Shown here: positions 1 to 64,000 of the stretch, in pieces
Layout: each line of letters begins with the position of its first letter
Position numbering within the stretch: the first letter of the stretch is position 1
Origin: an uncultured bacterium
GTDB taxonomy: Bacteria > Pseudomonadota > Alphaproteobacteria > Rhodospirillales > Rhodospirillaceae
Assembly (NCBI GenBank): GCA_903888485.1
Contig: CAISTS010000032.1
Location: 186,001 to 250,000, forward strand
Direction of reading: 5' to 3'
DNA: 64,000 nucleotides
Notes under the pieces: model-generated
What the model was told of the DNA's origin: nothing
The model's input: only the letters and a program-made list of their open reading frames with translations
Databases searched by the model: none
Position numbers and translations under genes: made by a program

Positions 1-29
1 GCGCCATGGCTGAATTCCTTTTATAAATT

Positions 30-51
30 GGGCTCCCTTTCATGGGAGCCC
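30..51 (-). terminator. possible weak terminator of the leftward pair
   Basis: A perfect 8-bp inverted repeat (GGGCTCCC, 6-nt loop, GGGAGCCC) lies about 95 bp downstream of the leftward gene ending at 146. On the minus strand the stem is followed by an AT-rich stretch rather than a clean U-run, so termination is only a possibility. Confidence 0.35.
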
Positions 52-145
52 CAAGAAGCCCGGGGTTTTACCCGCTGACCCCGCCAGGGTCAAGCGTAAA
101 ACCGGCCGTTTCCGGGCCTGCTTTTCCCAAAAAATGTAAGGTAAA

Positions 146-496
146 TCAAGGCTTTGATTTAGGTGGGCGGCCCATGAGTCCCTTCATTCCGGCCAATACC
201 TTGGCGCGCTGGCCGTCGTGGTCGCCCGCGCGCCGCATGGCCAGGACCGCGCGGCGCAGTTCCAGGAGGCGAGTCATGGCTTCCTGATCGCTGGGCTTAG
301 GCGGTTTGGCTGACAGCTCGGCGAAGGTCTTTTCCAGCACGGCCTGCACCTGGGCGCGCCCCTTCTCCTGGATCGCCAAGGCCTCCTTGATGAGCGCGGC
401 GCGGTTGGAGGGCGGATTGTAGGTCTTGCCGGCCGGGCGCTTTTTCGCGGGGCCGGCGGCATTCTTGCCGCCGAAGAGATTCCTCAGCCAGCTCAT
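146..496 (-). CDS. hypothetical protein, 116 aa, basic
   Basis: I do not recognise a family. The protein starts with an amphipathic MSWLRNLFGG segment, has a Lys/Pro/Ala-rich linker to about residue 30, then a charged region predicted to be largely helical, and a basic C-terminus. There is no signal peptide or membrane span. Its start overlaps the stop of the upstream gene by four bases (ATGA, 493-496), so the two are probably translationally coupled and may work together at the membrane. Codon use and GC match the neighbours, which supports it being a real gene. Confidence 0.7.
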   Translation of the reverse strand: MSWLRNLFGGKNAAGPAKKRPAGKTYNPPSNRAALIKEALAIQEKGRAQVQAVLEKTFAELSAKPPKPSDQEAMTRLLELRRAVLAMRRAGDHDGQRAKVLAGMKGLMGRPPKSKP

Positions 497-1314
497 CGCG
501 GGGCGGCGGCCTCAAGGCGCTCGCCGAGGTTCGCCAGACGATGCTGTGCGAACGATTCATCGCTGACCATTTCGCTCGGCTGCGGCGCAGGCGCCATGCG
601 CTTACTCGCCTGATCGTCGGCGGTCCTGAAGAGCCGGTAGGCACGCCCGAGCGCGCCGTCGTCGAAGATCTCGGCGGCGAGCTTATCGTCGCCGCTGGCG
701 GCCAGCAGGCGTTCGTAGCGGCGCACGAAGGTGGCAAGTGCGGCGCCGGCAACCGCATCGCGCGACACCGCTTCGGCCATGCGCGAGGCAATGTCGGGAT
801 GACTGACGGAGAAATTGAGGAACGCCTGCACGAACACGTTCACATCGCCCGCGCCGTAACGCATCCAGGCGGCAGCGGAGGCTTCGCGGGTCATCACGCC
901 CAGACGTTCGGCCAGCACCGCGGCGCTGGCCGCCATGTCCTGCAAGGCGAGCTGGCGCGTTTCCATCGCCTGTGTGCGCGCGCCTTGCGCGTGGAGCTGC
1001 AGAAGCGTCCGCGCCTGAGTCTCAGCCTGCTGCAAACTCTGGCGGTTCTGCTGCGCGAGCTCGCCCAGTTTGCGCGCGAAGATCTCGACGGCGCGGCGCT
1101 GCTCGAGCAGCGCGACGATCAGCCACAACACAGCCAGCGGCGCGCCGGCGGCGGCAATGAGATTGATCAGCTCCAAGGGTGCCAGCTGCTGCAATCCCGC
1201 AAATCCGCCGTGGACATTGATGTAGGCGCCGGCGGCCAAGAGCCACAAGGTCGAGAGCGCGACGGCCAGGATAAGGGCGAGGCGCGCGCGCAACTGTGTG
1301 ATGATATCGTGCAC
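493..1314 (-). CDS. membrane protein with two N-terminal helices and a coiled coil, 273 aa
   Basis: The function is unknown. Two hydrophobic helices are visible at about residues 12-30 and 45-68, followed by a Gln/Glu/Ala-rich heptad region (about 70-125) that looks like a coiled coil. After that comes a mostly helical soluble domain. The layout is that of an inner-membrane anchor holding a cytoplasmic coiled-coil domain. It is the first gene of a two-gene leftward unit and overlaps the 116-aa gene by ATGA. It is divergent from the Nudix gene at 1382, with only 67 bp between the starts. Confidence 0.75.
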   Translation of the reverse strand: MHDIITQLRARLALILAVALSTLWLLAAGAYINVHGGFAGLQQLAPLELINLIAAAGAPLAVLWLIVALLEQRRAVEIFARKLGELAQQNRQSLQQAETQARTLLQLHAQGARTQAMETRQLALQDMAASAAVLAERLGVMTREASAAAWMRYGAGDVNVFVQAFLNFSVSHPDIASRMAEAVSRDAVAGAALATFVRRYERLLAASGDDKLAAEIFDDGALGRAYRLFRTADDQASKRMAPAPQPSEMVSDESFAQHRLANLGERLEAAAPR

Positions 1315-1381
1315 GCGCTGATTCTATGTGAGGCGAGTCCGCCCGTCCAACATCATATGGTCCAATGTGATATGAAGAGCC

Positions 1382-2245
1382 ATGAGTTATCTTAACAAAG
1401 TTGAACACTGCAATCGGCGCGACATGTCGCGCTTCGTTCCCTTCACCGTCGCCGGCGTCCAATACGGCTGGCTCACGCACGAACGCGCCGCGGCGCTGCT
1501 CTCGCACCCCGAAGTCTTCGTCGTTTCCGGCCACGGCGTGGGGCTGCACCCTGCCCTTAACTCCCCTGCCACTCGCTCGAAGGCCGTCGCGCGCATCACC
1601 GCCCAGCTCGCCGCGAGTGTGCTCTTTCAAAAACCGCGCGGTGAACTCTACGCCGTGCGCAATCGTTGGGGCGAGAAGCCGGTGTTCAATATCGACCGCG
1701 CGCTGGTGCCGGCCTTCGGGCTCTGCGCCTTCGGCGTACACGTCAACGGCATCGTGCAGAAAAAGAGCGGCCCGCAACTGTGGATCGGCACACGCGCGAA
1801 GGATCTCTTGGTCGAACCCGGCAAGATGGACAACATGGTCGCGGGCGGACAGCCCGCAGGCCTCGGCCTCATGGATAACTTGATCAAGGAGTGCGGCGAA
1901 GAAGCGCACCTTGCGCCGAAAATCGCGCGCGGGGCCAAGCACGCGAGCCTAATCACCTACAGCTTCGAATCACCGCAAGGGCTGCGTGTCGATACGCTGT
2001 TCTGTTACGACCTCGTCCTGCCGGCTTCCATCAAACCGCGCCCGTCGGACGAGATCGCGCGCTATCAACTCATGTCGTTGGGCAAGGCGCTCGGCCTCGT
2101 GCGCGGCTCGGACCGCTTCAAGTTCAACGTCAATCTGGTGATTATCGATTTCGCCATGCGTCATGGGGTCATTACCCCGGAAAACGAGCCGAACTATGAG
2201 CGCATCGTCGCTGGGTTGCATGAACGGCCGCAATCAATGGGCTAA
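1382..2245 (+). CDS. DUF4743/Nudix hydrolase family protein
   Basis: A 287-aa protein with the layout of the Nudix proteins related to the C-terminal half of yeast Tnr3-like thiamin pyrophosphokinases. An N-terminal DUF4743-type domain (RFVPFTVAGVQYGWL near residue 17) precedes a Nudix domain. The Nudix box is the relaxed form of this family: GGQPAGLGLMDNLIKECGEE near residues 157-176, retaining the E-x-x-E-E metal-binding core (KECGEE). Relatives hydrolyse damaged or oxidised thiamin diphosphates; that substrate is inference here. The first ATG is kept because the family typically begins with about 15 residues before the RF.PF motif. It is monocistronic. Confidence 0.8.
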   Translation: MSYLNKVEHCNRRDMSRFVPFTVAGVQYGWLTHERAAALLSHPEVFVVSGHGVGLHPALNSPATRSKAVARITAQLAASVLFQKPRGELYAVRNRWGEKPVFNIDRALVPAFGLCAFGVHVNGIVQKKSGPQLWIGTRAKDLLVEPGKMDNMVAGGQPAGLGLMDNLIKECGEEAHLAPKIARGAKHASLITYSFESPQGLRVDTLFCYDLVLPASIKPRPSDEIARYQLMSLGKALGLVRGSDRFKFNVNLVIIDFAMRHGVITPENEPNYERIVAGLHERPQSMG

Positions 2246-2273
2246 AAAAGCGAGTTGTTACAGCTATATAAGG

Positions 2274-2346
2274 TGTCAACAAACACCCGTTGGTTGACAT
2301 TAACTACCCGCGTCGGCATTGATGCGTGCTTAAACGGAAGTTTAAG
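2274..2346 (+). promoter_or_regulatory. accA upstream region with two palindromes and a candidate -35
   Basis: The 159-bp gap before accA holds a perfect 7-bp inverted repeat TGTCAAC-N12-GTTGACA (2274-2299). Its right arm coincides with a consensus-like -35 (TTGACA, 2294-2299); an ATTGAT at 2318 is a poor -10 at 18-bp spacing. A second perfect palindrome, CTTAAAC-GGAA-GTTTAAG, is at 2329-2346. The arrangement suggests a repressor site over the -35 plus a second site or an mRNA hairpin. The binding protein is unknown. Confidence 0.45.
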
Positions 2347-2404
2347 ACGCGGTGCGATAAGACGCCATTTTAGGCCCTTAGGGTCTCGTGTCACTGGGTA
2401 GGGC

Positions 2405-3361
2405 ATGCACTTTCTAGACTTCGAGAAACCGATCGCCGAGATCGAAGGCAAGATCGCCGAGCTCAGGCATCTGTCCGATAGCGACGGCCTGAATATCGCG
2501 GAAGAAGTCAGCCGCCTGCAGACGCGCGTCGACCGTGACCTCCGGCAGGCCTACGCCAAGCTGACGCCATGGCAGAAGGCGCAAGTCGCCCGCCACCCCG
2601 ACCGCCCGCACGCCCTCGATTACATCAACGCCCTCATCGACGATTTCATGCCGCTCGCCGGCGACCGCGCTTTCGGCGAGGACAGCGCCATCATTGGCGG
2701 CCTCGGCCGCTTCAAGGATCGCTCGGTGATGGTCATCGGCATCGAGGAAGGCCGCGACACCGAGACACGCATCAAACACTCCTTCGGCATGGCGCGTCCG
2801 GAAGGCTACCGCAAGGCGCGCCGCCTCATGGAACTGGCCGACAAGTTCGGCATTCCCGTCGTCACGCTGGTTGATACCGCCGGCGCCTATCCCGGCGTCG
2901 ATGCCGAAGAGCGCGGCCAGGCCGAGGCCATCGCGCGCTGCATCGAAACCTGCCTCAACATCCGCACGCCGCTCATCTCCGTCATCATCGGTGAAGGCGG
3001 ATCGGGTGGCGCCATTGCGCTCGCGACCGGCAACATCGTCTTGATGCTCGAGCACTCGATCTATTCCGTGATCTCGCCGGAAGGCTGCGCCTCGATCCTG
3101 TGGCGCGACGGCAAAGAAGCCAGCGTCGCCGCCGAAGCCCTCAAGATCACCGCCCAGGACCTTGAGCGTCTGGGCGTCATCGACGGCATTATCCCCGAGC
3201 CTATCGGCGGCGCCCACCGCGCGCCGCAGACCATCTTCACCGCCGTGCGCGATACGCTGGAAATGCATTTGAACCAGCTCAGCCGCGTCGAAGCCGGCCA
3301 ATTGCGCGCCCGCCGCCGCGACAAGTTCCTGCAGATGGGCCGCCAGGGTCTCGCTATCTGA
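2405..3361 (+). CDS. accA: acetyl-CoA carboxylase carboxyltransferase subunit alpha
   Basis: A 318-aa protein matching the full length of AccA. It pairs with AccD to transfer CO2 from carboxybiotin to acetyl-CoA, giving malonyl-CoA, the first step of fatty acid synthesis. Recognisable family blocks are the N-terminal [17 protein letters not shown] helix, the PGFRKA-like core (here [22 protein letters not shown]), [19 protein letters not shown], and the oxyanion-forming [11 protein letters not shown] near residue 198. The start follows a weak ribosome site and agrees with the conserved family N-terminus. It is a single gene; an attenuator-like leader for asd begins 40 bp downstream. Confidence 0.97.
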
Positions 3362-3402
3362 GCTTTACAGTCCAAAGCTCTTCGCTTAGTTTCCCGGCCG
3401 TT

Positions 3403-3480
3403 ATGACGCACCTGATTAACAAAACCGCCGCGATTAAAAAGACGACCACCATCGGTGGGGCGGCGTGGGTGCGCGTGTAA
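3403..3480 (+). CDS. putative 25-aa leader peptide of asd (attenuator)
   Basis: A short frame of 25 codons plus TAA begins with ATG at 3403. It reads MTHLINKTAAIKKTTTIG, then GAAWVRV. It contains five Thr (three consecutive), three Ile and three Lys codons, all end products of the pathway through aspartate semialdehyde. It ends 30 nt before a strong intrinsic terminator and 97 nt before asd. In the thrABC leader of enterobacteria, Thr/Ile codons play this role. No strong ribosome-binding site is visible upstream, which is the main weakness. Function is inferred from codon content and placement. Confidence 0.6.
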   Translation: MTHLINKTAAIKKTTTIGGAAWVRV

Positions 3481-3520
3481 GATCGAACGCGAAGAGAGAC
3501 CAAAAACCCAAGGCCCCGCC
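3446..3520 (+). promoter_or_regulatory. alternative RNA pairing (protector and antiterminator) in the asd leader
   Basis: Segment 1 (CCACC, 3446-3450, inside the Thr codons) pairs with segment 2 (GGTGG, 3454-3458). Segment 2 in turn can pair as GGTGGGGC (3454-3461) with GCCCCGCC (3513-3520), which overlaps the 5' arm of the terminator. All eight positions pair, one as G-U. Stalling at the Lys/Thr codons would block the first pairing and allow the antiterminator, the classic attenuation layout. Pairing was checked by eye only. Confidence 0.5.
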
Positions 3521-3545
3521 AAACCGGACGGGGCCTTTGTTTTTG
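3510..3545 (+). terminator. intrinsic terminator/attenuator before asd
   Basis: A perfect 9-bp stem (AAGGCCCCG at 3510-3518, CGGGGCCTT at 3529-3537) with a 10-nt loop is followed by TGTTTTT. It sits 32 nt before the asd start codon. It either ends accA transcripts or, more likely given the leader peptide, acts as the attenuator of asd. Confidence 0.85.
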
Positions 3546-3576
3546 GCGCCGTCGCTGACCAAAGGAGTACGACCCT

Positions 3577-4590
3577 GTGAAATCCAATCCTACTGTCGCC
3601 GTTGTCGGCGCCACCGGCGCCGTCGGTGTCGAGTTCCTGTCCTGCCTCGATCAGCGCAAATTCCCGCTGGGTGAGCTGCGCCTGCTCGCCTCGGCGCGCT
3701 CGGCCGGCAAATATCTTCCGTTCAAGGGCAAGCAGCTGCGCGTCGAGGAACTCACGGAGAGGAGCTTCGAGGGCGTGGACATCGCGCTGTTCTCGGCCGG
3801 CAGCGGCATCTCCAAGAAGTTCGGGCCCATTGCCGTGAAAGCCGGCGCGGTTGTCGTCGATAACTCTTCCGCCTTCCGCATGGACAAGGACATTCCCCTG
3901 GTGGTGCCCGAGATCAATGCCGACGCCGTCAAGACGCATAAGGGCATCATCGCGAACCCGAACTGCTCGGCGATCATTTCGATCACCCCGCTGTGGCCGA
4001 TCCACAAGATCAACCGCATCCGGCATATGAACATCGCCACCTACCAGGCCGCGTCCGGCGCCGGCGCGGCGGCCATGGAAGAGCTGGAGGAATCGACGCG
4101 CGCTTATCTTGCCGGCAAGGACTACGCGCCGAAGGTGCTGCCGCACCCTTACGCTTTCAATCTCTTCAGCCACAACGCCGATATCGATATGGCGACGGGC
4201 TATAACGGCGAGGAGTCCAAGGTCATCGCGGAAACACGCAAGATCTTCGGCGATCCCGATGTGCGTATCTCGATCACCTGTGTGCGCGTGCCGGTGCTGC
4301 GCGCCCACGCTGTCGCCGTAACCTTCACCTGCGAGAAGCCGATCACCGAGAAGGAAGCGCGCGACATCATCGCGAAGGCCCCGGGCGTGCGCCTGGTGGA
4401 CGACCGCGCTAAGAATTACTTCCCGATGCCGCGTGATGCCTCGGGCGGCGAGGATATCCTGGTCGGGCGCATCCGCCAGGACGTCGGCGATCCGACGGGT
4501 CATTCCATCGCGCTGTTCTCGGCGGGTGACCAGCTTCTGAAAGGCGCGGCGCAGAACGCCGTGCAGATCGCCGAGCTTCTCGTGAATTAA
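3577..4590 (+). CDS. asd: aspartate-semialdehyde dehydrogenase
   Basis: A 337-aa enzyme that reduces aspartyl phosphate with NADPH to aspartate semialdehyde, the branch point for lysine/diaminopimelate, threonine, methionine and isoleucine. The N-terminal Rossmann motif VVGATGAVGVEFL (residues about 7-19) and the catalytic cysteine in NPNCSAI (near residue 130) are intact. The length is normal for the family. It starts with GTG at 3577 behind a strong AAAGGAG site (3561-3567). It is monocistronic, flanked by an attenuator-type terminator upstream and a bidirectional terminator just after its stop. Confidence 0.96.
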   Translation: MKSNPTVAVVGATGAVGVEFLSCLDQRKFPLGELRLLASARSAGKYLPFKGKQLRVEELTERSFEGVDIALFSAGSGISKKFGPIAVKAGAVVVDNSSAFRMDKDIPLVVPEINADAVKTHKGIIANPNCSAIISITPLWPIHKINRIRHMNIATYQAASGAGAAAMEELEESTRAYLAGKDYAPKVLPHPYAFNLFSHNADIDMATGYNGEESKVIAETRKIFGDPDVRISITCVRVPVLRAHAVAVTFTCEKPITEKEARDIIAKAPGVRLVDDRAKNYFPMPRDASGGEDILVGRIRQDVGDPTGHSIALFSAGDQLLKGAAQNAVQIAELLVN

Positions 4591-4625
4591 AAAAGCGCGC
4601 GCGGGATTATCCCGCGCGCGCTTTT
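4591..4625. terminator. bidirectional terminator between asd and pgk
   Basis: A perfect 15-bp inverted repeat, AAAAGCGCGCGCGGG - ATTAT - CCCGCGCGCGCTTTT, begins immediately after the asd stop codon and lies 14 bp from the pgk stop. U-runs on both strands make it usable by both convergent genes. Confidence 0.93.
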
Positions 4626-4638
4626 GTTTCAGGAAATC

Positions 4639-5829
4639 CTAGCCGAGGGCTTTGACGCCTGGCAGTTCTTTGCCTTCCATCCATTCGAGGAAAGCGCCGC
4701 CGGCGGTGGATACATACGTCAGATCGTCGGCCACGCCCGCGGCGTTGAGTGCGGCGACCGTATCGCCGCCGCCCGCCACCGACACCAGCGCGCCGGCCTT
4801 GCTCACCTTGGCCACGTGGTGGGCGATCTCGAAGGTCGCTTTGTGGAAGGGCGTGATCTCGAACGCGCCGAGCGGACCGTTCCAGAGCAGCGTCTTGCAG
4901 GCGTCGATGCGGTCACGCAGCAGCTGCACGGTATCGGGGCCAACGTCGAGGATCATCATATCCGGCGGCACGGCATCGGCGAGACGCTCGTGAGTCTCGA
5001 CGCCTTCCTTCAGCGCGTTCGCCAGAACCACGTCGACGGGCAACAGCACTTCGCAGCCGCTGACCTGGGCCGTGGCGAGGATTTCGCGCGCCGTGTCCGC
5101 GAGATCGCGTTCACAAAGGGATTTGCCGACGTCGATACCCTGGGCATTGAGGAAGGTGTTCGCCATACCGCCGCCGATGACCAGGAACTGGACCTTGCGC
5201 ACGAGGTTGTTGAGCACGTCGAGCTTGGTCGAGATCTTCGAGCCGCCGACGATGGCCATCACCGGCGTCTTCGGATGTTCGAGGGCCGCGGTAAGCGCTT
5301 CGAGCTCGGCCTGCATCTGGCGACCGGCGAAGGCCGGCAGCACGTGGGCGAGACCTTCGGTGGACGCGTGCGCGCGGTGCGCCGCCGAGAAGGCGTCGTT
5401 GACATAGATGTCGCCGAGCTTGGCCAGCGCGGCGACGAACGCCTTGTCGTTGGCTTCCTCGCCGTTGTGATAACGCAGGTTCTCGAGCAGCGCGACCTGG
5501 CCGGGCTTCAGCGCATCGACAACGCTTTCGGCCTGCGGGCCGATGCAATCATCAGCAAAGGCGACTTCGGCCCCTACGGCTTTGGACAGCGCCGCAGCAA
5601 TCGGCTTCAGCGACATCTCGGGCACGCGCTTGCCTTTGGGGCGATCGAAGTGCGAGAGCACAATGACACGCGCGCCGCGCGTGAGCAGTTCCTTTACCGT
5701 CGGCGCGAAGCGCTCGATGCGCGTCGCGTCAGTGACCTTGCCGTCCTTCACGGGCACGTTGAGGTCGGCGCGCACGAGCACGCGTTTGCCTTGAACGTCG
5801 GCTTCGCCCAGCGTCTTGAACTTCGGCAT
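4639..5829 (-). CDS. pgk: phosphoglycerate kinase
   Basis: A 396-aa glycolytic/gluconeogenic enzyme that interconverts 1,3-bisphosphoglycerate + ADP and 3-phosphoglycerate + ATP. The N-terminal substrate-binding signature [14 protein letters not shown] and the HFDRPKGK segment are present, as are the nucleotide-site glycine-rich block [11 protein letters not shown] and GNGPLGAFE-like motif ([10 protein letters not shown]). Length is standard. It follows gap by 12 bp on the same strand, so gap-pgk is an operon, ended by the bidirectional terminator shared with asd. Confidence 0.97.
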
Positions 5830-5841
5830 GTGAAGGACCCG

Positions 5842-6864
5842 CTAGATCAGCTTGCCCATCGCCACCATGGTATCGAGCATGCGGTTCGAGAAACCCCACT
5901 CGTTGTCGTACCAGGACAGCACGCGAATGAAGTTGCCGGGCATGACCTTGGTCTGCGTCGCATCGAAGGTCGACGAAGCCGGGTTGTGGTTAAAGTCGAT
6001 GGAGACCAGCGGCAGGGTGTTCACCGCCAGCACGCCCTTCAGATTGCCGCCAAAGGTCTTGCCGGAGGCCGCGTCGGTCATGGCCTGATTGATCTCGGCT
6101 TCGGTCACGGACTTGCCGAGCACGCACTTGAGATCAACGACAGACACGTTGGGCGTCGGCACGCGGATCGAGGTGCCGTCCAGTTTGCCCTTCAATTCCG
6201 GCAGGACTTCACCCACGGCCTTGGCCGCACCGGTGGAGGTCGGGATCATCGACAGCGCAGCGGCGCGGGCGCGGCGCAGGTCTTTATGGAGCGTATCGAC
6301 CGTCGCCTGGTCGCCGGTGTAGGCGTGAATCGTGGTCATGAAGCCCTGCTGCAGGCCGAAGGTCTGGTGCAGGACGTGGGCCACCGGCGCGAGGCAGTTG
6401 GTGGTGCACGACGCGTTGCTGACCACGATGTGGTCCTTGGTCAGCTTGTCGTGGTTGACGCCGTAAACGATGGTGAGGTCCGCGCCGCCCGAGGGCGCCG
6501 AGACCAGCACGCGCTTGGCGCCGGCGCCGATGTGCACCTGGGCCTTGTCCTTGTCGGTGAAGATGCCGGTGCACTCGGCGACGATGTCGATGCCAAGGTC
6601 CTTCCAGGGCAGTTTGGAGGGATCGCGTTCCTTGCAGACCTTCACGCTCTTGCCGTTCACGGTCATGGTATCGCCGGAGACTTCGACGTCGGCCGGGAGC
6701 GGACCATGGACGGAGTCCCATTTCAGCAGATGGGCATTGGACGCGGCATCGCCAAGATCGTTGATGGCGACGAATTCCACGTCCGAACGTTTAGCTTCGA
6801 CCATGGCGCGGAAGACCATGCGACCGATGCGGCCGAATCCGTTGAGGGCGACGCGAACTGTCAT
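5842..6864 (-). CDS. gap: type I glyceraldehyde-3-phosphate dehydrogenase
   Basis: A 340-aa NAD(P)-dependent enzyme of glycolysis. The N-terminus [19 protein letters not shown] carries the dinucleotide-binding fold, and the active site [13 protein letters not shown] (Cys near residue 155) is intact. The frame is open upstream to 6939, but ATG at 6864 matches the family start and has an AGAAGGAAA ribosome site, so the extension is rejected. It is first in the gap-pgk operon and divergent from the polyphosphate kinase gene, with a shared 98-bp promoter region. Confidence 0.97.
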
Positions 6865-6962
6865 GGGGAACGGGTTTCCTTCTCTAGGGGGCAGGCATAA
6901 GAATGCAGCGGAGATACAATAGTCTCCGCCGGAATCCAAGCGGCGGGTTACGTGGGGCAGAT

Positions 6963-8489
6963 ATGCCGAAACAGGGTGTTTTCAAAGCGGCGGAACGGGG
7001 CCGCAAACTCTCCGATTCCGCCTTCCGCGAGGTGCGCGACCGCCTGCGGCTCGAGTTGGTCGAATTGCAACAGAGCGTCCGCGCCGCCAGCCGGTACCCG
7101 GTGATCATCGTGCTGGCCGGCGTCCAGGGCGCGGGCGTGGTCGATAGCTTGAATTTGCTCAATACCTGGATGGATCCGCGCTGGATCCGCACCCACACGT
7201 TCGATACGCCCAGCGACGAGGAACGCGAACGCCCGCTGTTCTGGCGCTACTGGCGGTCCCTGCCCCCCGCCGGCACCATCGGCCTGTACCTCGACGGCTG
7301 GTACGGCGAAGCCATCGCTGGGCGTTGCCACGGCGCGCCGGCGGCCGACTTTACCGCCCGGTTGGCCCGCATCGCCCACTTCGAGCGCACGCTGGCCGAT
7401 GAAGGCGCCCTAGTCGTCAAAGTCTGGCTACACATCGCCGAAGCGCGCCAGCGCCGCCTCGCCCACATCCACAGCACCGATGCGGCCTTCGGCTTCAGAG
7501 CCAGCGATGCCTCATGGCCGCAGCCCGCGCCCTATGGCCCTTACACCCGCGCCGCAGCCCGCGCCGTTCGTCTCACCGACACGCCGCAAACGCGCTGGCA
7601 TGTGGTCGATGCCGCCGACGACAATCACCGTCGCGCCGCCTTGCTAACGATCCTGCGCGATTCCCTGACCGCCCACGCCAAAGCCATCCGCGCCAGCGAC
7701 AAGGCCGACAAGAAAGCCATCAAGATCCAGAAGAATGCGGGCAAGAAAGCGCCAATGATCAATCGCGGCCCGCTCGCTCGCATCGATCTTTCCAGGAAGA
7801 TGAGCGAAGTGGCTTACGCCAAGGCTTTTCACACCCGCCAGGCCCGGCTCTACGAGCTGCAAAAAGCCGCGCGGGCCCAGGGCCTTGCGACCATCATCGC
7901 TTTCGAGGGCTGGGACGCCGCCGGCAAAGGCGGCGCGATCCGCCGTATCACCTATGCCCTCAGCGCGCGGAACTATCAGGTGGTGCCCATCGCCGCGCCC
8001 AACGAAGAAGAGCGCAGCTATCACTACCTCTGGCGCTTCTGGCGTCATGTCAGCCGCGCTGGACGTATGACGCTGTTCGACCGCAGTTGGTATGGCCGTG
8101 TCCTGGTCGAGCGCGTCGAACACCTGATTTCGGGCGAAGCCCAACGCCGCGCCTACGGCGAGATCAACGACTTCGAGCAGGAGCTCACCGACCACGGCAC
8201 GCTGCTGGTCAAGTTCTGGCTGCACATCGACCCGGAGGAACAGCTGCGGCGCTTCAAGGAGCGCGAAAAGACGCCCTACAAGCGCTGGAAGATCACCGCA
8301 GACGACTGGCGTAACCGCAAGAACTGGCCGCGCTACGAGGCCGCCATCAACGACATGATTCGGGCCACCTCCACCCGCGCCGCCCCCTGGAACCTTGTGC
8401 CCGCCAACGACAAGCAGGTCGCGCGCATCATGGTATTCGATATTGTCATCAAGGCGTTGGAGACCGCGCTCAAAGGCCCCCGCAGGTAA
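6963..8489 (+). CDS. pap: polyphosphate:AMP phosphotransferase (two PPK2 domains)
   Basis: A 508-aa tandem PPK2-domain protein that transfers phosphate from polyphosphate to AMP, making ADP. The C-terminal domain has an intact Walker A ([11 protein letters not shown], about residue 315) and lid/arginine motifs ([22 protein letters not shown]). The N-terminal domain has the family fold markers (DGWYGEA) but its P-loop reads GVQGAGVV, with no lysine, so it is probably structural, as in other two-domain PAPs. ATG at 6963 is preferred over the in-frame ATG at 6903 because it is preceded by GTGGGG and gives the usual N-terminus. Confidence 0.9.
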
Positions 8490-8747
8490 TGGTCCGCCGG
8501 CACGTCTGGTACGTATGAATCTGATGCAACGCCGTTAAGAGATGGGCGTTTGTTAAAAGCGGCGCCGCTGGGGACTTTGCGCCGGGGGTTTGTCAGGGCG
8601 TTAGTTCTTATATTTTATCATTGATTCAATGACTTGAGCGTTATTCTCGCGCCCGCCGAGGATATCGCGTTCACGTTGCGGGTGCCCCTTTAGGGGATTA
8701 GTTTGTCCATAGATATGGTTCGGTTTGGCTCCTGACCTGAGGCGAAG
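8490..8747 (+). promoter_or_regulatory. upstream region of the DUF1800 trio with a perfect 7-1-7 palindrome
   Basis: This 258-bp gap contains TCATTGA-T-TCAATGA (8618-8632), a perfect palindrome with a one-base centre, in an AT-rich stretch 116 bp before the first DUF1800 start. A CCCCTTTAGGGG hairpin is at 8685-8696. A weak hairpin (AACGCC at 8528, GGCGTT at 8545, then TGTT) may end the polyphosphate kinase transcript. The 7-1-7 spacing resembles operators of Fur-type or other dimeric regulators; the factor is unknown. Confidence 0.5.
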
Positions 8748-10346
8748 ATGCTTCCCGCTCAACCCGATCCCTTCCGCGTCGCGCTGAACCGCGTGACCTT
8801 CGGTGCCCGCGACACCGACGTCGCGACGGTCAGCTCCGTGGGCTGGGCCGCCTGGGTCGAAGATCAGTTGGCCGCTCCCGCCGGCGATGACTCCGCCCTC
8901 ACCGCGCATCTCAACGCGCAGCTCATGCACATCGAGTATCCGGCCGCGAGCACCGCACAAGGCTCGTGGAACGCGGTGAACGAGGACCGCGGCCTCAACT
9001 ATGTGAACGCCACGACACAGGTGCTGTGGAACATCGCGCGCAACGCCGGGGTCAGCATCTCGTTCAACGAGCGGTTCCGCATCCGCCAGGAACTCGCCGC
9101 CGCCACCTGGATCCGCAACACGCATAGCCGCTATCAGCTGCGCGAGTTCATGGCCGATTTCTGGCACAACCATTTCAACATCGGCAAGAACGAGAACGAA
9201 CTCGCGACCGCGCTGCTGCCGGTCTACGACCGCGTCGCCATCCGCCCCCATGTCTTCGGCAACTTCCGCGCCATGCTTGAGGCGAACGCCACGTCGTCCT
9301 CGATGATGCTCTACCTCGACAACTGGGTCTCGACGGCAACCACGCCGAACGAGAACTACGCGCGCGAGATCATGGAGCTGCACACGCTGGGTGAAGATAG
9401 CTACTACGGCACCGCGAGCCCTTCGAGCGTGGCGACCGGGTACTTCGGCTATGCCGTGGGCTTCACCGACCAGGACATCATCCAGGCCAGCCGCGTGCTG
9501 TCGGGCTGGACGATCCAGGCCGGCCAGCGCTTCGGTCAAACAACATTGCCCAGCACGGGCGAATTCACGTTCAACCCGGCGCAGCACAACACGCAGGCAA
9601 GCACGCTGCTTGGGCTGAATGTACAGTCGTCTGTGGCCGACAACATGAACCAGGGCCGCCTGTTCCTCAACATGCTGGCCTATCACCCGGCGACGGCGAA
9701 CTTCATCATTCGCAAGCTGGCGCGGCGCATGTTCGGCGACAATCCGCCGCAGGCCGTGATCGACCGCGGCGTCGGCGCATGGCTCGCGTTCCAGACGGCG
9801 CCCGATCAGATCGCGCGCGTGCTGCGCGCCATGCTGGTAACCGGCAACGAAATCCGGGAAGTTGCACCCACGAAGGTGCGCCGGCCCTACGAGCGCCTGC
9901 TCGCGCTCGCGCGCACCACCGATATGACGCTCAATGCCGCGCCGCTGATGACCAGCCTGCTCGATCCCTTGAACGACCATCTGTTCGCATGGCAGGCGCC
10001 CAACGGCCGGCCCGATATCAACGAGTACTGGCTCGCCACCGGCGCCAGCATCGCGACGTGGAACCTGCTCTCTCAATTCTCGAACATTCCGCAGGTCAAG
10101 ACCTCGTTCATCAGCCAGACACCAACCGACGTGGTCACGTCGGCCACCGGCGTCGTCGAATACTGGGTCGGGCGCATGGTGGGCGCGACCCTCTCGACCC
10201 AAGCCATGAACGCGCTTGTGCTGGACCAGGCTGGCACCTTGGGCGTGCCGAACGTCAGCCGTTCCAGCAGCCAAACAAATCTCGAGAACGCCTACCGGCG
10301 CCTCGTGAGCCTTATCGCCACGTCCGAAGAATTCACCCTGCGCTAG
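8748..10346 (+). CDS. DUF1800 domain-containing protein (copy 1)
   Basis: A 532-aa protein of the DUF1800 family, of unknown biochemical function, nearly always encoded beside a DUF1501 protein. Family hallmarks are the N-terminal LNRVTFGARDTD, the central REFMADFWHNHFNI, the NENYAREIMELHTLG block, FTDQDIIQASRVLSGW, and the C-terminal VRRPYERLLALARTT. No signal peptide or membrane span is evident even though its partner carries a Tat signal. It is first in a three-gene unit with DUF1501 and a second, clearly homologous DUF1800 copy at 11667. Confidence 0.9.
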   Translation: MLPAQPDPFRVALNRVTFGARDTDVATVSSVGWAAWVEDQLAAPAGDDSALTAHLNAQLMHIEYPAASTAQGSWNAVNEDRGLNYVNATTQVLWNIARNAGVSISFNERFRIRQELAAATWIRNTHSRYQLREFMADFWHNHFNIGKNENELATALLPVYDRVAIRPHVFGNFRAMLEANATSSSMMLYLDNWVSTATTPNENYAREIMELHTLGEDSYYGTASPSSVATGYFGYAVGFTDQDIIQASRVLSGWTIQAGQRFGQTTLPSTGEFTFNPAQHNTQASTLLGLNVQSSVADNMNQGRLFLNMLAYHPATANFIIRKLARRMFGDNPPQAVIDRGVGAWLAFQTAPDQIARVLRAMLVTGNEIREVAPTKVRRPYERLLALARTTDMTLNAAPLMTSLLDPLNDHLFAWQAPNGRPDINEYWLATGASIATWNLLSQFSNIPQVKTSFISQTPTDVVTSATGVVEYWVGRMVGATLSTQAMNALVLDQAGTLGVPNVSRSSSQTNLENAYRRLVSLIATSEEFTLR

Positions 10347-10373
10347 AACCGGCGCGGAGCAGGAGAAAGACGC

Positions 10374-11603
10374 ATGAATATCGCTTCGCACACACTTTCA
10401 CGCCGCGGCCTTTTGGCCGGCGGTGCCGCCATGGCCGCCATCGCGCCCGGGCTGAATGTATCGTTCGCCCAGCAAGCTCCGACCACCACGCGCGATATCC
10501 TCGTCGTCTTGTTCCAGCGCGGCGCCTGCGACTGGCTGCAGATGCTGGCGCCCGCCGGTGATGCGAACTACGTCGCAGCGCGCCCGACCATCCGCATCCG
10601 CACCGATGGCAACACGCCCGGCATCGGTGTCGGCACGCTCGGCGGTACGGATATGTATCTGCCCGCCGTCGCGCCCGAACTGAAGACGCTTTACGACTCC
10701 GGCAAGCTCGCCCTCATCCACGCCGTCGGCATTCCCACCGTCGACCGCAGCCACTTCACTTGCCAGGACATGATGGAAAAGGGCGGCGCGGATGGCGAGC
10801 CTGAAGGCAACGCCGGCTGGCTCGCGCGCCATATCGCCTCGGCGGGCACCGGCGGCGCGGAACTCTCAACCGTCGCGGCCAGCGCCACCAACCCGGTCGC
10901 GCTGCTGGGCGAACCGACGGCCATCGCCATCGCCAACACCGACACCTTCAACATCAATGGCGGTACCGCCAACGCAAACGTCATTCGCGCCATCAACAGC
11001 GGCCCGACTTCGGACTACAAGAAAATCGCCAACGCGGCCTTGGACGCGGTAGACGATGTACAGGCGGGCCTGCGCACTCTGAGCGACAACTCGGCCGATG
11101 CGGGCTATACGAACGGCGCGCTGTCGCAGCCGCTGCGCTCGCTCGCCAAGCTCATCAAGATGAATGTCGGCATCGATATCGCCACGGTCGATTACGGCGG
11201 CTGGGACATGCACAACAGCCTGACCGGCGAGTTCAACACCCGCACCACCGAGTTCAGCCGCGCCATCAACGCCTTCTGGAAGGACATCGCGGCCTATCAG
11301 AACCGCGTGACCATCGTCACTATGACCGAGTTCGGCCGCCGCTTGCAGGAGAACGCGAGCCAAGGCACCGACCACGGTTCGGCCAGCGGCATCATGGTCC
11401 TCGGCGGCAACGTCGCCGGCGGCAAGATCTACGGCAATTGGCCGGGCCTCGCCGCCAACCAGCTCGTCTCCGGTGACTTGCGCGTCACAACCGACTACCG
11501 CCAGGTGCTGGCCGAGATCCTGGTCAAGCGCCACCGCGAGACCAAGCTCGCGTCGGTGTTCCCGACCATCGCCTACAGTCCGCTCGGCTTCATGAACGCC
11601 TAA
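10374..11603 (+). CDS. DUF1501 domain-containing protein with Tat signal
   Basis: A 409-aa protein of the DUF1501 family, distantly related to alkaline-phosphatase/sulfatase-like folds. Residues 1-33 form a Tat-type signal (SRRGLLAGG, hydrophobic stretch, cleavage after about SFA). Family motifs include the QRGACDWLQML start, the DRSHFTCQDMME block, the YGGWDMHNSL motif and MTEFGRRLQENASQGTDHGS, whose Asp/His residues would suit metal binding. It lies 27 bp after the first DUF1800 gene and 63 bp before the second, so export of a folded complex through Tat is plausible. Confidence 0.9.
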   Translation: MNIASHTLSRRGLLAGGAAMAAIAPGLNVSFAQQAPTTTRDILVVLFQRGACDWLQMLAPAGDANYVAARPTIRIRTDGNTPGIGVGTLGGTDMYLPAVAPELKTLYDSGKLALIHAVGIPTVDRSHFTCQDMMEKGGADGEPEGNAGWLARHIASAGTGGAELSTVAASATNPVALLGEPTAIAIANTDTFNINGGTANANVIRAINSGPTSDYKKIANAALDAVDDVQAGLRTLSDNSADAGYTNGALSQPLRSLAKLIKMNVGIDIATVDYGGWDMHNSLTGEFNTRTTEFSRAINAFWKDIAAYQNRVTIVTMTEFGRRLQENASQGTDHGSASGIMVLGGNVAGGKIYGNWPGLAANQLVSGDLRVTTDYRQVLAEILVKRHRETKLASVFPTIAYSPLGFMNA

Positions 11604-11666
11604 GCGTTCATTCAAGTTCAGCATGGTACGCGCCGCGAGGCGGCACTGAATTCAGATAGGGCAAGA

Positions 11667-13274
11667 ATGCTTCCGACGACCCCCAATCCCATTCGCACGG
11701 CGCTTAATCGCGTAACCTTCGGCGCCCGCGACACCGATGTCGCCATCACGGAGCGCACCGGCTTGGCGGCCTGGGTCGAGGACCAGCTCATTCCGCCCAG
11801 CGGCGACGATCCGTTCCTTGCGACGCATTTGGCGCGTCAGACCATGCGCATCCGCTACAACGCGCCGGCGGAGAACGACACACGCGGGACGTGGCAAGCC
11901 ACCGACGAAATGCGTGCGCTCAACTACCTCAATTTCAACATACCGGCGCTGTGGAACGTCGCACGCAATACCGGCACGATCTTCTCAGGGTCCGAGCGCA
12001 CGCGTATCCGCCAGGAGCTGGCAGCCGCCACCTGGATCCGTAACGCCCACAGCCGTTACCAGCTGCGCGAGTTCATGGTCGACTTTTGGCACAATCACTT
12101 CAACATCGGCAAAAACGAGAACGAGCTCGCCACCGCGCTGCTGCCCGCTTACGACGGCATGCTGCGCCAGAACGTGTTCGGTAATTTCCGCACCCTGCTG
12201 GAGGCCACCGCCACCTCGCCCTCAATGCTGATCTATCTCGACAACTGGGTGTCGAGCGCGACCACGCCCAACGAGAACTACGCCCGCGAGATCATGGAGC
12301 TGCATACATTAGGCGGCGGCGCATATCTCGGCACCCAAAACCCCGCGACGGTGCCGTTAGGCGCCAACGGGGTCGCGGTGGGGTTCACCGACCAGGATAT
12401 CGTGCAGGCCAGCCGCGCGCTGTCGGGTTGGACTGTTCAATACGGTCAGCGCGGAGACGGCACCGCGACGCTCGCGAACACCGGCGAGTTCATCTTCAAT
12501 CCGCGCCAGCACAACCGTCAGGCCGCGACCTTGCTCGGCATAAACGTGCAATCGGCGCTCAATGACATGCGCCAGGGCCAGATGCTGCTCAACATGCTGG
12601 CCTACCATCCCTCGACCGCCAACTTCGTCGTGGGCAAGCTTGCGCGGCGCATCTTCGGCGATACGCCGCCGCAAAGCGTCATCGATCGCGCCGTCGCGGC
12701 CTGGATGGCCAATCAAACCAATCCCAATCAGATCGCCCATGTGCTTCGCGCGATGCTGCTCGCCGGCAACGAAGTCAGCACCGCGCCGTCCGCCAAAGTA
12801 CGCCGCCCTTACGAGCGCATCCTCGCCATGGCGCGCACCACGGAAATGGTGGTCAACGCCGCCACCTACATGACCAGTCTGCTCGATCAATTGAACGACG
12901 GCTTGTTCGCCTGGCCCGCACCTGACGGCCGTCCCGATGAGAACGCCTACTGGCTGGCTACCGGCTCGACCATTGCCACATGGAATCTGTTGTTCCAAGT
13001 GCCAAACTACCCCGAGTTCGCGACCACCACGCTGACCGCGCAAACGCCGGAGAGCGTTTTGCAAAGCGCAACGGAAGTAACGGAATACTGGGTAGGCCGC
13101 ATGATCGGACACGCGCTCAGCGACAACGCCATGGGGGCGCTGGTGACCGATCAGGGCGGCAGTAACGGCATCCCCGCCAACGTGCGGGCGCGCGCTACCG
13201 CGGCGCGCATCGAGACCGCGCACCGGCGCCTCATCAGCCTCATCGCGACGACGGAAGAGTTCAGCCTGCGCTAA
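11667..13274 (+). CDS. DUF1800 domain-containing protein (copy 2)
   Basis: A 535-aa paralogue of the gene at 8748, sharing almost every family block (LNRVTFGARDTD, REFMVDFWHNHFNIGKNE, NENYAREIMELHTLG, VRRPYERILAMARTTEM). Most positions are identical, so the pair arose by duplication, but divergence is spread through the whole length, so it is not recent. There is no signal peptide. The last 14 nt overlap the end of the convergent FTR1 gene. Two DUF1800 copies around one DUF1501 may mean a hetero-oligomeric assembly. Confidence 0.9.
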   Translation: MLPTTPNPIRTALNRVTFGARDTDVAITERTGLAAWVEDQLIPPSGDDPFLATHLARQTMRIRYNAPAENDTRGTWQATDEMRALNYLNFNIPALWNVARNTGTIFSGSERTRIRQELAAATWIRNAHSRYQLREFMVDFWHNHFNIGKNENELATALLPAYDGMLRQNVFGNFRTLLEATATSPSMLIYLDNWVSSATTPNENYAREIMELHTLGGGAYLGTQNPATVPLGANGVAVGFTDQDIVQASRALSGWTVQYGQRGDGTATLANTGEFIFNPRQHNRQAATLLGINVQSALNDMRQGQMLLNMLAYHPSTANFVVGKLARRIFGDTPPQSVIDRAVAAWMANQTNPNQIAHVLRAMLLAGNEVSTAPSAKVRRPYERILAMARTTEMVVNAATYMTSLLDQLNDGLFAWPAPDGRPDENAYWLATGSTIATWNLLFQVPNYPEFATTTLTAQTPESVLQSATEVTEYWVGRMIGHALSDNAMGALVTDQGGSNGIPANVRARATAARIETAHRRLISLIATTEEFSLR

Positions 13275-15240
13275 CCGCCTTCGTGCCGCGCATGTTCCAG
13301 TAGTAACCGGCGATCGCGATGGCCAGCACCGCGGCCTGAGCCAGCAGCGGCAGCGCCGTCGGATAGACTCCGAGCACTTCGATGCGCGGGCCGTTCACCG
13401 GGATCGCTTCGAGCACGCCGGCTTCCTGCAGCGCGGCCACGCCCTTGCCGGCCAGCACGACAGCGAGGATGCCGATCAACACGGAACTCCAGCGGAAGAA
13501 CTGCGCGATCGGCAGACGGCGGCTGGTGCGCACCAGGATCACGGTAATGATGGCGAGCGCCACGACGCCGGCGACCAGGCCACCGGCAATCGCGCCCGTG
13601 TCGCCGCGCACCGCAAGCGCGATGTAGAACAGGATGGTCTCGAAGACCTCGCGGTAGACCGCCACGAACGCGAGCAAGAACAGCACCCAAGCCGACTTCT
13701 TGCTCAAGGCGTTAGACAGCTTCTCGCGGATGTAGACCTGCCAGCGTCCGGCGAGGCTCTTCTGATGCATCCAGATGCCGACGCCCAGCAACACCACCGC
13801 GGCGAAGAGCGCGGCGAAGCCTTCGGTCAGCTCGCGGCCCGCGCCGCTGATGGAGATGAACCGCGACGCCACAAACCAGGTGGCAACGCCCGCCACCAGC
13901 GCGCTGATCCAGCCGCCATGCACGTACGGCAGCACATCACGGCGCTCGACCTTCGCGAGGAACGTGATCATGGCAACGACCACCAGCAGCGCTTCGAGAC
14001 CCTCACGCAACAGGATGGTGAAGGCGCCGAGGAAGGTGGCCGTGGCGTCTTCCTCGGCGGACAAGGTCGTCTCGGTGGCATTGAAGAGTGTGTTCAGCGC
14101 GGCGGCTTGCGCCGCGACCTCGGCAGCCGGCGCGCGTGCGTTGATGCGCGCACGATAATCGATCATGGCGGCCTCGACTTGCGCCAGCAGGTCAGCGTCA
14201 CGCGCGCGCAGCACGCCTTCCACCGGCTCGAAGCCGTCGAGGTAGGCGGAAAGCGCGAGTCGGCTGGCGACGGCCGTATCGCCGGACTGGTAAGCCTTCA
14301 CGCTTTCGGCAAGCTGGCTGCGCGCGAGCGCAAGGCCGTCGGCGCTGCTGGTCTGCGTGACCATTTCAGGGTTGGCGCGCAAGTACGAGAGCACCGGACG
14401 CGCGATTTCACCCCCGACTTCCCGGGCAAGATCGGATTCGATCGTGCGCACCAGCGCTTCGAGGTTGGGCAGGCGCGCGCGCACCGCATCGTTTTCCTTC
14501 CACAGCGCTTCACCCGCCACGCGCACTTCCGGCGACGCGGAGAGTGTGGAGGCATAGAACGACACCGCCCAGCGGTCGTCTTCAGAGAGTTCCTTTTCAA
14601 AGCTGCGCATGGCCGTGTCAGCCAGCCCTTGCGTCGCCACTTCGAACAGCGAGAACAGGCTGCGCTCGCGCGCGCGTTCGGCATCGGCGAACGCAATGGG
14701 CGGCGGATCGAGGGCTTTGCCGGCCGGGCCGTCGGCGTTGCCGGTCAGGCCATGACACAAGGCGCACTTCTCGGCGTAAATCGCCGCACCGCGCGCAAGA
14801 TTGGGCGCCGCGGCCGGCGCCGTGGGTACGGGATAAGCCGCAAGGAGCGCGTCGGCCACAGCATGCGCCGCGCTCGCGACCGCATCGGGTGCGGCAAGAC
14901 CCGCGATGGCAGTCTGCAGCTCCGTCGCGCCGCGCACGAGCTCGTTATGTCCCGTGCGTGTCGGAAGGCCGGTGAGGCGCGCAAGCGCCGTCGTGCCGAA
15001 TTCCTTCATCTCGGCGTATTCGGCTTCGCTGATGATGACGCCGTCTTTCACGGCGCCGGTGTAGTCGACGGCGATGTAGTCGAGCAGTTTCCAGATCTGG
15101 CGCACTTCGCCGGCGACGTCGGCCGGGACGGGGGCGCTGACCCCGGGCGCCGCGGCAAAGGCCGGCACGCCGCCAAAGGTCAGCACGGCCATCATCACGC
15201 CCTGCGCTAGAAGTCGAGTGAACGTGCGCCGCGCTGTCAT
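13261..15240 (-). CDS. cytochrome c/FTR1 family iron permease
   Basis: A 659-aa fusion. Residues 1 to about 30 are a signal peptide. A helical periplasmic region follows, then a c-type haem site CALCH near residue 158 with the distal DTAMRSFEKELSEDD segment. The C-terminal half is an FTR1 permease with seven or so membrane spans and both iron-binding REXXE motifs, REGLE (about 412) and REVFE (about 530). Relatives import iron through oxidation-coupled transport; the haem domain may take electrons from Fe(II). ATG at 15240 with a GGGGA site is chosen over 15291. Transcribed towards the DUF1800 trio, with a 14-nt overlap at the 3' ends. Confidence 0.9.
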   Translation of the reverse strand: MTARRTFTRLLAQGVMMAVLTFGGVPAFAAAPGVSAPVPADVAGEVRQIWKLLDYIAVDYTGAVKDGVIISEAEYAEMKEFGTTALARLTGLPTRTGHNELVRGATELQTAIAGLAAPDAVASAAHAVADALLAAYPVPTAPAAAPNLARGAAIYAEKCALCHGLTGNADGPAGKALDPPPIAFADAERARERSLFSLFEVATQGLADTAMRSFEKELSEDDRWAVSFYASTLSASPEVRVAGEALWKENDAVRARLPNLEALVRTIESDLAREVGGEIARPVLSYLRANPEMVTQTSSADGLALARSQLAESVKAYQSGDTAVASRLALSAYLDGFEPVEGVLRARDADLLAQVEAAMIDYRARINARAPAAEVAAQAAALNTLFNATETTLSAEEDATATFLGAFTILLREGLEALLVVVAMITFLAKVERRDVLPYVHGGWISALVAGVATWFVASRFISISGAGRELTEGFAALFAAVVLLGVGIWMHQKSLAGRWQVYIREKLSNALSKKSAWVLFLLAFVAVYREVFETILFYIALAVRGDTGAIAGGLVAGVVALAIITVILVRTSRRLPIAQFFRWSSVLIGILAVVLAGKGVAALQEAGVLEAIPVNGPRIEVLGVYPTALPLLAQAAVLAIAIAGYYWNMRGTKAVSAG

Positions 15241-15322
15241 TTGAGTATCCCCGTCGCTAAATCGCGGCCGCAAAGAACCGCAGCCTGTCATGAAGGCTCT
15301 GGTTTATTGCAATTAAGAATGG

Positions 15323-15355
15323 TTCGCAAGTTAAATGCGTACTTAGCCTTGCGAA
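15323..15355 (-). promoter_or_regulatory. inverted repeat upstream of the FTR1 gene
   Basis: TTCGCAAG (15323-15330) and CTTGCGAA (15348-15355) form a perfect 8-bp inverted repeat with a 17-nt spacer, about 83 bp upstream of the permease start. A TTGCAATT half site lies just beside it at 15306. An iron-responsive site is a reasonable guess, but no known box is matched exactly. Confidence 0.4.
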
Positions 15356-15378
15356 ATGCCGCTGCCCTGCAAAAGCAA

Positions 15379-15415
15379 CAGGGACGCGTCAGGCGGTGCG
15401 CCTGACGCGTCCCTG
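15379..15415 (-). terminator. terminator of the 143-aa secreted protein gene
   Basis: A perfect 17-bp inverted repeat, CAGGGACGCGTCAGGCG - GTG - CGCCTGACGCGTCCCTG, lies 26 bp past the stop at 15441. On the minus strand it is followed by TTGCTTTT, fitting a strong intrinsic terminator that also insulates the FTR1 promoter. Confidence 0.85.
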
Positions 15416-15440
15416 ATCGCTTCGGAGTCTACCGCGCGGC

Positions 15441-15872
15441 TTACGACATCGGCTGCGCCGAGGTCGGTTTGCACGCTTGCGTCCAGGTCATGGTCTCGTC
15501 GCCGTCCTCACGCACGATCGACAGCGACATCTTGCCGCGATCGATCTTGCCTTCCCAATGCGCGGTCTGCGAACCGATGCCCTTGCCGACGTTCATCCAG
15601 ACGATCTGCTTGGCGTCATAGGTGGTGGTCGACACGAGATCTAGGCTCTTGCGCACGGGCGCATATTTGTAGAGCACTTTGACATCGTCGTTATAAGCGT
15701 AGATGTCGCTCGCGGCTGCGCTCGTGCCCGCCTCTTTGCCCTTCTTCGTCACGACGGTGCCTTCGCAGGCGATCCACGTCTCAGCCGCGAACGCCGGCGC
15801 GGACATGGTGATGACTGCGGCGCCCAACAAGAGCGCGCGCATCCGTGCATTGAATGTGAAATGGGTCTTCAT
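15441..15872 (-). CDS. secreted hypothetical protein, 143 aa
   Basis: The function is unknown. A classical signal peptide (basic start, LLLGAAVITMSAPAFA, cleavage about residue 30) leads to a small periplasmic domain with two cysteines (ACEG near residue 36 and QACK near the C-terminus) that could form a disulfide. The central part (YAYNDDVKVLYKYAPVRKSLD) looks like beta strands. ATG at 15872 is preferred because GAGGAGGAC sits just upstream. It is monocistronic with its own terminator. Position next to an iron permease hints at, but does not prove, a metal-related role. Confidence 0.75.
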   Translation of the reverse strand: MKTHFTFNARMRALLLGAAVITMSAPAFAAETWIACEGTVVTKKGKEAGTSAAASDIYAYNDDVKVLYKYAPVRKSLDLVSTTTYDAKQIVWMNVGKGIGSQTAHWEGKIDRGKMSLSIVREDGDETMTWTQACKPTSAQPMS

Positions 15873-16155
15873 GGCTTCGTCCTCCTCAAGTTTAGGCCAC
15901 AACTGACCCTCCAGGATTTAACCGGGAGGGCCTCGATTTCAAGAGGAATTTGCGCGCGGAAATGCCTACCCCGCGCAACATTATGGTGAAGTTATGTAAC
16001 CATTGTCACAATATCCGGACCGCCGCTCTGACGCGGTCAGGTGATCGGAAGCTGGACGCGCCCTGATGGAGGCCTGACTGTGGTGAAGGCGGCATCAGTG
16101 ACCCGGAAAATATTCTCGCACTCATCTTGGAGATCGATTTGATACGGCCGCAGCA

Positions 16156-17247
16156 ATGACCTCTTCCCGCTTCACTGCCGCGAGCGTTCCGGCTGCCGAC
16201 GCCTTCTACCTGCCCGCCGATACGTCGCGTCAGACGCGGCTCTGGCTGCCGTGGCCGCGCGATCCAACGCTACAGTCCGCCATCGCCGCCGTGGCCAAGG
16301 CTGCCGCGGGCTTTCAATCGGTCGGCGTGCTGGCCGCACCCGGGTCGGAGCGCGCGGCGCGCGATGCACTGGGCAGCGCTGTCGATGAGATCATGCCGCT
16401 CGCCACACATGAGGTGCGCCTGCGCGATACGGGCCCGACGTTTCTCATCGACGGCAAGGGGGGGGCGGCGGCCGTCGACTGGACCTTCAACGGTTGGGGC
16501 AAGCGCGGCAACGATGACGATGTGAACCTGGCGCATGCGCTGCTCGGCATGGCCGAAGTGCGCCGCTTCCGCGCGCCCTTGACGCTGGAAGGCAGCAGCT
16601 TCACCACCGACGGACGCGGCACGTTGCTGGCTCTCGCCGCCGCCGTCTTCGATCCGGTGCGCAATCCCGGCCTCGCACCGCTGGAGGCCTTCGGCGTCTT
16701 CCAGGACTGGCTGGGCGTGGCGCGCGTCATCTGGTTGCCAGAGGCGCACCCCGATGATGCGCTACTGACCGATGTGCGCGCGCTGGCGGCATTCGTTGCG
16801 CCGGGCGTTGTCGCCATCACCGATCCTGCCAGCGGGCCGGCCGCCGCCAAAGTCGCCGGCCATCTCGCGCGCCCGCGCGATGCGCAAGGCAATGTGCTCG
16901 GTCTCGTGCGGTTGCCCGCCGCTCCGCCCGCGCCGCAGCCCCTGTCGTATACGCAGTTTCTGCCGGTGAATGGCGGCCTCTTGGTGCCGGCCTTCGATCT
17001 TGCCGGCGATGCGCGCGCCGCCGATATCCTGGCCGAGCATTTGACAGATCGCCGCGTTCAATTGGTCCCGATGGCGCCGTTGATTGCCGCCGGCATCAAT
17101 CTCACCGCCGCGACGTTGCCGCAGCCCGCGCGTCTGCTCGAACGCGAGCGCGCCACGGTGCTGCCGCGCTCGGCCTGGTCGCAGCCAGTCTACGACGTCG
17201 AGGAGCTGCTGCAGCATTACATCGATCTGGCCGACAGCAACGAGTGA
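16156..17247 (+). CDS. agmatine deiminase-like protein lacking catalytic residues
   Basis: A 363-aa protein of the agmatine/porphyromonas-type deiminase fold. Conserved blocks are recognisable: VRLRDTGPTFLI, VDWTFNGWGKR, LEGSSFTTDGRGTLL and WLGVARVIWLPE. But the active site is gone: the usual GHxDN motif is replaced by LLTDVRAL, EGGSIHVDG has lost its His, and the C-terminal GGxIHCITQ block with the nucleophilic Cys reads AAGINLTAATLPQP. The protein has no cysteine at all, so guanidine hydrolysis by the family mechanism is excluded. It converges on a polyamine-binding-like gene 3 bp away. It could be a ligand-binding or regulatory pseudoenzyme. Confidence 0.8.
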   Translation: MTSSRFTAASVPAADAFYLPADTSRQTRLWLPWPRDPTLQSAIAAVAKAAAGFQSVGVLAAPGSERAARDALGSAVDEIMPLATHEVRLRDTGPTFLIDGKGGAAAVDWTFNGWGKRGNDDDVNLAHALLGMAEVRRFRAPLTLEGSSFTTDGRGTLLALAAAVFDPVRNPGLAPLEAFGVFQDWLGVARVIWLPEAHPDDALLTDVRALAAFVAPGVVAITDPASGPAAAKVAGHLARPRDAQGNVLGLVRLPAAPPAPQPLSYTQFLPVNGGLLVPAFDLAGDARAADILAEHLTDRRVQLVPMAPLIAAGINLTAATLPQPARLLERERATVLPRSAWSQPVYDVEELLQHYIDLADSNE

Positions 17248-17250
17248 TGT

Positions 17251-18516
17251 CTACTGCGCGGGCTTTTCCGCGGGCGGCGGCGCAGGCGGTTCTGCGGTCG
17301 CGTTGATCAGCTTCCAGAAACGGTTGCGCAGAGCTTGAACGTCCGGCGGCGGCGCAACTTCATCGACGGCTTTCAAGGCGGCAAGATCGGGCACCAGCGC
17401 CGGATCGGCCTTGATCTCGGGCTTCACATAAAGCGCCGCGCCTTGAACGGCGTTGCCGAAGCCTTTGGAATTGGTCATGCGCGCCGCCACTTCGGGGCGC
17501 AGCAGGTAGTCGATGAAGCGCAGCGCGTTGGCCGCATTCTCCGTCGTGCGCGTCACCGCCAGCATGTCGTACCACGCCACCGTGCCCTCCTTGGGCAGCA
17601 CATAGCGGATGTCGTGCGCGAGCCCGGCGGTGCGCGCCTTGCCGCGCGCCTGGTAGGCATCGCCCGAAGTCGTCACGGCCAGACACACCGCGCCCGAAGC
17701 GAGGTTGTCGACGATGTCCGCACTCGAGAACTTGGCGATAGACGGGCGTACGCTTTCCCACACCCGCGCCGCCGCGTCGGTGTCCTCCGCCTGCGCGGAT
17801 GTGGCCGAGAGGCCGAGGTGGGTGAGCGCGATCGGAAAAACGCCCGTCGGACTGTCGATCACCTGGATGCCGCAATCTTTCAGCTTGGCGGCGTTGGCCG
17901 GATCGAACAGCAGGGCCCAACTGTCGGATGGGGCGTCTTCTCCCAAACGTTCGGCGATTTTGGCTGCGTTGAAGCTGAGGCCGATGGTGCCCCAGAGGAT
18001 CGGCACGCCGTGATCGTTGTTGGCATCGTAGATCGCGGTGCGCGCCGTGAGCGCGGGATCGATATTGCGCGCGTTGAGCAGATCGCCGCGCGCGAGCGGG
18101 CGCAGCAGGTCCTTGTCGGCCAGCGCCTTCAGGCCGACGCCCGAGACCAGCACCACATCCTGGGTCACGCCGCCGGCATCGATCAGCGCCTGAAGCGCCT
18201 CGGTGGTGTCAAAGCCGTCGACCACGACCTTGACGCCGCTGTCGGCCGCGAAGCCCGCGAGCACATCGGCGTCGATGGCATTGCGCCAGGCCAGAAGGCG
18301 TACTTCATTGGCCGGCTTGACCACCGGCGAGGGCGCCTCGGCGACCGGGATCACCGGCAACGGCGCGACCTCGGGTGTCGGCGCGAGCGTCAGGAATGTC
18401 GCCCAGCCGGTGAAGAGGACGAGGCTGAGGATCAGCGCCAGCGTCCAGCTCTGCACGCGCCGGCGGCCCTTGGGGCGCGGCGTATCCTTCGGCGGTGCGG
18501 CGGCGGGTTCGGTCAT
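17251..18516 (-). CDS. membrane-anchored extracellular solute-binding protein (PotD/PotF-like)
   Basis: A 421-aa protein. A short cytoplasmic Pro/Lys/Arg-rich tail (1-23) leads to one membrane helix (about 24-45), a Pro/Val-rich linker, and a periplasmic type 2 binding domain resembling polyamine-binding PotD/PotF (LLAWRNAIDADVLAGFAADSGVKVVVD, VPILWGTIGLSFN, WALLFDPANAAKL, PKEGTVAWYDMLAV). The anchor replaces the usual cleavable signal. No ABC permease or ATPase genes adjoin it. A Pro-rich C-terminal tail ends the protein. ATG at 18516 with AAAGG upstream is preferred to the longer frame from 18591. Ligand is inferred only from the family. Confidence 0.8.
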   Translation of the reverse strand: MTEPAAAPPKDTPRPKGRRRVQSWTLALILSLVLFTGWATFLTLAPTPEVAPLPVIPVAEAPSPVVKPANEVRLLAWRNAIDADVLAGFAADSGVKVVVDGFDTTEALQALIDAGGVTQDVVLVSGVGLKALADKDLLRPLARGDLLNARNIDPALTARTAIYDANNDHGVPILWGTIGLSFNAAKIAERLGEDAPSDSWALLFDPANAAKLKDCGIQVIDSPTGVFPIALTHLGLSATSAQAEDTDAAARVWESVRPSIAKFSSADIVDNLASGAVCLAVTTSGDAYQARGKARTAGLAHDIRYVLPKEGTVAWYDMLAVTRTTENAANALRFIDYLLRPEVAARMTNSKGFGNAVQGAALYVKPEIKADPALVPDLAALKAVDEVAPPPDVQALRNRFWKLINATAEPPAPPPAEKPAQ

Positions 18517-18638
18517 TGGGAACCTTTTCCCGATTTTAGGGGGGCGTCGCAACATTAAACGGTCGCCGCGCCAAATGGTTCGCGGCCCCAACCCTCAAGG
18601 GCTTGTGCCAAAACCACCCCCCGGCTACCTAAAGCCCC

Positions 18639-19412
18639 ATGCCCCAGCCCTTCCCGACCGACGTCACCCAGACATGTGCGCTCATCACCGGCGCCGGACG
18701 CCGCATTGGCCGGGCGCTGGCCGAAGACTTGGGCGCCGCCGGCTGGTCGGTGGCGGTGCACTATCACCACTCGCGCGAGGAAGCCGAAGAGGCCGTGGCG
18801 GCGGTCATCCGCAACGGTGGCAAAGCCGCCGCCGTGCAGGCCGACCTCGGTGATGCCGCGTCGGTGGCGGCGCTGGTGCCGGCGGCAACGCGCGCGCTGG
18901 GACCCATCGGCTGCCTGATCAACAACGCCTCGATCTTCGAGCGCGACGACATCATGAATGCGACACTGGAATCCTGGGATTCCCACATCGCCATCAATCT
19001 GCGCGCGCCGTTTTTCCTGAGCCAGGCTTTCGCCAAGCAGCTGGGCGCAGAGGACCGCGGCGTCATCCTCAACCTCATCGACGAACGCGTCTGGCACCTC
19101 ACGCCGCACTTTGCGTCCTACACGGTCAGCAAAACCGGCCTGTGGACGCTGACGCAGACCCTGGCGATGGCGCTGGCGCCGCGCGTGCGCGTGAATGCCA
19201 TCGGACCCGGCCCGACGCTGCCAAGTCCCTACCAGAACCAGGCGCAATTCGACGCCCAATGCGCGCGCATGCCGCTGGGCCACGGCACCAACCCCGCCCA
19301 GATCTGCGCCGCCGCGCGCTTCATCCTGGGCGCGCCTGCCATGACCGGCCAGATGATCGCCCTTGACGGCGGTCAGCACCTGGGTTGGGGTCAAGTCGCA
19401 GCACCGGAGTGA
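18639..19412 (+). CDS. SDR family oxidoreductase, probable pteridine reductase (FolM-like)
   Basis: A 257-aa short-chain dehydrogenase. The cofactor motif is TGAGRRIGRALA, whose RR after the glycine is typical of pteridine/dihydromonapterin reductases rather than general SDRs. NNAS (residues about 90) and the catalytic YTVSK (about 155) are present, as is the C-terminal LDGGQHLGW. It ends 4 bp before folB, and the two probably form a pterin/folate unit, with this gene supplying dihydropteridine reduction. Substrate is inferred from motif and neighbour. Confidence 0.85.
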   Translation: MPQPFPTDVTQTCALITGAGRRIGRALAEDLGAAGWSVAVHYHHSREEAEEAVAAVIRNGGKAAAVQADLGDAASVAALVPAATRALGPIGCLINNASIFERDDIMNATLESWDSHIAINLRAPFFLSQAFAKQLGAEDRGVILNLIDERVWHLTPHFASYTVSKTGLWTLTQTLAMALAPRVRVNAIGPGPTLPSPYQNQAQFDAQCARMPLGHGTNPAQICAAARFILGAPAMTGQMIALDGGQHLGWGQVAAPE

Positions 19413-19416
19413 ACCG

Positions 19417-19848
19417 ATGACCCATCCTTCGCTGAAGATCGAGGCCCTAAAGATCGCCGACGCCGCCGCAGGCCTGCGCCACGTGTTCGTGCGCGACCTC
19501 GTGCTCGACTGCAACATCGGCGTCCATCAGCATGAAAAAGGCCGCGTTCAGCGCGTGCGCATCAACCTCGACCTCGGTGTGTGGGAAGGCGATGCGACTC
19601 ACAACGATCGGCTCGAGAACGTGGTCTGCTACGAGGACATCGTCAAACGCGTGCGCGCCATCACCGGCGATGGCCACGTCAATCTGGCCGAGACCCTGGC
19701 CGAACGCATCGCCAGCCTGTGCCTGCAGGACCCCCAGTGCCGCTCGGCGCGGGTGCGTGTGGAAAAGCTGGACGTCTTCGACGATGCCGGGAGCGTCGGG
19801 GTTGAGATCGAACGCATCTCAACCTTACGTCCGCGGGCGCGCGGCTAG
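19417..19848 (+). CDS. folB: dihydroneopterin aldolase
   Basis: A 143-aa FolB-type protein catalysing the aldol cleavage of dihydroneopterin in folate synthesis. Visible family features are VFVRDLVLDCNIGVHQHEKGRVQRVRI-type N-terminal strand pair (positions about 22-48), the VCYEDIVKRV helix, and VNLAETLAERIA with its conserved Glu. ATG at 19417 has GGAGTGA just upstream; the longer frame from 19363 overlaps the SDR gene and is rejected. The N-terminus is about 20 residues longer than E. coli FolB. Confidence 0.88.
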   Translation: MTHPSLKIEALKIADAAAGLRHVFVRDLVLDCNIGVHQHEKGRVQRVRINLDLGVWEGDATHNDRLENVVCYEDIVKRVRAITGDGHVNLAETLAERIASLCLQDPQCRSARVRVEKLDVFDDAGSVGVEIERISTLRPRARG

Positions 19849-20300
19849 GCTGCCGCAGCGCGGCAATTTGGGTTGCAGCGCAAAAACGTCATGATTTCCG
19901 CCATCGAATCGTGGCCGAGTCATTTCTCGCGAAGACCTGTCAAGCAAAGTTGTTCACAAGGACTCGGCGCTGGCGCGGTTTGACGCTTAACTATATTGCT
20001 GCTGCAGCCACATGTGTGAACTACGGGTCCATTAGCTATAATTTGTAATATATTCAATGGGATATATTTTATGCCCATAAATTGAGCACAGGCGGCAGAC
20101 ACCAGATTCTGTGCGGTCCCAATGAAAGTGCCCGGCCCTTTTCAACAGACTTATCCACAGGATTCGTGGATATCCTTACAGGCCCCTTGTAAGCCGGGCT
20201 TTTCGCTCCCGTGAAACTGTTATGACGGCTCGCAAGGCCATGATTCCGCGTGCGCCGCGCGCGTTGACGCTGATGGCCAAAGGTTCCACATAACGCCCCC
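19849..20300 (+). other. 452-bp intergenic region with DnaA boxes and an AT-rich block
   Basis: No gene is visible. A small hairpin TGCCGC-AGC-GCGGCA (19851-19865) may end folB transcripts. The stretch 20031-20085 is only about 22% GC by my count, in a strongly GC-rich genome. A perfect DnaA box TTATCCACA is at 20151-20159, a one-mismatch box TTGTTCACA at 19950-19958, and looser matches nearby. A GTGGATATCC partial inverse follows the perfect box. The region could be a strongly regulated uvrC promoter or a DnaA-binding locus; an origin is possible but unproven. Confidence 0.5.
20151..20159 (+). promoter_or_regulatory. perfect DnaA box
   Basis: TTATCCACA matches the DnaA consensus exactly, 142 bp upstream of uvrC and about 65 bp from the AT-rich block. 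Perfect boxes also occur at 34095 and 39641, all intergenic. Confidence 0.55.
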
Positions 20301-22199
20301 ATGAGCGCAGTCCCGCCGCCGGAATCACCGCCCGCAAAAGTTGAGCAGCCTGCGCCGCGCAGCGGCGTCGCCGTGCTCGCGGAATTCGTGAGGAATTTTC
20401 CGCAGAAGCCGGGCGTCTATCGCATGACGAACGCCGCCGGCGACGTGCTGTACGTCGGCAAAGCCAAGAACCTCAAGAAGCGCGTCACCTCGTACCTCCA
20501 GATCGAGCGCATGCCGCTGCGCCTGCAGCGCATGGTCTTCGATACCCATATCTGTGAGGTGGTCATCACCCATACCGAGGCCGAGGCGCTGCTGCTCGAG
20601 AGCAATCTCATCAAGCAGTTGAAGCCCCGCTACAACATCCTGCTGCGCGACGACAAATCCTTTCCCTACGTGATGATCCCGGGCGGCCACGACTTCCCGC
20701 GTATCGTCAAACACCGGGGCGCGCGCACCAAGGGCAACGAATACTTCGGCCCCTTCGCTTCGGCCGGGGCGGTTAACGGCACGCTGGCGACACTGCAGAA
20801 AGTCTTTCTGCTGCGCAGCTGCACCAATACGGTTTTCACCAATCGCACGCGGCCGTGCCTGCTCTACCAGATCAAGCGCTGTTCCGGCCCTTGCGTCGAT
20901 TTGATCACCCGTGAGGACTACGCCGCGCTGGTGGGCCAGGCGCGCGCCTTCCTGACCGGTGACAGCCGCGCCGTGCAGGCCGAGCTCGCACGCAACATGG
21001 ACGCGGCCAGCTCCGCCATGGAATACGAGTTGGCCGCCAGCCTGCGCGACCGCATTCGCGCCATGACGTTCCTACAGTCCCACCAGGACATCAACGTTTC
21101 TTCCATCGGCGAAGCCGACGTGATCGCCCTGTCGCGCGCCGGCGGTGCGTCCTGTGTGCAGGTGTTCTTCTTCAGGGGCGGGCAGAACTTCGGCAACCGC
21201 GCTTACTTCCCGTCGCACGCCGCCGATGATTCCGACGGCGATATCATCGAGGCCTTCATCGGCCAGTTCTACGATTCCTACACTCCGCCGAAGGAAATCC
21301 TCATCAACGTCGCGCCGCCGAACCAGGACATCCTGGCCGAGGCCTTGTCCATCAAAGCCGGGCGCAACGTGACCGTCGCGGTGCCGCAGCGCGGCGACAA
21401 GTGCAAGCTGGTCGAAAACGCCGAGGTCAATGCGCGCGAAGCCTTGCAGCGGCGCATGGCCGAGAACACCGCCCAACGCAAGTTGCTCGACGGCGCGGCC
21501 GAAGTCTTCGGTCTCACCGCCGCGCCCGAGCGCATCGAGGTCTACGACAACTCGCATATCTCGGGCACCAATATGGTCGGCGCCATGGTCGTCGCGGGGC
21601 CTTCCGGCCTCATGAAGAACGCCTACCGCAAGTTCAACATCAAGACCGAGGGCCTCGCGCCGGGCGATGATTACGGCGCCATGCGCGAGGTACTCACCCG
21701 CCGCTTCGCCCGCGCGCAGAAAGAAGACCCCGAGCGCAAGCTCGGCCAATGGCCCGATCTCGTACTCATCGACGGCGGCCAGGGCCAGCTTAATGCCGGC
21801 CTCAAGGTGCTGGCCGACCTCGGTATCAGCGACCTATGCCTCGCCGGCATCGCCAAGGGCCCCGACCGTAACGCCGGCCGCGAGCAGTTCTTCATGCCCG
21901 GGCGCGAGCCCTTCACGCTGCCGCCTAACCATCCAGTGCTCTATTTCCTGCAGCGCCTGCGTGACGAGGCGCACCGTTTTGCCATCAGCGCCCACCGGGC
22001 CAAGCGCTCGAAGGCCATCGGCCAGTCGCTTCTGGACGAAGTGCTCGGCATCGGGGCGGCGCGCAAGAAGGCGCTTTTGCGACATTTCGGGTCGGCGCGC
22101 GATGTTGCGGCCGCGGGATTGCAGGACTTGCGCGCGGTCCCCGGAATCAGCGCCGCGACCGCAAAAAAAATCTATGACCACTTCCACCCTGAAGGCTAA
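20301..22199 (+). CDS. uvrC: excinuclease ABC subunit C
   Basis: A 632-aa nucleotide-excision-repair nuclease that makes both incisions with UvrB. The GIY-YIG domain is N-terminal (KPGVYRM and VLYVGKAKNLKKRV, about residues 35-57). A UVR motif that binds UvrB is near 230-255, the RNase H-like UvrC domain carries EVYDNSHISGTN-type (IEVYDNSHISG) and LVLIDGGQGQLNA catalytic segments, and tandem HhH motifs end the protein (about 580-630). Length is normal. The N-terminal 25 residues are Pro/Ala-rich. It begins a run with pgsA and moaD. Confidence 0.97.
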   Translation: MSAVPPPESPPAKVEQPAPRSGVAVLAEFVRNFPQKPGVYRMTNAAGDVLYVGKAKNLKKRVTSYLQIERMPLRLQRMVFDTHICEVVITHTEAEALLLESNLIKQLKPRYNILLRDDKSFPYVMIPGGHDFPRIVKHRGARTKGNEYFGPFASAGAVNGTLATLQKVFLLRSCTNTVFTNRTRPCLLYQIKRCSGPCVDLITREDYAALVGQARAFLTGDSRAVQAELARNMDAASSAMEYELAASLRDRIRAMTFLQSHQDINVSSIGEADVIALSRAGGASCVQVFFFRGGQNFGNRAYFPSHAADDSDGDIIEAFIGQFYDSYTPPKEILINVAPPNQDILAEALSIKAGRNVTVAVPQRGDKCKLVENAEVNAREALQRRMAENTAQRKLLDGAAEVFGLTAAPERIEVYDNSHISGTNMVGAMVVAGPSGLMKNAYRKFNIKTEGLAPGDDYGAMREVLTRRFARAQKEDPERKLGQWPDLVLIDGGQGQLNAGLKVLADLGISDLCLAGIAKGPDRNAGREQFFMPGREPFTLPPNHPVLYFLQRLRDEAHRFAISAHRAKRSKAIGQSLLDEVLGIGAARKKALLRHFGSARDVAAAGLQDLRAVPGISAATAKKIYDHFHPEG

Positions 22200-22226
22200 C
22201 ATCGCGCAACACGCGGGAGTGCCTCT

Positions 22227-22796
22227 TTGCTCAATCTGCCCAACCTTCTGACCATGTCGCGCATCGTCATCATCCCCGTGGTGGTGGCGACGTTCTTCTT
22301 CGACAGCCACGCCATGCGCTGGACGGCGTGCGCGCTGTTCACCATCGCCGGCATCACCGATTTCTTCGACGGCTACCTTGCGCGGCGCGCCAACCAGGTC
22401 TCGCATCTGGGGCGCTTCCTCGACCCCATCGCCGACAAGCTGCTGGTGGCCGCGGTGCTGCTGTTGATCGTGGCCTTCGATCGCGTCGGACCTTGGTCCT
22501 ATCTGCCGGCGCTGGTCATTCTGCTGCGTGAGATCACGATCTCGGGTCTGCGCGAGTTCCTGGCCGAGTTACGCGTCAGCGTGCCTGTTACAAAACTCGC
22601 CAAGGCCAAAACCACGGTGCAGATGGTGGCGCTCGGTTTCCTGATTGTCGGCAGCGCCGCGCCGGTGTGGCTGCCGGCGGAATTGATCGGCGAGATCGGC
22701 ATCTGGATCGCCGCCCTCATCACGCTCATCACCGGTTACGACTATCTCAAGTCCGGCGTGCGCTACATGGCCGGCAATCCACCAGCGACACCGTGA
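22227..22796 (+). CDS. pgsA: CDP-diacylglycerol-glycerol-3-phosphate 3-phosphatidyltransferase
   Basis: A 189-aa inner-membrane enzyme that makes phosphatidylglycerol phosphate. The CDP-alcohol phosphatidyltransferase signature is complete: DFFDGYLARR followed by GRFLDPIADK (pattern DxxDGxxAR-x8-GxxxDxxxD, about residues 48-75). Four to five hydrophobic spans are visible. The start is TTG at 22227 with GGGAGT upstream; MLNLPNLLTMSR matches the family N-terminus. Its stop overlaps the GTG start of moaD (GTGA). Confidence 0.94.
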   Translation: MLNLPNLLTMSRIVIIPVVVATFFFDSHAMRWTACALFTIAGITDFFDGYLARRANQVSHLGRFLDPIADKLLVAAVLLLIVAFDRVGPWSYLPALVILLREITISGLREFLAELRVSVPVTKLAKAKTTVQMVALGFLIVGSAAPVWLPAELIGEIGIWIAALITLITGYDYLKSGVRYMAGNPPATP

Positions 22797-23041
22797 CCAT
22801 CCTTTACTTCGCCTGGGTCAAGGAGAAAGTCGGCCTTTCACAGGAAGAGGTGACCCCGACCGGCATCGAGACCGTCGCCGGCCTCATGGACTGGCTGGCG
22901 ACCCGCAGTGATCGCCATGCCAGCGCCTTCGCCGAGCGCAAGCTCATCAAAGTCGCCATCGACCAGGTGCACGCACCGCACAGCGCGCCAATTGTCGGCG
23001 TCAAGGAAATCGCGTTCTTTCCGCCCGTCACGGGCGGTTAG
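22793..23041 (+). CDS. moaD: molybdopterin synthase small subunit MoaD
   Basis: An 82-aa ubiquitin-fold sulfur carrier for molybdopterin synthesis. The N-terminus (VTILYFAWVKEKVG) and the essential C-terminal diglycine (FFPPVTGG) fit the family; the C-terminal Gly is thiocarboxylated and inserted into MoaE. Start is GTG at 22793, overlapping the pgsA stop. The usual next gene, moaE, is 1.4 kb further on, separated by an inverted methyltransferase gene whose 3' end overlaps moaD by 14 nt. Confidence 0.92.
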   Translation: MTILYFAWVKEKVGLSQEEVTPTGIETVAGLMDWLATRSDRHASAFAERKLIKVAIDQVHAPHSAPIVGVKEIAFFPPVTGG

Positions 23042-24356
23042 TTTTCTCGAGATAGATGTAGTGGCCGAGCACCATCTCCGTGGCTTCCTTGCGGATCGGC
23101 GCGTCGGCCGTGTGCGCAAGGGTAAGGCCGCTCGCCGCCGCCGTGCGCAAGAGATGGTCCTTGTTGTGCCGATGGTGGCCGTTGGTTGCCAACTCAACGT
23201 CGGCCAGGGCGCTGATTTCGACGGTGAAAGCGAACAGTCCCCGCGGCCTTAAGAGCCGCGCCGCTTCGGGCATCACTGGCGCGAGGTCGGGGACGTAGAT
23301 AAACACATCGGCCGCGATGATGAGATCGAAAGCATCCATGCGCGCGCGCATGCCGGTGAGCAAGTCGCCCGCCACCAGCGCGCTGTAGAGCCCGCGCTTG
23401 GCGGCCTCCTGCAGCATCTTCTCCGAGATATCGAGCCCAACGAGATTCGGCATCGTGTATTTCTCCGCGAGCGCCCGGGCCATCAACCCTGTGCCACAAC
23501 CCAGGTCGAGCACGCTTGCGAAGCTCGCCGGATCGTGGCGCAGCGCGCCGAGGTCGGCCAGCAGCCGCGCGGGTGAGCCGTAACCCAGCCGGCCGACGAG
23601 GTGTTCGTCGAAGGTCCCGGCGAGATTGTCGAAGAACGCCTTGGCAAAACCGCTCGCGGATCCCGCATTGACTTTGCCTTCGGAGGCCGCCAGCAGATGC
23701 TGCGCCACCGCATCGGTAGGATCGGCGGCGACCATGGCGCGGTAGCAATCGGCGGCGGCGGCTATATCACCGAGACGACGATAGGCATGGGCGAGATGAT
23801 GGCGCACCTCGTTAAGGACCGTGGGCGCAGCGCCGCTTCCCTCCAGCACGGGCAGGCCCTTCAGCGCCGCCGCGACGGCTTCCTTTTCGTGCTGTAGTTC
23901 ACTGAGCGTCTGCACCAGCGCTGCGAGCGCCTTGGCGTGCGTGGGCCCGACCTCCACCGCGCGGCGGAAATAGGCAATGGCGTGCGCACGCTCGCCCCTG
24001 CTGTAATTGATGCGCCCGAGATTGAACGCCGCTTCGACGCGGGTGGAATCGAAAGCCAGCGCGCGGGTGAGGTGCACCGTCGCGCCGTCGAGGTCGCGCC
24101 GTCGCAGCAATGTCAGCCCGAGCATCTGCTGGCTGGCCGCGTCGCCCTCATCGCGCGCGACGATATCGCGCCACAGGACCTCCGCCTCCGCGAAGCGTTT
24201 GAGGAACACCAGGGCTTCGCCGACGCCGCGCCTGGCTTCCAGCGATTCGGCGGTGATGGCGAGCGCCTGACGATAGCTGCCTTCGGCCACATCCCAGCGC
24301 CCGGCTTTGGCAGCGGTTTGGGCAGCTCGCATGTGATCCTGGAAAGGCTCGTTCAT
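23028..24356 (-). CDS. TPR-repeat class I SAM-dependent methyltransferase
   Basis: A 442-aa protein. The N-terminal half is a run of tetratricopeptide repeats (for example WDVAEGSYRQALAITAESLEARRGVGEAL, residues about 20-190). The C-terminal half is a class I methyltransferase with motif I VLDLGCGTGLMARAL (about 280) and post-I VGLDISEKML. Such TPR-methyltransferases are common in alphaproteobacteria; substrates are mostly unknown. ATG at 24356 is chosen over 24410 because it gives a normal N-terminus (MNEPFQ). It sits inverted between moaD and moaE, starting 68 bp from moaE. Confidence 0.85.
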   Translation of the reverse strand: MNEPFQDHMRAAQTAAKAGRWDVAEGSYRQALAITAESLEARRGVGEALVFLKRFAEAEVLWRDIVARDEGDAASQQMLGLTLLRRRDLDGATVHLTRALAFDSTRVEAAFNLGRINYSRGERAHAIAYFRRAVEVGPTHAKALAALVQTLSELQHEKEAVAAALKGLPVLEGSGAAPTVLNEVRHHLAHAYRRLGDIAAAADCYRAMVAADPTDAVAQHLLAASEGKVNAGSASGFAKAFFDNLAGTFDEHLVGRLGYGSPARLLADLGALRHDPASFASVLDLGCGTGLMARALAEKYTMPNLVGLDISEKMLQEAAKRGLYSALVAGDLLTGMRARMDAFDLIIAADVFIYVPDLAPVMPEAARLLRPRGLFAFTVEISALADVELATNGHHRHNKDHLLRTAAASGLTLAHTADAPIRKEATEMVLGHYIYLEKTNRP

Positions 24357-24424
24357 GGATATGGCTGCTCTGGCGTGGCGGCTCCAACAGTCATATGGTT
24401 TCGTGAGCAAGGGAAGCTGCGATT

Positions 24425-24895
24425 ATGAGTGAAATTCGCGTGCAACGAGAGGCCTTCGATCCGGGCGCCGAGATCAACGCCTTTTGCGCGCGCTATCCCA
24501 CCTCTGGTGGTATCGCCTCATTCATCGGGCAGATGCGCGACTTCCGCGGCGAGAGCCGGGCGGTGGGCGAGTCGGTCACCGCCATGACGCTCGAGCATTA
24601 TCCGGGCATGGCCGAGGGTCAGCTGGCGGCGCTGGTGACGGAGGCAAAGCAGCGCTGGCCGCTCGATGGCGTGATGGTCATCCACCGATTCGGCGCGCTC
24701 GCGCCGGGTGACGCCATCGTGCTGGTCGGCACGGCCACGGCCCACCGCGGCGATGCCTTCGCCAGCGCCGAATTCCTTATGGACTGGCTGAAGACCAAGG
24801 CGCCCTTCTGGAAACAGGAAACGACCACGACGGGCGCGGCGTGGGTCGAAGCGCGCGCCGCGGACGATGCGCAAGCCGTCAAGTGGAAGCGCTAG
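24425..24895 (+). CDS. moaE: molybdopterin synthase catalytic subunit MoaE
   Basis: A 156-aa subunit that with MoaD converts cyclic pyranopterin monophosphate to molybdopterin. Family blocks include GGIASFIGQMRDFRGE, the MTLEHYPGMAEGQL motif, and the C-terminal VGTATAHRGDAFASAEFLMDW followed by KTKAPFWKQE with active-site lysines. Length is standard. It stands alone, divergent from the TPR-methyltransferase that separates it from moaD. Confidence 0.95.
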   Translation: MSEIRVQREAFDPGAEINAFCARYPTSGGIASFIGQMRDFRGESRAVGESVTAMTLEHYPGMAEGQLAALVTEAKQRWPLDGVMVIHRFGALAPGDAIVLVGTATAHRGDAFASAEFLMDWLKTKAPFWKQETTTTGAAWVEARAADDAQAVKWKR

Positions 24896-24954
24896 CGCCG
24901 GTCCAAGAAAAGTGGGAACCAGTTTTCTGTCCGGACCCCGCGCAAAACAAAATC

Positions 24955-25938
24955 CTATTTGAGCATCGCGGTGACTTGCTCTTCCGTCAGATCGACGTGG
25001 AAGAACATCTTGTGGAATTTCCTGGTCTCCTCACGCAGCGCGGAGGCTGTGGGAACGCCGTAGAACTGCGAGGTCAGCCACAAGACGCCGATCAGCCTAT
25101 TTACGGAAGGCGGATGGTCGGTGAAGCCCCAAGCCGGGCGCGGCGCCAGCACAACGCGGCCTTCCTTGATGGCGCGCACATTGGCCCAGGCCGCACCCTT
25201 GGATGCTTCCAGGAACTTGGGCTCGAGGGTCACGATCACGTCGGGATCCCACATCGCCACCTGCGGCGTACTGGCGTCGCGGTATTCGGCCACGTTCACC
25301 AGCCCGGCGAGGTCATAGACGTCGCCGGCGTGCGTGTCCTTCATGGCGGTGGTCGCGCCATCGGGCGAGCGCACGATGAAAGCCTTCACGGGCTTCTTGC
25401 CCGCCGATGCCTGCTTTGCGCGCGCCAGCATGCCCTCGGCATACTTCGCGAGTTCTTCGCCGCGCGCGGCACGGCCGGTGAGCTTGCCGAGGTCGCGCAG
25501 CGCTTGAGGCGCCTTGCCGAGAGAACCGTCGATGAGGGCGTAGGGGATGCCGGTGCGGTCTTGCGTGTTCTTCGCCGGCGTCACGTAGCGCGCATCGGTA
25601 TCGCCGTAGTCGATGATGAGTTGCGGGTTGGCCGCGAGCACACCGGCGACTTCTGGATTGTCGCCCTGGGCGGTGATGCCGCCGACCACCGGCAGCGCGC
25701 GCGCTTCCGGTGAGATCAAGGGCAGCAGCTGGTCCGCGGGCTTGCGTACCCAGCCCAACATGGCTTCCGGCGCAAAGGCATAGAGCAACACCTCAGCCGG
25801 CGGTCCGGCGACAACGATGCGCGTCACCGGCTCGGCGACCTTGATCGTCCGTCCGGTGGCATCGACGATTTCACCCGCGCCGGCGTTTGTCGCGAATGAC
25901 AGCGCGACGGTGACGGCGGCAGTCCGCAGGATACGCAT
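24955..25938 (-). CDS. ABC transporter periplasmic substrate-binding protein (iron/siderophore/haem type)
   Basis: A 327-aa member of the class III binding-protein family used for siderophores, haem and B12. A signal peptide (MRILRTAAVTVALSFATNAGA) precedes IVDATGRTIKVAEPVTRIVVAG, the characteristic family start; later blocks are DPDVIVTLEPKFLEASKGAAWANVRAIKEGRVVLAPR. There is no lipobox. No permease, ATPase or TonB receptor gene adjoins it, so it is an orphan here. Upstream are two tandem palindromes (25949-26014) that probably control it. Confidence 0.85.
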   Translation of the reverse strand: MRILRTAAVTVALSFATNAGAGEIVDATGRTIKVAEPVTRIVVAGPPAEVLLYAFAPEAMLGWVRKPADQLLPLISPEARALPVVGGITAQGDNPEVAGVLAANPQLIIDYGDTDARYVTPAKNTQDRTGIPYALIDGSLGKAPQALRDLGKLTGRAARGEELAKYAEGMLARAKQASAGKKPVKAFIVRSPDGATTAMKDTHAGDVYDLAGLVNVAEYRDASTPQVAMWDPDVIVTLEPKFLEASKGAAWANVRAIKEGRVVLAPRPAWGFTDHPPSVNRLIGVLWLTSQFYGVPTASALREETRKFHKMFFHVDLTEEQVTAMLK

Positions 25939-25948
25939 GGCCCTCCAA

Positions 25949-26014
25949 TCGATATATTCTTACGGATATATCGAGTCACCGGTCGCTGTCGATATGTTTA
26001 TGTGGATATAACGA
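25949..26014 (-). promoter_or_regulatory. two tandem 26-bp operators upstream of the binding-protein gene
   Basis: Site 1 is TCGATATAT-N8-ATATATCGA (25949-25974), perfect. Site 2 is TCGATATGT-N8-ATATAACGA (25989-26014), two changes, same spacing. They start 40 bp apart, just under four helical turns, directly upstream of the leftward binding-protein gene and downstream of the tetR stop. This strongly suggests cooperative binding of one dimeric regulator. Confidence 0.65.
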
Positions 26015-26028
26015 TAGGGTGGGAGCGC

Positions 26029-26646
26029 TCAGTCGTGACTGAGTCTGGCCCGCAACATCGCTCGCAGTTCAGCCATCAGCATGGCGTACTGCGGATCTTC
26101 GTTGACCTTGGCGGCCGACGCGCCCTTGGACAGCACATGAATGAGCCAGGCGGCGCGGCGCGCCTCATCAGCCGTTGGTTTAGGCCGCGCCTGCGCCAGA
26201 AGTGCGGCGAGCTGGTCGCGCAGGTTCGAGGGCTGGCCCCGCCGCGGCTTCGCATCGGCCCGCCTGCGGTCTGAAATGATGGCCAGCGCCGGATGCTTCC
26301 AGACGTAACCGATGAGGGCGGCGAAAAGCTGCTCGGCCAGATCGTCGAGCCGCCACGGCCCGCCCTGCGCCGCCTCCGCCAGCGCGGTGCTGAGGGCTTC
26401 CATTTCCCGCGCATACAGCGCTTCGGCGATCAGCGGTTTGGTGGGGAAAAACTGATAGAGCGAGCCAATGGAGGCCCCGGCATGCTTTGCCACCGCCGTC
26501 ATGGTGGCGCCCTCGTAGCCGTCGCGCGCGAAGACCTGGGCGGCGGCGTCGAGCAGTGCCGCCACGCGCGCCCGGCCGCGCTCGCGCTGGGGCGCTTTTG
26601 CCGCCGGTTTGGGGGCGGCCTTCGACTTTTGTGAGGTCATCCTCAT
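26029..26646 (-). CDS. TetR/AcrR family transcriptional regulator
   Basis: A 205-aa regulator. After a basic Ala/Lys-rich N-terminal tail, the helix-turn-helix spans about residues 28-70 (TMTAVAKHAGASIGSLYQFFPTKPLI). The C-terminal ligand domain is family-typical but not diagnostic. It is divergent from an SDR gene, with palindromic repeats between the two starts, the usual layout of a repressor controlling itself and an adjacent enzyme. ATG at 26646 or 26640 could be the start; neither has a clear ribosome site. Confidence 0.88.
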   Translation of the reverse strand: MRMTSQKSKAAPKPAAKAPQRERGRARVAALLDAAAQVFARDGYEGATMTAVAKHAGASIGSLYQFFPTKPLIAEALYAREMEALSTALAEAAQGGPWRLDDLAEQLFAALIGYVWKHPALAIISDRRRADAKPRRGQPSNLRDQLAALLAQARPKPTADEARRAAWLIHVLSKGASAAKVNEDPQYAMLMAELRAMLRARLSHD

Positions 26647-26672
26647 ATTCCCTTGAATGTGAGGATATCCTC
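26641..26672. promoter_or_regulatory. operator-like palindromes between tetR and the SDR gene
   Basis: CCTCATATTC (26641) and GAATGTGAGG (26655) form a 9/10 inverted repeat, directly followed by the perfect palindrome GAGGATATCCTC (26661-26672) and a further ATATCCTC. The overlap with the tetR start suggests autorepression. Confidence 0.55.
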
Positions 26673-26712
26673 ATATATATCCTCGGGCCTGACAAGCCAG
26701 AAGGAGAGAGAC

Positions 26713-27450
26713 ATGACCGGCATCGCGGGAAAAGTCGTCGCCATCACCGGGGCCAGCGCGGGCATCGGCGCCGCCACGGCGCTGCTGCTGGCCGAAAGAG
26801 GCGCAAAGGTGCTGCTCGGCGCGCGTCGCACGGACCGGCTGGATGCCCTGGTACAGAGGATCGTCGGCGCGGGCGGGACGGCGGATTCCGCGGCGCTTGA
26901 CGTCAAGAACCGCGCCAGCGTCGCGGCGTTTGTCGATACCGCCATCAAGCGCTTTGGCAAGCTCGACGTGCTGGTCAACAACGCCGGCATCGCGCCGATC
27001 TCGCTCTTCGACGAACTGCGCGTCGAGGATTGGGACGAGATGATCGACGTCAACGTCAAGGGCGTGCTGTACGGCATCGCCGCCGCGCTGCCGGTCTTCC
27101 GCAAGCAAGGCTTTGGCCACTTCGTGACCATCGCTTCGGTGTCGGGGCTGAGGATCGTGCCGCTGCAGGGGGTCTACGCCGCAACCAAGAACGCGGTGCG
27201 CACCATCTGCGAGGCACTGCGCCAGGAAGCGGGCCCGAACTTGCGCGTCACCACGATTTCGCCGGGCTTCACGCGCACGGAACTCGCGAGTTCCATGACG
27301 AGTCCAACAGTGAAGGCGCAGATCCAGGCGGGCATCGACAGCTTCGCCATTCCGGCCGAAGCCATCGCGCGCGGCGTGGCCTATGCCATCGAGCAGCCGC
27401 CCGAAGTGGATGTGAACGAGCTCAACATCCGCCCCACAGCGCAGGCGTAA
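26713..27450 (+). CDS. SDR family NAD(P)-dependent oxidoreductase
   Basis: A 245-aa classical short-chain dehydrogenase. The cofactor motif TGASAGIG is at residues about 12-19, NNAG near 88, and the catalytic YAATK near 155. The substrate is unknown. ATG at 26713 has a good AGAAGGAGAG site, so the longer frame from 26653 is rejected. It is controlled most likely by the divergent TetR regulator. It converges on ilvE with a 4-bp gap. Confidence 0.9.
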   Translation: MTGIAGKVVAITGASAGIGAATALLLAERGAKVLLGARRTDRLDALVQRIVGAGGTADSAALDVKNRASVAAFVDTAIKRFGKLDVLVNNAGIAPISLFDELRVEDWDEMIDVNVKGVLYGIAAALPVFRKQGFGHFVTIASVSGLRIVPLQGVYAATKNAVRTICEALRQEAGPNLRVTTISPGFTRTELASSMTSPTVKAQIQAGIDSFAIPAEAIARGVAYAIEQPPEVDVNELNIRPTAQA

Positions 27451-27454
27451 GGGT

Positions 27455-28348
27455 TTAGGCGGCGCTCGACTTCTGCGTCTGGCCGGTCATGACGGCGAAA
27501 TCGGCGATCAGGTTGCGACAGACGTCGCCCGGCGTGAACTTGTAGGTGCCGATCTCGCGCACCGGCGTCACTTCCGCCGCCGTGCCGGTCAGGAAGCATT
27601 CCTGCGCCTTGGCCATTTCCTCCGGCATGATCGCGCGCTCGATGACCTTGTAGCCGCGCTTCTTGGCCAAATCGATCACCGTGCGGCGCGTGATGCCGTC
27701 GAGGAAACAGTCCGGCGTCGGCGTGTGGATCTCGCCGTTGATGACGAAGAACACATTGGCGCCCGTGGCTTCGGCCACCTGGCCGCGGTAGTCGAGCATC
27801 AGCGCGTCTTCGTAGCCCGCGCGCTCGGCGGCGTGCTTGGAGAGCGTGCAGATCATGTATAGGCCGGCGGCCTTGGCTTTCACCGGCGCGCATTCGGGCG
27901 CGGGGCGGCGCCACGACGACATCTGCAGGCGGATGCCCTTCAGCTTGGCTTCCAGCGACCAGTACGAAGGCCACACCCAGGTGGCGATCATCACGTTGAT
28001 CTTCGCGGTTTGCGCCGAGACGCCCATCATCTCGCTGCCGCGCCAGGCGATGGGGCGCACGTAGCCGTCGGTGATGTTGTTGGCGCGCAGGGTTTCGTAA
28101 GTCGCGGCGTCGATCTCCGCCGGCGTGTAAGGGATTTTCATATCGAGCTGCTCGGCCGAGAAGAACAGCCGCGCGGTGTGTTCTTCGAGCTTGAACACCT
28201 TGCCGCCGTAGGCGCGCTCGCCCTCGAAGACGCTCGAGGCATAGTGCAGGGCGTGGGTCAGAACGTGGACCTTGGCGCTGCGCCAGGGCACCAGCTGGCC
28301 GTTGAACCAGATGAAGCCGTCGCGATCGTCAAAGGTAGGCGTGCTCAT
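27455..28348 (-). CDS. ilvE: branched-chain amino acid aminotransferase
   Basis: A 297-aa class IV aminotransferase that makes Val, Leu and Ile from their 2-oxo acids. Features are WFNGQLVPWRSAKVHVLTHALHY near the start (pieces at residues about 13-35), GSSVFEGER-like ASSVFEGERAY, the pyridoxal-lysine region ending SKHAAERAGYEDALML, and EATGANVFFV. ATG at 28348 has GGGAGA upstream; the 6-residue longer frame is rejected. Divergent from the MarR gene with a perfect palindrome between. Confidence 0.94.
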   Translation of the reverse strand: MSTPTFDDRDGFIWFNGQLVPWRSAKVHVLTHALHYASSVFEGERAYGGKVFKLEEHTARLFFSAEQLDMKIPYTPAEIDAATYETLRANNITDGYVRPIAWRGSEMMGVSAQTAKINVMIATWVWPSYWSLEAKLKGIRLQMSSWRRPAPECAPVKAKAAGLYMICTLSKHAAERAGYEDALMLDYRGQVAEATGANVFFVINGEIHTPTPDCFLDGITRRTVIDLAKKRGYKVIERAIMPEEMAKAQECFLTGTAAEVTPVREIGTYKFTPGDVCRNLIADFAVMTGQTQKSSAA

Positions 28349-28415
28349 GGATGTCTCCCGCGCCAAGAAATAAAATTACCCAATCACCACCCGAGTCGTA
28401 ACATTCCAGATGGTT

Positions 28416-28438
28416 TTATGTCAATATTGCTGACATAA
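28416..28438. promoter_or_regulatory. MarR-type operator between ilvE and the MarR gene
   Basis: TTATGTCA-N7-TGACATAA is a perfect 8-bp inverted repeat with 23-bp total size, typical of MarR family operators. It lies 57 bp from the MarR start and 68 bp from ilvE, so it could control both. Confidence 0.6.
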
Positions 28439-28494
28439 TATCTGCCCAGCACCGAGCGCATACCTCGTGTGATCTCCCCTGGGTCGAGGGCAAC

Positions 28495-28983
28495 ATGGCC
28501 GAGCCAAAAAGCATCGTCAATCCGCTGTTCCTGCGCGACGAAGACCTGCGCCAGGGCATCGAACTCCTGTTCTTCGCCTACCGCGACTTCACCGCGCGCG
28601 GCGATGCCATCCTCGCCAAACAGCACTTCGGGCGCGCCCATCACCGCGTCATTTATTTCGTCGGCCGCCATCCCGGCATGACCGTGAGCGCGCTGCTGGG
28701 CATCCTCGCCATCACCAAACAAAGCCTGTCGCGTGTGCTCAGCCAGCTCGTGCGGGAGGATTACATTGTCCAGAAAACCGGCGTCGCCGACCGCCGCCAG
28801 CGCCTTTTGCACCTCACCGACAAGGGCCGCGCGCTTGAGGCGGAGCTCACCTCCGAGCAGCGTGCGCGCATCATGGCAGCCTACAAGGATGCCGGCGCAG
28901 TTTCGGTAGAAGGCTTCCGCAAGGTCATGCTGGGCGTGATGGAACCGGCCTCCCGCAAGCATTTCCAGACACCCGATAAGTAG
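28495..28983 (+). CDS. petP: MarR family transcriptional regulator (PetP-like)
   Basis: A 162-aa winged-helix regulator. The DNA-binding region is HHRVIYFVGRHPGMTVSALLGILAITKQSLSRVL in two pieces (about residues 48-82), followed by the wing KTGVADRRQRLLHLT. In Rhodobacter capsulatus the adjacent MarR/OmpR pair PetP-PetR is required for cytochrome bc1 expression; the same order MarR - OmpR - kinase here and petABC in the same window support the name, which is nevertheless inference. Confidence 0.8.
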   Translation: MAEPKSIVNPLFLRDEDLRQGIELLFFAYRDFTARGDAILAKQHFGRAHHRVIYFVGRHPGMTVSALLGILAITKQSLSRVLSQLVREDYIVQKTGVADRRQRLLHLTDKGRALEAELTSEQRARIMAAYKDAGAVSVEGFRKVMLGVMEPASRKHFQTPDK

Positions 28984-29006
28984 GCGTTTCCGCTAGGATA
29001 GGTGTC

Positions 29007-29720
29007 ATGCAGAGCGCGATCCTCGACGAGGCCAAAGCCTACCCACCCCATATTCTGGTGGTGGACGACGATACGCGCATCCGCAACCTCCTGAAAAAAT
29101 TCCTAGGCGAGAACGGTTACATGGTGACCACCGCCGCCGACGCCGCCGAAGCGCGCCGGCACCTCCAGGCCCTACAGTTCGATCTCCTCGTGGTCGATGT
29201 CATGATGCCGGGCGAAGACGGCCTGTCGCTCACGCGCGGCATTCGCGCCAACAACCCCGTGCCGATCCTGATGCTCACCGCCATGGGTGAATCGCGCGAC
29301 CGCATCCAGGGTTTGGAAATCGGTGTCGACGACTACATGGCCAAGCCTTTCGAGCCCAAGGAGCTGGTGCTGCGCATTGGATCGATCTTGCGGCGCGCGC
29401 CGCCGGTCGATGCCCCGGCGCGCCATGAGCTCCGGTTCGGCGAGTGCCGCTACGACCTCGCCCGCCAGAAATTGAGCCGTTCCGGCATTCCCGTGCATCT
29501 CACCGCCGCCGAAGCCGAGCTCCTGCGCGTGCTGGCGCAGAATGCCGGCAAGCCCGTCGACCGGTCGCTGCTCGCCGTGGGCAGCGAAGCCGACTCCAAC
29601 CCGCGCACCATCGACGTGCAGATCACGCGGCTGCGCCGAAAGCTCGAGCCCGACTCCCGCCAGCCGCGGTACCTGCAGACGGTGCGCGGCACGGGATACA
29701 TGCTGCGGACGGATCCGTAA
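29007..29720 (+). CDS. petR: OmpR family response regulator (PetR-like)
   Basis: A 237-aa two-domain regulator. The receiver domain has the acidic pair VDDD near residue 20, the phosphoacceptor Asp in LLVVDVMMPGEDG (about 63), the Thr in MLTAMGE and Lys in MAKPFEP (about 111). The C-terminal winged helix (about 140-235) ends with RTIDVQITRLRRKLE and RGTGYML, as in OmpR. It lies 23 bp after the MarR gene and 2 bp before the kinase gene, so all three form one operon. Confidence 0.92.
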   Translation: MQSAILDEAKAYPPHILVVDDDTRIRNLLKKFLGENGYMVTTAADAAEARRHLQALQFDLLVVDVMMPGEDGLSLTRGIRANNPVPILMLTAMGESRDRIQGLEIGVDDYMAKPFEPKELVLRIGSILRRAPPVDAPARHELRFGECRYDLARQKLSRSGIPVHLTAAEAELLRVLAQNAGKPVDRSLLAVGSEADSNPRTIDVQITRLRRKLEPDSRQPRYLQTVRGTGYMLRTDP

Positions 29721-29722
29721 TC

Positions 29723-31117
29723 ATGGACAAGCCCGTCAACCCGGCGCTGGTGCCGCCGCCGCCGACCTTGCTGAAGTGGCTGGAGCCCGGCGCGCTCGAC
29801 AAGGTCATGCCGCGCACTTTAATGGCCAGGGTGAGCCTGACCATCGTCGTGCCGCTCATCCTCGTGCAGCTCATCTCGACCTATGTCTTCTACGACAACC
29901 ACTATGACGCCATGTCGCGGCGCATGGCGGGCGACCTCGCCGGCGATGTCGCCGCCGTGCAGACCTTCCTCGAGGATTTCCGCGCGCCCGAGCAACGCGC
30001 CTGGCTCACCGCCAACACCAAGCACACCATGGACCTCGAGGTGTCCTTCACCGAGGGCGCGACATTGCCCACGGCGACGCCGCGCATCGACGAAACCACC
30101 GACACCGCCGACGTCGTGGAGCAGGCCCTGTGGCAGACGCTGCGCAAGCCCTTCACCATCGACACTCTGAAACACCGCACCGACCGCCTGGTTGCGATCC
30201 AGGTGCAGATGCAGGATGGGGTGCTGCAAATTCTGGTGCCGCGCACGCGCATCTTCGGGACCAACAGCACTTATGTCTTCGTCATCTGGATGGTGGGCTC
30301 GTCGATGCTGCTATTCGGCGTGGCGACGGCGTACCTGCGCGGCCAGGTGCGCGCCGTGCGCCGCCTCGCCCAGGCGGCCGATAACTTCGGCAAGGGCCGC
30401 GAAGTGCCTGACTTCCCGGCCGAAGGCGCCTTCGAGGTCCGCCAAGCGGCGCGCGCCTTCAACATCATGCGCGACCGCATCCAACGCCAGATCAGCCAGC
30501 GCACCGACATGCTGGCGGGTGTATCTCATGATTTGCGAACGCCGCTCACGCGTATGAAATTGCAGCTCGCCATGATGGCGAACGCCAACCCCGAGGACAT
30601 CGCCGCCCTCAGCGAGGACCTGGGGGAGATGGAGCGCATGCTCGAATCCTACCTCGCCTTTGCGCGTGGCGACGGCGCCGAAGAAGCGGCGCCCACCGAT
30701 GTCGCCGAACTTCTGGAAAGTGTCGTCGGACGCTTCCGCCGCGAGGGCGCGCAGATTGCGCTCGGCGCCGGCGACCTCGGCCAGGCGAAGATCAAACCTG
30801 TCGCCTTCGAGCGTTGCCTCGGCAATCTCATCGGCAACGCCGTGCGTCACGGCAAGAACGTGGCCGTCGGCGCGTCGCGGGCCGGCGGCGTGGTCGAGAT
30901 CCACGTCGATGACGACGGCCCCGGCATCGCACCCGAGCGCCGCGAAGAAGCCTTCCGCGCCTTCACGCGGCTCGAGCCGTCGCGCAACCCCAAGACCGGC
31001 GGCATCGGTTTGGGCCTGACCATCGCGCGCGACATCGTGCGCAGCATGGGCGGCGACATCGCGCTGGAGGCAAGCCCCCTCGGCGGCTTGCGGGCGAGCG
31101 TCCGGATTCCGCTTTAA
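29723..31117 (+). CDS. sensor histidine kinase (EnvZ-like)
   Basis: A 464-aa inner-membrane kinase, partner of the preceding regulator. TM1 is about residues 37-57, a periplasmic domain follows, TM2 is about 183-205, then HAMP. The phospho-His lies in SHDLRTPLTRM (about 268). The ATP-binding boxes are N (NLIGNAVRHG, about 368), G1 (DDGPGIAPE, about 396) and G2 (GIGLGLTIARDI, about 427), all intact. ATG at 29723, 2 bp after the petR stop, fixes the start. Confidence 0.93.
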   Translation: MDKPVNPALVPPPPTLLKWLEPGALDKVMPRTLMARVSLTIVVPLILVQLISTYVFYDNHYDAMSRRMAGDLAGDVAAVQTFLEDFRAPEQRAWLTANTKHTMDLEVSFTEGATLPTATPRIDETTDTADVVEQALWQTLRKPFTIDTLKHRTDRLVAIQVQMQDGVLQILVPRTRIFGTNSTYVFVIWMVGSSMLLFGVATAYLRGQVRAVRRLAQAADNFGKGREVPDFPAEGAFEVRQAARAFNIMRDRIQRQISQRTDMLAGVSHDLRTPLTRMKLQLAMMANANPEDIAALSEDLGEMERMLESYLAFARGDGAEEAAPTDVAELLESVVGRFRREGAQIALGAGDLGQAKIKPVAFERCLGNLIGNAVRHGKNVAVGASRAGGVVEIHVDDDGPGIAPERREEAFRAFTRLEPSRNPKTGGIGLGLTIARDIVRSMGGDIALEASPLGGLRASVRIPL

Positions 31118-31128
31118 AAAAGATCGAC

Positions 31129-31177
31129 TGTCATCCCCGACAAGCCGAGCGCAGCGAGGCGCGATAGGGGATCCATT
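31129..31177 (+). repeat. dispersed intergenic repeat (TGTCATCCCCG...GGGGATCCAT)
   Basis: A short palindromic element begins TGTCATCCCCG and ends AGGGGATCCAT. Its outer ends match the element at 41659 (TGTCATTCCCGC...GCGGGAATCCAT), so both belong to one REP-like family common in proteobacterial intergenic DNA. A GGCGCGC/GCGCGCC hairpin follows at 31220-31240. Confidence 0.55.
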
Positions 31178-31241
31178 GTTCAACGAGCATGGCTCGTGCG
31201 GATGATGAGTGGATTCCCGGGCGCGCTGTGAACGCGCGCCG

Positions 31242-31270
31242 TAAAAAGTTTGTCGGCCTTCCGCCGACAA
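31242..31270 (-). terminator. terminator of the TetR-like gene
   Basis: TTGTCGGC (31250-31257) and GCCGACAA (31263-31270) form a perfect 8-bp stem. On the minus strand it is followed by ACTTTTTAC, and it lies 43 bp past the stop at 31313. Confidence 0.75.
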
Positions 31271-31312
31271 GCGCGGGGAGACAACCGAGGAGTGAAGCAG
31301 ATCTGCTCTGTC

Positions 31313-31969
31313 TTAGGCTTGGGCGGCGGCCGCTTCGTCTTTCTTCGGCCGGCGCATTTTAAACCGCGACAGGCTCTCGGCGCGGTTCAGCGCCTTGTCG
31401 AGGGCGGCCATGGTCTTGGCCATGTCGTCGCTGTCGTCCTTCGCCCAGGCGTTGAGCGTGCAGGCAAGCACGGCTTTGAAGCCTTGCACGCGCACGAGGC
31501 CCACAATCCCGCCGGTGGAGATACCGGCGGCTTCCAACATGGCGCGGAAGGAGCGTTCGAGCGTGCAAAGACTCATGATCGCGGTCTGCGGATCGCGCGG
31601 CACGCCCATGACGAGCGCGCGCGTGCCGGCGCGGTTTTCGTTCATGGCGTCGAAGCGGCGCATGACGATCTCGAACAGCCGGTCGCGCGGCGTATCATTG
31701 GGATCGATCTTCCTCACCGGACCGACCGTGCGCCCATCGAGCCACTTCAGATAGCGCGTCACCAGATGCGCCTTGCTCGGCGTCTCGAGCAGCAGGGCGC
31801 CCAGGGCCACGCCGGCGCGGTCGGCGACGGCTTCGAGGGAAACGCGGCTCCAACCGACGGCGGCCGCCTCTTCCAGACCGGCGGCGACAACGCTGTCCAG
31901 CGCCGGGCCGCTCGCTTTTGAAGCGCCGGATGACGGCGCGGATTTCTTTGCGGATTTCTTGGCAGCCAT
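31313..31969 (-). CDS. TetR family transcriptional regulator-like protein
   Basis: A 218-aa protein. After a Lys/Ala/Ser-rich tail, residues about 25-70 form a TetR-type helix-turn-helix (VSLEAVADRAGVALGALLLE, then PSKAHLVTRYLKWLD). The C-terminal part resembles the TetR-like group related to COQ9-fold proteins (RLFEIVMRRFDAMNENRAG). It is downstream of proC on the same strand, 94 bp away. ATG at 31969 is chosen because it starts at MAAKK, with GGGAGG upstream. Target unknown. Confidence 0.75.
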   Translation of the reverse strand: MAAKKSAKKSAPSSGASKASGPALDSVVAAGLEEAAAVGWSRVSLEAVADRAGVALGALLLETPSKAHLVTRYLKWLDGRTVGPVRKIDPNDTPRDRLFEIVMRRFDAMNENRAGTRALVMGVPRDPQTAIMSLCTLERSFRAMLEAAGISTGGIVGLVRVQGFKAVLACTLNAWAKDDSDDMAKTMAALDKALNRAESLSRFKMRRPKKDEAAAAQA

Positions 31970-32063
31970 GAAAAACCTCCCGCGCGGGGCAAGTGAATAT
32001 CGTTCCACCGCAGCGCCGTTGAATCAAGTCACCGCGCGATGAACTCTCGGCAACCTTTGGGTT

Positions 32064-32882
32064 TTATTTCGCCAGTTCCTTGGAACGGCGCGTCGCTTCG
32101 GCCACGGCGCGGGCCATGAGCGGCTTCAACCCGCCCTCGCCCATCAGCACATTGAGCGCCGCAGCGGTGGTACCGCCCGGGCTGGTGACGTTTTGGCGCA
32201 GCACGTCCGGGGCAGAGTCCGATTGTTCGAGCAGCGCGCCCGCGCCGCCTATGGTGGCGATGGCCAACTTGCTCGCCAGCGCCGGGGGCAGTCCGGCCTC
32301 GATACCGGCGTCACGCAGACACTCGGCCAGCAGGAACACGTAAGCCGGGCCGCTGCCCGAAACCGCCGTCACCGCGTCCATCTGGGCTTCGTCGGCGGTC
32401 CATTCGACCTGGCCGACGGCGCTCATCAGCACTTCGCAGACGCGGCTCTGTATGGCGCTCACCTGTGGTGAGGCGTAAAGCACGCTGATCGCCTTTCCGA
32501 TAGCCGCCGGGGTATTGGGCATGGCGCGCACGATGGCGCCGCCGCCGAGCTTGCCCCGGAAGTATTCGGTGGTCTTCCCGGCGATCACCGACAGGAACAC
32601 CGGCTGCTGGGCGACAAGATGCGCATAGGCCGGGACCACGTCGTCCGCCACCTGCGGTTTGACCGCGAACAGCACCACGTCGGGGCGGAAATCGCGCGGC
32701 ACTTCGCGTGCCGTGGACAGGCACGTCAGAGCCCGGTGTTTTTTACATGGTGGAACTGTATCGCGTCCGGAGGGCTCGACGATAATGGCATCGACCGGGT
32801 TCATGCCCTGGGCGAACCAGCCATCCAGCAGCGCGCCGCCCATCTTGCCGCAACCGACAAGGAGAATTGTACCTTCGATCAT
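32064..32882 (-). CDS. proC: pyrroline-5-carboxylate reductase
   Basis: A 272-aa enzyme for the last step of proline synthesis (NAD(P)H reduction of pyrroline-5-carboxylate). The N-terminal dinucleotide motif is ILLVGCGKMGGALLDGW; the family signature is in the C-terminal half (TAVSGSGPAYVFLLAECLRDAG pieces) and VTSPGGTTAAAL. Length is normal. It follows ubiK and ybjN-type genes on the same strand, although an oppositely oriented secreted-protein gene intervenes. Confidence 0.95.
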   Translation of the reverse strand: MIEGTILLVGCGKMGGALLDGWFAQGMNPVDAIIVEPSGRDTVPPCKKHRALTCLSTAREVPRDFRPDVVLFAVKPQVADDVVPAYAHLVAQQPVFLSVIAGKTTEYFRGKLGGGAIVRAMPNTPAAIGKAISVLYASPQVSAIQSRVCEVLMSAVGQVEWTADEAQMDAVTAVSGSGPAYVFLLAECLRDAGIEAGLPPALASKLAIATIGGAGALLEQSDSAPDVLRQNVTSPGGTTAAALNVLMGEGGLKPLMARAVAEATRRSKELAK

Positions 32883-32968
32883 GCGTGTAACGATATCATT
32901 CGCCCCTTGCCCTGCTAAGTGGGGTTATGGCCAGATTGCCGCGGAACTTCCGTTCGAGGTGCTTGCTC

Positions 32969-33406
32969 ATGATTCGATCTCTATCGCTTGTACTCGCGCT
33001 CGGCGCATCCATGACCGTTATATCTGTTCGGGCCGCCGACGCGCCGGTCTATGAAAAGCTCCCCGACGGATGGGAGAAGCTCGGTGTGGCCGACCTGCCC
33101 ACAAGCGCAGCGCGCAGCGCCGATCCCAAGGGCTTTCTTGAAGCCGCCGGCGATTTCGACGGTGACGGCAAGCCCGACACCGCGGCGCTTTACATCAGCC
33201 GCGGCCTCGGCAAGTTCGCCGTGTTTGTCACACTCGCGCCGAACCGCATTGCCAAGGTGACCGACGGCCAGCTGCGCCAGGCCGCCAACTTCGGCATCAA
33301 AACCGGCGCCAAGGGCGCCAAGGGCGACACCATCGCTTATTTCAGGTTGGGATCGCCGGAGAAGCTTTACGCCTGGACCGGCGCGGGCTTCGCCGAAGCG
33401 CCTTAG
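32969..33406 (+). CDS. secreted protein with FG-GAP/VCBS-like DFDGDGKPD motif
   Basis: A 145-aa periplasmic or secreted protein. Residues 1 to about 24 are a signal peptide (MIRSLSLVLALGASMTVISVRA). The mature part has one calcium-binding-like loop DFDGDGKPDTAAL (about 58-70), as found in FG-GAP/VCBS repeats and dockerins, here as a single copy. ATG at 32969 follows a GAGG site. It lies between proC and the YbjN gene on the opposite strand. Function unknown. Confidence 0.7.
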   Translation: MIRSLSLVLALGASMTVISVRAADAPVYEKLPDGWEKLGVADLPTSAARSADPKGFLEAAGDFDGDGKPDTAALYISRGLGKFAVFVTLAPNRIAKVTDGQLRQAANFGIKTGAKGAKGDTIAYFRLGSPEKLYAWTGAGFAEAP

Positions 33407-33444
33407 GCCAAGCCAGTCGTGGCGGAGCCGCGCTAAAGGCGAGG

Positions 33445-33948
33445 CTACGCCTCGCCAACAGTATCGAGCAGCGAGCTGGCGATGGCGTCTTCGGCCGTGC
33501 GTCCGCCCCAGATCACGAACTGGAACGCCGGGTAATAGCGCTCGCACTCGGCCATGGCGAGTTCCATGAGCTCGGCGATGTTTTCGGCATCAATGCGCTC
33601 GTGCAGGCGCACGGTGTGACGGAACATCGGGATGCCTTCTTCCACCCAAATGGCGAAGTGGCCCATCCACAGACGCTCGTTGAGTTTGGCGAGCAGCTCG
33701 TAGATTTGCCCCATCAGCTTGTTCTGGACGCGCATGTCGAGGGCGCAGGAGAAGTGCAGCGCCGACAGGTCCTCGGACCAGGCGAAGAACATGCCGTAGT
33801 CGCACCAGCTGCCGGGCGCTTCGACCGCAAGCTCGCTTTCACAGCGGCGGTCATAGACCCATTCCTTGCCGGCGATGATCTCTTCGATGGAATTGATAGG
33901 ATTGGCGACAGTGGGTGACGACGTGCGGCGAAGCGTACTCGACTGCAT
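33445..33948 (-). CDS. YbjN domain-containing protein
   Basis: A 167-aa protein of the YbjN family (type III secretion chaperone-like fold). Recognisable are WCDYGMFFAWSEDLSALHFSC, the helix NKLMGQIYELLAKLNERLWMG in pieces (about 78-96), and the ERYYPAFQFVIWGG C-terminal strand. Such proteins are common near proC in alphaproteobacteria; the role is unclear. A GGCGAGGC-TAC-GCCTCGCC hairpin (33438-33456) overlaps its stop codon and may limit read-through. Confidence 0.85.
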   Translation of the reverse strand: MQSSTLRRTSSPTVANPINSIEEIIAGKEWVYDRRCESELAVEAPGSWCDYGMFFAWSEDLSALHFSCALDMRVQNKLMGQIYELLAKLNERLWMGHFAIWVEEGIPMFRHTVRLHERIDAENIAELMELAMAECERYYPAFQFVIWGGRTAEDAIASSLLDTVGEA

Positions 33949-34094
33949 TCAGTGACCCCCGAAATAACCCCTGGGCCGAACGGATATGGCCCCCTGAGAC
34001 CACCATCCAAGATTCAAGATATAGTAGGGATTCGGGAGCCGCAACACAAAATCATGAGGATTTCCGCCGAGTCGCGGGCTGCGGCCAAAAATCT

Positions 34095-34103
34095 TGTGGA
34101 TAA
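34095..34103 (-). promoter_or_regulatory. perfect DnaA box
   Basis: TGTGGATAA, the exact complement of TTATCCACA, lies in the 169-bp gap between the YbjN start and the ubiK stop. Confidence 0.45.
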
Positions 34104-34117
34104 GAGTCTTTGCGCGC

Positions 34118-34384
34118 CTAGCCGCCGCGTTTTTCGAGCGCCGCAAGACGGCGTTCGAGCTCTATGACTCGCGCTTCGAGTTTTTCTTGCTCGCTGCGCG
34201 CCGTCGCCGCCATCGCCTGGACCACATCGAACTCTTCGCGGCGCACAAAATTGTCTTCCGCCATGAAGCGTTCGAAGCGGTCGCGCACCATCGCTTCGAT
34301 TTCCTGCTTAAGGCCGCCCAAAGCCGACAGCGCGCCGCCGGCAACCTTGGCGAGATCGTCGAAAATCCGGTTCTGGCTCTGCAT
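34118..34384 (-). CDS. ubiK: accessory factor UbiK family protein (BMFP domain)
   Basis: An 88-aa small helical protein. It matches the BMFP/UbiK pattern: MQSQNRIFDDLAKVAGGALSAL at the start, RDRFERFMAEDNFVRREEFDVVQAMAATAR in pieces, and a C-terminal coiled coil ending LERRLAALEKR. Relatives bind membranes and assist the UbiJ/ubiquinone synthesis machinery under aerobic conditions. It is the first gene upstream of YbjN and proC on this strand. Confidence 0.88.
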   Translation of the reverse strand: MQSQNRIFDDLAKVAGGALSALGGLKQEIEAMVRDRFERFMAEDNFVRREEFDVVQAMAATARSEQEKLEARVIELERRLAALEKRGG

Positions 34385-34507
34385 GGGGACTCTCCTTGAA
34401 ACCTCTTCGGCCTAATATTGGCCTTCGCTGGCGCCGATGCAAGTTGGCGCGGGCGCGGGTCTTAGGCATAAGTACACCCGCGGGTTGACTATGGGACACT
34501 CACAAAC

Positions 34508-34535
34508 ATGTACGTCGTAACATGTACGTCGTGAC
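34508..34535 (+). repeat. 14-bp tandem duplication across the hldD start codon
   Basis: ATGTACGTCGTAAC (34508-34521) is followed at once by ATGTACGTCGTGAC (34522-34535), 13 of 14 identical. The first ATG has the better-placed ribosome site (GGGA at 34493-34496, 11 nt away) but gives only MYVVTCTS and a stop; the second opens hldD. Confidence 0.85.
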
Positions 34536-35505
34536 GGGCGGCGCCGGTTTCATCGGCTCGAACCTGCTCGCGACGCTGGAAGCGCGCGGGCTGGGCCCCT
34601 TGGCGTGCATCGACCACTGCGACGATGCCCACAAGGCGCGTAACATCGCCAAGCGCAAGAGCAACCATGTCATCGCGCCCGAGCAGACCTTCGCCTTCCT
34701 GGACTTCCAGCAGTCCAACATCAAAGCGATCTTTCATTTAGGCGCCATCACCTCGACCACCGAGCGCGACCTCGTCAAACTGAACGAAGTGAACGTGCGC
34801 CTATCGCGCGCGCTGTGGGCTTGGTGCACACGCAACGACGTGCCTTTCATCTATGCGTCATCGGCCGCGACCTACGGCGACGGCGACCTCGGCTTCGACG
34901 ACGACAACCGTGTGGAAGCCCTCGCGCGCCTTAAGCCCCTCAATCCGTACGGCCAAAGCAAGCACACCTTCGACTTGTTGGTGGCGCAGGAAACCGCGGC
35001 GGGCTCGTCGGCGCCGCCCGCCTGGGCCGGACTCAAGTTCTTCAACGTCTACGGCGCCAACGAATTTCACAAAGGCACGCAGGCCAGTTTGGTGCCACAG
35101 GTCTATGCTAAAGCGGCCAAGGGCGAAGCCTACCCCTTGTTCCGCTCGCACAACCCGGCCTACCCCGATGGCGGCCAGTTGCGCGATTTCGTTTTTGTGG
35201 AAGATTGCTGCGACGTGATGCTTTGGCTGATGGAGAATCCGCCCAACGCCATTCTCAACCTGGGCACCGGGAAAGCGCGCAGCTTTCTCGATCTCGCCTC
35301 GGCGGTTTACCGCGCCGTGGGCCGTGAGCCGCTGATCACGTGGCGCGACACGCCGGAAGACATCCGCCACCAATACCAGTATTTTACGCAAGCGCGCATG
35401 GATCGCTTGCGCGCCGCTGGCTATCCGCGGCCCTTCACCGCGCTCGAAGCCGGTGTCGCCGCGACCGTGCAGAAACATCTGTCACAGCCGGACCCATACC
35501 GCTGA
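34522..35505 (+). CDS. hldD: ADP-glyceromanno-heptose 6-epimerase
   Basis: A 327-aa extended SDR enzyme producing ADP-L-glycero-D-manno-heptose for the lipopolysaccharide inner core. The start MYVVTGGAGFIGSNLL holds the NAD(P) motif; catalytic Tyr/Lys are in NPYGQSKHTFD (about 142-150); FFNVYGANEFHKG and HQYQYFT are family-specific. The coding start is the second copy of a 14-bp duplication, 25 nt from the nearest GGGA. Its stop overlaps the lgt start (TGATG). Presence implies a heptose-containing LPS. Confidence 0.93.
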   Translation: MYVVTGGAGFIGSNLLATLEARGLGPLACIDHCDDAHKARNIAKRKSNHVIAPEQTFAFLDFQQSNIKAIFHLGAITSTTERDLVKLNEVNVRLSRALWAWCTRNDVPFIYASSAATYGDGDLGFDDDNRVEALARLKPLNPYGQSKHTFDLLVAQETAAGSSAPPAWAGLKFFNVYGANEFHKGTQASLVPQVYAKAAKGEAYPLFRSHNPAYPDGGQLRDFVFVEDCCDVMLWLMENPPNAILNLGTGKARSFLDLASAVYRAVGREPLITWRDTPEDIRHQYQYFTQARMDRLRAAGYPRPFTALEAGVAATVQKHLSQPDPYR

Positions 35506-36311
35506 TGTTCGCCATCGTTTTTCCAGCCATCGACCCGGTGATCTTCCAGATCGGCCCTATTGCCATCCGCTGGTATGCGCTGGCGTATATCGTCGGGTTG
35601 TTCGCCGGCATTTGGTATGCGCGCTGGATGGTCAAGCATACGCCGCGGTTGATGACGGCGACGCAGATCGACGACTTCCTCCTCTGGGTGCTGGGCGGCG
35701 TCGTGCTCGGCGGTCGGCTCGGCTACGTGCTGTTCTACAAACCCGGTGAGTACCTCGCCGACCCGGCGAGCATCTTCAAGACCTGGGAGGGCGGCATGTC
35801 CTTCCACGGCGGGCTTCTGGGCGTGACGTTCGCCATAATCCTCTATGCCCGGCGCATCAAAGTCGACCAATGGTACGTCGCCGACCTGGTCGCCTGCGCC
35901 GCGCCGATTGGCCTCCTCCTTGGCCGCATCGCCAACTTCGTCAACGGTGAGCTCTGGGGCCGCCAGGCCCCGGATGTCGCCTGGGCCATGGTCTTCCCCG
36001 GCGCCGGCGACGTGCCGCGCCATCCCAGCCAGCTCTATCAGGCGACGATGGAAGGCCTGCTCCTGTTGGTCGTGCTGCATCTTCTCTGGCGGCAGGAGAG
36101 CGTCCGTTCGCGCCCGGGCATTCTCACGGGCGTATTCTGGATCGGCTACGGCACCGCGCGCATTGTTGGTGAGCTGTTCCGCGAGCCCGACGCCTACCTC
36201 GGCTTTCTCATCGGCGGCGCCACCATGGGCCAGCTCCTGTCGCTGCCCATGGTCCTGTTTGGCCTGTTCTCGATCTGGCGCGCGCGCCGCGCTACGCCGC
36301 GGAGCGCATAA
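35505..36311 (+). CDS. lgt: prolipoprotein diacylglyceryl transferase
   Basis: A 268-aa inner-membrane enzyme that attaches diacylglycerol to the lipobox cysteine of lipoproteins. Seven hydrophobic spans are visible. The signature GRIANFVNGELWGR (about residues 142-155) with catalytic Arg, SFHGG in WEGGMSFHGGLLG, and HPSQLYQA are all intact. The ATG at 35505 overlaps the hldD stop. A putative lipoprotein substrate is encoded four genes downstream. Confidence 0.96.
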   Translation: MFAIVFPAIDPVIFQIGPIAIRWYALAYIVGLFAGIWYARWMVKHTPRLMTATQIDDFLLWVLGGVVLGGRLGYVLFYKPGEYLADPASIFKTWEGGMSFHGGLLGVTFAIILYARRIKVDQWYVADLVACAAPIGLLLGRIANFVNGELWGRQAPDVAWAMVFPGAGDVPRHPSQLYQATMEGLLLLVVLHLLWRQESVRSRPGILTGVFWIGYGTARIVGELFREPDAYLGFLIGGATMGQLLSLPMVLFGLFSIWRARRATPRSA

Positions 36312-36313
36312 GC

Positions 36314-37366
36314 GTGATCGCCGGAACGCTCGCAGCGCAGATCCGGCAAAATGGTCCGCTGCCGCTCCCAGACTACATGGGCGCCGTGACGAGCGCCTAC
36401 TATGCCCAACCAAACGTCATCGGCGCGGCGGGCGATTTCATTACCGCGCCCGAGATCAGTCAGGTCTTCGGCGAGTTGATCGGGCTATGGAGCGCGGTGG
36501 TCTGGCAAAACATGGGCCGCCCGGCAAAAGTTCGCGTGATCGAGTGCGGGCCCGGCCGCGGCACACTGATGAACGACTTCCTGCGCGCCGCCGCGCGGGC
36601 GCCAGCCTTCCTCGCCGCCGCCGAAGTGCACCTCGTCGAGCAAAGCCCGACGCTGCGCGCGGCGCAGCTTGCGCTGCTCGGCAACCGCGCCACGTGGCAC
36701 GACACCATCGACGGCGTGCCGGCCGGCCCCATGATCCTGGTCGGGAATGAATTCCTCGACGCGCTCCCGATCCGCCAGTTCCAAAAGACCGCCTCCGGCT
36801 GGATGGAGCGTTATGTCACCGTCGATGAGCGCGGCAATTTCAGCTTTGTGTTGAAACCGAGCGAAGTGTCCGACACGCCGGCGGCACAGCCTGGCGCCAT
36901 CTTCGAGACGTCACCCGCCGTCACTGCATTCACGGGCAAGGTGGCAGCGCGCCTCATGAAGGACGGCGGCGCAGCGTTGTTGTTCGACTACGGCCACCGC
37001 GTCACCGCCGCCGGCGAAACCTTGCAGGCGCTCAGACAGCACAAGTTCTGTGAGGTGTTCGACAGTCCCGGCCAGTGCGATCTTACCGCCCATGTGGACT
37101 TCGCCGCCGTCGCCGGCGCCGCGCGCAGCGCGGGTGCCGCGGTCTACGGCGCCATCGAACAAGGCGTTTGGCTCAACCGCCTCGGCATCAAGCTGCGCGG
37201 TTTGCAGCTCGCCAAGGGCAAGAGTCCCGAAATCGCGCGCGAGATCGAGAGCGGCATCCGCCGCCTCATCGAGCCCGACGCCATGGGCGCGCTGTTCAAA
37301 GTCATCGCCATCACCGATCCCAAACTGCCGCGGCCTGAAGGCTTCCTGCCGGAGGATGAGCCGTGA
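36314..37366 (+). CDS. class I SAM-dependent methyltransferase, NDUFAF7/MidA family
   Basis: A 350-aa protein. It matches the NDUFAF7 group: PLPDYMGAVTSAYYA, AGDFITAPEISQVFGELIG, motif I VIECGPGRGTLMNDFL (about 76-91), and GNEFLDALPIRQF. The mitochondrial homologue methylates an arginine of complex I subunit NDUFS2, so a respiratory-chain assembly role is likely but inferred. Start is GTG at 36314, 2 bp after lgt. The conserved order lgt - this gene - pgeF is typical of alphaproteobacteria. Confidence 0.9.
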   Translation: MIAGTLAAQIRQNGPLPLPDYMGAVTSAYYAQPNVIGAAGDFITAPEISQVFGELIGLWSAVVWQNMGRPAKVRVIECGPGRGTLMNDFLRAAARAPAFLAAAEVHLVEQSPTLRAAQLALLGNRATWHDTIDGVPAGPMILVGNEFLDALPIRQFQKTASGWMERYVTVDERGNFSFVLKPSEVSDTPAAQPGAIFETSPAVTAFTGKVAARLMKDGGAALLFDYGHRVTAAGETLQALRQHKFCEVFDSPGQCDLTAHVDFAAVAGAARSAGAAVYGAIEQGVWLNRLGIKLRGLQLAKGKSPEIAREIESGIRRLIEPDAMGALFKVIAITDPKLPRPEGFLPEDEP

Positions 37367-38133
37367 TGCCCGGAGCGGTCCATGTGCCTGCCCTCGGGAA
37401 ACTGCGTGGCGTCGGCCATGCGTTCTTCACACGTAATGGCGGAGTCTCGGCGGGACTCTACGGCTCCAACAACGTCGCCTTCGGTTCCAAGGATGAGCCC
37501 GTCAGCGTCACCGCCAATCGCCAAGCCTGCACGCGCGCGCTCGGCGCCGACGCCCTGGTCACCGTCAAACAACACCACACTGCCGATGTCGTCACGGTCA
37601 CCACGCCCTTCGCTTGGGATGCCGCTCCCATCGCCGATGCGCTGGTGACGGCAACGCCGGGCATTGCGGTCGGCATCCTCACCGCCGACTGCGCGCCGAT
37701 CCTGCTCGCCGACGAAAATGCGCGCGTCGTCGCCGCGGCACATGCGGGTTGGCGCGGCGCTTTTGAAGGCGTGCTGCAGAATACGGTGACGGCCATGACC
37801 AAGCTCGGCGCATCGCCCGCGCGCACGGTCGCTGCCGTGGGTCCCTGCATCACGCAGGCATCCTACGAAGTTGGTCCGGAGTTCGTCGCGCGCTTCATCG
37901 CGCGCGCGCCCGGCTTCGCACGCTACTTCACGCCGCCCATGGACAACGGCCACGTCCATTTCAACCTTCCGGCGTTCGTCGCCGACACGTTGCAAGATGC
38001 CGGCGTCGGCACCGTGGTGATGGAAGGCAGCGATACCTGCGCCGCGGACAACCAGTTCTTCAGCTATCGCCGCTCCACACTGCGCTGCGAGCCCGACTAC
38101 GGCCGGCAACTCTCCGCCATCGTGCTGTCGTGA
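37366..38133 (+). CDS. pgeF: peptidoglycan editing factor PgeF (laccase-domain, YfiH family)
   Basis: A 255-aa YfiH/DUF152 protein. Metal-site residues are visible: HH in KQHHTADVV, Cys in TADCAPILLAD, and His in AAHAGWRGAFEG. E. coli PgeF removes mis-incorporated L-Ser-type muropeptide precursors. ATG at 37366 overlaps the preceding stop (TGATG); a GTG three bases earlier is an alternative, with GGAGG 7-10 nt upstream. The stop overlaps the next gene (GTGA). Confidence 0.92.
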   Translation: MPGAVHVPALGKLRGVGHAFFTRNGGVSAGLYGSNNVAFGSKDEPVSVTANRQACTRALGADALVTVKQHHTADVVTVTTPFAWDAAPIADALVTATPGIAVGILTADCAPILLADENARVVAAAHAGWRGAFEGVLQNTVTAMTKLGASPARTVAAVGPCITQASYEVGPEFVARFIARAPGFARYFTPPMDNGHVHFNLPAFVADTLQDAGVGTVVMEGSDTCAADNQFFSYRRSTLRCEPDYGRQLSAIVLS

Positions 38134-39032
38134 GGCGCATGGCCCTCATCCTTGGGCTTGTTCTGCTGGCCGCCTGCGGCGCGGTGCCACAGCCTTTCCA
38201 GGGCGGGCCGAAAGTGACCACCGACAATCCGCTCCTGGATGTGCCGACGGCAGTGGGCATCGCCGTGCTGCCGGTTGCGGGCGCGCCCGCGCCGCTCACT
38301 ACGCAAATCTCCTCAGCCGTGGCCGCACGCCTGCAATCGCTTGAAATCCCCGCCGAAGCGGTTCCGGTCAACGACGGGCTCGGCTTCAGCCTCGAAGCGG
38401 AAGCTCACCTGACGGAGACGACGCCCGATGCCATGTCGGTCGTGATCACCTGGAACCTGCGCTCGCGGCGCGGCGCGGCGACCGGGGGGCCTTTCCGCAC
38501 CTATCGCCAGGTGGTGCAGGTGCCGGCGCGCCTCTGGCAAGACGGTGATCCCGCCACCGCCGCGCTCCTCGGCAACGAGGCGGCCGTGGCCATGGGCGAT
38601 CTGATCAACGGCATCGCACCGCCGGTCATCACCGCGCAGCAGGCCGCGCCGAAAGCGGCGAGCCCCAAGTTCCCGACCGTCTCGATCCAGCCCGTCGACG
38701 GGGCGCCCGGCGATGGCCGCGAGTCCTTGCGCCTGGCCATCCTCGCGGTGCTGAGCAACAGCGGCGTGACCCGCGACGACGTCAATCCCGAGGTGACCCT
38801 GCGCTGCGAGATCATGCTGACGCCCGTCGAGCCCAATCTGCAGCGTGTCGAGATCCTGTGGCGCGCGGTGCTGCGGGACGGCCGCGAACTCGGCACCGTG
38901 CACCTCGACAACACCGTGCCGCGCGGCACGCTTGACGGCGCCTGGGGCGCCACCGCCTTCGCCATCGCCGACGCCGCCCTCGGCGATCTCTTGCAGCTGC
39001 TGGTCAGCCCGCCGCCGGCGGCCAAGCCATGA
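38130..39032 (+). CDS. putative lipoprotein, 300 aa, unknown function
   Basis: The N-terminus MRRMALILGLVLLAACG is a lipoprotein signal with lipobox LAAC (Cys at residue 16). The mature protein has alternating hydrophobic strands and an Ala/Pro-rich linker near residue 170. The pattern suggests two similar halves (VGIAVLPVAGAPAPL and VSIQPVDGAPGDGRE each start a section), possibly a repeated domain. The GTG at 38130 overlaps the pgeF stop; ATG at 38139 is an alternative. It shares an operon with lgt, which would modify it. Confidence 0.8.
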   Translation: MRRMALILGLVLLAACGAVPQPFQGGPKVTTDNPLLDVPTAVGIAVLPVAGAPAPLTTQISSAVAARLQSLEIPAEAVPVNDGLGFSLEAEAHLTETTPDAMSVVITWNLRSRRGAATGGPFRTYRQVVQVPARLWQDGDPATAALLGNEAAVAMGDLINGIAPPVITAQQAAPKAASPKFPTVSIQPVDGAPGDGRESLRLAILAVLSNSGVTRDDVNPEVTLRCEIMLTPVEPNLQRVEILWRAVLRDGRELGTVHLDNTVPRGTLDGAWGATAFAIADAALGDLLQLLVSPPPAAKP

Positions 39033-39625
39033 CCGCTCGGCTCGCCGCCATATGCTGCAGTTTAATGCTGCTGAGCGCGAGCCCAGCAGCGGCGCAGAGC
39101 TTCGCGGGGCTCCAAATCGGCGACAATGCCGAGAAAGCCAAAGCGCTCGGGTTGCCGTCGGATACGGGACGCTACCAGGAGTATGATCTGACCAAGTGGC
39201 GCCTGCCCAACGGCAACGACCTGTCCATTAGCGCCGACGCCAACGGCCAGATCGAATTCATAGAAACCGATTGGGGCGCGACCGCTGCCGGCGCGGCCGC
39301 CGGCATGTTCGGCTTCACATACGGTCAGACGTCGCGGAGCGCCATCCGCAAGAAACTCGGCAGTAACGGCCTCAGTTTCCGAAACCGCGCGCCCGTCATG
39401 AACACCGCCTCAGGCCTCCTCATGATGAACAGCTACGAGGTCGGTACCGTCATCGTGACCTTCCTCACCCTGATCGCGCCGGCCGACATCGACAAAGCCA
39501 AGACGGGCGAACTCGGCGACCATGCCCGGCTGGTGGCCATTTCGCTGGCGAGCCCGGGTTATGCCGCCCACAACTGGGGCATGGCCACCAATGATCCAGC
39601 TTACAAGAAGCTTCCGGCCCCATAA
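39029..39625 (+). CDS. secreted hypothetical protein, 198 aa
   Basis: The function is unknown. The signal peptide spans about residues 1-22 (LAAICCSLMLLSASPAAAQ). The mature part begins SFAGLQIGDNAEKAKALGLP, similar in style to SmpA/OmlA-type G-x-G domains that compare small outer-membrane helpers, but the match is loose. It overlaps the lipoprotein gene by ATGA and ends the hldD-lgt operon. Confidence 0.75.
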   Translation: MTARLAAICCSLMLLSASPAAAQSFAGLQIGDNAEKAKALGLPSDTGRYQEYDLTKWRLPNGNDLSISADANGQIEFIETDWGATAAGAAAGMFGFTYGQTSRSAIRKKLGSNGLSFRNRAPVMNTASGLLMMNSYEVGTVIVTFLTLIAPADIDKAKTGELGDHARLVAISLASPGYAAHNWGMATNDPAYKKLPAP

Positions 39626-39640
39626 TTCCCGGCTTTGGGC

Positions 39641-39649
39641 TGTGGATAA
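39641..39649 (-). promoter_or_regulatory. perfect DnaA box upstream of prs
   Basis: TGTGGATAA lies 16 bp after the secreted-protein stop and 143 bp before prs. It matches the DnaA consensus exactly on the minus strand. Confidence 0.45.
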
Positions 39650-39710
39650 AAATTGCGCCCAAAAAGCGGTTTTGCGCCGGTTTACAGTCCCGTGACAGGT
39701 TGATACTTTC

Positions 39711-39731
39711 CGCGCGCCTGACGCGCGTTTT
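39711..39731 (+). terminator. possible short terminator upstream of prs
   Basis: CGCGCG-CCTGA-CGCGCG followed by TTTTAT is a short GC-rich stem with four Us, 86 bp past the operon end and 61 bp before prs. Confidence 0.4.
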
Positions 39732-39791
39732 ATCCGCGCTTGGCCGGGCCTGCGGGCCGCGCGGGATCGATCTTGGGGGCTGCGGAAATCC

Positions 39792-40724
39792 ATGAAAATT
39801 CTGGCTGGGAACAGCAACAAGCCGCTGGCCGAAGCGATTGCCGCCTGCCTGAAAATGCAGCTCACCAACGCCAGTATCAAGCGCTTCTCCGACATGGAGA
39901 TCTTCGTCGAGATCCATGAGAACGTGCGCGGCGAGGATGTCTTCGTCATCCAGCCGACGTCTTATCCTGCCAACGACAACCTAATGGAGCTGCTGATCAC
40001 GCTCGATGCGCTGCGCCGCGCTTCGGCGCGCCGCATCACCGCCGTGATCCCTTATTACGGCTACGCCCGCCAGGACCGCAAAACCGGCGGCCGCACGCCG
40101 ATCACTGCAAAGCTCGTCGCGAATCTCATCACGCAAGCCGGCGCGGGCCGCGCACTTTGCATGGACCTGCACTCGGGCCAGATTCAGGGCTTCTTCGACA
40201 TCCCGCTCGACAATCTCTACTCGGCGCCGGTGTTCACCGACGACATGCAGAAGATCTACAAGGGCCAGAATCCAGTCGTGGTCTCGCCCGACGTCGGCGG
40301 TGTGGGCCGCGCGCGCGCCATCGCCAAGCGCATTCACGCCGAACTGGCCATCATCGACAAGCGCCGCGAGAAGGCCGGCGTTTCGGAAGTCATGAACATC
40401 ATCGGCGAGGTCAAGGACCGGCCCTGCATCCTGGTGGACGACATCGTCGATTCTGCCGGCACGCTGTGCAATGCCGCCGTTGCGCTCATGAACGAAGGCG
40501 CGAAATCAGTCTCGGCTTATGTCACCCATGGCGTTCTGTCCGGCGGCGCGGTCGGACGCGTCACGGCGTCCCCGCTGAAGGAACTCGTCATCACCGACAG
40601 CATCCAGGCCACCGAAGCGGTGCGCCTGGCCGACAACATCCGCCAGTTGTCCATCGCGCCCTTGATCGCCGAAGCCATCAAGCGCACCAGCCAGGAAGCC
40701 TCGGTTTCCAGCCTTTTTGAGTAA
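39792..40724 (+). CDS. prs: ribose-phosphate pyrophosphokinase
   Basis: A 310-aa enzyme making PRPP from ribose 5-phosphate and ATP for nucleotide, His and Trp synthesis. Hallmarks are the N-terminal [16 protein letters not shown], the [10 protein letters not shown] motif, [10 protein letters not shown], the metal-binding [18 protein letters not shown], and the PRPP loop [17 protein letters not shown] (about 213-229). Length is standard. The upstream gap has a DnaA box and a short hairpin. Confidence 0.97.
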
Positions 40725-40827
40725 CAAGGCCGCATTGTTCCCCTGCACCCTCAGCGATTAATCCATCGACTTTAGTTTGATTTTGCGGTTTCATTTCCTA
40801 TCCCTTTGGGCAGGAAGGAAACCCTAC

Positions 40828-41640
40828 GTGGTCAAAGCATGGATGACGGCGGCACTGGTCGGTGCGCTCCTCGGGTTTTCCTTGGTTGGAATCTCAAGGG
40901 GCGTGAGCGCCGAGAACGTCGGCAACCTGCAAAGCGGGCGCGAGGGTAACTTCTCCGCCTCCAGCCGCCAGGAGGACCTCGTCCGCCTGCGCAACTTCGT
41001 CTATCCCCAAGGCTTCTCCGACCAGACCATCGTTTCGCTCGAGAACGGCACCGTGCCCGAAGATCTGACGGTCGGCGACTACGCCCGCCTGCACTGTGGC
41101 GAGTCCACGCGCATGGTCTTGCATCCGTGCATCGTGCGCTATGGCGAGCGCGGCAAGCACGCCTACCTCGTCGTCACGCAAGACGGCAATATGGGCTTCG
41201 TCGATCTGGCGAGCGCCACCGGCTACTACCGCAGCAGGGTGACCGAGACGACGTCGGCCCTCGCGCAGGAAATCGACACCATCAATGTGTTCGTCGACGA
41301 GTTCTGCGCCGAGATCGCCGCAGGCGCGCGCCCGGCGGACATCCTGATGGCACGCGGCGGCGACCGGCCGCGTATCCATCACCCCATCGCCCCGCCTAAT
41401 CCGAAATACAAGTACCAGTTCTCGGACCTGTTCTCCTGGGCGCGCTGCGTCGATTGTGTGGGCATCATCGCCGTCAATCAGCCCGAAGAAGCACCTGCGC
41501 CCACCTGCGGCGCGCTGCGTAAGCAAAGCGTGCCGCATATCTCGTACTTCGTCGTCGACAAGATCACGAGCAAGGGCCATCGCTCCATCGACGACGGCAT
41601 CGCCGAATTCACGCGGATCGCCAACAACACGAAGCGCTGA
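40828..41640 (+). CDS. periplasmic or membrane-anchored hypothetical protein, 270 aa
   Basis: The family is unknown. A signal peptide or anchor covers residues about 5-28 (WMTAALVGALLGFSLVGI). The exported part has several cysteines (LHCGES, HPCIVRYGER, DEFCAEI, CVDC, PTCGAL), suggesting disulfides or a metal site with the CVDC pair. GTG at 40828 is chosen because AGGAAGGAAA lies 8 nt upstream; a TTG at 40777 lacks such a site. It stands alone between prs and a repeat. Confidence 0.7.
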   Translation: MVKAWMTAALVGALLGFSLVGISRGVSAENVGNLQSGREGNFSASSRQEDLVRLRNFVYPQGFSDQTIVSLENGTVPEDLTVGDYARLHCGESTRMVLHPCIVRYGERGKHAYLVVTQDGNMGFVDLASATGYYRSRVTETTSALAQEIDTINVFVDEFCAEIAAGARPADILMARGGDRPRIHHPIAPPNPKYKYQFSDLFSWARCVDCVGIIAVNQPEEAPAPTCGALRKQSVPHISYFVVDKITSKGHRSIDDGIAEFTRIANNTKR

Positions 41641-41658
41641 TCTTCCCGCATCCCGCGG

Positions 41659-41687
41659 TGTCATTCCCGCGAAAGCGGGAATCCATC
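41659..41687 (+). repeat. REP-like palindrome
   Basis: TGTCATTCCCGC-GAAA-GCGGGAATCCA: ATTCCCGC (41663-41670) pairs perfectly with GCGGGAAT (41675-41682) around a stable GAAA loop. It is the same family as the element at 31129. ACCCGCTTGCGCGGGG (from 41716) may be a partial second copy. Confidence 0.65.
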
Positions 41688-41745
41688 TAGCACCACGTAC
41701 ATCTGAGTAAGGTCTACCCGCTTGCGCGGGGAAGACAGTGGCAAT

Positions 41746-42420
41746 CTACGCCGCATCCCAATCAACCACCGACAGGTTGTTCGCCTCCGCGGCGCGCCGC
41801 AGCTTGGCGTCGGGATTGACGGCCACGCCCTCGTGCGCCCAGCGCAAGAGGGCGAGATCGGAGTAATGATCGGAATAGGCCACCGTGCGTGTCGAGGATG
41901 GCATGCGGTCGACATAAGCCTTCACTGCCGCCAGCTTGGCTTCGCCGTAGCAGTTCTCGCCTTCGACGCGCGGCAGCAGCCGGTTGTCGTTGTCCCACGC
42001 CGAGCCGGTGGCGATGACGTGATCGAAACCAAGGCGTTCGGCGAACTCTTGGGCGTAAAAATCGAAACTGGCGGTGGCCAGCACGAGGTGGTCGCCGGCG
42101 GCGCGATGACGTTCGATCGCCTTCAGCGCACCGGGACGCACGCGCGACCGCATCCAATGGGCGACGAAACCGTCGGACCAAGCTTCAACCTGCTCGCGCG
42201 GAGCCCCTGCAATCCACAGCTGCACCATGCGTTCTTTGAGCATGCTGCGCGGAACGCGGCCGGCGAAGTAGCCCAGGGCCGTGGGCAGCCCCTGCACGAA
42301 GTGCCACAGGCGCGCGAGCGTCGTCAGCGGCTTGCAGTACCACAAAAAGGGGGTCCACGTTCCGGCCCGCGTGATGGTGCGGTCCAGATCGAAAACCACG
42401 GTAGACGGTCTTTGCAACAT
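41746..42420 (-). CDS. HAD-IB family phosphatase (SerB-like)
   Basis: A 224-aa HAD-superfamily subclass IB hydrolase. Motif I is VFDLDRTIT (nucleophile Asp about residue 11), motif II ATAS (about 116), and motif III/IV AYSDHYSDLALL (about 182-193). The arrangement resembles phosphoserine-phosphatase-like and CDP-diglyceride/phosphatidylglycerophosphatase-C-like enzymes; the substrate cannot be told from sequence. It is divergent from rplY across a 220-bp gap. Confidence 0.85.
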   Translation of the reverse strand: MLQRPSTVVFDLDRTITRAGTWTPFLWYCKPLTTLARLWHFVQGLPTALGYFAGRVPRSMLKERMVQLWIAGAPREQVEAWSDGFVAHWMRSRVRPGALKAIERHRAAGDHLVLATASFDFYAQEFAERLGFDHVIATGSAWDNDNRLLPRVEGENCYGEAKLAAVKAYVDRMPSSTRTVAYSDHYSDLALLRWAHEGVAVNPDAKLRRAAEANNLSVVDWDAA

Positions 42421-42596
42421 AACTCAGCCTCGGATTCGGGGCCGAATATTGGCTGAAGCCGGCCTTCAGGCAAGCCCCCTCTGGACGGGCGACTGGCGTG
42501 CTTTACCCAACTTGCTTTAGGGGGCTAACCCGTGTACATCCCCGCCCGGCCTTGCCACCCGGTAAGGCCGGCGCCGGCACCCCTGGAGGCCGCGCC

Positions 42597-42617
42597 GGTA
42601 TACCCCAAAGGTATACC
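42597..42617 (+). promoter_or_regulatory. tandem GGTATACC palindromes before rplY
   Basis: Two perfect 8-bp palindromes GGTATACC (42597-42604 and 42610-42617) are separated by CCAAA, 23 nt before the rplY ATG. Together they can form an 8-bp hairpin with a 5-nt loop. A GGCCTTGCC/GGTAAGGCC stem lies further up (42548). Either an operator or a leader RNA structure is possible. Confidence 0.5.
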
Positions 42618-42640
42618 ATTGAAACTAAAGGAGAAAATCG

Positions 42641-43393
42641 ATGCCTAAGACCAGCAGCTTGCAGGTACACGGGCGCGATCGGGCCGGTAAGGGGGCAGCT
42701 CGGGCAACACGTCGTGGCGGTCTCGTCCCCGGCGTGATTTACGGTGGCAAGGAAGACGCCACCCTGATCGCCCTTGAGCCGCGCATCCTCGTCAGCCTGA
42801 TGCACGACCCGGCGTTCAAGACCAACATTTTCGAAGTCGAGATTGGCGGCAAGAAGCAGCGCACCATGGCCATGGATGTGCAGCTCGATCCGGTCAGCGA
42901 CAAGCCGATCCATGCCGACTTCCGCCGCATCGAGAAGGACACGCTGGTGCGCGTCCCGATCCCGGTGCGCTTCCACAACGAAGGCGCCTCGCCCGGCATC
43001 AAGGTCGGCGGCGTGCTCAACATCGTGCGTCACGACATCGAAGTGCGTTCGCGTCCGGACGATCTGCCGGACCACATCGACGTCGATCTCACCGGTCTCG
43101 AGATCGGTGACTCGGTGCACATCAACGCCATCTCCCTGCCGAAGGGTGTGAAGCCGACCATCGCCCGCAACTTCACCATCTGCACCATCGCGCCGCCGAC
43201 GGTCATGACGGTGGAAGAAGAGACGCCTGCCGCGACCGCTGGCACCGCAGAAGGTGCCGCTGCTCCCGCCGAAGGCGCTGCTGCTGCGCCCGGCGCCGCC
43301 GCTGCTCCGGCTGCTGGTGCCAAGGGTGCCGCCGCTCCCGCGGCTGGCGCCAAGGGTGCCGCTGCTCCGGCGAAGCCCGCCGCGAAGAAGTAA
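42641..43393 (+). CDS. rplY: 50S ribosomal protein L25/general stress protein Ctc
   Basis: A 250-aa long-form L25 (TL5/Ctc type). The N-terminal 5S-rRNA-binding domain (about 1-95: GRDRAGKGAARATRRGGLVPG, IHADFRRIEKD) is followed by the CTC domain (RVPIPVRFHNEGASPGIKVGG). The tail from about residue 195 is low-complexity Ala/Pro/Gly/Lys with repeated GAKGAAAPA units. A strong AAAGGAG site precedes ATG. It heads rplY-pth-ychF. Confidence 0.94.
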   Translation: MPKTSSLQVHGRDRAGKGAARATRRGGLVPGVIYGGKEDATLIALEPRILVSLMHDPAFKTNIFEVEIGGKKQRTMAMDVQLDPVSDKPIHADFRRIEKDTLVRVPIPVRFHNEGASPGIKVGGVLNIVRHDIEVRSRPDDLPDHIDVDLTGLEIGDSVHINAISLPKGVKPTIARNFTICTIAPPTVMTVEEETPAATAGTAEGAAAPAEGAAAAPGAAAAPAAGAKGAAAPAAGAKGAAAPAKPAAKK

Positions 43394-43407
43394 GAAGCTA
43401 CGTTCGC

Positions 43408-43451
43408 CCGCCTGCTCCCGCTCCTTGTTTAAAGAGGGCTGGAGCAGGCGG
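43408..43451 (+). other. hairpin between rplY and pth
   Basis: CCGCCTGCTCC (43408-43418) and GGAGCAGGCGG (43441-43451) pair perfectly over 11 bp around a 22-nt loop. No U-run follows, so partial termination, RNA processing or stabilisation of the rplY part is more likely than full termination. Confidence 0.5.
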
Positions 43452-43480
43452 CGCGATCACACCCGCCACGGGGGACTCCC

Positions 43481-44095
43481 ATGCGCCTGCTGGTCGGTTT
43501 GGGGAATCCCGGCAAACAATACGCCTTCAACCGCCACAACATCGGCTTTCTCGCGGTCGACGCGCTGGCCGAGCATTTCCGGTTCGCGCCCTGGCGCGCG
43601 CGCTTTCAGGGCGCGGCCACCGAAGGCGAGATCGCCGGCGAAAAAATCCTCGCGCTGAAGCCCGGTACCTACATGAACCTCTCGGGGCAAGCGGTCGGCG
43701 AAGCGGCGCGCTTCTATAAGATCGCACCCGCCGACGTGATCGTGATCTACGACGAGATCGAGCTCGCGCCCGGTAAGGTGAAGGTCAAACAAGGCGGCGG
43801 GTCGGCTGGCCACAACGGCATCCGCTCCATCGACGAGCACATCGGACAGGACTACTGGCGCGTGCGCCTGGGTGTGGGCCGGCCCGATGCGAAAGACAAA
43901 GTCAAAGGCCACGTCCTTGAGAACTTCGCCAAAAGCGACATGGATTGGCTGGGCGAGTTGCTCAACGCCGTCTGCGACGCCGCGCCGCTCCTGATCGGCG
44001 GCGACGAGAACAAGTTCATGACCAAGATCGCGCTTGCGATGAATCCTCCGCCGCCCAAACCGGCGCGGAAAGAAGAGCCAACGGAGAACGAATAG
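43481..44095 (+). CDS. pth: peptidyl-tRNA hydrolase
   Basis: A 204-aa enzyme that frees tRNA from prematurely released peptidyl-tRNA. The N-terminus LLVGLGNPGKQYAFNRHNIGF carries the catalytic His (about residue 21); KPGTYMNLSGQAV, YDEIELAPGKVKVKQGGGSAGHNG-type blocks (D and H) and RVRLGVGRP follow. The C-terminal tail is Pro/Lys-rich. It lies between rplY and ychF in the usual order. Confidence 0.96.
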   Translation: MRLLVGLGNPGKQYAFNRHNIGFLAVDALAEHFRFAPWRARFQGAATEGEIAGEKILALKPGTYMNLSGQAVGEAARFYKIAPADVIVIYDEIELAPGKVKVKQGGGSAGHNGIRSIDEHIGQDYWRVRLGVGRPDAKDKVKGHVLENFAKSDMDWLGELLNAVCDAAPLLIGGDENKFMTKIALAMNPPPPKPARKEEPTENE

Positions 44096-44097
44096 CG

Positions 44098-45201
<1,104 letters not shown>

Positions 45202-45239
45202 GCGCGGGAACTTTCCACGCGGCCCCCAGTTCAGACTTC

Positions 45240-45425
45240 GTGAACACGGGCGCTGCTTCCATCGCAGTCGGCATTGTCGTCGGCATCGCCCTCGGCGCGG
45301 CCCTGGGCGACACTGTTATGGGCTTCGCCATTAGCCTGGCGATCGGCATCGCTATGAACATCGCCGCAAAATCGGCCGCCTTAGTTGACTCAGGAATGCG
45401 GCTTGCCGCGTATCTCTCACGTTAG
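45240..45425 (+). CDS. small hydrophobic protein with glycine-zipper pattern, 61 aa
   Basis: A short frame from GTG at 45240. Two adjoining hydrophobic stretches (about residues 7-23 and 27-44) carry G-x3-G-x3-A/G spacing (VGIVVGIALGAALGD, FAISLAIGIAMNIA), as in glycine-zipper membrane proteins. It starts 38 bp after ychF. No strong ribosome site is seen, so its reality is moderate. Confidence 0.4.
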   Translation: MNTGAASIAVGIVVGIALGAALGDTVMGFAISLAIGIAMNIAAKSAALVDSGMRLAAYLSR

Positions 45426-45471
45426 AGAAACTTTATGCGGCGACGAAAGCATCGGATACACTCTGGGACGC

Positions 45472-46203
45472 ATGCACGCGCCACAGATCTACGACCGCAT
45501 AGGGATCGGCTATCACGCGACGCGAAGGCCAGACCCTCGCATCGCCGCCGCCATTCTTGACGCGCTCGGCAGCGCTCAGACCGTCGTGAACATCGGCGCT
45601 GGCGCCGGGTCCTATGAACCGGCGGATCGGCGCGTCATCGCCGTCGAACCATCTGCAACTATGATAAGACAGTGGCCTTTTGGCAGTGCACCAGCGGTTC
45701 AAGCGTCCGCCATGGATCTTCCCTTTGCCGATTCCAGCTTTCAGGCGGCAATGGCCGTGCTCACCATCCATCACTGGCCGGAACGGGATCGTGGATTGGC
45801 GGAAATGCGCCGGGTCTCCGGCCGCAGCGTGATCTTGACGTGGGAACCTGCGCCCACGCCGTTTTGGCTCACCACCGATTACTTCCCGGAAATTCTCGAA
45901 CACGACCGAAAGATTTTTTCGCCGTGGTTCCGCGAGCCAGCGCTTCGCAGCACCGTGCGGACAATTCCAATCCCGCATGACTGTGTGGACGGCTTTTTAT
46001 GCGCTTACTGGCGACGCCCGCAGGCATACCTCGACCCTATGGTGCGACGGGGCATTTCGTCCTTCGCGCGGATCGCGGATATCGAAATGGGCCTCTCTCA
46101 ACTCCGGAAAGATCTGGCCGACGGTACTTGGCATTGCCGCAATGCCGGTCTGCTCGATCAAAAGGAAGTCGACTTTGGTTACCGCTTGATCGTGCTGGAA
46201 TAG
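45472..46203 (+). CDS. class I SAM-dependent methyltransferase
   Basis: A 243-aa methyltransferase of the UbiE/type 11 group. Motif I is VVNIGAGAGSYEP (about residue 35), followed by IAVEPSATMI, MDLPFADSSFQAAMAVLTIHHWPERD (motifs II/III) and a C-terminal domain. Codon use is slightly less GC-biased than neighbours, which could mean later acquisition. ATG at 45472 with CTGGGA upstream gives the usual start; the frame is open from 45385. Substrate unknown. Confidence 0.85.
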   Translation: MHAPQIYDRIGIGYHATRRPDPRIAAAILDALGSAQTVVNIGAGAGSYEPADRRVIAVEPSATMIRQWPFGSAPAVQASAMDLPFADSSFQAAMAVLTIHHWPERDRGLAEMRRVSGRSVILTWEPAPTPFWLTTDYFPEILEHDRKIFSPWFREPALRSTVRTIPIPHDCVDGFLCAYWRRPQAYLDPMVRRGISSFARIADIEMGLSQLRKDLADGTWHCRNAGLLDQKEVDFGYRLIVLE

Positions 46204-46212
46204 ACCACTTAC

Positions 46213-46605
46213 TTACACGGCCTCGTGACAGACGACGCCGAACTTGTTGCCTTCGGGGTCGCGGAAGTAGGCGCCGTAGTAGTTGGGATGGTACTGCGGC
46301 CGCAAACCCGGCTTGCCTTCGCACGTACCGCCGGCGGCCAGTGCAACCGCGTAACAACGATCGACAGCCGCGCGACTCTTCGTCATGAAGGCGGTCATCG
46401 GCCCATTGCCGGGGTGCATGGGCTTCCGGTCAAAAGGCTTGCCGATCAGGAAAAGCGGGCGCGGCTTGCCCTCCTCCATCCATCCGGCCCAGTTGTTCTC
46501 GGCCTCATGGAATTTCATCACGAGGCCAAGCTCGGCCATGAGGGTGACGTAGAACGGCGACGTGCGCGCGAAGTCGTCGATGCCGATGTGAACATGCGAC
46601 AGCAA
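46213..46605 (-). CDS. VOC family protein (glyoxalase/bleomycin-resistance fold)
   Basis: A 130-aa metal-binding-fold protein. LSHVHIGIDDFARTSPFY at the start, EENNWAGWMEEGKPRPLFLIG-like middle, and GAYFRDPEGNKFGVVCHE at the end match VOC lyase/dioxygenase-like proteins. TTG at 46605 is preferred as start: AAAGGAG lies 8 nt upstream and MLSHVHIG is the usual beginning. It is downstream of petC, separated by the pet terminator. Confidence 0.85.
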   Translation of the reverse strand: MLSHVHIGIDDFARTSPFYVTLMAELGLVMKFHEAENNWAGWMEEGKPRPLFLIGKPFDRKPMHPGNGPMTAFMTKSRAAVDRCYAVALAAGGTCEGKPGLRPQYHPNYYGAYFRDPEGNKFGVVCHEAV

Positions 46606-46627
46606 AGGGGTCACTCCTTTCAAAACA

Positions 46628-46657
46628 AAAACGCCGGCTGTTTCCAGCCGGCGTTTT
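46628..46657 (-). terminator. terminator of the petABC operon
   Basis: AAAACGCCGGCTG-TTTC-CAGCCGGCGTTTT is a perfect 13-bp stem, 25 bp past the petC stop. On the minus strand it ends in TTTTTGTTTTG. The VOC gene starts just beyond it. Confidence 0.93.
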
Positions 46658-46682
46658 GCATTCCGTCCGCGAACGACCCCGC

Positions 46683-47438
46683 TTAGTGCGGGATGTCCTT
46701 CCAGAGGCGGCGCTTGGCGAAGAAGGCCAGCACCGCGAAGATCAACGCGTAGAGCACGACGCGCAGGCCCGTGGCGTGGCGCGCTTCCAGATTGGGCTCG
46801 GCGGCCCAGTGCAGGAAGGCGGTCACGTCCTTGGCGACATGCGCGGCGTCGTTGGGGGCGCCGTCGGCATAGGTCACCACGCCGTCGGTGATCTGCTTGG
46901 TCATGGCGATCTGATGGCCGGGGAAGTACTTGTTGTAGTTCAGGCCCGGCGACATCTCGACGCCGGCCGGCGCGTCCTCGTAGCCGATCAGCAGGTGATA
47001 GATGTAGTCCGGTCCGCCTTCACGCGCCTTGGTGATCAGCGAGAGATCCGGTGGCAGCGCACCGCCGTTACCCGCGCGGGCCAAGGCATCGTTGGCGTAG
47101 GGCTTCGGGATGTGGTCCGACGCACGTCCGGGGCGCTTGAACATGTCGCCTTCGTCGTTCGGGCCGTCGTCCACCTGATAGGTCGCCGCCAGGGAACGGA
47201 TCTGGGCTTCGCTGTAGCCCAGAGCGCCGAGATGGCGGAACGCGACGTATTTCAGCGAATGGCAGTTGGCGCAGACGTCCTTGTAGACCTGGAAGCCACG
47301 CTGAATCTGCTGCTTGTCGAAGTGCCCGAGGACCCCGTTGAAGGTCCAGGTTTCCTTCGGGATATGCACTTCTTCGGCCGCGTTGGCGCCGGTCGTCAGT
47401 GCAAGGGCCGCAGCGGCGGCCAGAAAGATCTTTTTCAT
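46683..47438 (-). CDS. petC: cytochrome c1
   Basis: A 251-aa subunit of the cytochrome bc1 complex. A signal peptide (about 1-20) precedes the haem site VCANCHSLKYVAFRH (CxxCH about residues 56-60), the distal Met region (PGHQIAM), and one C-terminal membrane anchor (about 226-243: LRVVLYALIFAVLAFF). Last gene of petABC, 4 bp after petB, ended by a strong terminator. Confidence 0.96.
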   Translation of the reverse strand: MKKIFLAAAAALALTTGANAAEEVHIPKETWTFNGVLGHFDKQQIQRGFQVYKDVCANCHSLKYVAFRHLGALGYSEAQIRSLAATYQVDDGPNDEGDMFKRPGRASDHIPKPYANDALARAGNGGALPPDLSLITKAREGGPDYIYHLLIGYEDAPAGVEMSPGLNYNKYFPGHQIAMTKQITDGVVTYADGAPNDAAHVAKDVTAFLHWAAEPNLEARHATGLRVVLYALIFAVLAFFAKRRLWKDIPH

Positions 47439-47442
47439 GGCG

Positions 47443-48663
47443 TTACTCCGCGGGCTTCAAAACGGCTTGGCTGATACTCGCCGGCAAGGGCTTGGGCGTC
47501 TCCAGCCAGCCTAGGACCGGCAGAATCACGGCAAAGTGCAGGAAGTACCAGAAGGTGCCGATCATGCCGATGGTGGGGATGATGCCTTCCGCTGGCTTCA
47601 TGCCGACATATCCAAGGATCAGCACGTCCACGATCCAGATCGCGAAGAACACGCGGAAGACCGGGCGGAAGTTGCCCGAGCGCACGCGGCTGGTATCGAG
47701 CCACGGCAGCGCGAACAGGATCAGGATCGAACCGAACATCAGGATGATGCCCAAGAGCTTGTTCGGGATCGAACGCAGGATCGCGTAGAACGGCAGGTAG
47801 TACCATTCCGGCACGATATGCTCAGGCGTCTGCAGCGGGTTGGCCGTGACGTAGTTCACCGCCTCGCCCATGGAGTTCGGGAACCAGAACACGACGACGA
47901 AGTAGAACACCACGAAGACCGCCAGACCGAACACATCCTTCATCACGTAGTAGGGGAAGAAGGGGATCTTGTCGGAGGGTGCTGCGTCGATGCCGAGCGG
48001 GTTGTTGGCGCCCGGAACATGCAAAGCCCAGATGTGCAGGAACACGAGACCGATGATCACGAACGGCAGCAGGTAGTGCAGCGAGAAGAAGCGGTTGAGT
48101 GTCGGGTTGTCGACACCGAAGCCGCCCCAGAGCAGCGTGACGATCGAATCGCCCACGCCCGGAATGGCGGAGAAGAAGTTGGTGATGACGGTGGCGCCCC
48201 AGAAGCTCATCTGGCCCCACGGCAGCACGTAGCCGAGGAAGGCCGTCGCCATCATGGCGAGGTAGATCAAGAGGCCGATCCACCACAACACTTCGCGCGG
48301 CGCCTTGTAGGAGCCGTAGTACATGCCGCGCAGGATGTGGATGTAGACGACGATGAAGAAGAAGCTGGCGCCGTTCATGTGCATGTAACGGATCATCCAG
48401 CCGTTGTTCACGTCGCGCATGATGCGCTCGACGCTGTCAAAGGCCATGGTGGCGTGCGGCGTGTAGTGCATCGCCAGCACGATGCCGGAGAAGATCATCA
48501 CCGCCAGCATGAACATCGCCAGCGAGCCGAAATTCCACCAGTAATTCAAGTTGCGCGGCACCGGGTACTTGGTGCCGAGGGAGTGATCGAGCCAGGTGAC
48601 GATGGGCAAGCGGGCCTCGTGCCACTCGTAGGCTTTTCTCCAGACGCTCTTTTCCGTGCTCAT
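47443..48663 (-). CDS. petB: cytochrome b of the bc1 complex
   Basis: A 406-aa integral membrane subunit. Eight spans are visible; the four haem-ligating histidines lie in the second and fourth spans (for example [12 protein letters not shown] and HYLLPFVI), and the Qo-site [16 protein letters not shown] (PEWY) is intact. It couples quinol oxidation to proton translocation. Lies 12 bp after petA. Confidence 0.97.
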
Positions 48664-48675
48664 GGTGTTGCCCCC

Positions 48676-49233
48676 TTAACCGATGCGCACAGTCGTATCG
48701 CTGGTGAAAGCGTACGGCGGAATATGCAGGTTTTCGGGCGCGGGGCCCTTACGGATGCGGCCCGAAGTGTCGTAGACCGAACCATGGCAAGGGCAGAACC
48801 AACCGCCGAACTCGCCGCGCGGCTCGGTGGTCTTCATGCCTTGCGGAATGCAGCCGAAGTGCGTGCAGCTGCCTTCCACGATCAGGAAGGCTTCCTTGCC
48901 TTTCTTGACGCGGGCGCTGTCGGGCTGCGGGTCGCGCAGTTCGCTGACGTTCACCTTGTTGGCGGCGTCGATTTCCGCCGCGGTGCGGTGGGCGATAAAC
49001 ACGGGCTTGCCGCGCCAGACGACCGTGATGCGCTGGCCCTCGCCGATGCCCGAGATATTGACGTCGGTGGTCGACAGCGCCAGCGTGTCGGCAGCCGGGT
49101 TAAGGCTGTTGATCAGCGGCCAAACCATCATCACGCCGCCGACGCCGGCCATCGCGATCGTGGTGTATTGCAAAAAGTCACGGCGGGTTTCGCCCACCGC
49201 ATCGGCAGCATGAACATGTGCCGTGTTCGCCAT
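48676..49233 (-). CDS. petA: ubiquinol-cytochrome c reductase iron-sulfur (Rieske) subunit
   Basis: A 185-aa Rieske protein. A Tat-type anchored signal (TRRDFLQYTTIAMAGVGG, about 16-34) holds it in the membrane. The 2Fe-2S ligands are in CTHFGCIP and CPCHGSVYD (about 128-155). ATG at 49233 has AAGGATC upstream and matches the family; the frame from 49278 is too long. First gene of petABC; its 285-bp upstream gap with trmL holds no other gene that I can see. Confidence 0.96.
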   Translation of the reverse strand: MANTAHVHAADAVGETRRDFLQYTTIAMAGVGGVMMVWPLINSLNPAADTLALSTTDVNISGIGEGQRITVVWRGKPVFIAHRTAAEIDAANKVNVSELRDPQPDSARVKKGKEAFLIVEGSCTHFGCIPQGMKTTEPRGEFGGWFCPCHGSVYDTSGRIRKGPAPENLHIPPYAFTSDTTVRIG

Positions 49234-49518
49234 GAATATGATCCTTCCGTGTGTCCCCCGGGGTCTGCCGCAGCGCACAACCAGCGTTTTCTTCTATTCC
49301 GAGCAAACAGTCGATTTTTGCTTTGAACAAAAGGGCTTAGCTGCGGATTCCCCGTGCCCCTTACGATCCTAAGACCGGCCCCAACCGGCGGAAGCATAAG
49401 GGTTTTCAGCGGGCGGGGTATAGAGCATTTTCATGGGGAGTGGAAGCCGGTTCAGGGCTGCTCTCCTGATCCCAAAATGCATGGCTTCGGCCCCTGTTTT
49501 TGTTGAAAAAAGTACCCA

Positions 49519-50004
49519 ATGCGTCTTGCCCTATTCCAACCCGATATCCCCCAGAACACCGGCGCGGCCTTGCGTCTGGCCGCCTGTTTTCGCGTGCCCG
49601 TAGACATCATCGAACCTTGCGGTTTTCCCTTAGATGACAAGCGCTTGCGCCGCAGCGCCATGGACTACGGCGGGGCCTGCGAGCTGGTGCGCCATGCCTC
49701 ATGGGAGGCTTTCATCGCAGCTTTCCGGACCGCTCCTGGGGCGGGCGCGCCGCAGCGCCTGGTGCTGCTCTCCACAAAGGGCGCGGTGCCCTATGCGGAC
49801 TTCGATTTTCACGCCGGTGACACACTCCTGCTGGGGCGCGAGAGCGCCGGCGTGCCTGCGGACATTCACGCCGCGGCCGATGCGCGGGTGCGCATCCCTA
49901 TCGCCGCCGAGATGCGCTCGCTCAATGTCGTCGTGGCCGCCGCCATCGTGCTTACGGAGGCGCTCCGCCAACAGGGCATTTTTCACGGGAAAACAGCGCT
50001 CTAA
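49519..50004 (+). CDS. trmL: tRNA (cytidine(34)-2'-O)-methyltransferase
   Basis: A 161-aa SPOUT methyltransferase that modifies the wobble ribose of tRNA-Leu. Knot-forming motifs are visible: LFQPDIPQNTGAALRLAACF at the start, LLGRESAGVP (about 110) and RIPIAAEMRSLNVVVAAAIVL (about 132-152). Length is standard. Divergent from petA. Confidence 0.93.
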   Translation: MRLALFQPDIPQNTGAALRLAACFRVPVDIIEPCGFPLDDKRLRRSAMDYGGACELVRHASWEAFIAAFRTAPGAGAPQRLVLLSTKGAVPYADFDFHAGDTLLLGRESAGVPADIHAAADARVRIPIAAEMRSLNVVVAAAIVLTEALRQQGIFHGKTAL

Positions 50005-50090
50005 AGTTCGCCTTTTCCAACCTGGGCGGGTGACAGGAATGTCATGCGCGGACCATGTCTCTGTAAGGGTGGCGGACGTATAGTTTTGGT

Positions 50091-50220
50091 CATGGTCGAC
50101 GACCCGAGCTGATCCCCCTCACGAAGGTCGCCAGACTCCTGCAAAGAGGACCCACAGCCCCCCTCAAAACGTGGTCCTCAGTCAACCAGCGGCCCCGGTT
50201 CCCCTCCGGGGCCGCTTTTG
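50091..50220 (+). ncRNA. candidate small RNA with C-rich loops
   Basis: The 224-bp gap between trmL and cca holds a possible -10 (TATAGT, 50079-50084) with a weak -35 17 bp upstream. It then has three hairpins: CGACC/GGTCG (50100-50104, 50126-50130) with loop containing GATCCCCCTC; GAGGACCCAC/GTGGTCCTC (50146-50155, 50171-50179) with loop AGCCCCCCTCAAAAC; and a strong terminator (50188-50220). C/U-rich loops and a terminal U-tract are typical of alphaproteobacterial trans-acting sRNAs that pair with ribosome sites. No known family was recognised. Confidence 0.45.
50188..50220 (+). terminator. intrinsic terminator, + strand
   Basis: AGCGGCCCCGG (50188-50198) and CCGGGGCCGCT (50206-50216) form a perfect 11-bp stem with a 7-nt loop, followed by TTTGTT. 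It lies 183 bp after trmL, far for trmL itself, which is part of the case for a separate RNA. Confidence 0.88.
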
Positions 50221-50228
50221 TTGGACCC

Positions 50229-51473
50229 TCACGTCTTGATCTGCTCCGCCGCTAGATTCGCCGCGTGTGCGAGCACATCGTCGCGGCCGGGCGCGAAGCC
50301 GGCGCCGATCCACCACTCCTCGGTCGCCCGCAAAAGCCGACCCACGGCCGGGCCCGGCGTGACGCCGAGCGCAAGGATGTCCTCACCGCCAATCGGCAAG
50401 CTACGCGCCGTCCACTGCGCCGCCGTCTCGAGCAGCGCGCGCCATGGCGCGGCGTTCTCGTGTCCGGCCTGGCGTGCCCAGGCGAGCAGCAGGCGCGCAT
50501 GCACCAAGGCGCTGCCGTGGCGATAGAGCGCGCGGCGCAGATCGAGCGGCGCGGCGCGGTCATCCAGCAACGGCTGCGCGCGCAGGAGCGCCGCCAGGCG
50601 GTCGCGCGCGGCATTGGAGAGCTTGAGACGATCGGCGACGCTGTGCGCGGCTTCATCCTCGCCGGGGATCAGCGCCGCGAGGCGCAAGAGCCAATCGCTG
50701 GCTTCGATGTTGGTTTCGAGTGTCAGCAGTTTCGCGAGCACATCGGTTGTGCGCGCCTCGGGCAGCCCCTCGGCAAGCACGCCGGTTTCTTCCATGACTT
50801 TGACGGCCAGCAGCGGCGCGGGCGCGGCCAGTAATTTGCTCAACTCTTGCTGCACGCGTTCACCGGAGAGGCGCGCAAGGCCGCGCGCTTCGCACTGCAC
50901 GGCGGCCAGTGTCGCCGGACCCAGCGGCGCGCGGCCGTACCAGGCAAAGAAGCGAAAGAGCCGCAGGATTCGCAAGTAATCTTCGCGGATGCGGTCGGTG
51001 GGATCGCCGACAAACCGCACGACGCCAGCGCGCGCATCTTTCAGCCCGTCGTGATCGTCGAACAATGTTCCGTCGGGGCGCAGCGACATGGCGTTGATGG
51101 TGAAGTCGCGCCGGCGCGCGTCTTCGCTCCAGTCGGTGGTGAACTCCACATCGGCGTGACGGCCGTCGCAGGCGGTGTCGCGCCGGAGGGTTGTGATCTC
51201 GAAGGTCTGACCCTCGGTCACGGCCATGACCGTGCCGTGATCTAAGCCCGTGGGCACGACCTTTATGCCTGCTTTTTCGAGCCTTTCGATCACGCGCGGC
51301 GGCGTCTCGGGCGTAGCGAGATCGACTTCTTCCACGGCGAGATTCATCACCGCGTTGCGCACCGCGCCGCCGACAAAACGCACATCGGCGCCGCCCGCCT
51401 CCAGCGCCGCGAGCACACGCACCAGGGGCCCGGCCGTCATCCACGGCTGAACGGGGATCTGATGCGTGCTCAC
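50229..51473 (-). CDS. cca: CCA tRNA nucleotidyltransferase
   Basis: A 414-aa class II nucleotidyltransferase that builds or repairs tRNA 3'-CCA (or poly(A)). Motif A is VRFVGGAVRNAVMN, followed by EEVDLATP, where the usual catalytic DxD is ExD. RRRDFTINAMSL and the RIREDYLRILRLFRFFAWYG motif are intact. GTG at 51473 overlaps the DUF6111 stop (GTGA); the much longer open frame upstream is rejected. The C-terminal half is the normal helical body. Confidence 0.92.
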   Translation of the reverse strand: MSTHQIPVQPWMTAGPLVRVLAALEAGGADVRFVGGAVRNAVMNLAVEEVDLATPETPPRVIERLEKAGIKVVPTGLDHGTVMAVTEGQTFEITTLRRDTACDGRHADVEFTTDWSEDARRRDFTINAMSLRPDGTLFDDHDGLKDARAGVVRFVGDPTDRIREDYLRILRLFRFFAWYGRAPLGPATLAAVQCEARGLARLSGERVQQELSKLLAAPAPLLAVKVMEETGVLAEGLPEARTTDVLAKLLTLETNIEASDWLLRLAALIPGEDEAAHSVADRLKLSNAARDRLAALLRAQPLLDDRAAPLDLRRALYRHGSALVHARLLLAWARQAGHENAAPWRALLETAAQWTARSLPIGGEDILALGVTPGPAVGRLLRATEEWWIGAGFAPGRDDVLAHAANLAAEQIKT

Positions 51474-51757
51474 GGCTTCGCGGGCTCGAGATGGCCCGGG
51501 ATCACCTGTCCGTTCTCGACGTGCGGAGGCACGTAGGTACCGATGGGATCGTCGCCGCCCAGCATCGCCGTCGTCCCCAGCACGATGAAGGCCAACACGG
51601 CGCCCGCGAACAGCAGAAGCGGCCACGGCCCCTGCTCCAGCTTCGGCGCCTGACCGCCGTGCGCGGCGACATAACGCGTGCGGTACCACACCCACAGCAC
51701 GTAAGCCGCCGCCGGCATCAGGAACGGGATGATGTAGGTGAACACGATCCGCGACAT
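51470..51757 (-). CDS. DUF6111 family membrane protein
   Basis: A 95-aa protein with two membrane spans (about 4-23 and 46-65) joined by a short basic loop (WYRTRYVAAHGG), and a Pro-rich periplasmic tail. The DUF6111 family is largely alphaproteobacterial and sits between the CoA Nudix and cca genes. Function unknown. Overlaps cca by GTGA and follows the Nudix gene by 7 bp. Confidence 0.85.
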   Translation of the reverse strand: MSRIVFTYIIPFLMPAAAYVLWVWYRTRYVAAHGGQAPKLEQGPWPLLLFAGAVLAFIVLGTTAMLGGDDPIGTYVPPHVENGQVIPGHLEPAKP

Positions 51758-51764
51758 GAGGCTC

Positions 51765-52484
51765 CTATGTAGCGGTGAGGACTTCGTACAGGTTGATCAG
51801 CATACCTGCCGTTGCGCCCCAGATATACCGCTCGCCGTAGGGGATGGCGTAGAAAGCCCGCAGAATCTTGCGGCCGTTCTCCTCGCCGAGTTCGCGGCTG
51901 TGGCGCTGGTGATTGACCGGGTCGAGGAAAAACGCGAGCGGCACCTCGAAGATATCGGCGACTTCCACGGGATCGGGCTTCAGGTCGAAGGGCGGTGTCA
52001 CCACGGCGACCACCGGCGTGACTTCGAAATTGGTCACCGTGCTGTAGGCGTCGAGCGTGCCCAGCACTTCGATATGACCCGCGGAAAGGCCGATTTCCTC
52101 ATAGGTTTCACGCAGCGCGCCGGCGGCGGCATCGGCGTCCTCGGGCTCCAGCCGTCCGCCGGGGAAGGAGATCTGTCCGGCGTGGGACTTAAGGTCGGCC
52201 GTGCGCTGGGTCAGCAGGACGGTAAAACCGCCTTCGCGTTCGACCAGCGGCACCAGGACCGCTGCCGGAACCGACGGCACATGCTCTTGTCCCGGCGGGC
52301 GGTACACCGAACCCGGCATCATGACCTTGGGATATTTGCCGGCGTCGAAAGGCTCGGTATTGCCGGCCGCGACGAGGCGCCGCGTCGTGGCTTCATCACT
52401 GCGCGGCTTGGGCGGCCGCGGCGCTTTCAGACGCGCGCGCACCGCGTCGCGACTCAGGGCGCGTGCCAGCGTATTCGGTTTCAT
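51765..52484 (-). CDS. CoA pyrophosphatase-type Nudix hydrolase
   Basis: A 239-aa Nudix protein of the NudL/YeaB group, which hydrolyses CoA or its derivatives. The Nudix box is GGRLEPEDADAAAGALRETYEEIGL in two pieces (about residues 110-134), preceded by QRTADLKSHAGQISFPGG, the UPF0035 marker of CoA pyrophosphatases. ATG at 52484 overlaps the DUF1285 stop by ATGA. About 60 N-terminal residues are an extension relative to the core domain. Confidence 0.9.
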   Translation of the reverse strand: MKPNTLARALSRDAVRARLKAPRPPKPRSDEATTRRLVAAGNTEPFDAGKYPKVMMPGSVYRPPGQEHVPSVPAAVLVPLVEREGGFTVLLTQRTADLKSHAGQISFPGGRLEPEDADAAAGALRETYEEIGLSAGHIEVLGTLDAYSTVTNFEVTPVVAVVTPPFDLKPDPVEVADIFEVPLAFFLDPVNHQRHSRELGEENGRKILRAFYAIPYGERYIWGATAGMLINLYEVLTAT

Positions 52485-53065
52485 GACGGCATTTTGCCCA
52501 GAGGGAAGAACTGCCCGGCGCTCCACACGCCAAAGGCGCCCTCGGAACCGTCCCCTAAACCGGCGACCTCAGCTTCGCCTAAGTCAACCAAATGATAGAA
52601 CACGCTGCGTGCCAGACGGGCCTCTAGCCCTTTGCGCACAAAGACATAGGGCCGGGGCTCGCCGGTGTCCGGCGCGGTGGCTACACGCAAGGGGTGTTCC
52701 TTGTCGATGCGTACGATGTCGTCGACGTTCGTCCGGATGTGAATAATTTGATTGCGTCCTGCGCCTTCCACGATAAGTTCCACGCCGATAAAGGGAGCGT
52801 CTTCGACATCGATTTGACCGTTTTCAACTGGCGTCGTCAGCCAGTAGAGCCCGTTCGCGTCGCGTCGTAAAACCGTGGAGAAAAGCCTTACAAGTGCGTG
52901 CCTTCCGATCGGGGAACCGCGGTAATACCAGGTTCCGTTGCGATCAATGCGCATGCTAAAGTCGCCGCATAAATTCGGGAGCGGCACAGCCCGGTCTTCG
53001 GCGGTGGGTGCCGCGATGGGCCTGGGTCCTGTTTCCCCGGTATCGGATGGGCGCTGCATACTCAT
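52481..53065 (-). CDS. DUF1285 domain-containing protein
   Basis: A 194-aa protein of the DUF1285 family (PFDUF two-domain beta fold). Markers are GDFSMRIDRNGTWYYRGSPIGRHALVRLFSTVLRRD in pieces and YWLTTPVENGQIDVEDAPFIGVEL. Function unknown. It heads a four-gene leftward operon with the Nudix, DUF6111 and cca genes. A palindrome, ACTCATA-GTC-TATGAGT (53060-53076), covers its start codon. Confidence 0.9.
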   Translation of the reverse strand: MSMQRPSDTGETGPRPIAAPTAEDRAVPLPNLCGDFSMRIDRNGTWYYRGSPIGRHALVRLFSTVLRRDANGLYWLTTPVENGQIDVEDAPFIGVELIVEGAGRNQIIHIRTNVDDIVRIDKEHPLRVATAPDTGEPRPYVFVRKGLEARLARSVFYHLVDLGEAEVAGLGDGSEGAFGVWSAGQFFPLGKMPS

Positions 53066-53076
53066 AGTCTATGAGT
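53060..53076. promoter_or_regulatory. palindrome over the DUF1285 start, upstream of moxR
   Basis: ACTCATA-GTC-TATGAGT is a perfect 7-bp inverted repeat. It overlaps the DUF1285 ATG (53063-53065) and lies 38 bp before the preferred moxR TTG. It may be an operator for both divergent units. Confidence 0.4.
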
Positions 53077-53113
53077 GTCTAAGCCTTTGAAATTTCTAGG
53101 TGGAGCTACGACC

Positions 53114-54145
53114 TTGAACGCAACGATAACACAATCGAGTGGCGGCGTGAGCCGCAGCGCCGAAGACACCGCCGTCCGCGATATGGAACGCGTCGCCGGC
53201 CTCGTCCAGAAGGCCAAGGACGCGGTCGAACAGATCATTTACGGCCAAGGTCTCGTGGTCGAGGAAAGCCTGATCACGCTTCTGGCCGGCGGCCACGTGC
53301 TCCTGATCGGTGTGCCGGGTCTCGCCAAGACAAAGTTGGTCCAAACCCTCGGCAAGGTGCTTGGCCTCGACGACAAGCGCGTGCAGTTCACGCCCGATCT
53401 CATGCCCGCCGACATCATCGGTTCGGAAGTCCTTGAAGAAGACGCCGAAGGCCGGCGCTTCTTCCGCTTCATTCAGGGCCCGGTGTTCTGTCAGCTGCTC
53501 ATGGCCGACGAAATCAACCGCGCGTCTCCGCGTACCCAGTCGGCGCTGCTCCAGTCGATGCAGGAATACCATGTGTCGGTCGCCGGCCAGCAGCACGCGC
53601 TGCCGCAGCCGTTCCATGTGCTCGCGACGCAAAACCCTGTCGAGCAAGAAGGCACCTATCCGCTGCCGGAAGCGCAGCTCGACCGCTTCCTGATGCAGGT
53701 CGATATCCACTATCCGGACTTCGAAGCCGAGCGTCAGATCATTCTGCGCACCACCGGCGCCGACCAGCCGGTCGCCCGCCAGGTGCTGTCGTCCGACGAC
53801 CTGCTCGCCGCGCAAAAGCTTGTGCGCCAGGTGCCGGTCGGCGAGAGCGTCGTCACCGCAATCCTCAAACTGGTGCGCTCGGGCCGCCCCGAGACCACGG
53901 ACATTCAAGAAGTGAAAGACCGCGTCGCCTGGGGCCCCGGCCCGCGCGCTTCGCAAGCGCTGATGCAGGCCACGCGCGCCCGCGCGCTGCTCCAAGGCCG
54001 CCTGGCGCCGTCCGTCGACGACGTGATCGCGCTCGCCAAGCCCGTGCTGCAGCACCGCATGGCGCTGAACTTCAGCGCCCGCGCCGACGGTCACACGGTC
54101 GTCGATCTGATCAATTTGCTGTGCAAGCGCATCGACGCCGGTTGA
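53114..54145 (+). CDS. MoxR family AAA+ ATPase
   Basis: A 343-aa AAA+ ATPase. Walker A is GVPGLAKTK (about residue 65), Walker B LLMADEINRA (about 129), and sensor 1 LATQNPVEQEG (about 170). MoxR proteins act as chaperones that mature or activate partner VWA-domain proteins, here the next three genes. TTG at 53114 is preferred because GGTGGAG lies 8 nt upstream; a GTG at 53075 lacks a ribosome site. First gene of the cluster. Confidence 0.93.
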   Translation: MNATITQSSGGVSRSAEDTAVRDMERVAGLVQKAKDAVEQIIYGQGLVVEESLITLLAGGHVLLIGVPGLAKTKLVQTLGKVLGLDDKRVQFTPDLMPADIIGSEVLEEDAEGRRFFRFIQGPVFCQLLMADEINRASPRTQSALLQSMQEYHVSVAGQQHALPQPFHVLATQNPVEQEGTYPLPEAQLDRFLMQVDIHYPDFEAERQIILRTTGADQPVARQVLSSDDLLAAQKLVRQVPVGESVVTAILKLVRSGRPETTDIQEVKDRVAWGPGPRASQALMQATRARALLQGRLAPSVDDVIALAKPVLQHRMALNFSARADGHTVVDLINLLCKRIDAG

Positions 54146-54168
54146 TCCGGCGCGCACACTAGAAGCCA

Positions 54169-55092
54169 ATGAAAGCCGCTACCGACAAACGCGAGCAGAG
54201 CCATAATCTACGCGCGCAGGCCGACGCCATTTCGGCGACGCTGCCGTCGATCCTGATTCAAGCCAAGCGTATCGCCGCTTCCGTCACGCTCGGCAGCCAC
54301 GGCCGGCGCCGCGCGGGCGTAGGCGATAGTTTCTGGCAGTTCCGTCCGTATTCGAAGGACGACAGCCCGCAGGCCATCGATTGGCGTCAGTCGGGCAAGG
54401 TCGACATGGTCTTCGTGCGTGAGCGCGAGTGGGTCGCGGCTCAGACTGCGGCGCTGTGGTGCGATACCTCGCCCTCCATGCGCTACCGCTCCTCACCCAA
54501 TCTGCCGACCAAAGCTGAGCGCGCGAGCGTCATGCTGCTCACCATCGCCGAACTGCTGTCAGACGGCGGCGAGCGCCTCCTGCGCCTCGATCAAGCCGGC
54601 CGCCCGGGCCGCGCGGGCCATGGCCGCACGGCGGTCGCGCGCATGGCCGACGCGCTGGCCTCGGAACTGGTGACCGACACGCGCAAGGAAGATGCGCCCG
54701 AGACGCCAACGTTCTCGGCGCTGCCGCGCCACGCGACGGTCGTGCTGATCAGCGATTTCCTGGGTCCGCTCGAAGAGATCGAGGCTTCCGTCCGCGGACT
54801 CTCGCGCCAGGGATTGCGCGGCCACCTTCTGCAGGTCTTGGATCCCGCCGAGGAGACCTTGCCGTTCTCGGGCCGCGTGCGCTTCGTGGGCTTGGAGAAG
54901 GAAGGCGCGACGGTCATTGATCGTGCCGAAGAAGCGCGTGCCGGCTACATCAAAAAACTCAATTCCCACCGCGACGGGTTGCGCGCCTTGGCGACGCAGA
55001 TCGGCTGGAGCTTCGGCGTGCATCACACCGATCATTCGCCGCAGCTCGCCCTCGCCGCGCTTCACAACGCCATCACCGGCTACCGCCGCTGA
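54169..55092 (+). CDS. DUF58 domain-containing protein (VWA-like)
   Basis: A 307-aa protein. The DUF58 motif region is GSHGRRRAGVGDSFWQFRPYSKDDSPQAIDWRQS in pieces (about 42-70). A MIDAS metal site DTSPSM (DxSxS, about 98-103) and ISDFLGPLEE further on show a VWA fold. It is the standard partner of MoxR, 23 bp upstream. Cytoplasmic; no membrane span. Confidence 0.92.
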   Translation: MKAATDKREQSHNLRAQADAISATLPSILIQAKRIAASVTLGSHGRRRAGVGDSFWQFRPYSKDDSPQAIDWRQSGKVDMVFVREREWVAAQTAALWCDTSPSMRYRSSPNLPTKAERASVMLLTIAELLSDGGERLLRLDQAGRPGRAGHGRTAVARMADALASELVTDTRKEDAPETPTFSALPRHATVVLISDFLGPLEEIEASVRGLSRQGLRGHLLQVLDPAEETLPFSGRVRFVGLEKEGATVIDRAEEARAGYIKKLNSHRDGLRALATQIGWSFGVHHTDHSPQLALAALHNAITGYRR

Positions 55093-55104
55093 GGACCACA
55101 TAAG

Positions 55105-57942
55105 ATGCTCAGCCTCGGATTCATCTCGTTCGCAACACCTTGGGCGCTGGCCGCCGCCGCCGCGCTGCCGCTGGTTTGGCTGCTTTTGCGCCTCACGCCG
55201 CCTTCGGTGCGGCAGATCAACTTCCCCGCCATCCGCCTGCTGTTCGGCCTTGATCCCACCAAGCGCTCCGCCGCGCACACGCCGCCGTGGCTGTTGATCC
55301 TGCGCGTCGCCATTCTCGCGCTCGCGCTATTGGGCTTGGCCGATCCGATCCTCAACATGCGCCAATCCCAGGGCAGCGGCCCGTTGATCGTTGTCGTCGA
55401 TAACGGCTGGGCGGCTGCGACCTCGTGGGAAGACCGCGTGAATGTCATGCGCGACCTGCTCGAGAGCGCCGACCGCCGCGGCCAGCCCGCCGTGCTGGTC
55501 ACCACCGCCGCGCAGCCCGCCGGCGCGACGCCCGAGACCCTCGCGATGCAGCCGGCACGCGACGTGCTCGCGCGCGCGCTGCAGACCGCGCCGCAGCCCT
55601 GGCCCACCGACCGCGCCGCCGCCGCTGAAAGACTCCGCGCCCTGAAAGTCTCGGGCGCTCAGTCCACCTGGATCGCCGACGGCGTCGATGGGCCCGGCGC
55701 AGCCGCGCTGGTCGATGCCTTGGAAGATTTTGGCCGGCTGACGGTGATCGAGAACAATCCTCTGATGTCGCCGATCGTGCAGTTCCCGCCCGAGCGCAAC
55801 TTCAACGCCAAGGTCGTCGCAGGCAGCAGCAACGGCATCGGTTTGAAACTGGGCCGCGTCGCCACCGGCACGAGCCCGCAGATCGCGCACACCGTGCGCG
55901 CGGTCGACGCCGAAGGCCAGGTGCTCGCGCGCACGCTGGTGACGATCGGCCTTGGTTCGAGCATCGGCGAAGCCACCATGGGCATCCCATCCGAGCTCGC
56001 GAACCGCATCACACGCTTTGACGTCGAAGGCCTCGCCTCGGCGGCCACCACCATTCTCGCCGACGACCAGTGGCAGCGCCGCCCCGTCGGTATCGCCAGC
56101 GCCACAGCATCGGGCATCAGTGTGCCGTTGCTGGAAGACGCCTATTACCTGCGCGAGGCGCTTGAGCCTTTTGCCGACACGCGCGCCGGCTCGCTCGATG
56201 AGCTGCTGAGCCGCCCGCTCGCCGTGCTGATCATGGCCGGCGGCGGCAAGATCCTCGACGCCGAATTGCCGCGCGTGACGACCTGGGTAGAAAGCGGCGG
56301 CCTCTTGGTGCGCTTCGCGGGCCCGCGTCTCGACGGCAACGTAGATCCCCTGCTGCCTGTGAAACTGCGCACCGGCGGCGGGCGGTCCTTCGGCGGCGCG
56401 ATGTCGTGGAACGTGCCGGTGTCGCTGTCCGGCTTCCCGGATACCTCGCCCTTCCGCGGCATGGTCGTGCCCGAAGACGTCACTGTCGCTACGCAGGTAC
56501 TCGCCGAGCCCTCCGCCGACCTGACCGCCAAGACCTGGGCGCGCCTGGCCGATGGCACGCCGCTGGTGACCGCCGAGCGCCGCGGCCGCGGCTGGGTGGT
56601 ACTGTTCCACGTCAGCGCCACGCCCGAGTGGTCGAAGCTTCCGTTGTCCGGCCTCTTCGTCGATATGCTGAAGCGCATGGTGGATGTGAGCCAGGGCGTG
56701 CCCGCCGACGGCTCCAACGAAGTCGCCGGCGCGCTCGAGCCGCGCCTGGTCATGGACGGCCGCGGCCGTCTTGCCCCGCCGCCGCCGACGCTGAAGCCGA
56801 TCTCCGGGCCTGAGTTCGAAAAGGTCGAAGCCGGACCGCAAGCGCCGCCGGGCCTTTACGGCGCGCCGGGCGCAACGCGCGCGCTCAATCTCGCCGCGCA
56901 CTTGCCCGAGCCCGCGCCGCTCGTTGGAATTCCTCTGTCCGCCAACCGCCTGACCTTCGACGGCATGTCGCGCGAGCGCAACTTCAAGCCCTGGCTGCTG
57001 GCCGCCGCGCTGATCCTTCTGCTGGTCGACCTCTTCGTCAGCTTCTTCCTGCGCCGTTTGTTGCCGCAGACCGTGATGAACCGCATCGACACGATGGGCC
57101 GCGTCGGCACCACCGCGCTGCTCCTGGTGGGATTGCTGGCGCTGGCACCGCCCCTTGTTTCCAAAGCGTATGCCGCCGACCGCACCACGGTCATTCCGCC
57201 GCGCGAGCTCGACGCCGCCACACGCGCCGCGGTGCTTGAGACGCGCCTCGCCTACGTCGGCACCGGTTCGGCCGACGTCGATCGCGTCGTGCAGGCGGGC
57301 CTGCAAGGGTTGACGCAGGTGCTCTTCGACCGCACGGCGGCCGAGCTGGGCACGCCCATCCGCCTGGACCTCAACATCCCGACTGTGACCGAAGACCAGC
57401 TCACGCCCTATCCGATCCTCTACTGGCGCATCACTGCGGCGACGCGCGTGCCGTCGGCGCGCGCGCTGTCGGCGGTGAACAATTATCTTCGCCGCGGCGG
57501 CATGGTGGTTTTCGATGCGCCCGAGCAGGCCGGCGCGCTCGGCAGCGTGGGCGGTTCGATCCGCGACCGCCTCGATGAACTTCTGGGCGAGCTCGACATC
57601 CCGCAGCTTTCTCCCATCGATTCCGAGCACGTGCTCAACCGCGCCTTCTACCTGATGCCGGGCGGCCTTCCGGGTCGCTATGCCGGGGTGCCGGTACTGG
57701 CGCAGCAAGAAGCCACAGCCAACGACGGCGTCTCTTCGGTGGTCGTCGGCGGTTCCGATTGGGCCGCAGCCTGGGCCAAGGACGGCGACGGCGTGCCGAT
57801 GTACGCGGTCATCCCCGGCGGCGAGCCGCAACGCGAGATGGCTTATCGCGCAGGCGTCAACATGGTCATGTACGCGCTCACCGGCAACTACAAGTCGGAT
57901 CAGGTGCACGTGCCGGCCATCATCCAGCGTCTGACGCAGTAG
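55105..57942 (+). CDS. BatA-like/DUF4159 domain membrane protein, 945 aa
   Basis: The N-terminus is a BatA-type aerotolerance region with two membrane helices (about 8-26 and 54-72; PSVRQINFPAIRLLFGLDPT between). A degenerate VWA region follows (IVVVDNGWAAATSWEDR, no DxSxS). A third helix pair lies around 630-650 and 670-690, then DUF4159 at the C-terminus (about 715-935; YPILYWRITAAT, LRRGGMVVFDAPEQAG). This alphaproteobacterial protein accompanies MoxR-DUF58. Function unknown; likely envelope-associated. Confidence 0.88.
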   Translation: MLSLGFISFATPWALAAAAALPLVWLLLRLTPPSVRQINFPAIRLLFGLDPTKRSAAHTPPWLLILRVAILALALLGLADPILNMRQSQGSGPLIVVVDNGWAAATSWEDRVNVMRDLLESADRRGQPAVLVTTAAQPAGATPETLAMQPARDVLARALQTAPQPWPTDRAAAAERLRALKVSGAQSTWIADGVDGPGAAALVDALEDFGRLTVIENNPLMSPIVQFPPERNFNAKVVAGSSNGIGLKLGRVATGTSPQIAHTVRAVDAEGQVLARTLVTIGLGSSIGEATMGIPSELANRITRFDVEGLASAATTILADDQWQRRPVGIASATASGISVPLLEDAYYLREALEPFADTRAGSLDELLSRPLAVLIMAGGGKILDAELPRVTTWVESGGLLVRFAGPRLDGNVDPLLPVKLRTGGGRSFGGAMSWNVPVSLSGFPDTSPFRGMVVPEDVTVATQVLAEPSADLTAKTWARLADGTPLVTAERRGRGWVVLFHVSATPEWSKLPLSGLFVDMLKRMVDVSQGVPADGSNEVAGALEPRLVMDGRGRLAPPPPTLKPISGPEFEKVEAGPQAPPGLYGAPGATRALNLAAHLPEPAPLVGIPLSANRLTFDGMSRERNFKPWLLAAALILLLVDLFVSFFLRRLLPQTVMNRIDTMGRVGTTALLLVGLLALAPPLVSKAYAADRTTVIPPRELDAATRAAVLETRLAYVGTGSADVDRVVQAGLQGLTQVLFDRTAAELGTPIRLDLNIPTVTEDQLTPYPILYWRITAATRVPSARALSAVNNYLRRGGMVVFDAPEQAGALGSVGGSIRDRLDELLGELDIPQLSPIDSEHVLNRAFYLMPGGLPGRYAGVPVLAQQEATANDGVSSVVVGGSDWAAAWAKDGDGVPMYAVIPGGEPQREMAYRAGVNMVMYALTGNYKSDQVHVPAIIQRLTQ

Positions 57943-57952
57943 GAAGAGTGCC

Positions 57953-60037
57953 ATGACCGGTTTGACATTCTCGCCGCTGATACCGGCGCCCTTCCTGATC
58001 CTGCTGACGGCGATTGCCGTCGTCCTGATCGCTTACGGCCTTTACCACCGTGCCAAGGGCGTACTCTTGCGCACGATCCCGATCCTCGCGCTGATCATCG
58101 CCATCGCCGATCCCGAGCTCGTGCGCGAGAACCGCACGGCGCTAAAGGACGTTGCCGTGCTGGTGGTCGACGAGAGCAACAGCCAGAAGATCGGCGAGCG
58201 CGACGCGCGCACCAAGGCGGCGGTCGAGAAACTCCAGTCGGAATTCGGCGGAATCCCCGACCTCGAAGTGCGCACGGTTTATGCCGGGCGCTCCGACACC
58301 TCCAGCGGTCAGGACGGCACGCGCCTGTTCGACGCGCTCTCCAGCGCGCTCTCCGACGTGCCGCAGCAGCGCCTCGCCGGCTCGGTGATCATCTCCGACG
58401 GCCAGATCCACGACGCGCTGACCCCTGAGCGCGCGACCCAGAACCACGCCGCTTACATGAATGCCCCGGTGCATTTGCTGGTCACCGGCGAGCGCAAGGA
58501 ATTCGATCGCCGCATTCGCCTCGAGAGCGCGCCCGACTTCGGCATCGTCGGCCAGAATTCCACCGTGCGGCTACGCGCCGAAGACACAACCGCCGCGCCC
58601 GGCACCAAGATCCCGGTGACCATCAAGAAGAACGGCGGCGAAGCGATCCAGACCATGCTGGCCGCCGGCCAGATCACCGAAGTGCCGCTGCAGATCGACA
58701 ACGCTGGCGCCAACGTCTACGAGGTCGAGATCGCCGCCGGCAACGGCGAGATCTCCACCGGCAACAACCGCACCCTCATCAGCATCAACGGCGTGCGCGA
58801 CCGCATGCGGGTACTGCTTGTGTCGGGACAGCCCCATGTAGGTGAGCGCGCATGGCGCAACCTCTTGAAGTCCGATCCCAACGTCGATCTGGTGCACTTC
58901 ACCATCCTGCGCCCGCTGACCAAGGATGACGGCACGCCGCTCAACGAGCTGGCGCTCATCGCCTTCCCGATCCGCGAGTTGTTCGAAGAGCAGCTCAAGG
59001 AATTCGACCTGATCATCTTCGACCGCTACAGCCAGAAGGGTCTGGTGCCCTTCCAGTACATGAACAACGTCGCCAACTACGTCCGCCAGGGCGGCGCGGT
59101 GATGCTGGCGGTCGGCCCCGAGTATGCGGATAGCTACTCGCTCTTCGGCGGCCCCTTGCAGGGCATTCTGCCGGCCGAGCCCACAGGCCGCGTGTTCAAC
59201 GGGTCCTTCCGCCCGCACCTGTCCGATGTCGGCACGCGTCACCCGGTCACGGCGACGCTGGACGGCGCGACCATGCCCGGCACCGATCCCAGCTGGGGCC
59301 GCTGGCTGCGCCAGGTTCAGGTGGCGAAGCCGAACGGCGCGCCGGTGCTGATGGGCCAGGAGCAGGAGCCTCTGCTCATCCTCAACCACGTCGAGAAGGG
59401 CCGCGTCGCGCTGCTCTTGAGCGATACCGTCTGGCTGTGGGGTAAGGGCTTTGACGGCGGCGGACCGCAGACCGAACTCCTGCGCCGCGTCGCCCATTGG
59501 CTGATGAAGGAGCCCGAGCTCGAAGAAGAGGCGCTGACCGCCGAAGTGCGCGACGGCGCGCTGCAGATCAACCGGCGCAGCCTTGCAAAGGAACCCGTTG
59601 CCGTCACCGTCAAGGGACCCGACGGCAAAGAACAAAAGGTCATGCCGATCTCGACCACGGGCGGCGCGTTCACCGCCCGCGCCGAGATCTCGGAGCCCGG
59701 TCTCTATACTCTCAGCGACGGCAAGATCACGGCCATCGCCGCCGCCGGCACGCCCAATCCGCTCGAAGCTTTCGACGTCGTCTCCACCGCCGACAAAGTA
59801 GGTCCGCTTGCCGAAGCCAGCGACGGCGGCACGTTCTGGCTCGAAGATGCCGTTGCGCCTGCCATCCGCCGCGTCGTGCCGGGCCGCGTCGCCCACGGCT
59901 CGACCTGGATGGGCCTGAAAGCCAACAAGCAGGTGGCGGTGACCGGCGTCACGCAGACTCCGCTGTCACCGGTGGCATTGATCCTGCTCGCGATCATGGC
60001 CGGGGCCATGGTGGCATGGTGGCGCGAAGGTAAATAA
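57953..60037 (+). CDS. membrane protein with VWA MIDAS and glutamine-amidotransferase-like region, 694 aa
   Basis: Two N-terminal helices (about 10-28 and 36-50) precede a VWA-like domain with MIDAS DESNS at residues 72-76 and IISDGQIHD further on. A middle beta domain leads to a class I amidotransferase-like fold (RVLLVSGQPHVGERAWRN about 285; YVRQGGAVMLAVGPEYAD about 380) that shows no obvious catalytic Cys-His-Glu triad. One C-terminal helix (about 666-685) closes it. It lies 10 bp after the DUF4159 gene, so both probably form one envelope complex handled by MoxR. Confidence 0.85.
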   Translation: MTGLTFSPLIPAPFLILLTAIAVVLIAYGLYHRAKGVLLRTIPILALIIAIADPELVRENRTALKDVAVLVVDESNSQKIGERDARTKAAVEKLQSEFGGIPDLEVRTVYAGRSDTSSGQDGTRLFDALSSALSDVPQQRLAGSVIISDGQIHDALTPERATQNHAAYMNAPVHLLVTGERKEFDRRIRLESAPDFGIVGQNSTVRLRAEDTTAAPGTKIPVTIKKNGGEAIQTMLAAGQITEVPLQIDNAGANVYEVEIAAGNGEISTGNNRTLISINGVRDRMRVLLVSGQPHVGERAWRNLLKSDPNVDLVHFTILRPLTKDDGTPLNELALIAFPIRELFEEQLKEFDLIIFDRYSQKGLVPFQYMNNVANYVRQGGAVMLAVGPEYADSYSLFGGPLQGILPAEPTGRVFNGSFRPHLSDVGTRHPVTATLDGATMPGTDPSWGRWLRQVQVAKPNGAPVLMGQEQEPLLILNHVEKGRVALLLSDTVWLWGKGFDGGGPQTELLRRVAHWLMKEPELEEEALTAEVRDGALQINRRSLAKEPVAVTVKGPDGKEQKVMPISTTGGAFTARAEISEPGLYTLSDGKITAIAAAGTPNPLEAFDVVSTADKVGPLAEASDGGTFWLEDAVAPAIRRVVPGRVAHGSTWMGLKANKQVAVTGVTQTPLSPVALILLAIMAGAMVAWWREGK

Positions 60038-60131
60038 GCGCCGCCCTTCTCACGTGCCTTTGAACTCAGCGCCTGTCCGCAAGGACCGGCCAGCTTTCCT
60101 TCTTCAATCCCTTTAGGAGTACCCACGGCCT

Positions 60132-60521
60132 ATGGCTCGTAACGACGATACCTACAGCAGCAGACAAGAGACTTCCGCCAAAGCCAAGCAAGCACAGCTC
60201 GCGCGCGCCAAGGCGCTGGCGCCGGCCAATTCGCCTGGCTTCGCCGAACGCCAGGCCGAGCGCCGCGCGGTGGCCGAAGCACGCGCCGTGCGCAAGAGCG
60301 AAGCTGACGCGCGCAAGCAAGCCGAACTCGTCCGCAAAGCCGAGGAAAAGAAGGAAGCCCTTCTGGCCGCAGAGCGCGAAAAGAACGCCGCCAAGCTGGC
60401 CGCGGAAGCCGAAGAAGCACAGCGCGTCGCCGATGCTATTGCCCTTAAGGCGAAGCAAAAAGCCGGCCGCGACGCGAAGTACAAGGCCCGTCAAGAGCGC
60501 CGCGATCAGCGCCGCAAGTAG
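60132..60521 (+). CDS. DUF6481 family protein, 129 aa, charged coiled coil
   Basis: A highly charged Ala/Lys/Arg/Glu-rich helical protein (from about residue 38 to the end), with repeated KAEEKKEALLAAEREKN-type heptads and a basic RRDQRRK tail. It matches the alphaproteobacterial DUF6481 pattern (MARNDDTYSSRQETSAKAKQA start). Function unknown; nucleic-acid binding is possible from the charge. TTTAGGAG lies just upstream (from 60111). Confidence 0.8.
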   Translation: MARNDDTYSSRQETSAKAKQAQLARAKALAPANSPGFAERQAERRAVAEARAVRKSEADARKQAELVRKAEEKKEALLAAEREKNAAKLAAEAEEAQRVADAIALKAKQKAGRDAKYKARQERRDQRRK

Positions 60522-60570
60522 GCGCTCCTGGGTAGCGAGGCGGCGCGAAGATAAGTAACATCGCGCCGTC

Positions 60571-61533
60571 ATGCCCCAATTTACCAGCTCCGCATCCGAA
60601 CTCAGCCGTCTCGGCAAGCTCGCCGAGTACCAGATCCTCGACACGCCGTCCGAACGGGCGTTCGACGAGATCACCGAGATCGCCGCCAAGCTGCTGGGCG
60701 TGCCCATCTCGCTGGTGTCGTTGATCGACAAAGACCGTCAGTGGTTCAAGGCGCGCTATGGCTTGGGCGCGACCGAGACGCCGCGCGAGCATGCTTTTTG
60801 CGCGCACGCCATTAAGGCCGACGACGTCTATGTCGTGAGCGACGCCACACAAAACCCGCTGTTCGCGGAGAACCCGCTCGTCACCGGAGCGCCTGACATC
60901 CGTTTCTACGCCGGGGCGCCGCTGATCACCCCCGACAAATACCGCTTGGGGACGTTATGTGTCATCGACACCAAGCCGCGCGAACTCTCGGTCAGTGACG
61001 AGCGCACGCTGGAGCTGCTGGCGCGCATGGTGGTCAATGCGCTAGAGAGCCGCCGCCAACTCACGCGCGCGCAGCACCAGGTACGCATGATGACGCGCTT
61101 GGCCGAGGCCACGGTCGCGGTGTCGCAGGCCCAGACCCTCGGTGATTTGGGGCGAGCCCTGGCAGAAGGCGCGCGGGCGCTGGTGGTGGCGGATGCTACG
61201 TACCTGCACATCGCCCTTCCCGGCGGTCAGCCGTTTGTGGCGATGGCGAGCCGCGCGCCGGACAAGGCACCAGCTTCCATCGATTGGGAGGCGCGCGGCA
61301 AAGCCTTACAGGCGCTGGGCTCCTTCGAGGCCGCGCAAAGCAAGGACATCCCCGGCGCCCCTGAGATCAAGGGCGCGTGGATGGGATTTGTCATGGGGCT
61401 GGACGCCGAGCGTCCGCTCGGTGATTTCCAGATCTGGCGGCAGACCACCAGCAGCTTTGTCGATTTCGAGGTCGCGATGCTGACGGGCTTAGCGCGTGTC
61501 GGCGCGGCGGCTGTGGCGCGCCTCAGAAACTAG
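60571..61533 (+). CDS. GAF domain-containing protein, 320 aa
   Basis: Residues about 15-160 are a GAF domain of the free-standing signalling type: LGKLAEYQILDTPSERAFDEITEIAAKLLGVPISLVSLID in pieces, QWFKARYGLGATETPREHAFCAHAI, and YAGAPLITPDKYRLGTLCVIDTKPR. A short linker helix follows, then a second, shorter GAF-like region without a recognisable output domain. Usually such domains bind small ligands or precede cyclic-di-GMP domains, absent here. It converges on ccrM with 5 bp between. Confidence 0.88.
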   Translation: MPQFTSSASELSRLGKLAEYQILDTPSERAFDEITEIAAKLLGVPISLVSLIDKDRQWFKARYGLGATETPREHAFCAHAIKADDVYVVSDATQNPLFAENPLVTGAPDIRFYAGAPLITPDKYRLGTLCVIDTKPRELSVSDERTLELLARMVVNALESRRQLTRAQHQVRMMTRLAEATVAVSQAQTLGDLGRALAEGARALVVADATYLHIALPGGQPFVAMASRAPDKAPASIDWEARGKALQALGSFEAAQSKDIPGAPEIKGAWMGFVMGLDAERPLGDFQIWRQTTSSFVDFEVAMLTGLARVGAAAVARLRN

Positions 61534-61538
61534 CGCGA

Positions 61539-62705
<1,167 letters not shown>

Positions 62706-62851
62706 TTATGCGCCCCTGGAACTCGAAAGCTCCGAGGCTTCTTCCCTCCCCACCCCACAACCTCGAGCCTTGCGGCTGAGCGTTTTGGGCGGGACTTCCC
62801 CTATGCAGGCCCTTTTTTGCGCCATCCTCGGGACAGCGGGTCCTGATGGAA

Positions 62852-62948
62852 GAATCATACGAATCAATCACTTATGATTGATTAATAAAGTAGTTAATGA
62901 AGACTGGGAAGGCCACTACATGTTGAGTCGCCGAGACTCGCGGGACTC
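62852..62948 (-). promoter_or_regulatory. GANTC cluster in the ccrM promoter region
   Basis: Five GANTC methylation sites lie within 97 bp: GAATC at 62852 and 62861, GAGTC at 62925, GACTC at 62935 and 62944. Between them TTAA (62882) and TTAA (62894) are spaced by 8 nt, near the CtrA pattern TTAA-N7-TTAA but one base too long. The same combination controls ccrM in Caulobacter. Confidence 0.65.
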
Positions 62949-62998
62949 CACCCGTTGTGCGCGGCGGGGTAGCGCGGGAATTTTTTCTGAATTTTTTT

Positions 62999-63099
62999 GT
63001 CCCCTCCCCTGCAAGGGGAGGGTTAGGGAGGGGTCGCTTTAGGGAAGATCATGCGAGCGCAACGACCCCCTCCTGACCTCCCCCTATTCAAGGGAGGAA
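62999..63099. repeat. inverted pair of short intergenic repeats
   Basis: The sequence CCCTCCCCTGCAAGGGGAGG... ending GGGGTC (63003-63036) recurs inverted as GACCCCCTCC...AAGGGAGGA (63064-63098), with mismatches. Each half contains its own small hairpin. This is a typical dispersed palindromic element of GC-rich proteobacteria. Confidence 0.6.
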
Positions 63100-63107
63100 T
63101 AAAGACT

Positions 63108-63782
63108 TCATTCCGCCGCCTGCGGGTCGAACATCTCGATCTGAGTCGCGTCGACGCCCGCGAGTGCTGCGCGCACGGGCGCGAAGGAGCGGCGGTGATG
63201 CGGCGTCACGCCCATACGCGCCATGCCTTCATAGTGCGCGCGCGTGCCGTAGCCGACGTTGGTCTCCCAGCCGTAGCCGGGATGCGCCAATGCAAGGTCG
63301 TGCATGATGCGGTCGCGTGTGACCTTGGCGACGATGGATGCGGCGGCGATGGACAGCGACTTACCGTCGCCTTCGATGATGGTCTGCACTTCGCACGTCA
63401 TGGGCGGTGCGCGGTTGCCGTCAACCAGCGCGAGGGTGACCATGCGCCCCAGCGCATCGACGGCGCGGCTCATGGCTTTATAAGTGGCGTTCAGGATATT
63501 GAGGCTGTCTATCTCGTGAACGTCGGCCTGGCCGACGCCGATGACCGCCGTGCCGCAGCCCAGCAGTAATGCGTAGAGCTCTTCGCGCCGTTCGCGCGGC
63601 AGCTTTTTGGAATCGTCCAGACCCTGGCGTAATTCCTTCGGCGTCTTCTTGAGATCGAGGATCACCGCCGCCGCCACGACCGGTCCCGCCAGCGGCCCGC
63701 GCCCCGCTTCATCGACGCCGGCGACGATGGCTTGGGGCAGGCGCTTCAGAACCGCGCGCTCGAAACGGAAACTTGGCGGCAC
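63108..63782 (-). CDS. rnhB: ribonuclease HII
   Basis: A 224-aa enzyme that removes RNA from RNA-DNA hybrids. The first catalytic block is VDEAGRGPLAGPVVAAAV (Asp, Glu); VDGN and SIAAASIVAKVTRDR (Asp) complete the site, with GYGTRAHYEGMARMG at the C-terminus. GTG at 63782 is chosen because GAAGGA lies 6 nt upstream and it starts 3 nt after the peroxiredoxin stop; a GTG at 63818 would overlap that gene by 34 nt. Confidence 0.94.
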   Translation of the reverse strand: MPPSFRFERAVLKRLPQAIVAGVDEAGRGPLAGPVVAAAVILDLKKTPKELRQGLDDSKKLPRERREELYALLLGCGTAVIGVGQADVHEIDSLNILNATYKAMSRAVDALGRMVTLALVDGNRAPPMTCEVQTIIEGDGKSLSIAAASIVAKVTRDRIMHDLALAHPGYGWETNVGYGTRAHYEGMARMGVTPHHRRSFAPVRAALAGVDATQIEMFDPQAAE

Positions 63783-63784
63783 CT

Positions 63785-64000
63785 TCAGTCCTTCAACGGC
63801 GTGCTGGCGGCGCGCCACTTCTTCACCGCCTCCAGCGTGTTCGGAACATGTCCGTCGGGACTGAGGGAAGTGTAGGTAAAAACAACCTTGCCATTCGGCG
63901 CGATCACGAAGGACGTGCGGTTGGCGAAGGAGAAGAGCAGCGCCGACTCATAAGCTTTGATGATCTTGCCGCCCTCGTCCGAGGCCACCGGAAACTTGCT
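63785..64000 (-). CDS. peroxiredoxin (AhpC/TSA-type), C-terminal part
   Basis: The last 72 codons are inside the window; the gene continues beyond the right edge. FPVASDEGGKIIKAY, TSFVIAPNGKVVFTYTSLSPDGHVPNTLEAVKKWR are typical of the C-terminal half of Bcp/PrxQ-like thiol peroxidases. The peroxidatic cysteine lies outside the window, so the subclass is unproven. It precedes rnhB by 2 bp and probably shares its transcript. Confidence 0.8.
   Translation of the reverse strand, partial: SKFPVASDEGGKIIKAYESALLFSFANRTSFVIAPNGKVVFTYTSLSPDGHVPNTLEAVKKWRAASTPLKD

Follow-up and report, generated by a model that had tools for sequence, protein, structure and literature searches.

In the window, by which the whole analysed stretch of 64,000 nucleotides is meant, a small open reading frame (MTHLINKTAAIKKTTTIGGAAWVRV*; 25 codons, forward strand, positions 3403..3480, stop codon at 3478) is situated between accA, which lies upstream of asd (2405-3361, NCBIfam model match above the cut-off), and asd itself, encoding aspartate-semialdehyde dehydrogenase (forward strand, 3577..4590). 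The asd frame begins with GTG and has a Shine-Dalgarno site, GGAG, at 3564..3567 of the same strand; its protein matched NF011456 with 420.6 bits (cut-off 223) and TIGR01296 (asd_B) with 385.5 bits (cut-off 324.2). The leader peptide had no NCBIfam match. A first-pass annotation had described a small frame before asd with three consecutive threonine codons in the company of lysine and isoleucine codons, and this frame was found at the coordinates it gave, every element of which was checked and proved correct. The codons that had been proposed to exert control are Lys7, Thr8, Ile11, Lys12, Lys13, Thr14, Thr15, Thr16, and Ile17 (forward strand, 3421..3453). Below, asd2 denotes the gene type of the window and asd1 the type at 42-48% identity that is held by most genomes of the order. 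Directly after asd (4591-4628), ahead of a convergent frame that is presumably pgk-like, lies a strong GC-rich inverted repeat with a T-run, which suggests that asd is transcribed alone. Farther along (8748-13274), an open frame (10374-11603) has on either side of it one of two others that resemble each other (8748-10346 and 11667-13274), an arrangement that we take to be of the DUF1800/DUF1501 type.

Several segments of the forward strand within and behind the frame can pair in alternative ways. Region 1 (CCACC, 3446..3450) lies inside the threonine codons and, as had been proposed, faces a GGTGG at 3454-3458; in the fold of 3403-3545, the pairing probability of this protector stem (1:2) with region 2 is 0.97, a prediction made for the window fold only. 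Region 2 (3454..3470), the 5' strand of the antiterminator, consists of GGTGGGGC (3454-3461) plus positions 3466-3470. Region 3 (3506..3520), the 3' strand, includes GCCCCGCC (3513-3520), the segment pairing with 3454-3461, and overlaps the 5' arm of the terminator (3510-3518). The intrinsic terminator (3510..3544) has a perfect 9-bp stem of AAGGCCCCG (3510-3518) and CGGGGCCTT (3529-3537, region 4) and a U-run, TTTGTTTTT, at 3536-3544. Region 5 (TGGCGCCGTCG, 3544..3554) is complementary to region 4. Both the alternative pairing of 3454-3461 with 3513-3520 and the terminator that it overlaps had been noted before and are present; the antiterminator duplex 2:3 amounts to -25.1 kcal/mol and was equalled or beaten by 0 of 100 shuffles. 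The window thus shows three features of ribosome-mediated leader-peptide attenuators of amino-acid genes: a short frame ahead of the gene with codons for end products of its pathway, an intrinsic terminator between leader and gene, and a mutually exclusive antiterminator.

The region 3385-3550 folds better than its shuffles (z -2.55; 1 of 200 as stable). Before the 3' arm of the terminator (region 4) is transcribed, 2:3 folds fully at -29.8 kcal/mol, and the two end states are near in energy (-31.4 kcal/mol for 2:3 versus -33.0 kcal/mol for 3:4). Equilibrium folding of the window gave no switch, the terminator persisting when the leader was masked (0.78 to 0.74), and it therefore fails as proof of switching here; because the terminator wins at equilibrium, antitermination in the window must be kinetic. 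The predicted terminator probability in the nascent transcript dropped by more than 0.5 in only 19 of 43 loci with the asd2 layout and 20 of 53 of the other type. According to a footprint estimate, a ribosome stalled on the last two threonine codons would mask part of region 2.

A sigma-70-like promoter was located at 3364..3392 of the forward strand (-35 TTTACA at 3364-3369, 17-nt spacer, -10 TAGTTT at 3387-3392), with a score reached by 6 of 200 shuffles. Its -10 hexamer ends 10 nt before the leader ATG, which would leave a 5'-UTR of a few bases. The promoter scan admitted only -10 hexamers ending 5-11 nt before the start codon, and under this restriction a promoter of this kind matched by at most 10 of 200 shuffles was obtained in 33 of 43 asd2-layout loci; the script took an inner ATG for L201, L203, L205, L212, and L214, four of which are among the ten failures. 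TTTACA or TTTACT was found in all ten close loci described below. A GGAG, AGGA, or GAGG at the place of a leader ribosome site occurred in 1 of 43 asd2-layout loci, and such a site stood ahead of an in-frame start in 42 of 53 asd1-type leaders. The promoter next to the start codon and the rarity of ribosome sites make a leaderless or nearly leaderless start likely in the asd2 layout, so that the leader is probably translated from an mRNA of this kind. The first-pass annotation had counted the missing ribosome site before the leader as a weakness; the absence stands, and the promoter-like hexamers offer a possible explanation for it in a leaderless start.

The search among near relatives covered 61 genomes (the window's own and 60 others) and gave eleven orthologues of the window asd at 73-93% identity. 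The ten close loci (L002-L011), made up of the window and nine orthologues, belong to nine genomes of the window's genus and one of another genus of the family. In all ten, the corresponding leader of 24-27 codons contains Lys-Thr-Thr and is followed by a GC-rich hairpin; no leader was found at L012 and L013, two of the eleven orthologues, which come from other genera. The threonine and lysine codons of the close leaders vary synonymously (ACG/ACC/ACT and AAA/AAG), and differences in length amount to whole codons. Among the proposed control codons, those for threonine and lysine persist; isoleucine was rejected as a conserved control codon, its count among the ten close loci ranging from six to none, with L009 and L010 lacking it. 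Alignment of relatives had been suggested as the check on the frame, its threonine and lysine codons, and the alternative stems, and these were conserved in 10/10 close loci and in 21/29 further asd2-type loci, some of them called by eye. Further support came from part of the window's order, where genes of the other asd type are also preceded by a Thr/Lys leader.

For a broader survey, 199 asd upstream regions (L002-L200) were assembled: 30 from the near search, 80 named loci of many phyla, 29 from a further search, and 60 chosen by hand from listed rows. One of them was shortened by a contig end, and a few genes are present twice (e.g., L012 and L038). The leader detector required a terminator-like hairpin at 8-50 nt past the end of a frame and counted threonine plus lysine in the last 24 codons of that frame. 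Early versions overlooked L006 and L009 among others; the detector was loosened before the final count, and the null was recomputed with the loosened form. The control consisted of 2954 hairpins in 662,999 bases of other DNA, both strands. Leaders with at least six Thr plus Lys before a hairpin were detected at 71 of 199 asd upstream regions versus 9 of 2954 control sites, and leaders with at least seven at 66 of 199 versus 0 of 2954; since the loci are related, this contrast with the controls compares counts and is not a p-value. Acidisphaera and Yoonia are represented among the 71 leader loci, as are six named Bradyrhizobium loci (MFTTTKRTTKTTTASGARGGVRT* and similar peptides), and leaders were also recognized by eye at L042 (a Rhizobium MAG), L043 (Marivivens), and L044.

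A class-wide draw of 387 genomes added 29 new asd2-type loci (L201-L229). A leader was present in 21 of these, some called by eye (L221 has only four Thr plus Lys), and none was found in the other eight (L204, L206, L207, L210, L213, L215, L218, and L226). Sixty other loci chosen by hand from the same draw (L230-L289) contained four convincing leaders (L233, L242, L243, and L269). Two detector matches were set aside: L259, where the frame is far from the hairpin, and L282, where it resembles what we take, by its look, to be the end of a ribosomal protein. The richest Thr/Lys leader before an asd gene was that of L269 (genome G601, outside the window's order), with 14 Thr plus Lys in the last 24 codons (...TITTPTKTIGTKTTGTKKTWS*).

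The antiterminator was matched by at most 5 of 100 shuffles in 51 of the 71 leader loci (mean z -2.39); the 20 loci in which it did not exceed 95 of 100 shuffles include all six named Bradyrhizobium loci. Two layouts were distinguished. In the asd2-type loci of this set, the 5' strand of the antiterminator lies inside the frame just past the control codons, 24-42 nt ahead of the stop codon; nearly all of the other loci (with leaders ending, e.g., ...TTKTGTTKTA*) have this strand around the stop codon. With MAFFT, 34 loci were aligned, two of them identical (L042 and L227), and the alignment was compared with 300 shuffles using the structures of L221, L009, L042, and L002 (the window) as references. 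In this order, the number of shuffles reaching the observed value was 0, 0, 103, and 0 for 3:4 (the terminator); 156, 0, 258, and 0 for 2:3; 3, 0, 2, and 255 for the pairing of region 4 with region 5 (4:5); and 202, 114, 2, and 15 for that of region 5 with the asd Shine-Dalgarno region (5:6). Slid controls for 5:6 equalled or exceeded the observed value with all four references, and the quality of the alignment there is poor. The terminator and 4:5 thus gain support from the alignment, and 5:6 draws mainly on the alignment-free test given below.

The element is very probably a ribosome-mediated attenuator through which charged tRNA-Thr and, together with it, charged tRNA-Lys govern asd; the earlier reading as a leader-peptide attenuator largely holds, to judge by the conserved frame, threonine and lysine codons, and alternative stems. 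Asd makes the common precursor of lysine, threonine, methionine, and isoleucine, which is why lysine and threonine codons fit an attenuator of its gene. The scheme builds on the computed frame, codons, terminator, competing pairing, and recurrence in relatives; the transcription start, the stalling of the ribosome, and the response to amino acids are inferred. RNA polymerase would, judging from the promoter, start at or a few bases from the leader AUG, and a ribosome would load on the leaderless mRNA. With threonine and lysine plentiful, it would reach the stop codon at 3478, regions 1 and 2 would pair behind it, and the terminator would form from regions 3 and 4, so that transcription would stop short of asd. 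If either amino acid was scarce, the ribosome would stall on the lysine and threonine codons and mask region 1, so that 2:3 could pair once region 3 was made; the terminator would then come too late, and asd would be transcribed. Region 5 of some relatives that share this asd type may have two alternative partners, the 3' arm of the terminator (on) and the Shine-Dalgarno region of asd (off), and the switch there may therefore act on translation too.

This extension was explored because many asd2 loci carry behind the hairpin a segment (e.g., GGCGCCCGTCTCC) complementary to both the 3' arm of the terminator and the asd Shine-Dalgarno region. The test set comprised 44 loci, namely 42 of the asd2 type with a leader together with L233 and L243 (48-49% identical, same layout); 42 were testable, L209 being too short and L211 having no hairpin that could be found. 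At a limit of 10 of 200 shuffles, 4:5 was obtained in 18 of 42 loci and 5:6 in 20 of 42, and without the seven Bradyrhizobium-type loci the counts were 18 and 20 of 35. The controls for 5:6 were low (1 of 49 asd1-type loci with a leader, 1 of 61 asd genes without one, and 0 of 24 window genes). In the window, 4:5 amounts to -17.9 kcal/mol, with 5 of 200 shuffles as good, and 5:6 is not significant, with 105 of 200 as good. The hairpin lacks a U-run at L042, L217, L222, L223, L224, L227, L228, and L229, all of which have a Thr/Lys leader before asd; lacking it, the hairpin may not be an intrinsic terminator (L042, L217, L222, L223, L224, L227, and L228).

These pairings in relatives suggest a combined transcription and translation attenuator in which a single stall would set a cascade of six segments: 2:3 with 4:5 would free the asd ribosome site, 3:4 with 5:6 would terminate transcription and hide the site, and lineages without a U-run would use translation control only. 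We regard this as a serious possibility just short of an even call, and as partial at most in the window. Besides the counts of 4:5 and 5:6 against the low 5:6 controls, it is favoured by the alignment, in which 4:5 stood above nearly all shuffles with three of the four references, and by predicted folds, which changed in the expected sense from 3:4 with 5:6 to 2:3 with 4:5 upon masking of the leader at L004, L221, and L042. T-richness behind the hairpin also rose as Shine-Dalgarno pairing weakened, weaker U-runs thus accompanying stronger pairing (rho 0.41, p 0.007; 43 loci, relatedness uncorrected). However, some of the loci tested are those whose inspection by eye gave rise to the idea, which deprives the test of independence; the loci are also related, with L042 and L227 identical. 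Apart from the window's own 5:6 result, the alignment backs 5:6 with one reference only and its slid controls do as well or better, 4:5 fails with the window as reference, and 4:5 appeared in 6 of 49 asd1-type loci, above expectation. Nor did the folds of L009 and L228 change fully upon masking, and the predicted Shine-Dalgarno site opened by more than 0.2 in only 8 of 43 loci and closed in 2 of 43. Against the folded paired probability of that site, T-richness gave rho -0.16 (p 0.30; 43 loci).

It is also possible, although less likely than not, that the attenuator senses threonine only and that the lysine codons are incidental. Threonine outnumbers lysine in 70 of 71 leaders (mean 6.4 vs 2.3), and the last three control codons of the window before Ile17 are threonine codons. 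Against this, all 71 leaders, before both asd types, have at least one lysine within the last 24 codons, which is so partly by construction because the loci were chosen on Thr plus Lys.

Still less probable is a role of the leader as a functional small protein, or as a dual-function small RNA acting in trans like peTrpL/rnTrpL of Sinorhizobium meliloti, possibly besides attenuation. Such a role would have a precedent in S. meliloti, where, according to passages of PMC7298713, an attenuator RNA that is leaderless and codes for a leader peptide is active in trans; it is opposed by the strong divergence of the leader peptides between lineages outside the Lys/Thr stretch and by the absence of an NCBIfam match for the window peptide. 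A plain accA terminator followed by an independent asd promoter, with the small frame there by chance, would be ordinary between accA and asd but can be practically dismissed on the Lys-Thr-Thr frame of all ten close loci, the similar frames before asd throughout the class, the null of 0 in 2954 at seven or more Thr plus Lys, and the promoter-like site ahead of the frame.

A tree was built from 72 Asd proteins. Its branch containing the window, weakly supported (82/57), comprises 32 rows, every one with a leader, and an inner branch of 13 rows that includes the window has support of 98/95; the Bradyrhizobium-type branch (100/97) has leaders in 6/6 rows, and 13 other asd2-like rows have none. 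The leader labels on this tree were entered by hand, some on visual inspection. In the window's branch, rows with the names Acetobacteraceae, Paracoccaceae, and Rhizobium MAG are intermixed, which points to joint transfer of the gene and its leader without proving it. A second asd match was found in 31 of 31 genomes with a leader-bearing asd2 (10/10 near and 21/21 of the class draw) and in 7 of 8 leader-free asd2 genomes of the class draw; it is therefore asd2, not the leader, that is accompanied by a second copy. In three of the ten near genomes this second copy was read, and it had no leader there (L141-L143). A mobile, self-contained cassette could be envisaged, in which an additional asd spreads in the Alphaproteobacteria together with a leaderless Thr/Lys leader and a six-segment cascade in which termination is coupled to occlusion of the ribosome site of asd, some lineages having lost the U-run and kept translation control only. 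This we offer tentatively and with more doubt than belief.

Attenuation by a threonine-rich leader is textbook knowledge for the enterobacterial thr operon (thrL), which resembles the window in its threonine-rich leader, an antiterminator close behind the control codons, an intrinsic terminator, and the same pathway. It differs in that thrABC is controlled there and asd here, that lysine joins threonine here and isoleucine is not kept, and that the start here is probably leaderless. No Rfam family reached the gathering score in the window or 17 relatives, which disposed of the known leaders and riboswitches considered as candidates, among them the threonine operon leader (which we take to be an Rfam family), the lysine riboswitch, and the T-box. 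Chains of alternative stems that hide or free a ribosome site are familiar from ermC-type translation attenuation and from the Shine-Dalgarno-blocking hairpin of Bacillus subtilis trpE, which is combined with a terminator in B. subtilis trp; here, such a chain is suggested in relatives only, with threonine and lysine codons as the sensor, and is not significant in the window. Attenuation in proteobacteria is reportedly the subject of work by Vitreschak et al. in 2004, which PMC10117765 cites.

The first-pass annotation knew of no description of such an element for an alphaproteobacterial asd. This was borne out in part: the open PubMed Central literature, as far as its accessible passages go, yielded no alphaproteobacterial asd attenuator except a remark on SEP5 of S. 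meliloti, already suggested there as a Thr/Lys leader peptide (PMC10117765). In the passages on SEP5, this frame has six threonine and three lysine codons, is situated in the 5'-UTR of a gene termed aspartate dehydrogenase, was detected as translated by Ribo-seq and Western blot, and is called conserved only in Sinorhizobium. We take the downstream gene to be asd; SEP5 would then be alike in being a translated small frame with threonine and lysine codons in the 5'-UTR of a presumed asd, and it differs in that those passages give no attenuator structure and the leader peptide is only suggested. The trpL attenuator RNA (rnTrpL) of S. meliloti starts with the leader AUG, according to passages of PMC7298713 and PMC10117765, and is likewise an alphaproteobacterial leader-peptide attenuator, with tryptophan codons and another gene; for the window, the leaderless start is only predicted. 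The asd RNA motif is also a structured RNA named after asd but, in the passage of PMC2864571 that describes it, belongs to the Lactobacillales, a different phylum, and it had no match at the gathering score in the window or 17 relatives. In the part of PMC10454058 that was available, asd and leader peptide occur in unrelated table rows.

With no Rfam family matched and SEP5 as the nearest report, the element appears as leader-peptide attenuation with a new gene and clade, joint threonine and lysine codons, and a possible link to translation in relatives; what is new is the breadth among relatives, the association with an additional asd gene, and the further pairing segment in relatives. If the reading is true, one leader design in a branched pathway would sense two end products at their common enzyme, the same Thr/Lys design would precede two separate asd types of Alphaproteobacteria, and SEP5 of S. 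meliloti would gain a family. One might guess that the additional asd, which bears the leader in the window's genus, serves as an inducible isozyme next to a constitutive copy. A passage from transcription attenuation to translation attenuation might become visible when lineages that have a U-run are compared with those that lack it.

As a separate observation, three genomes belonging to the window's order have long inverted repeats with TAGTGT-like ends and a MITE-like look next to asd, upstream of the gene at L119 and L129 and on its far side at L024.
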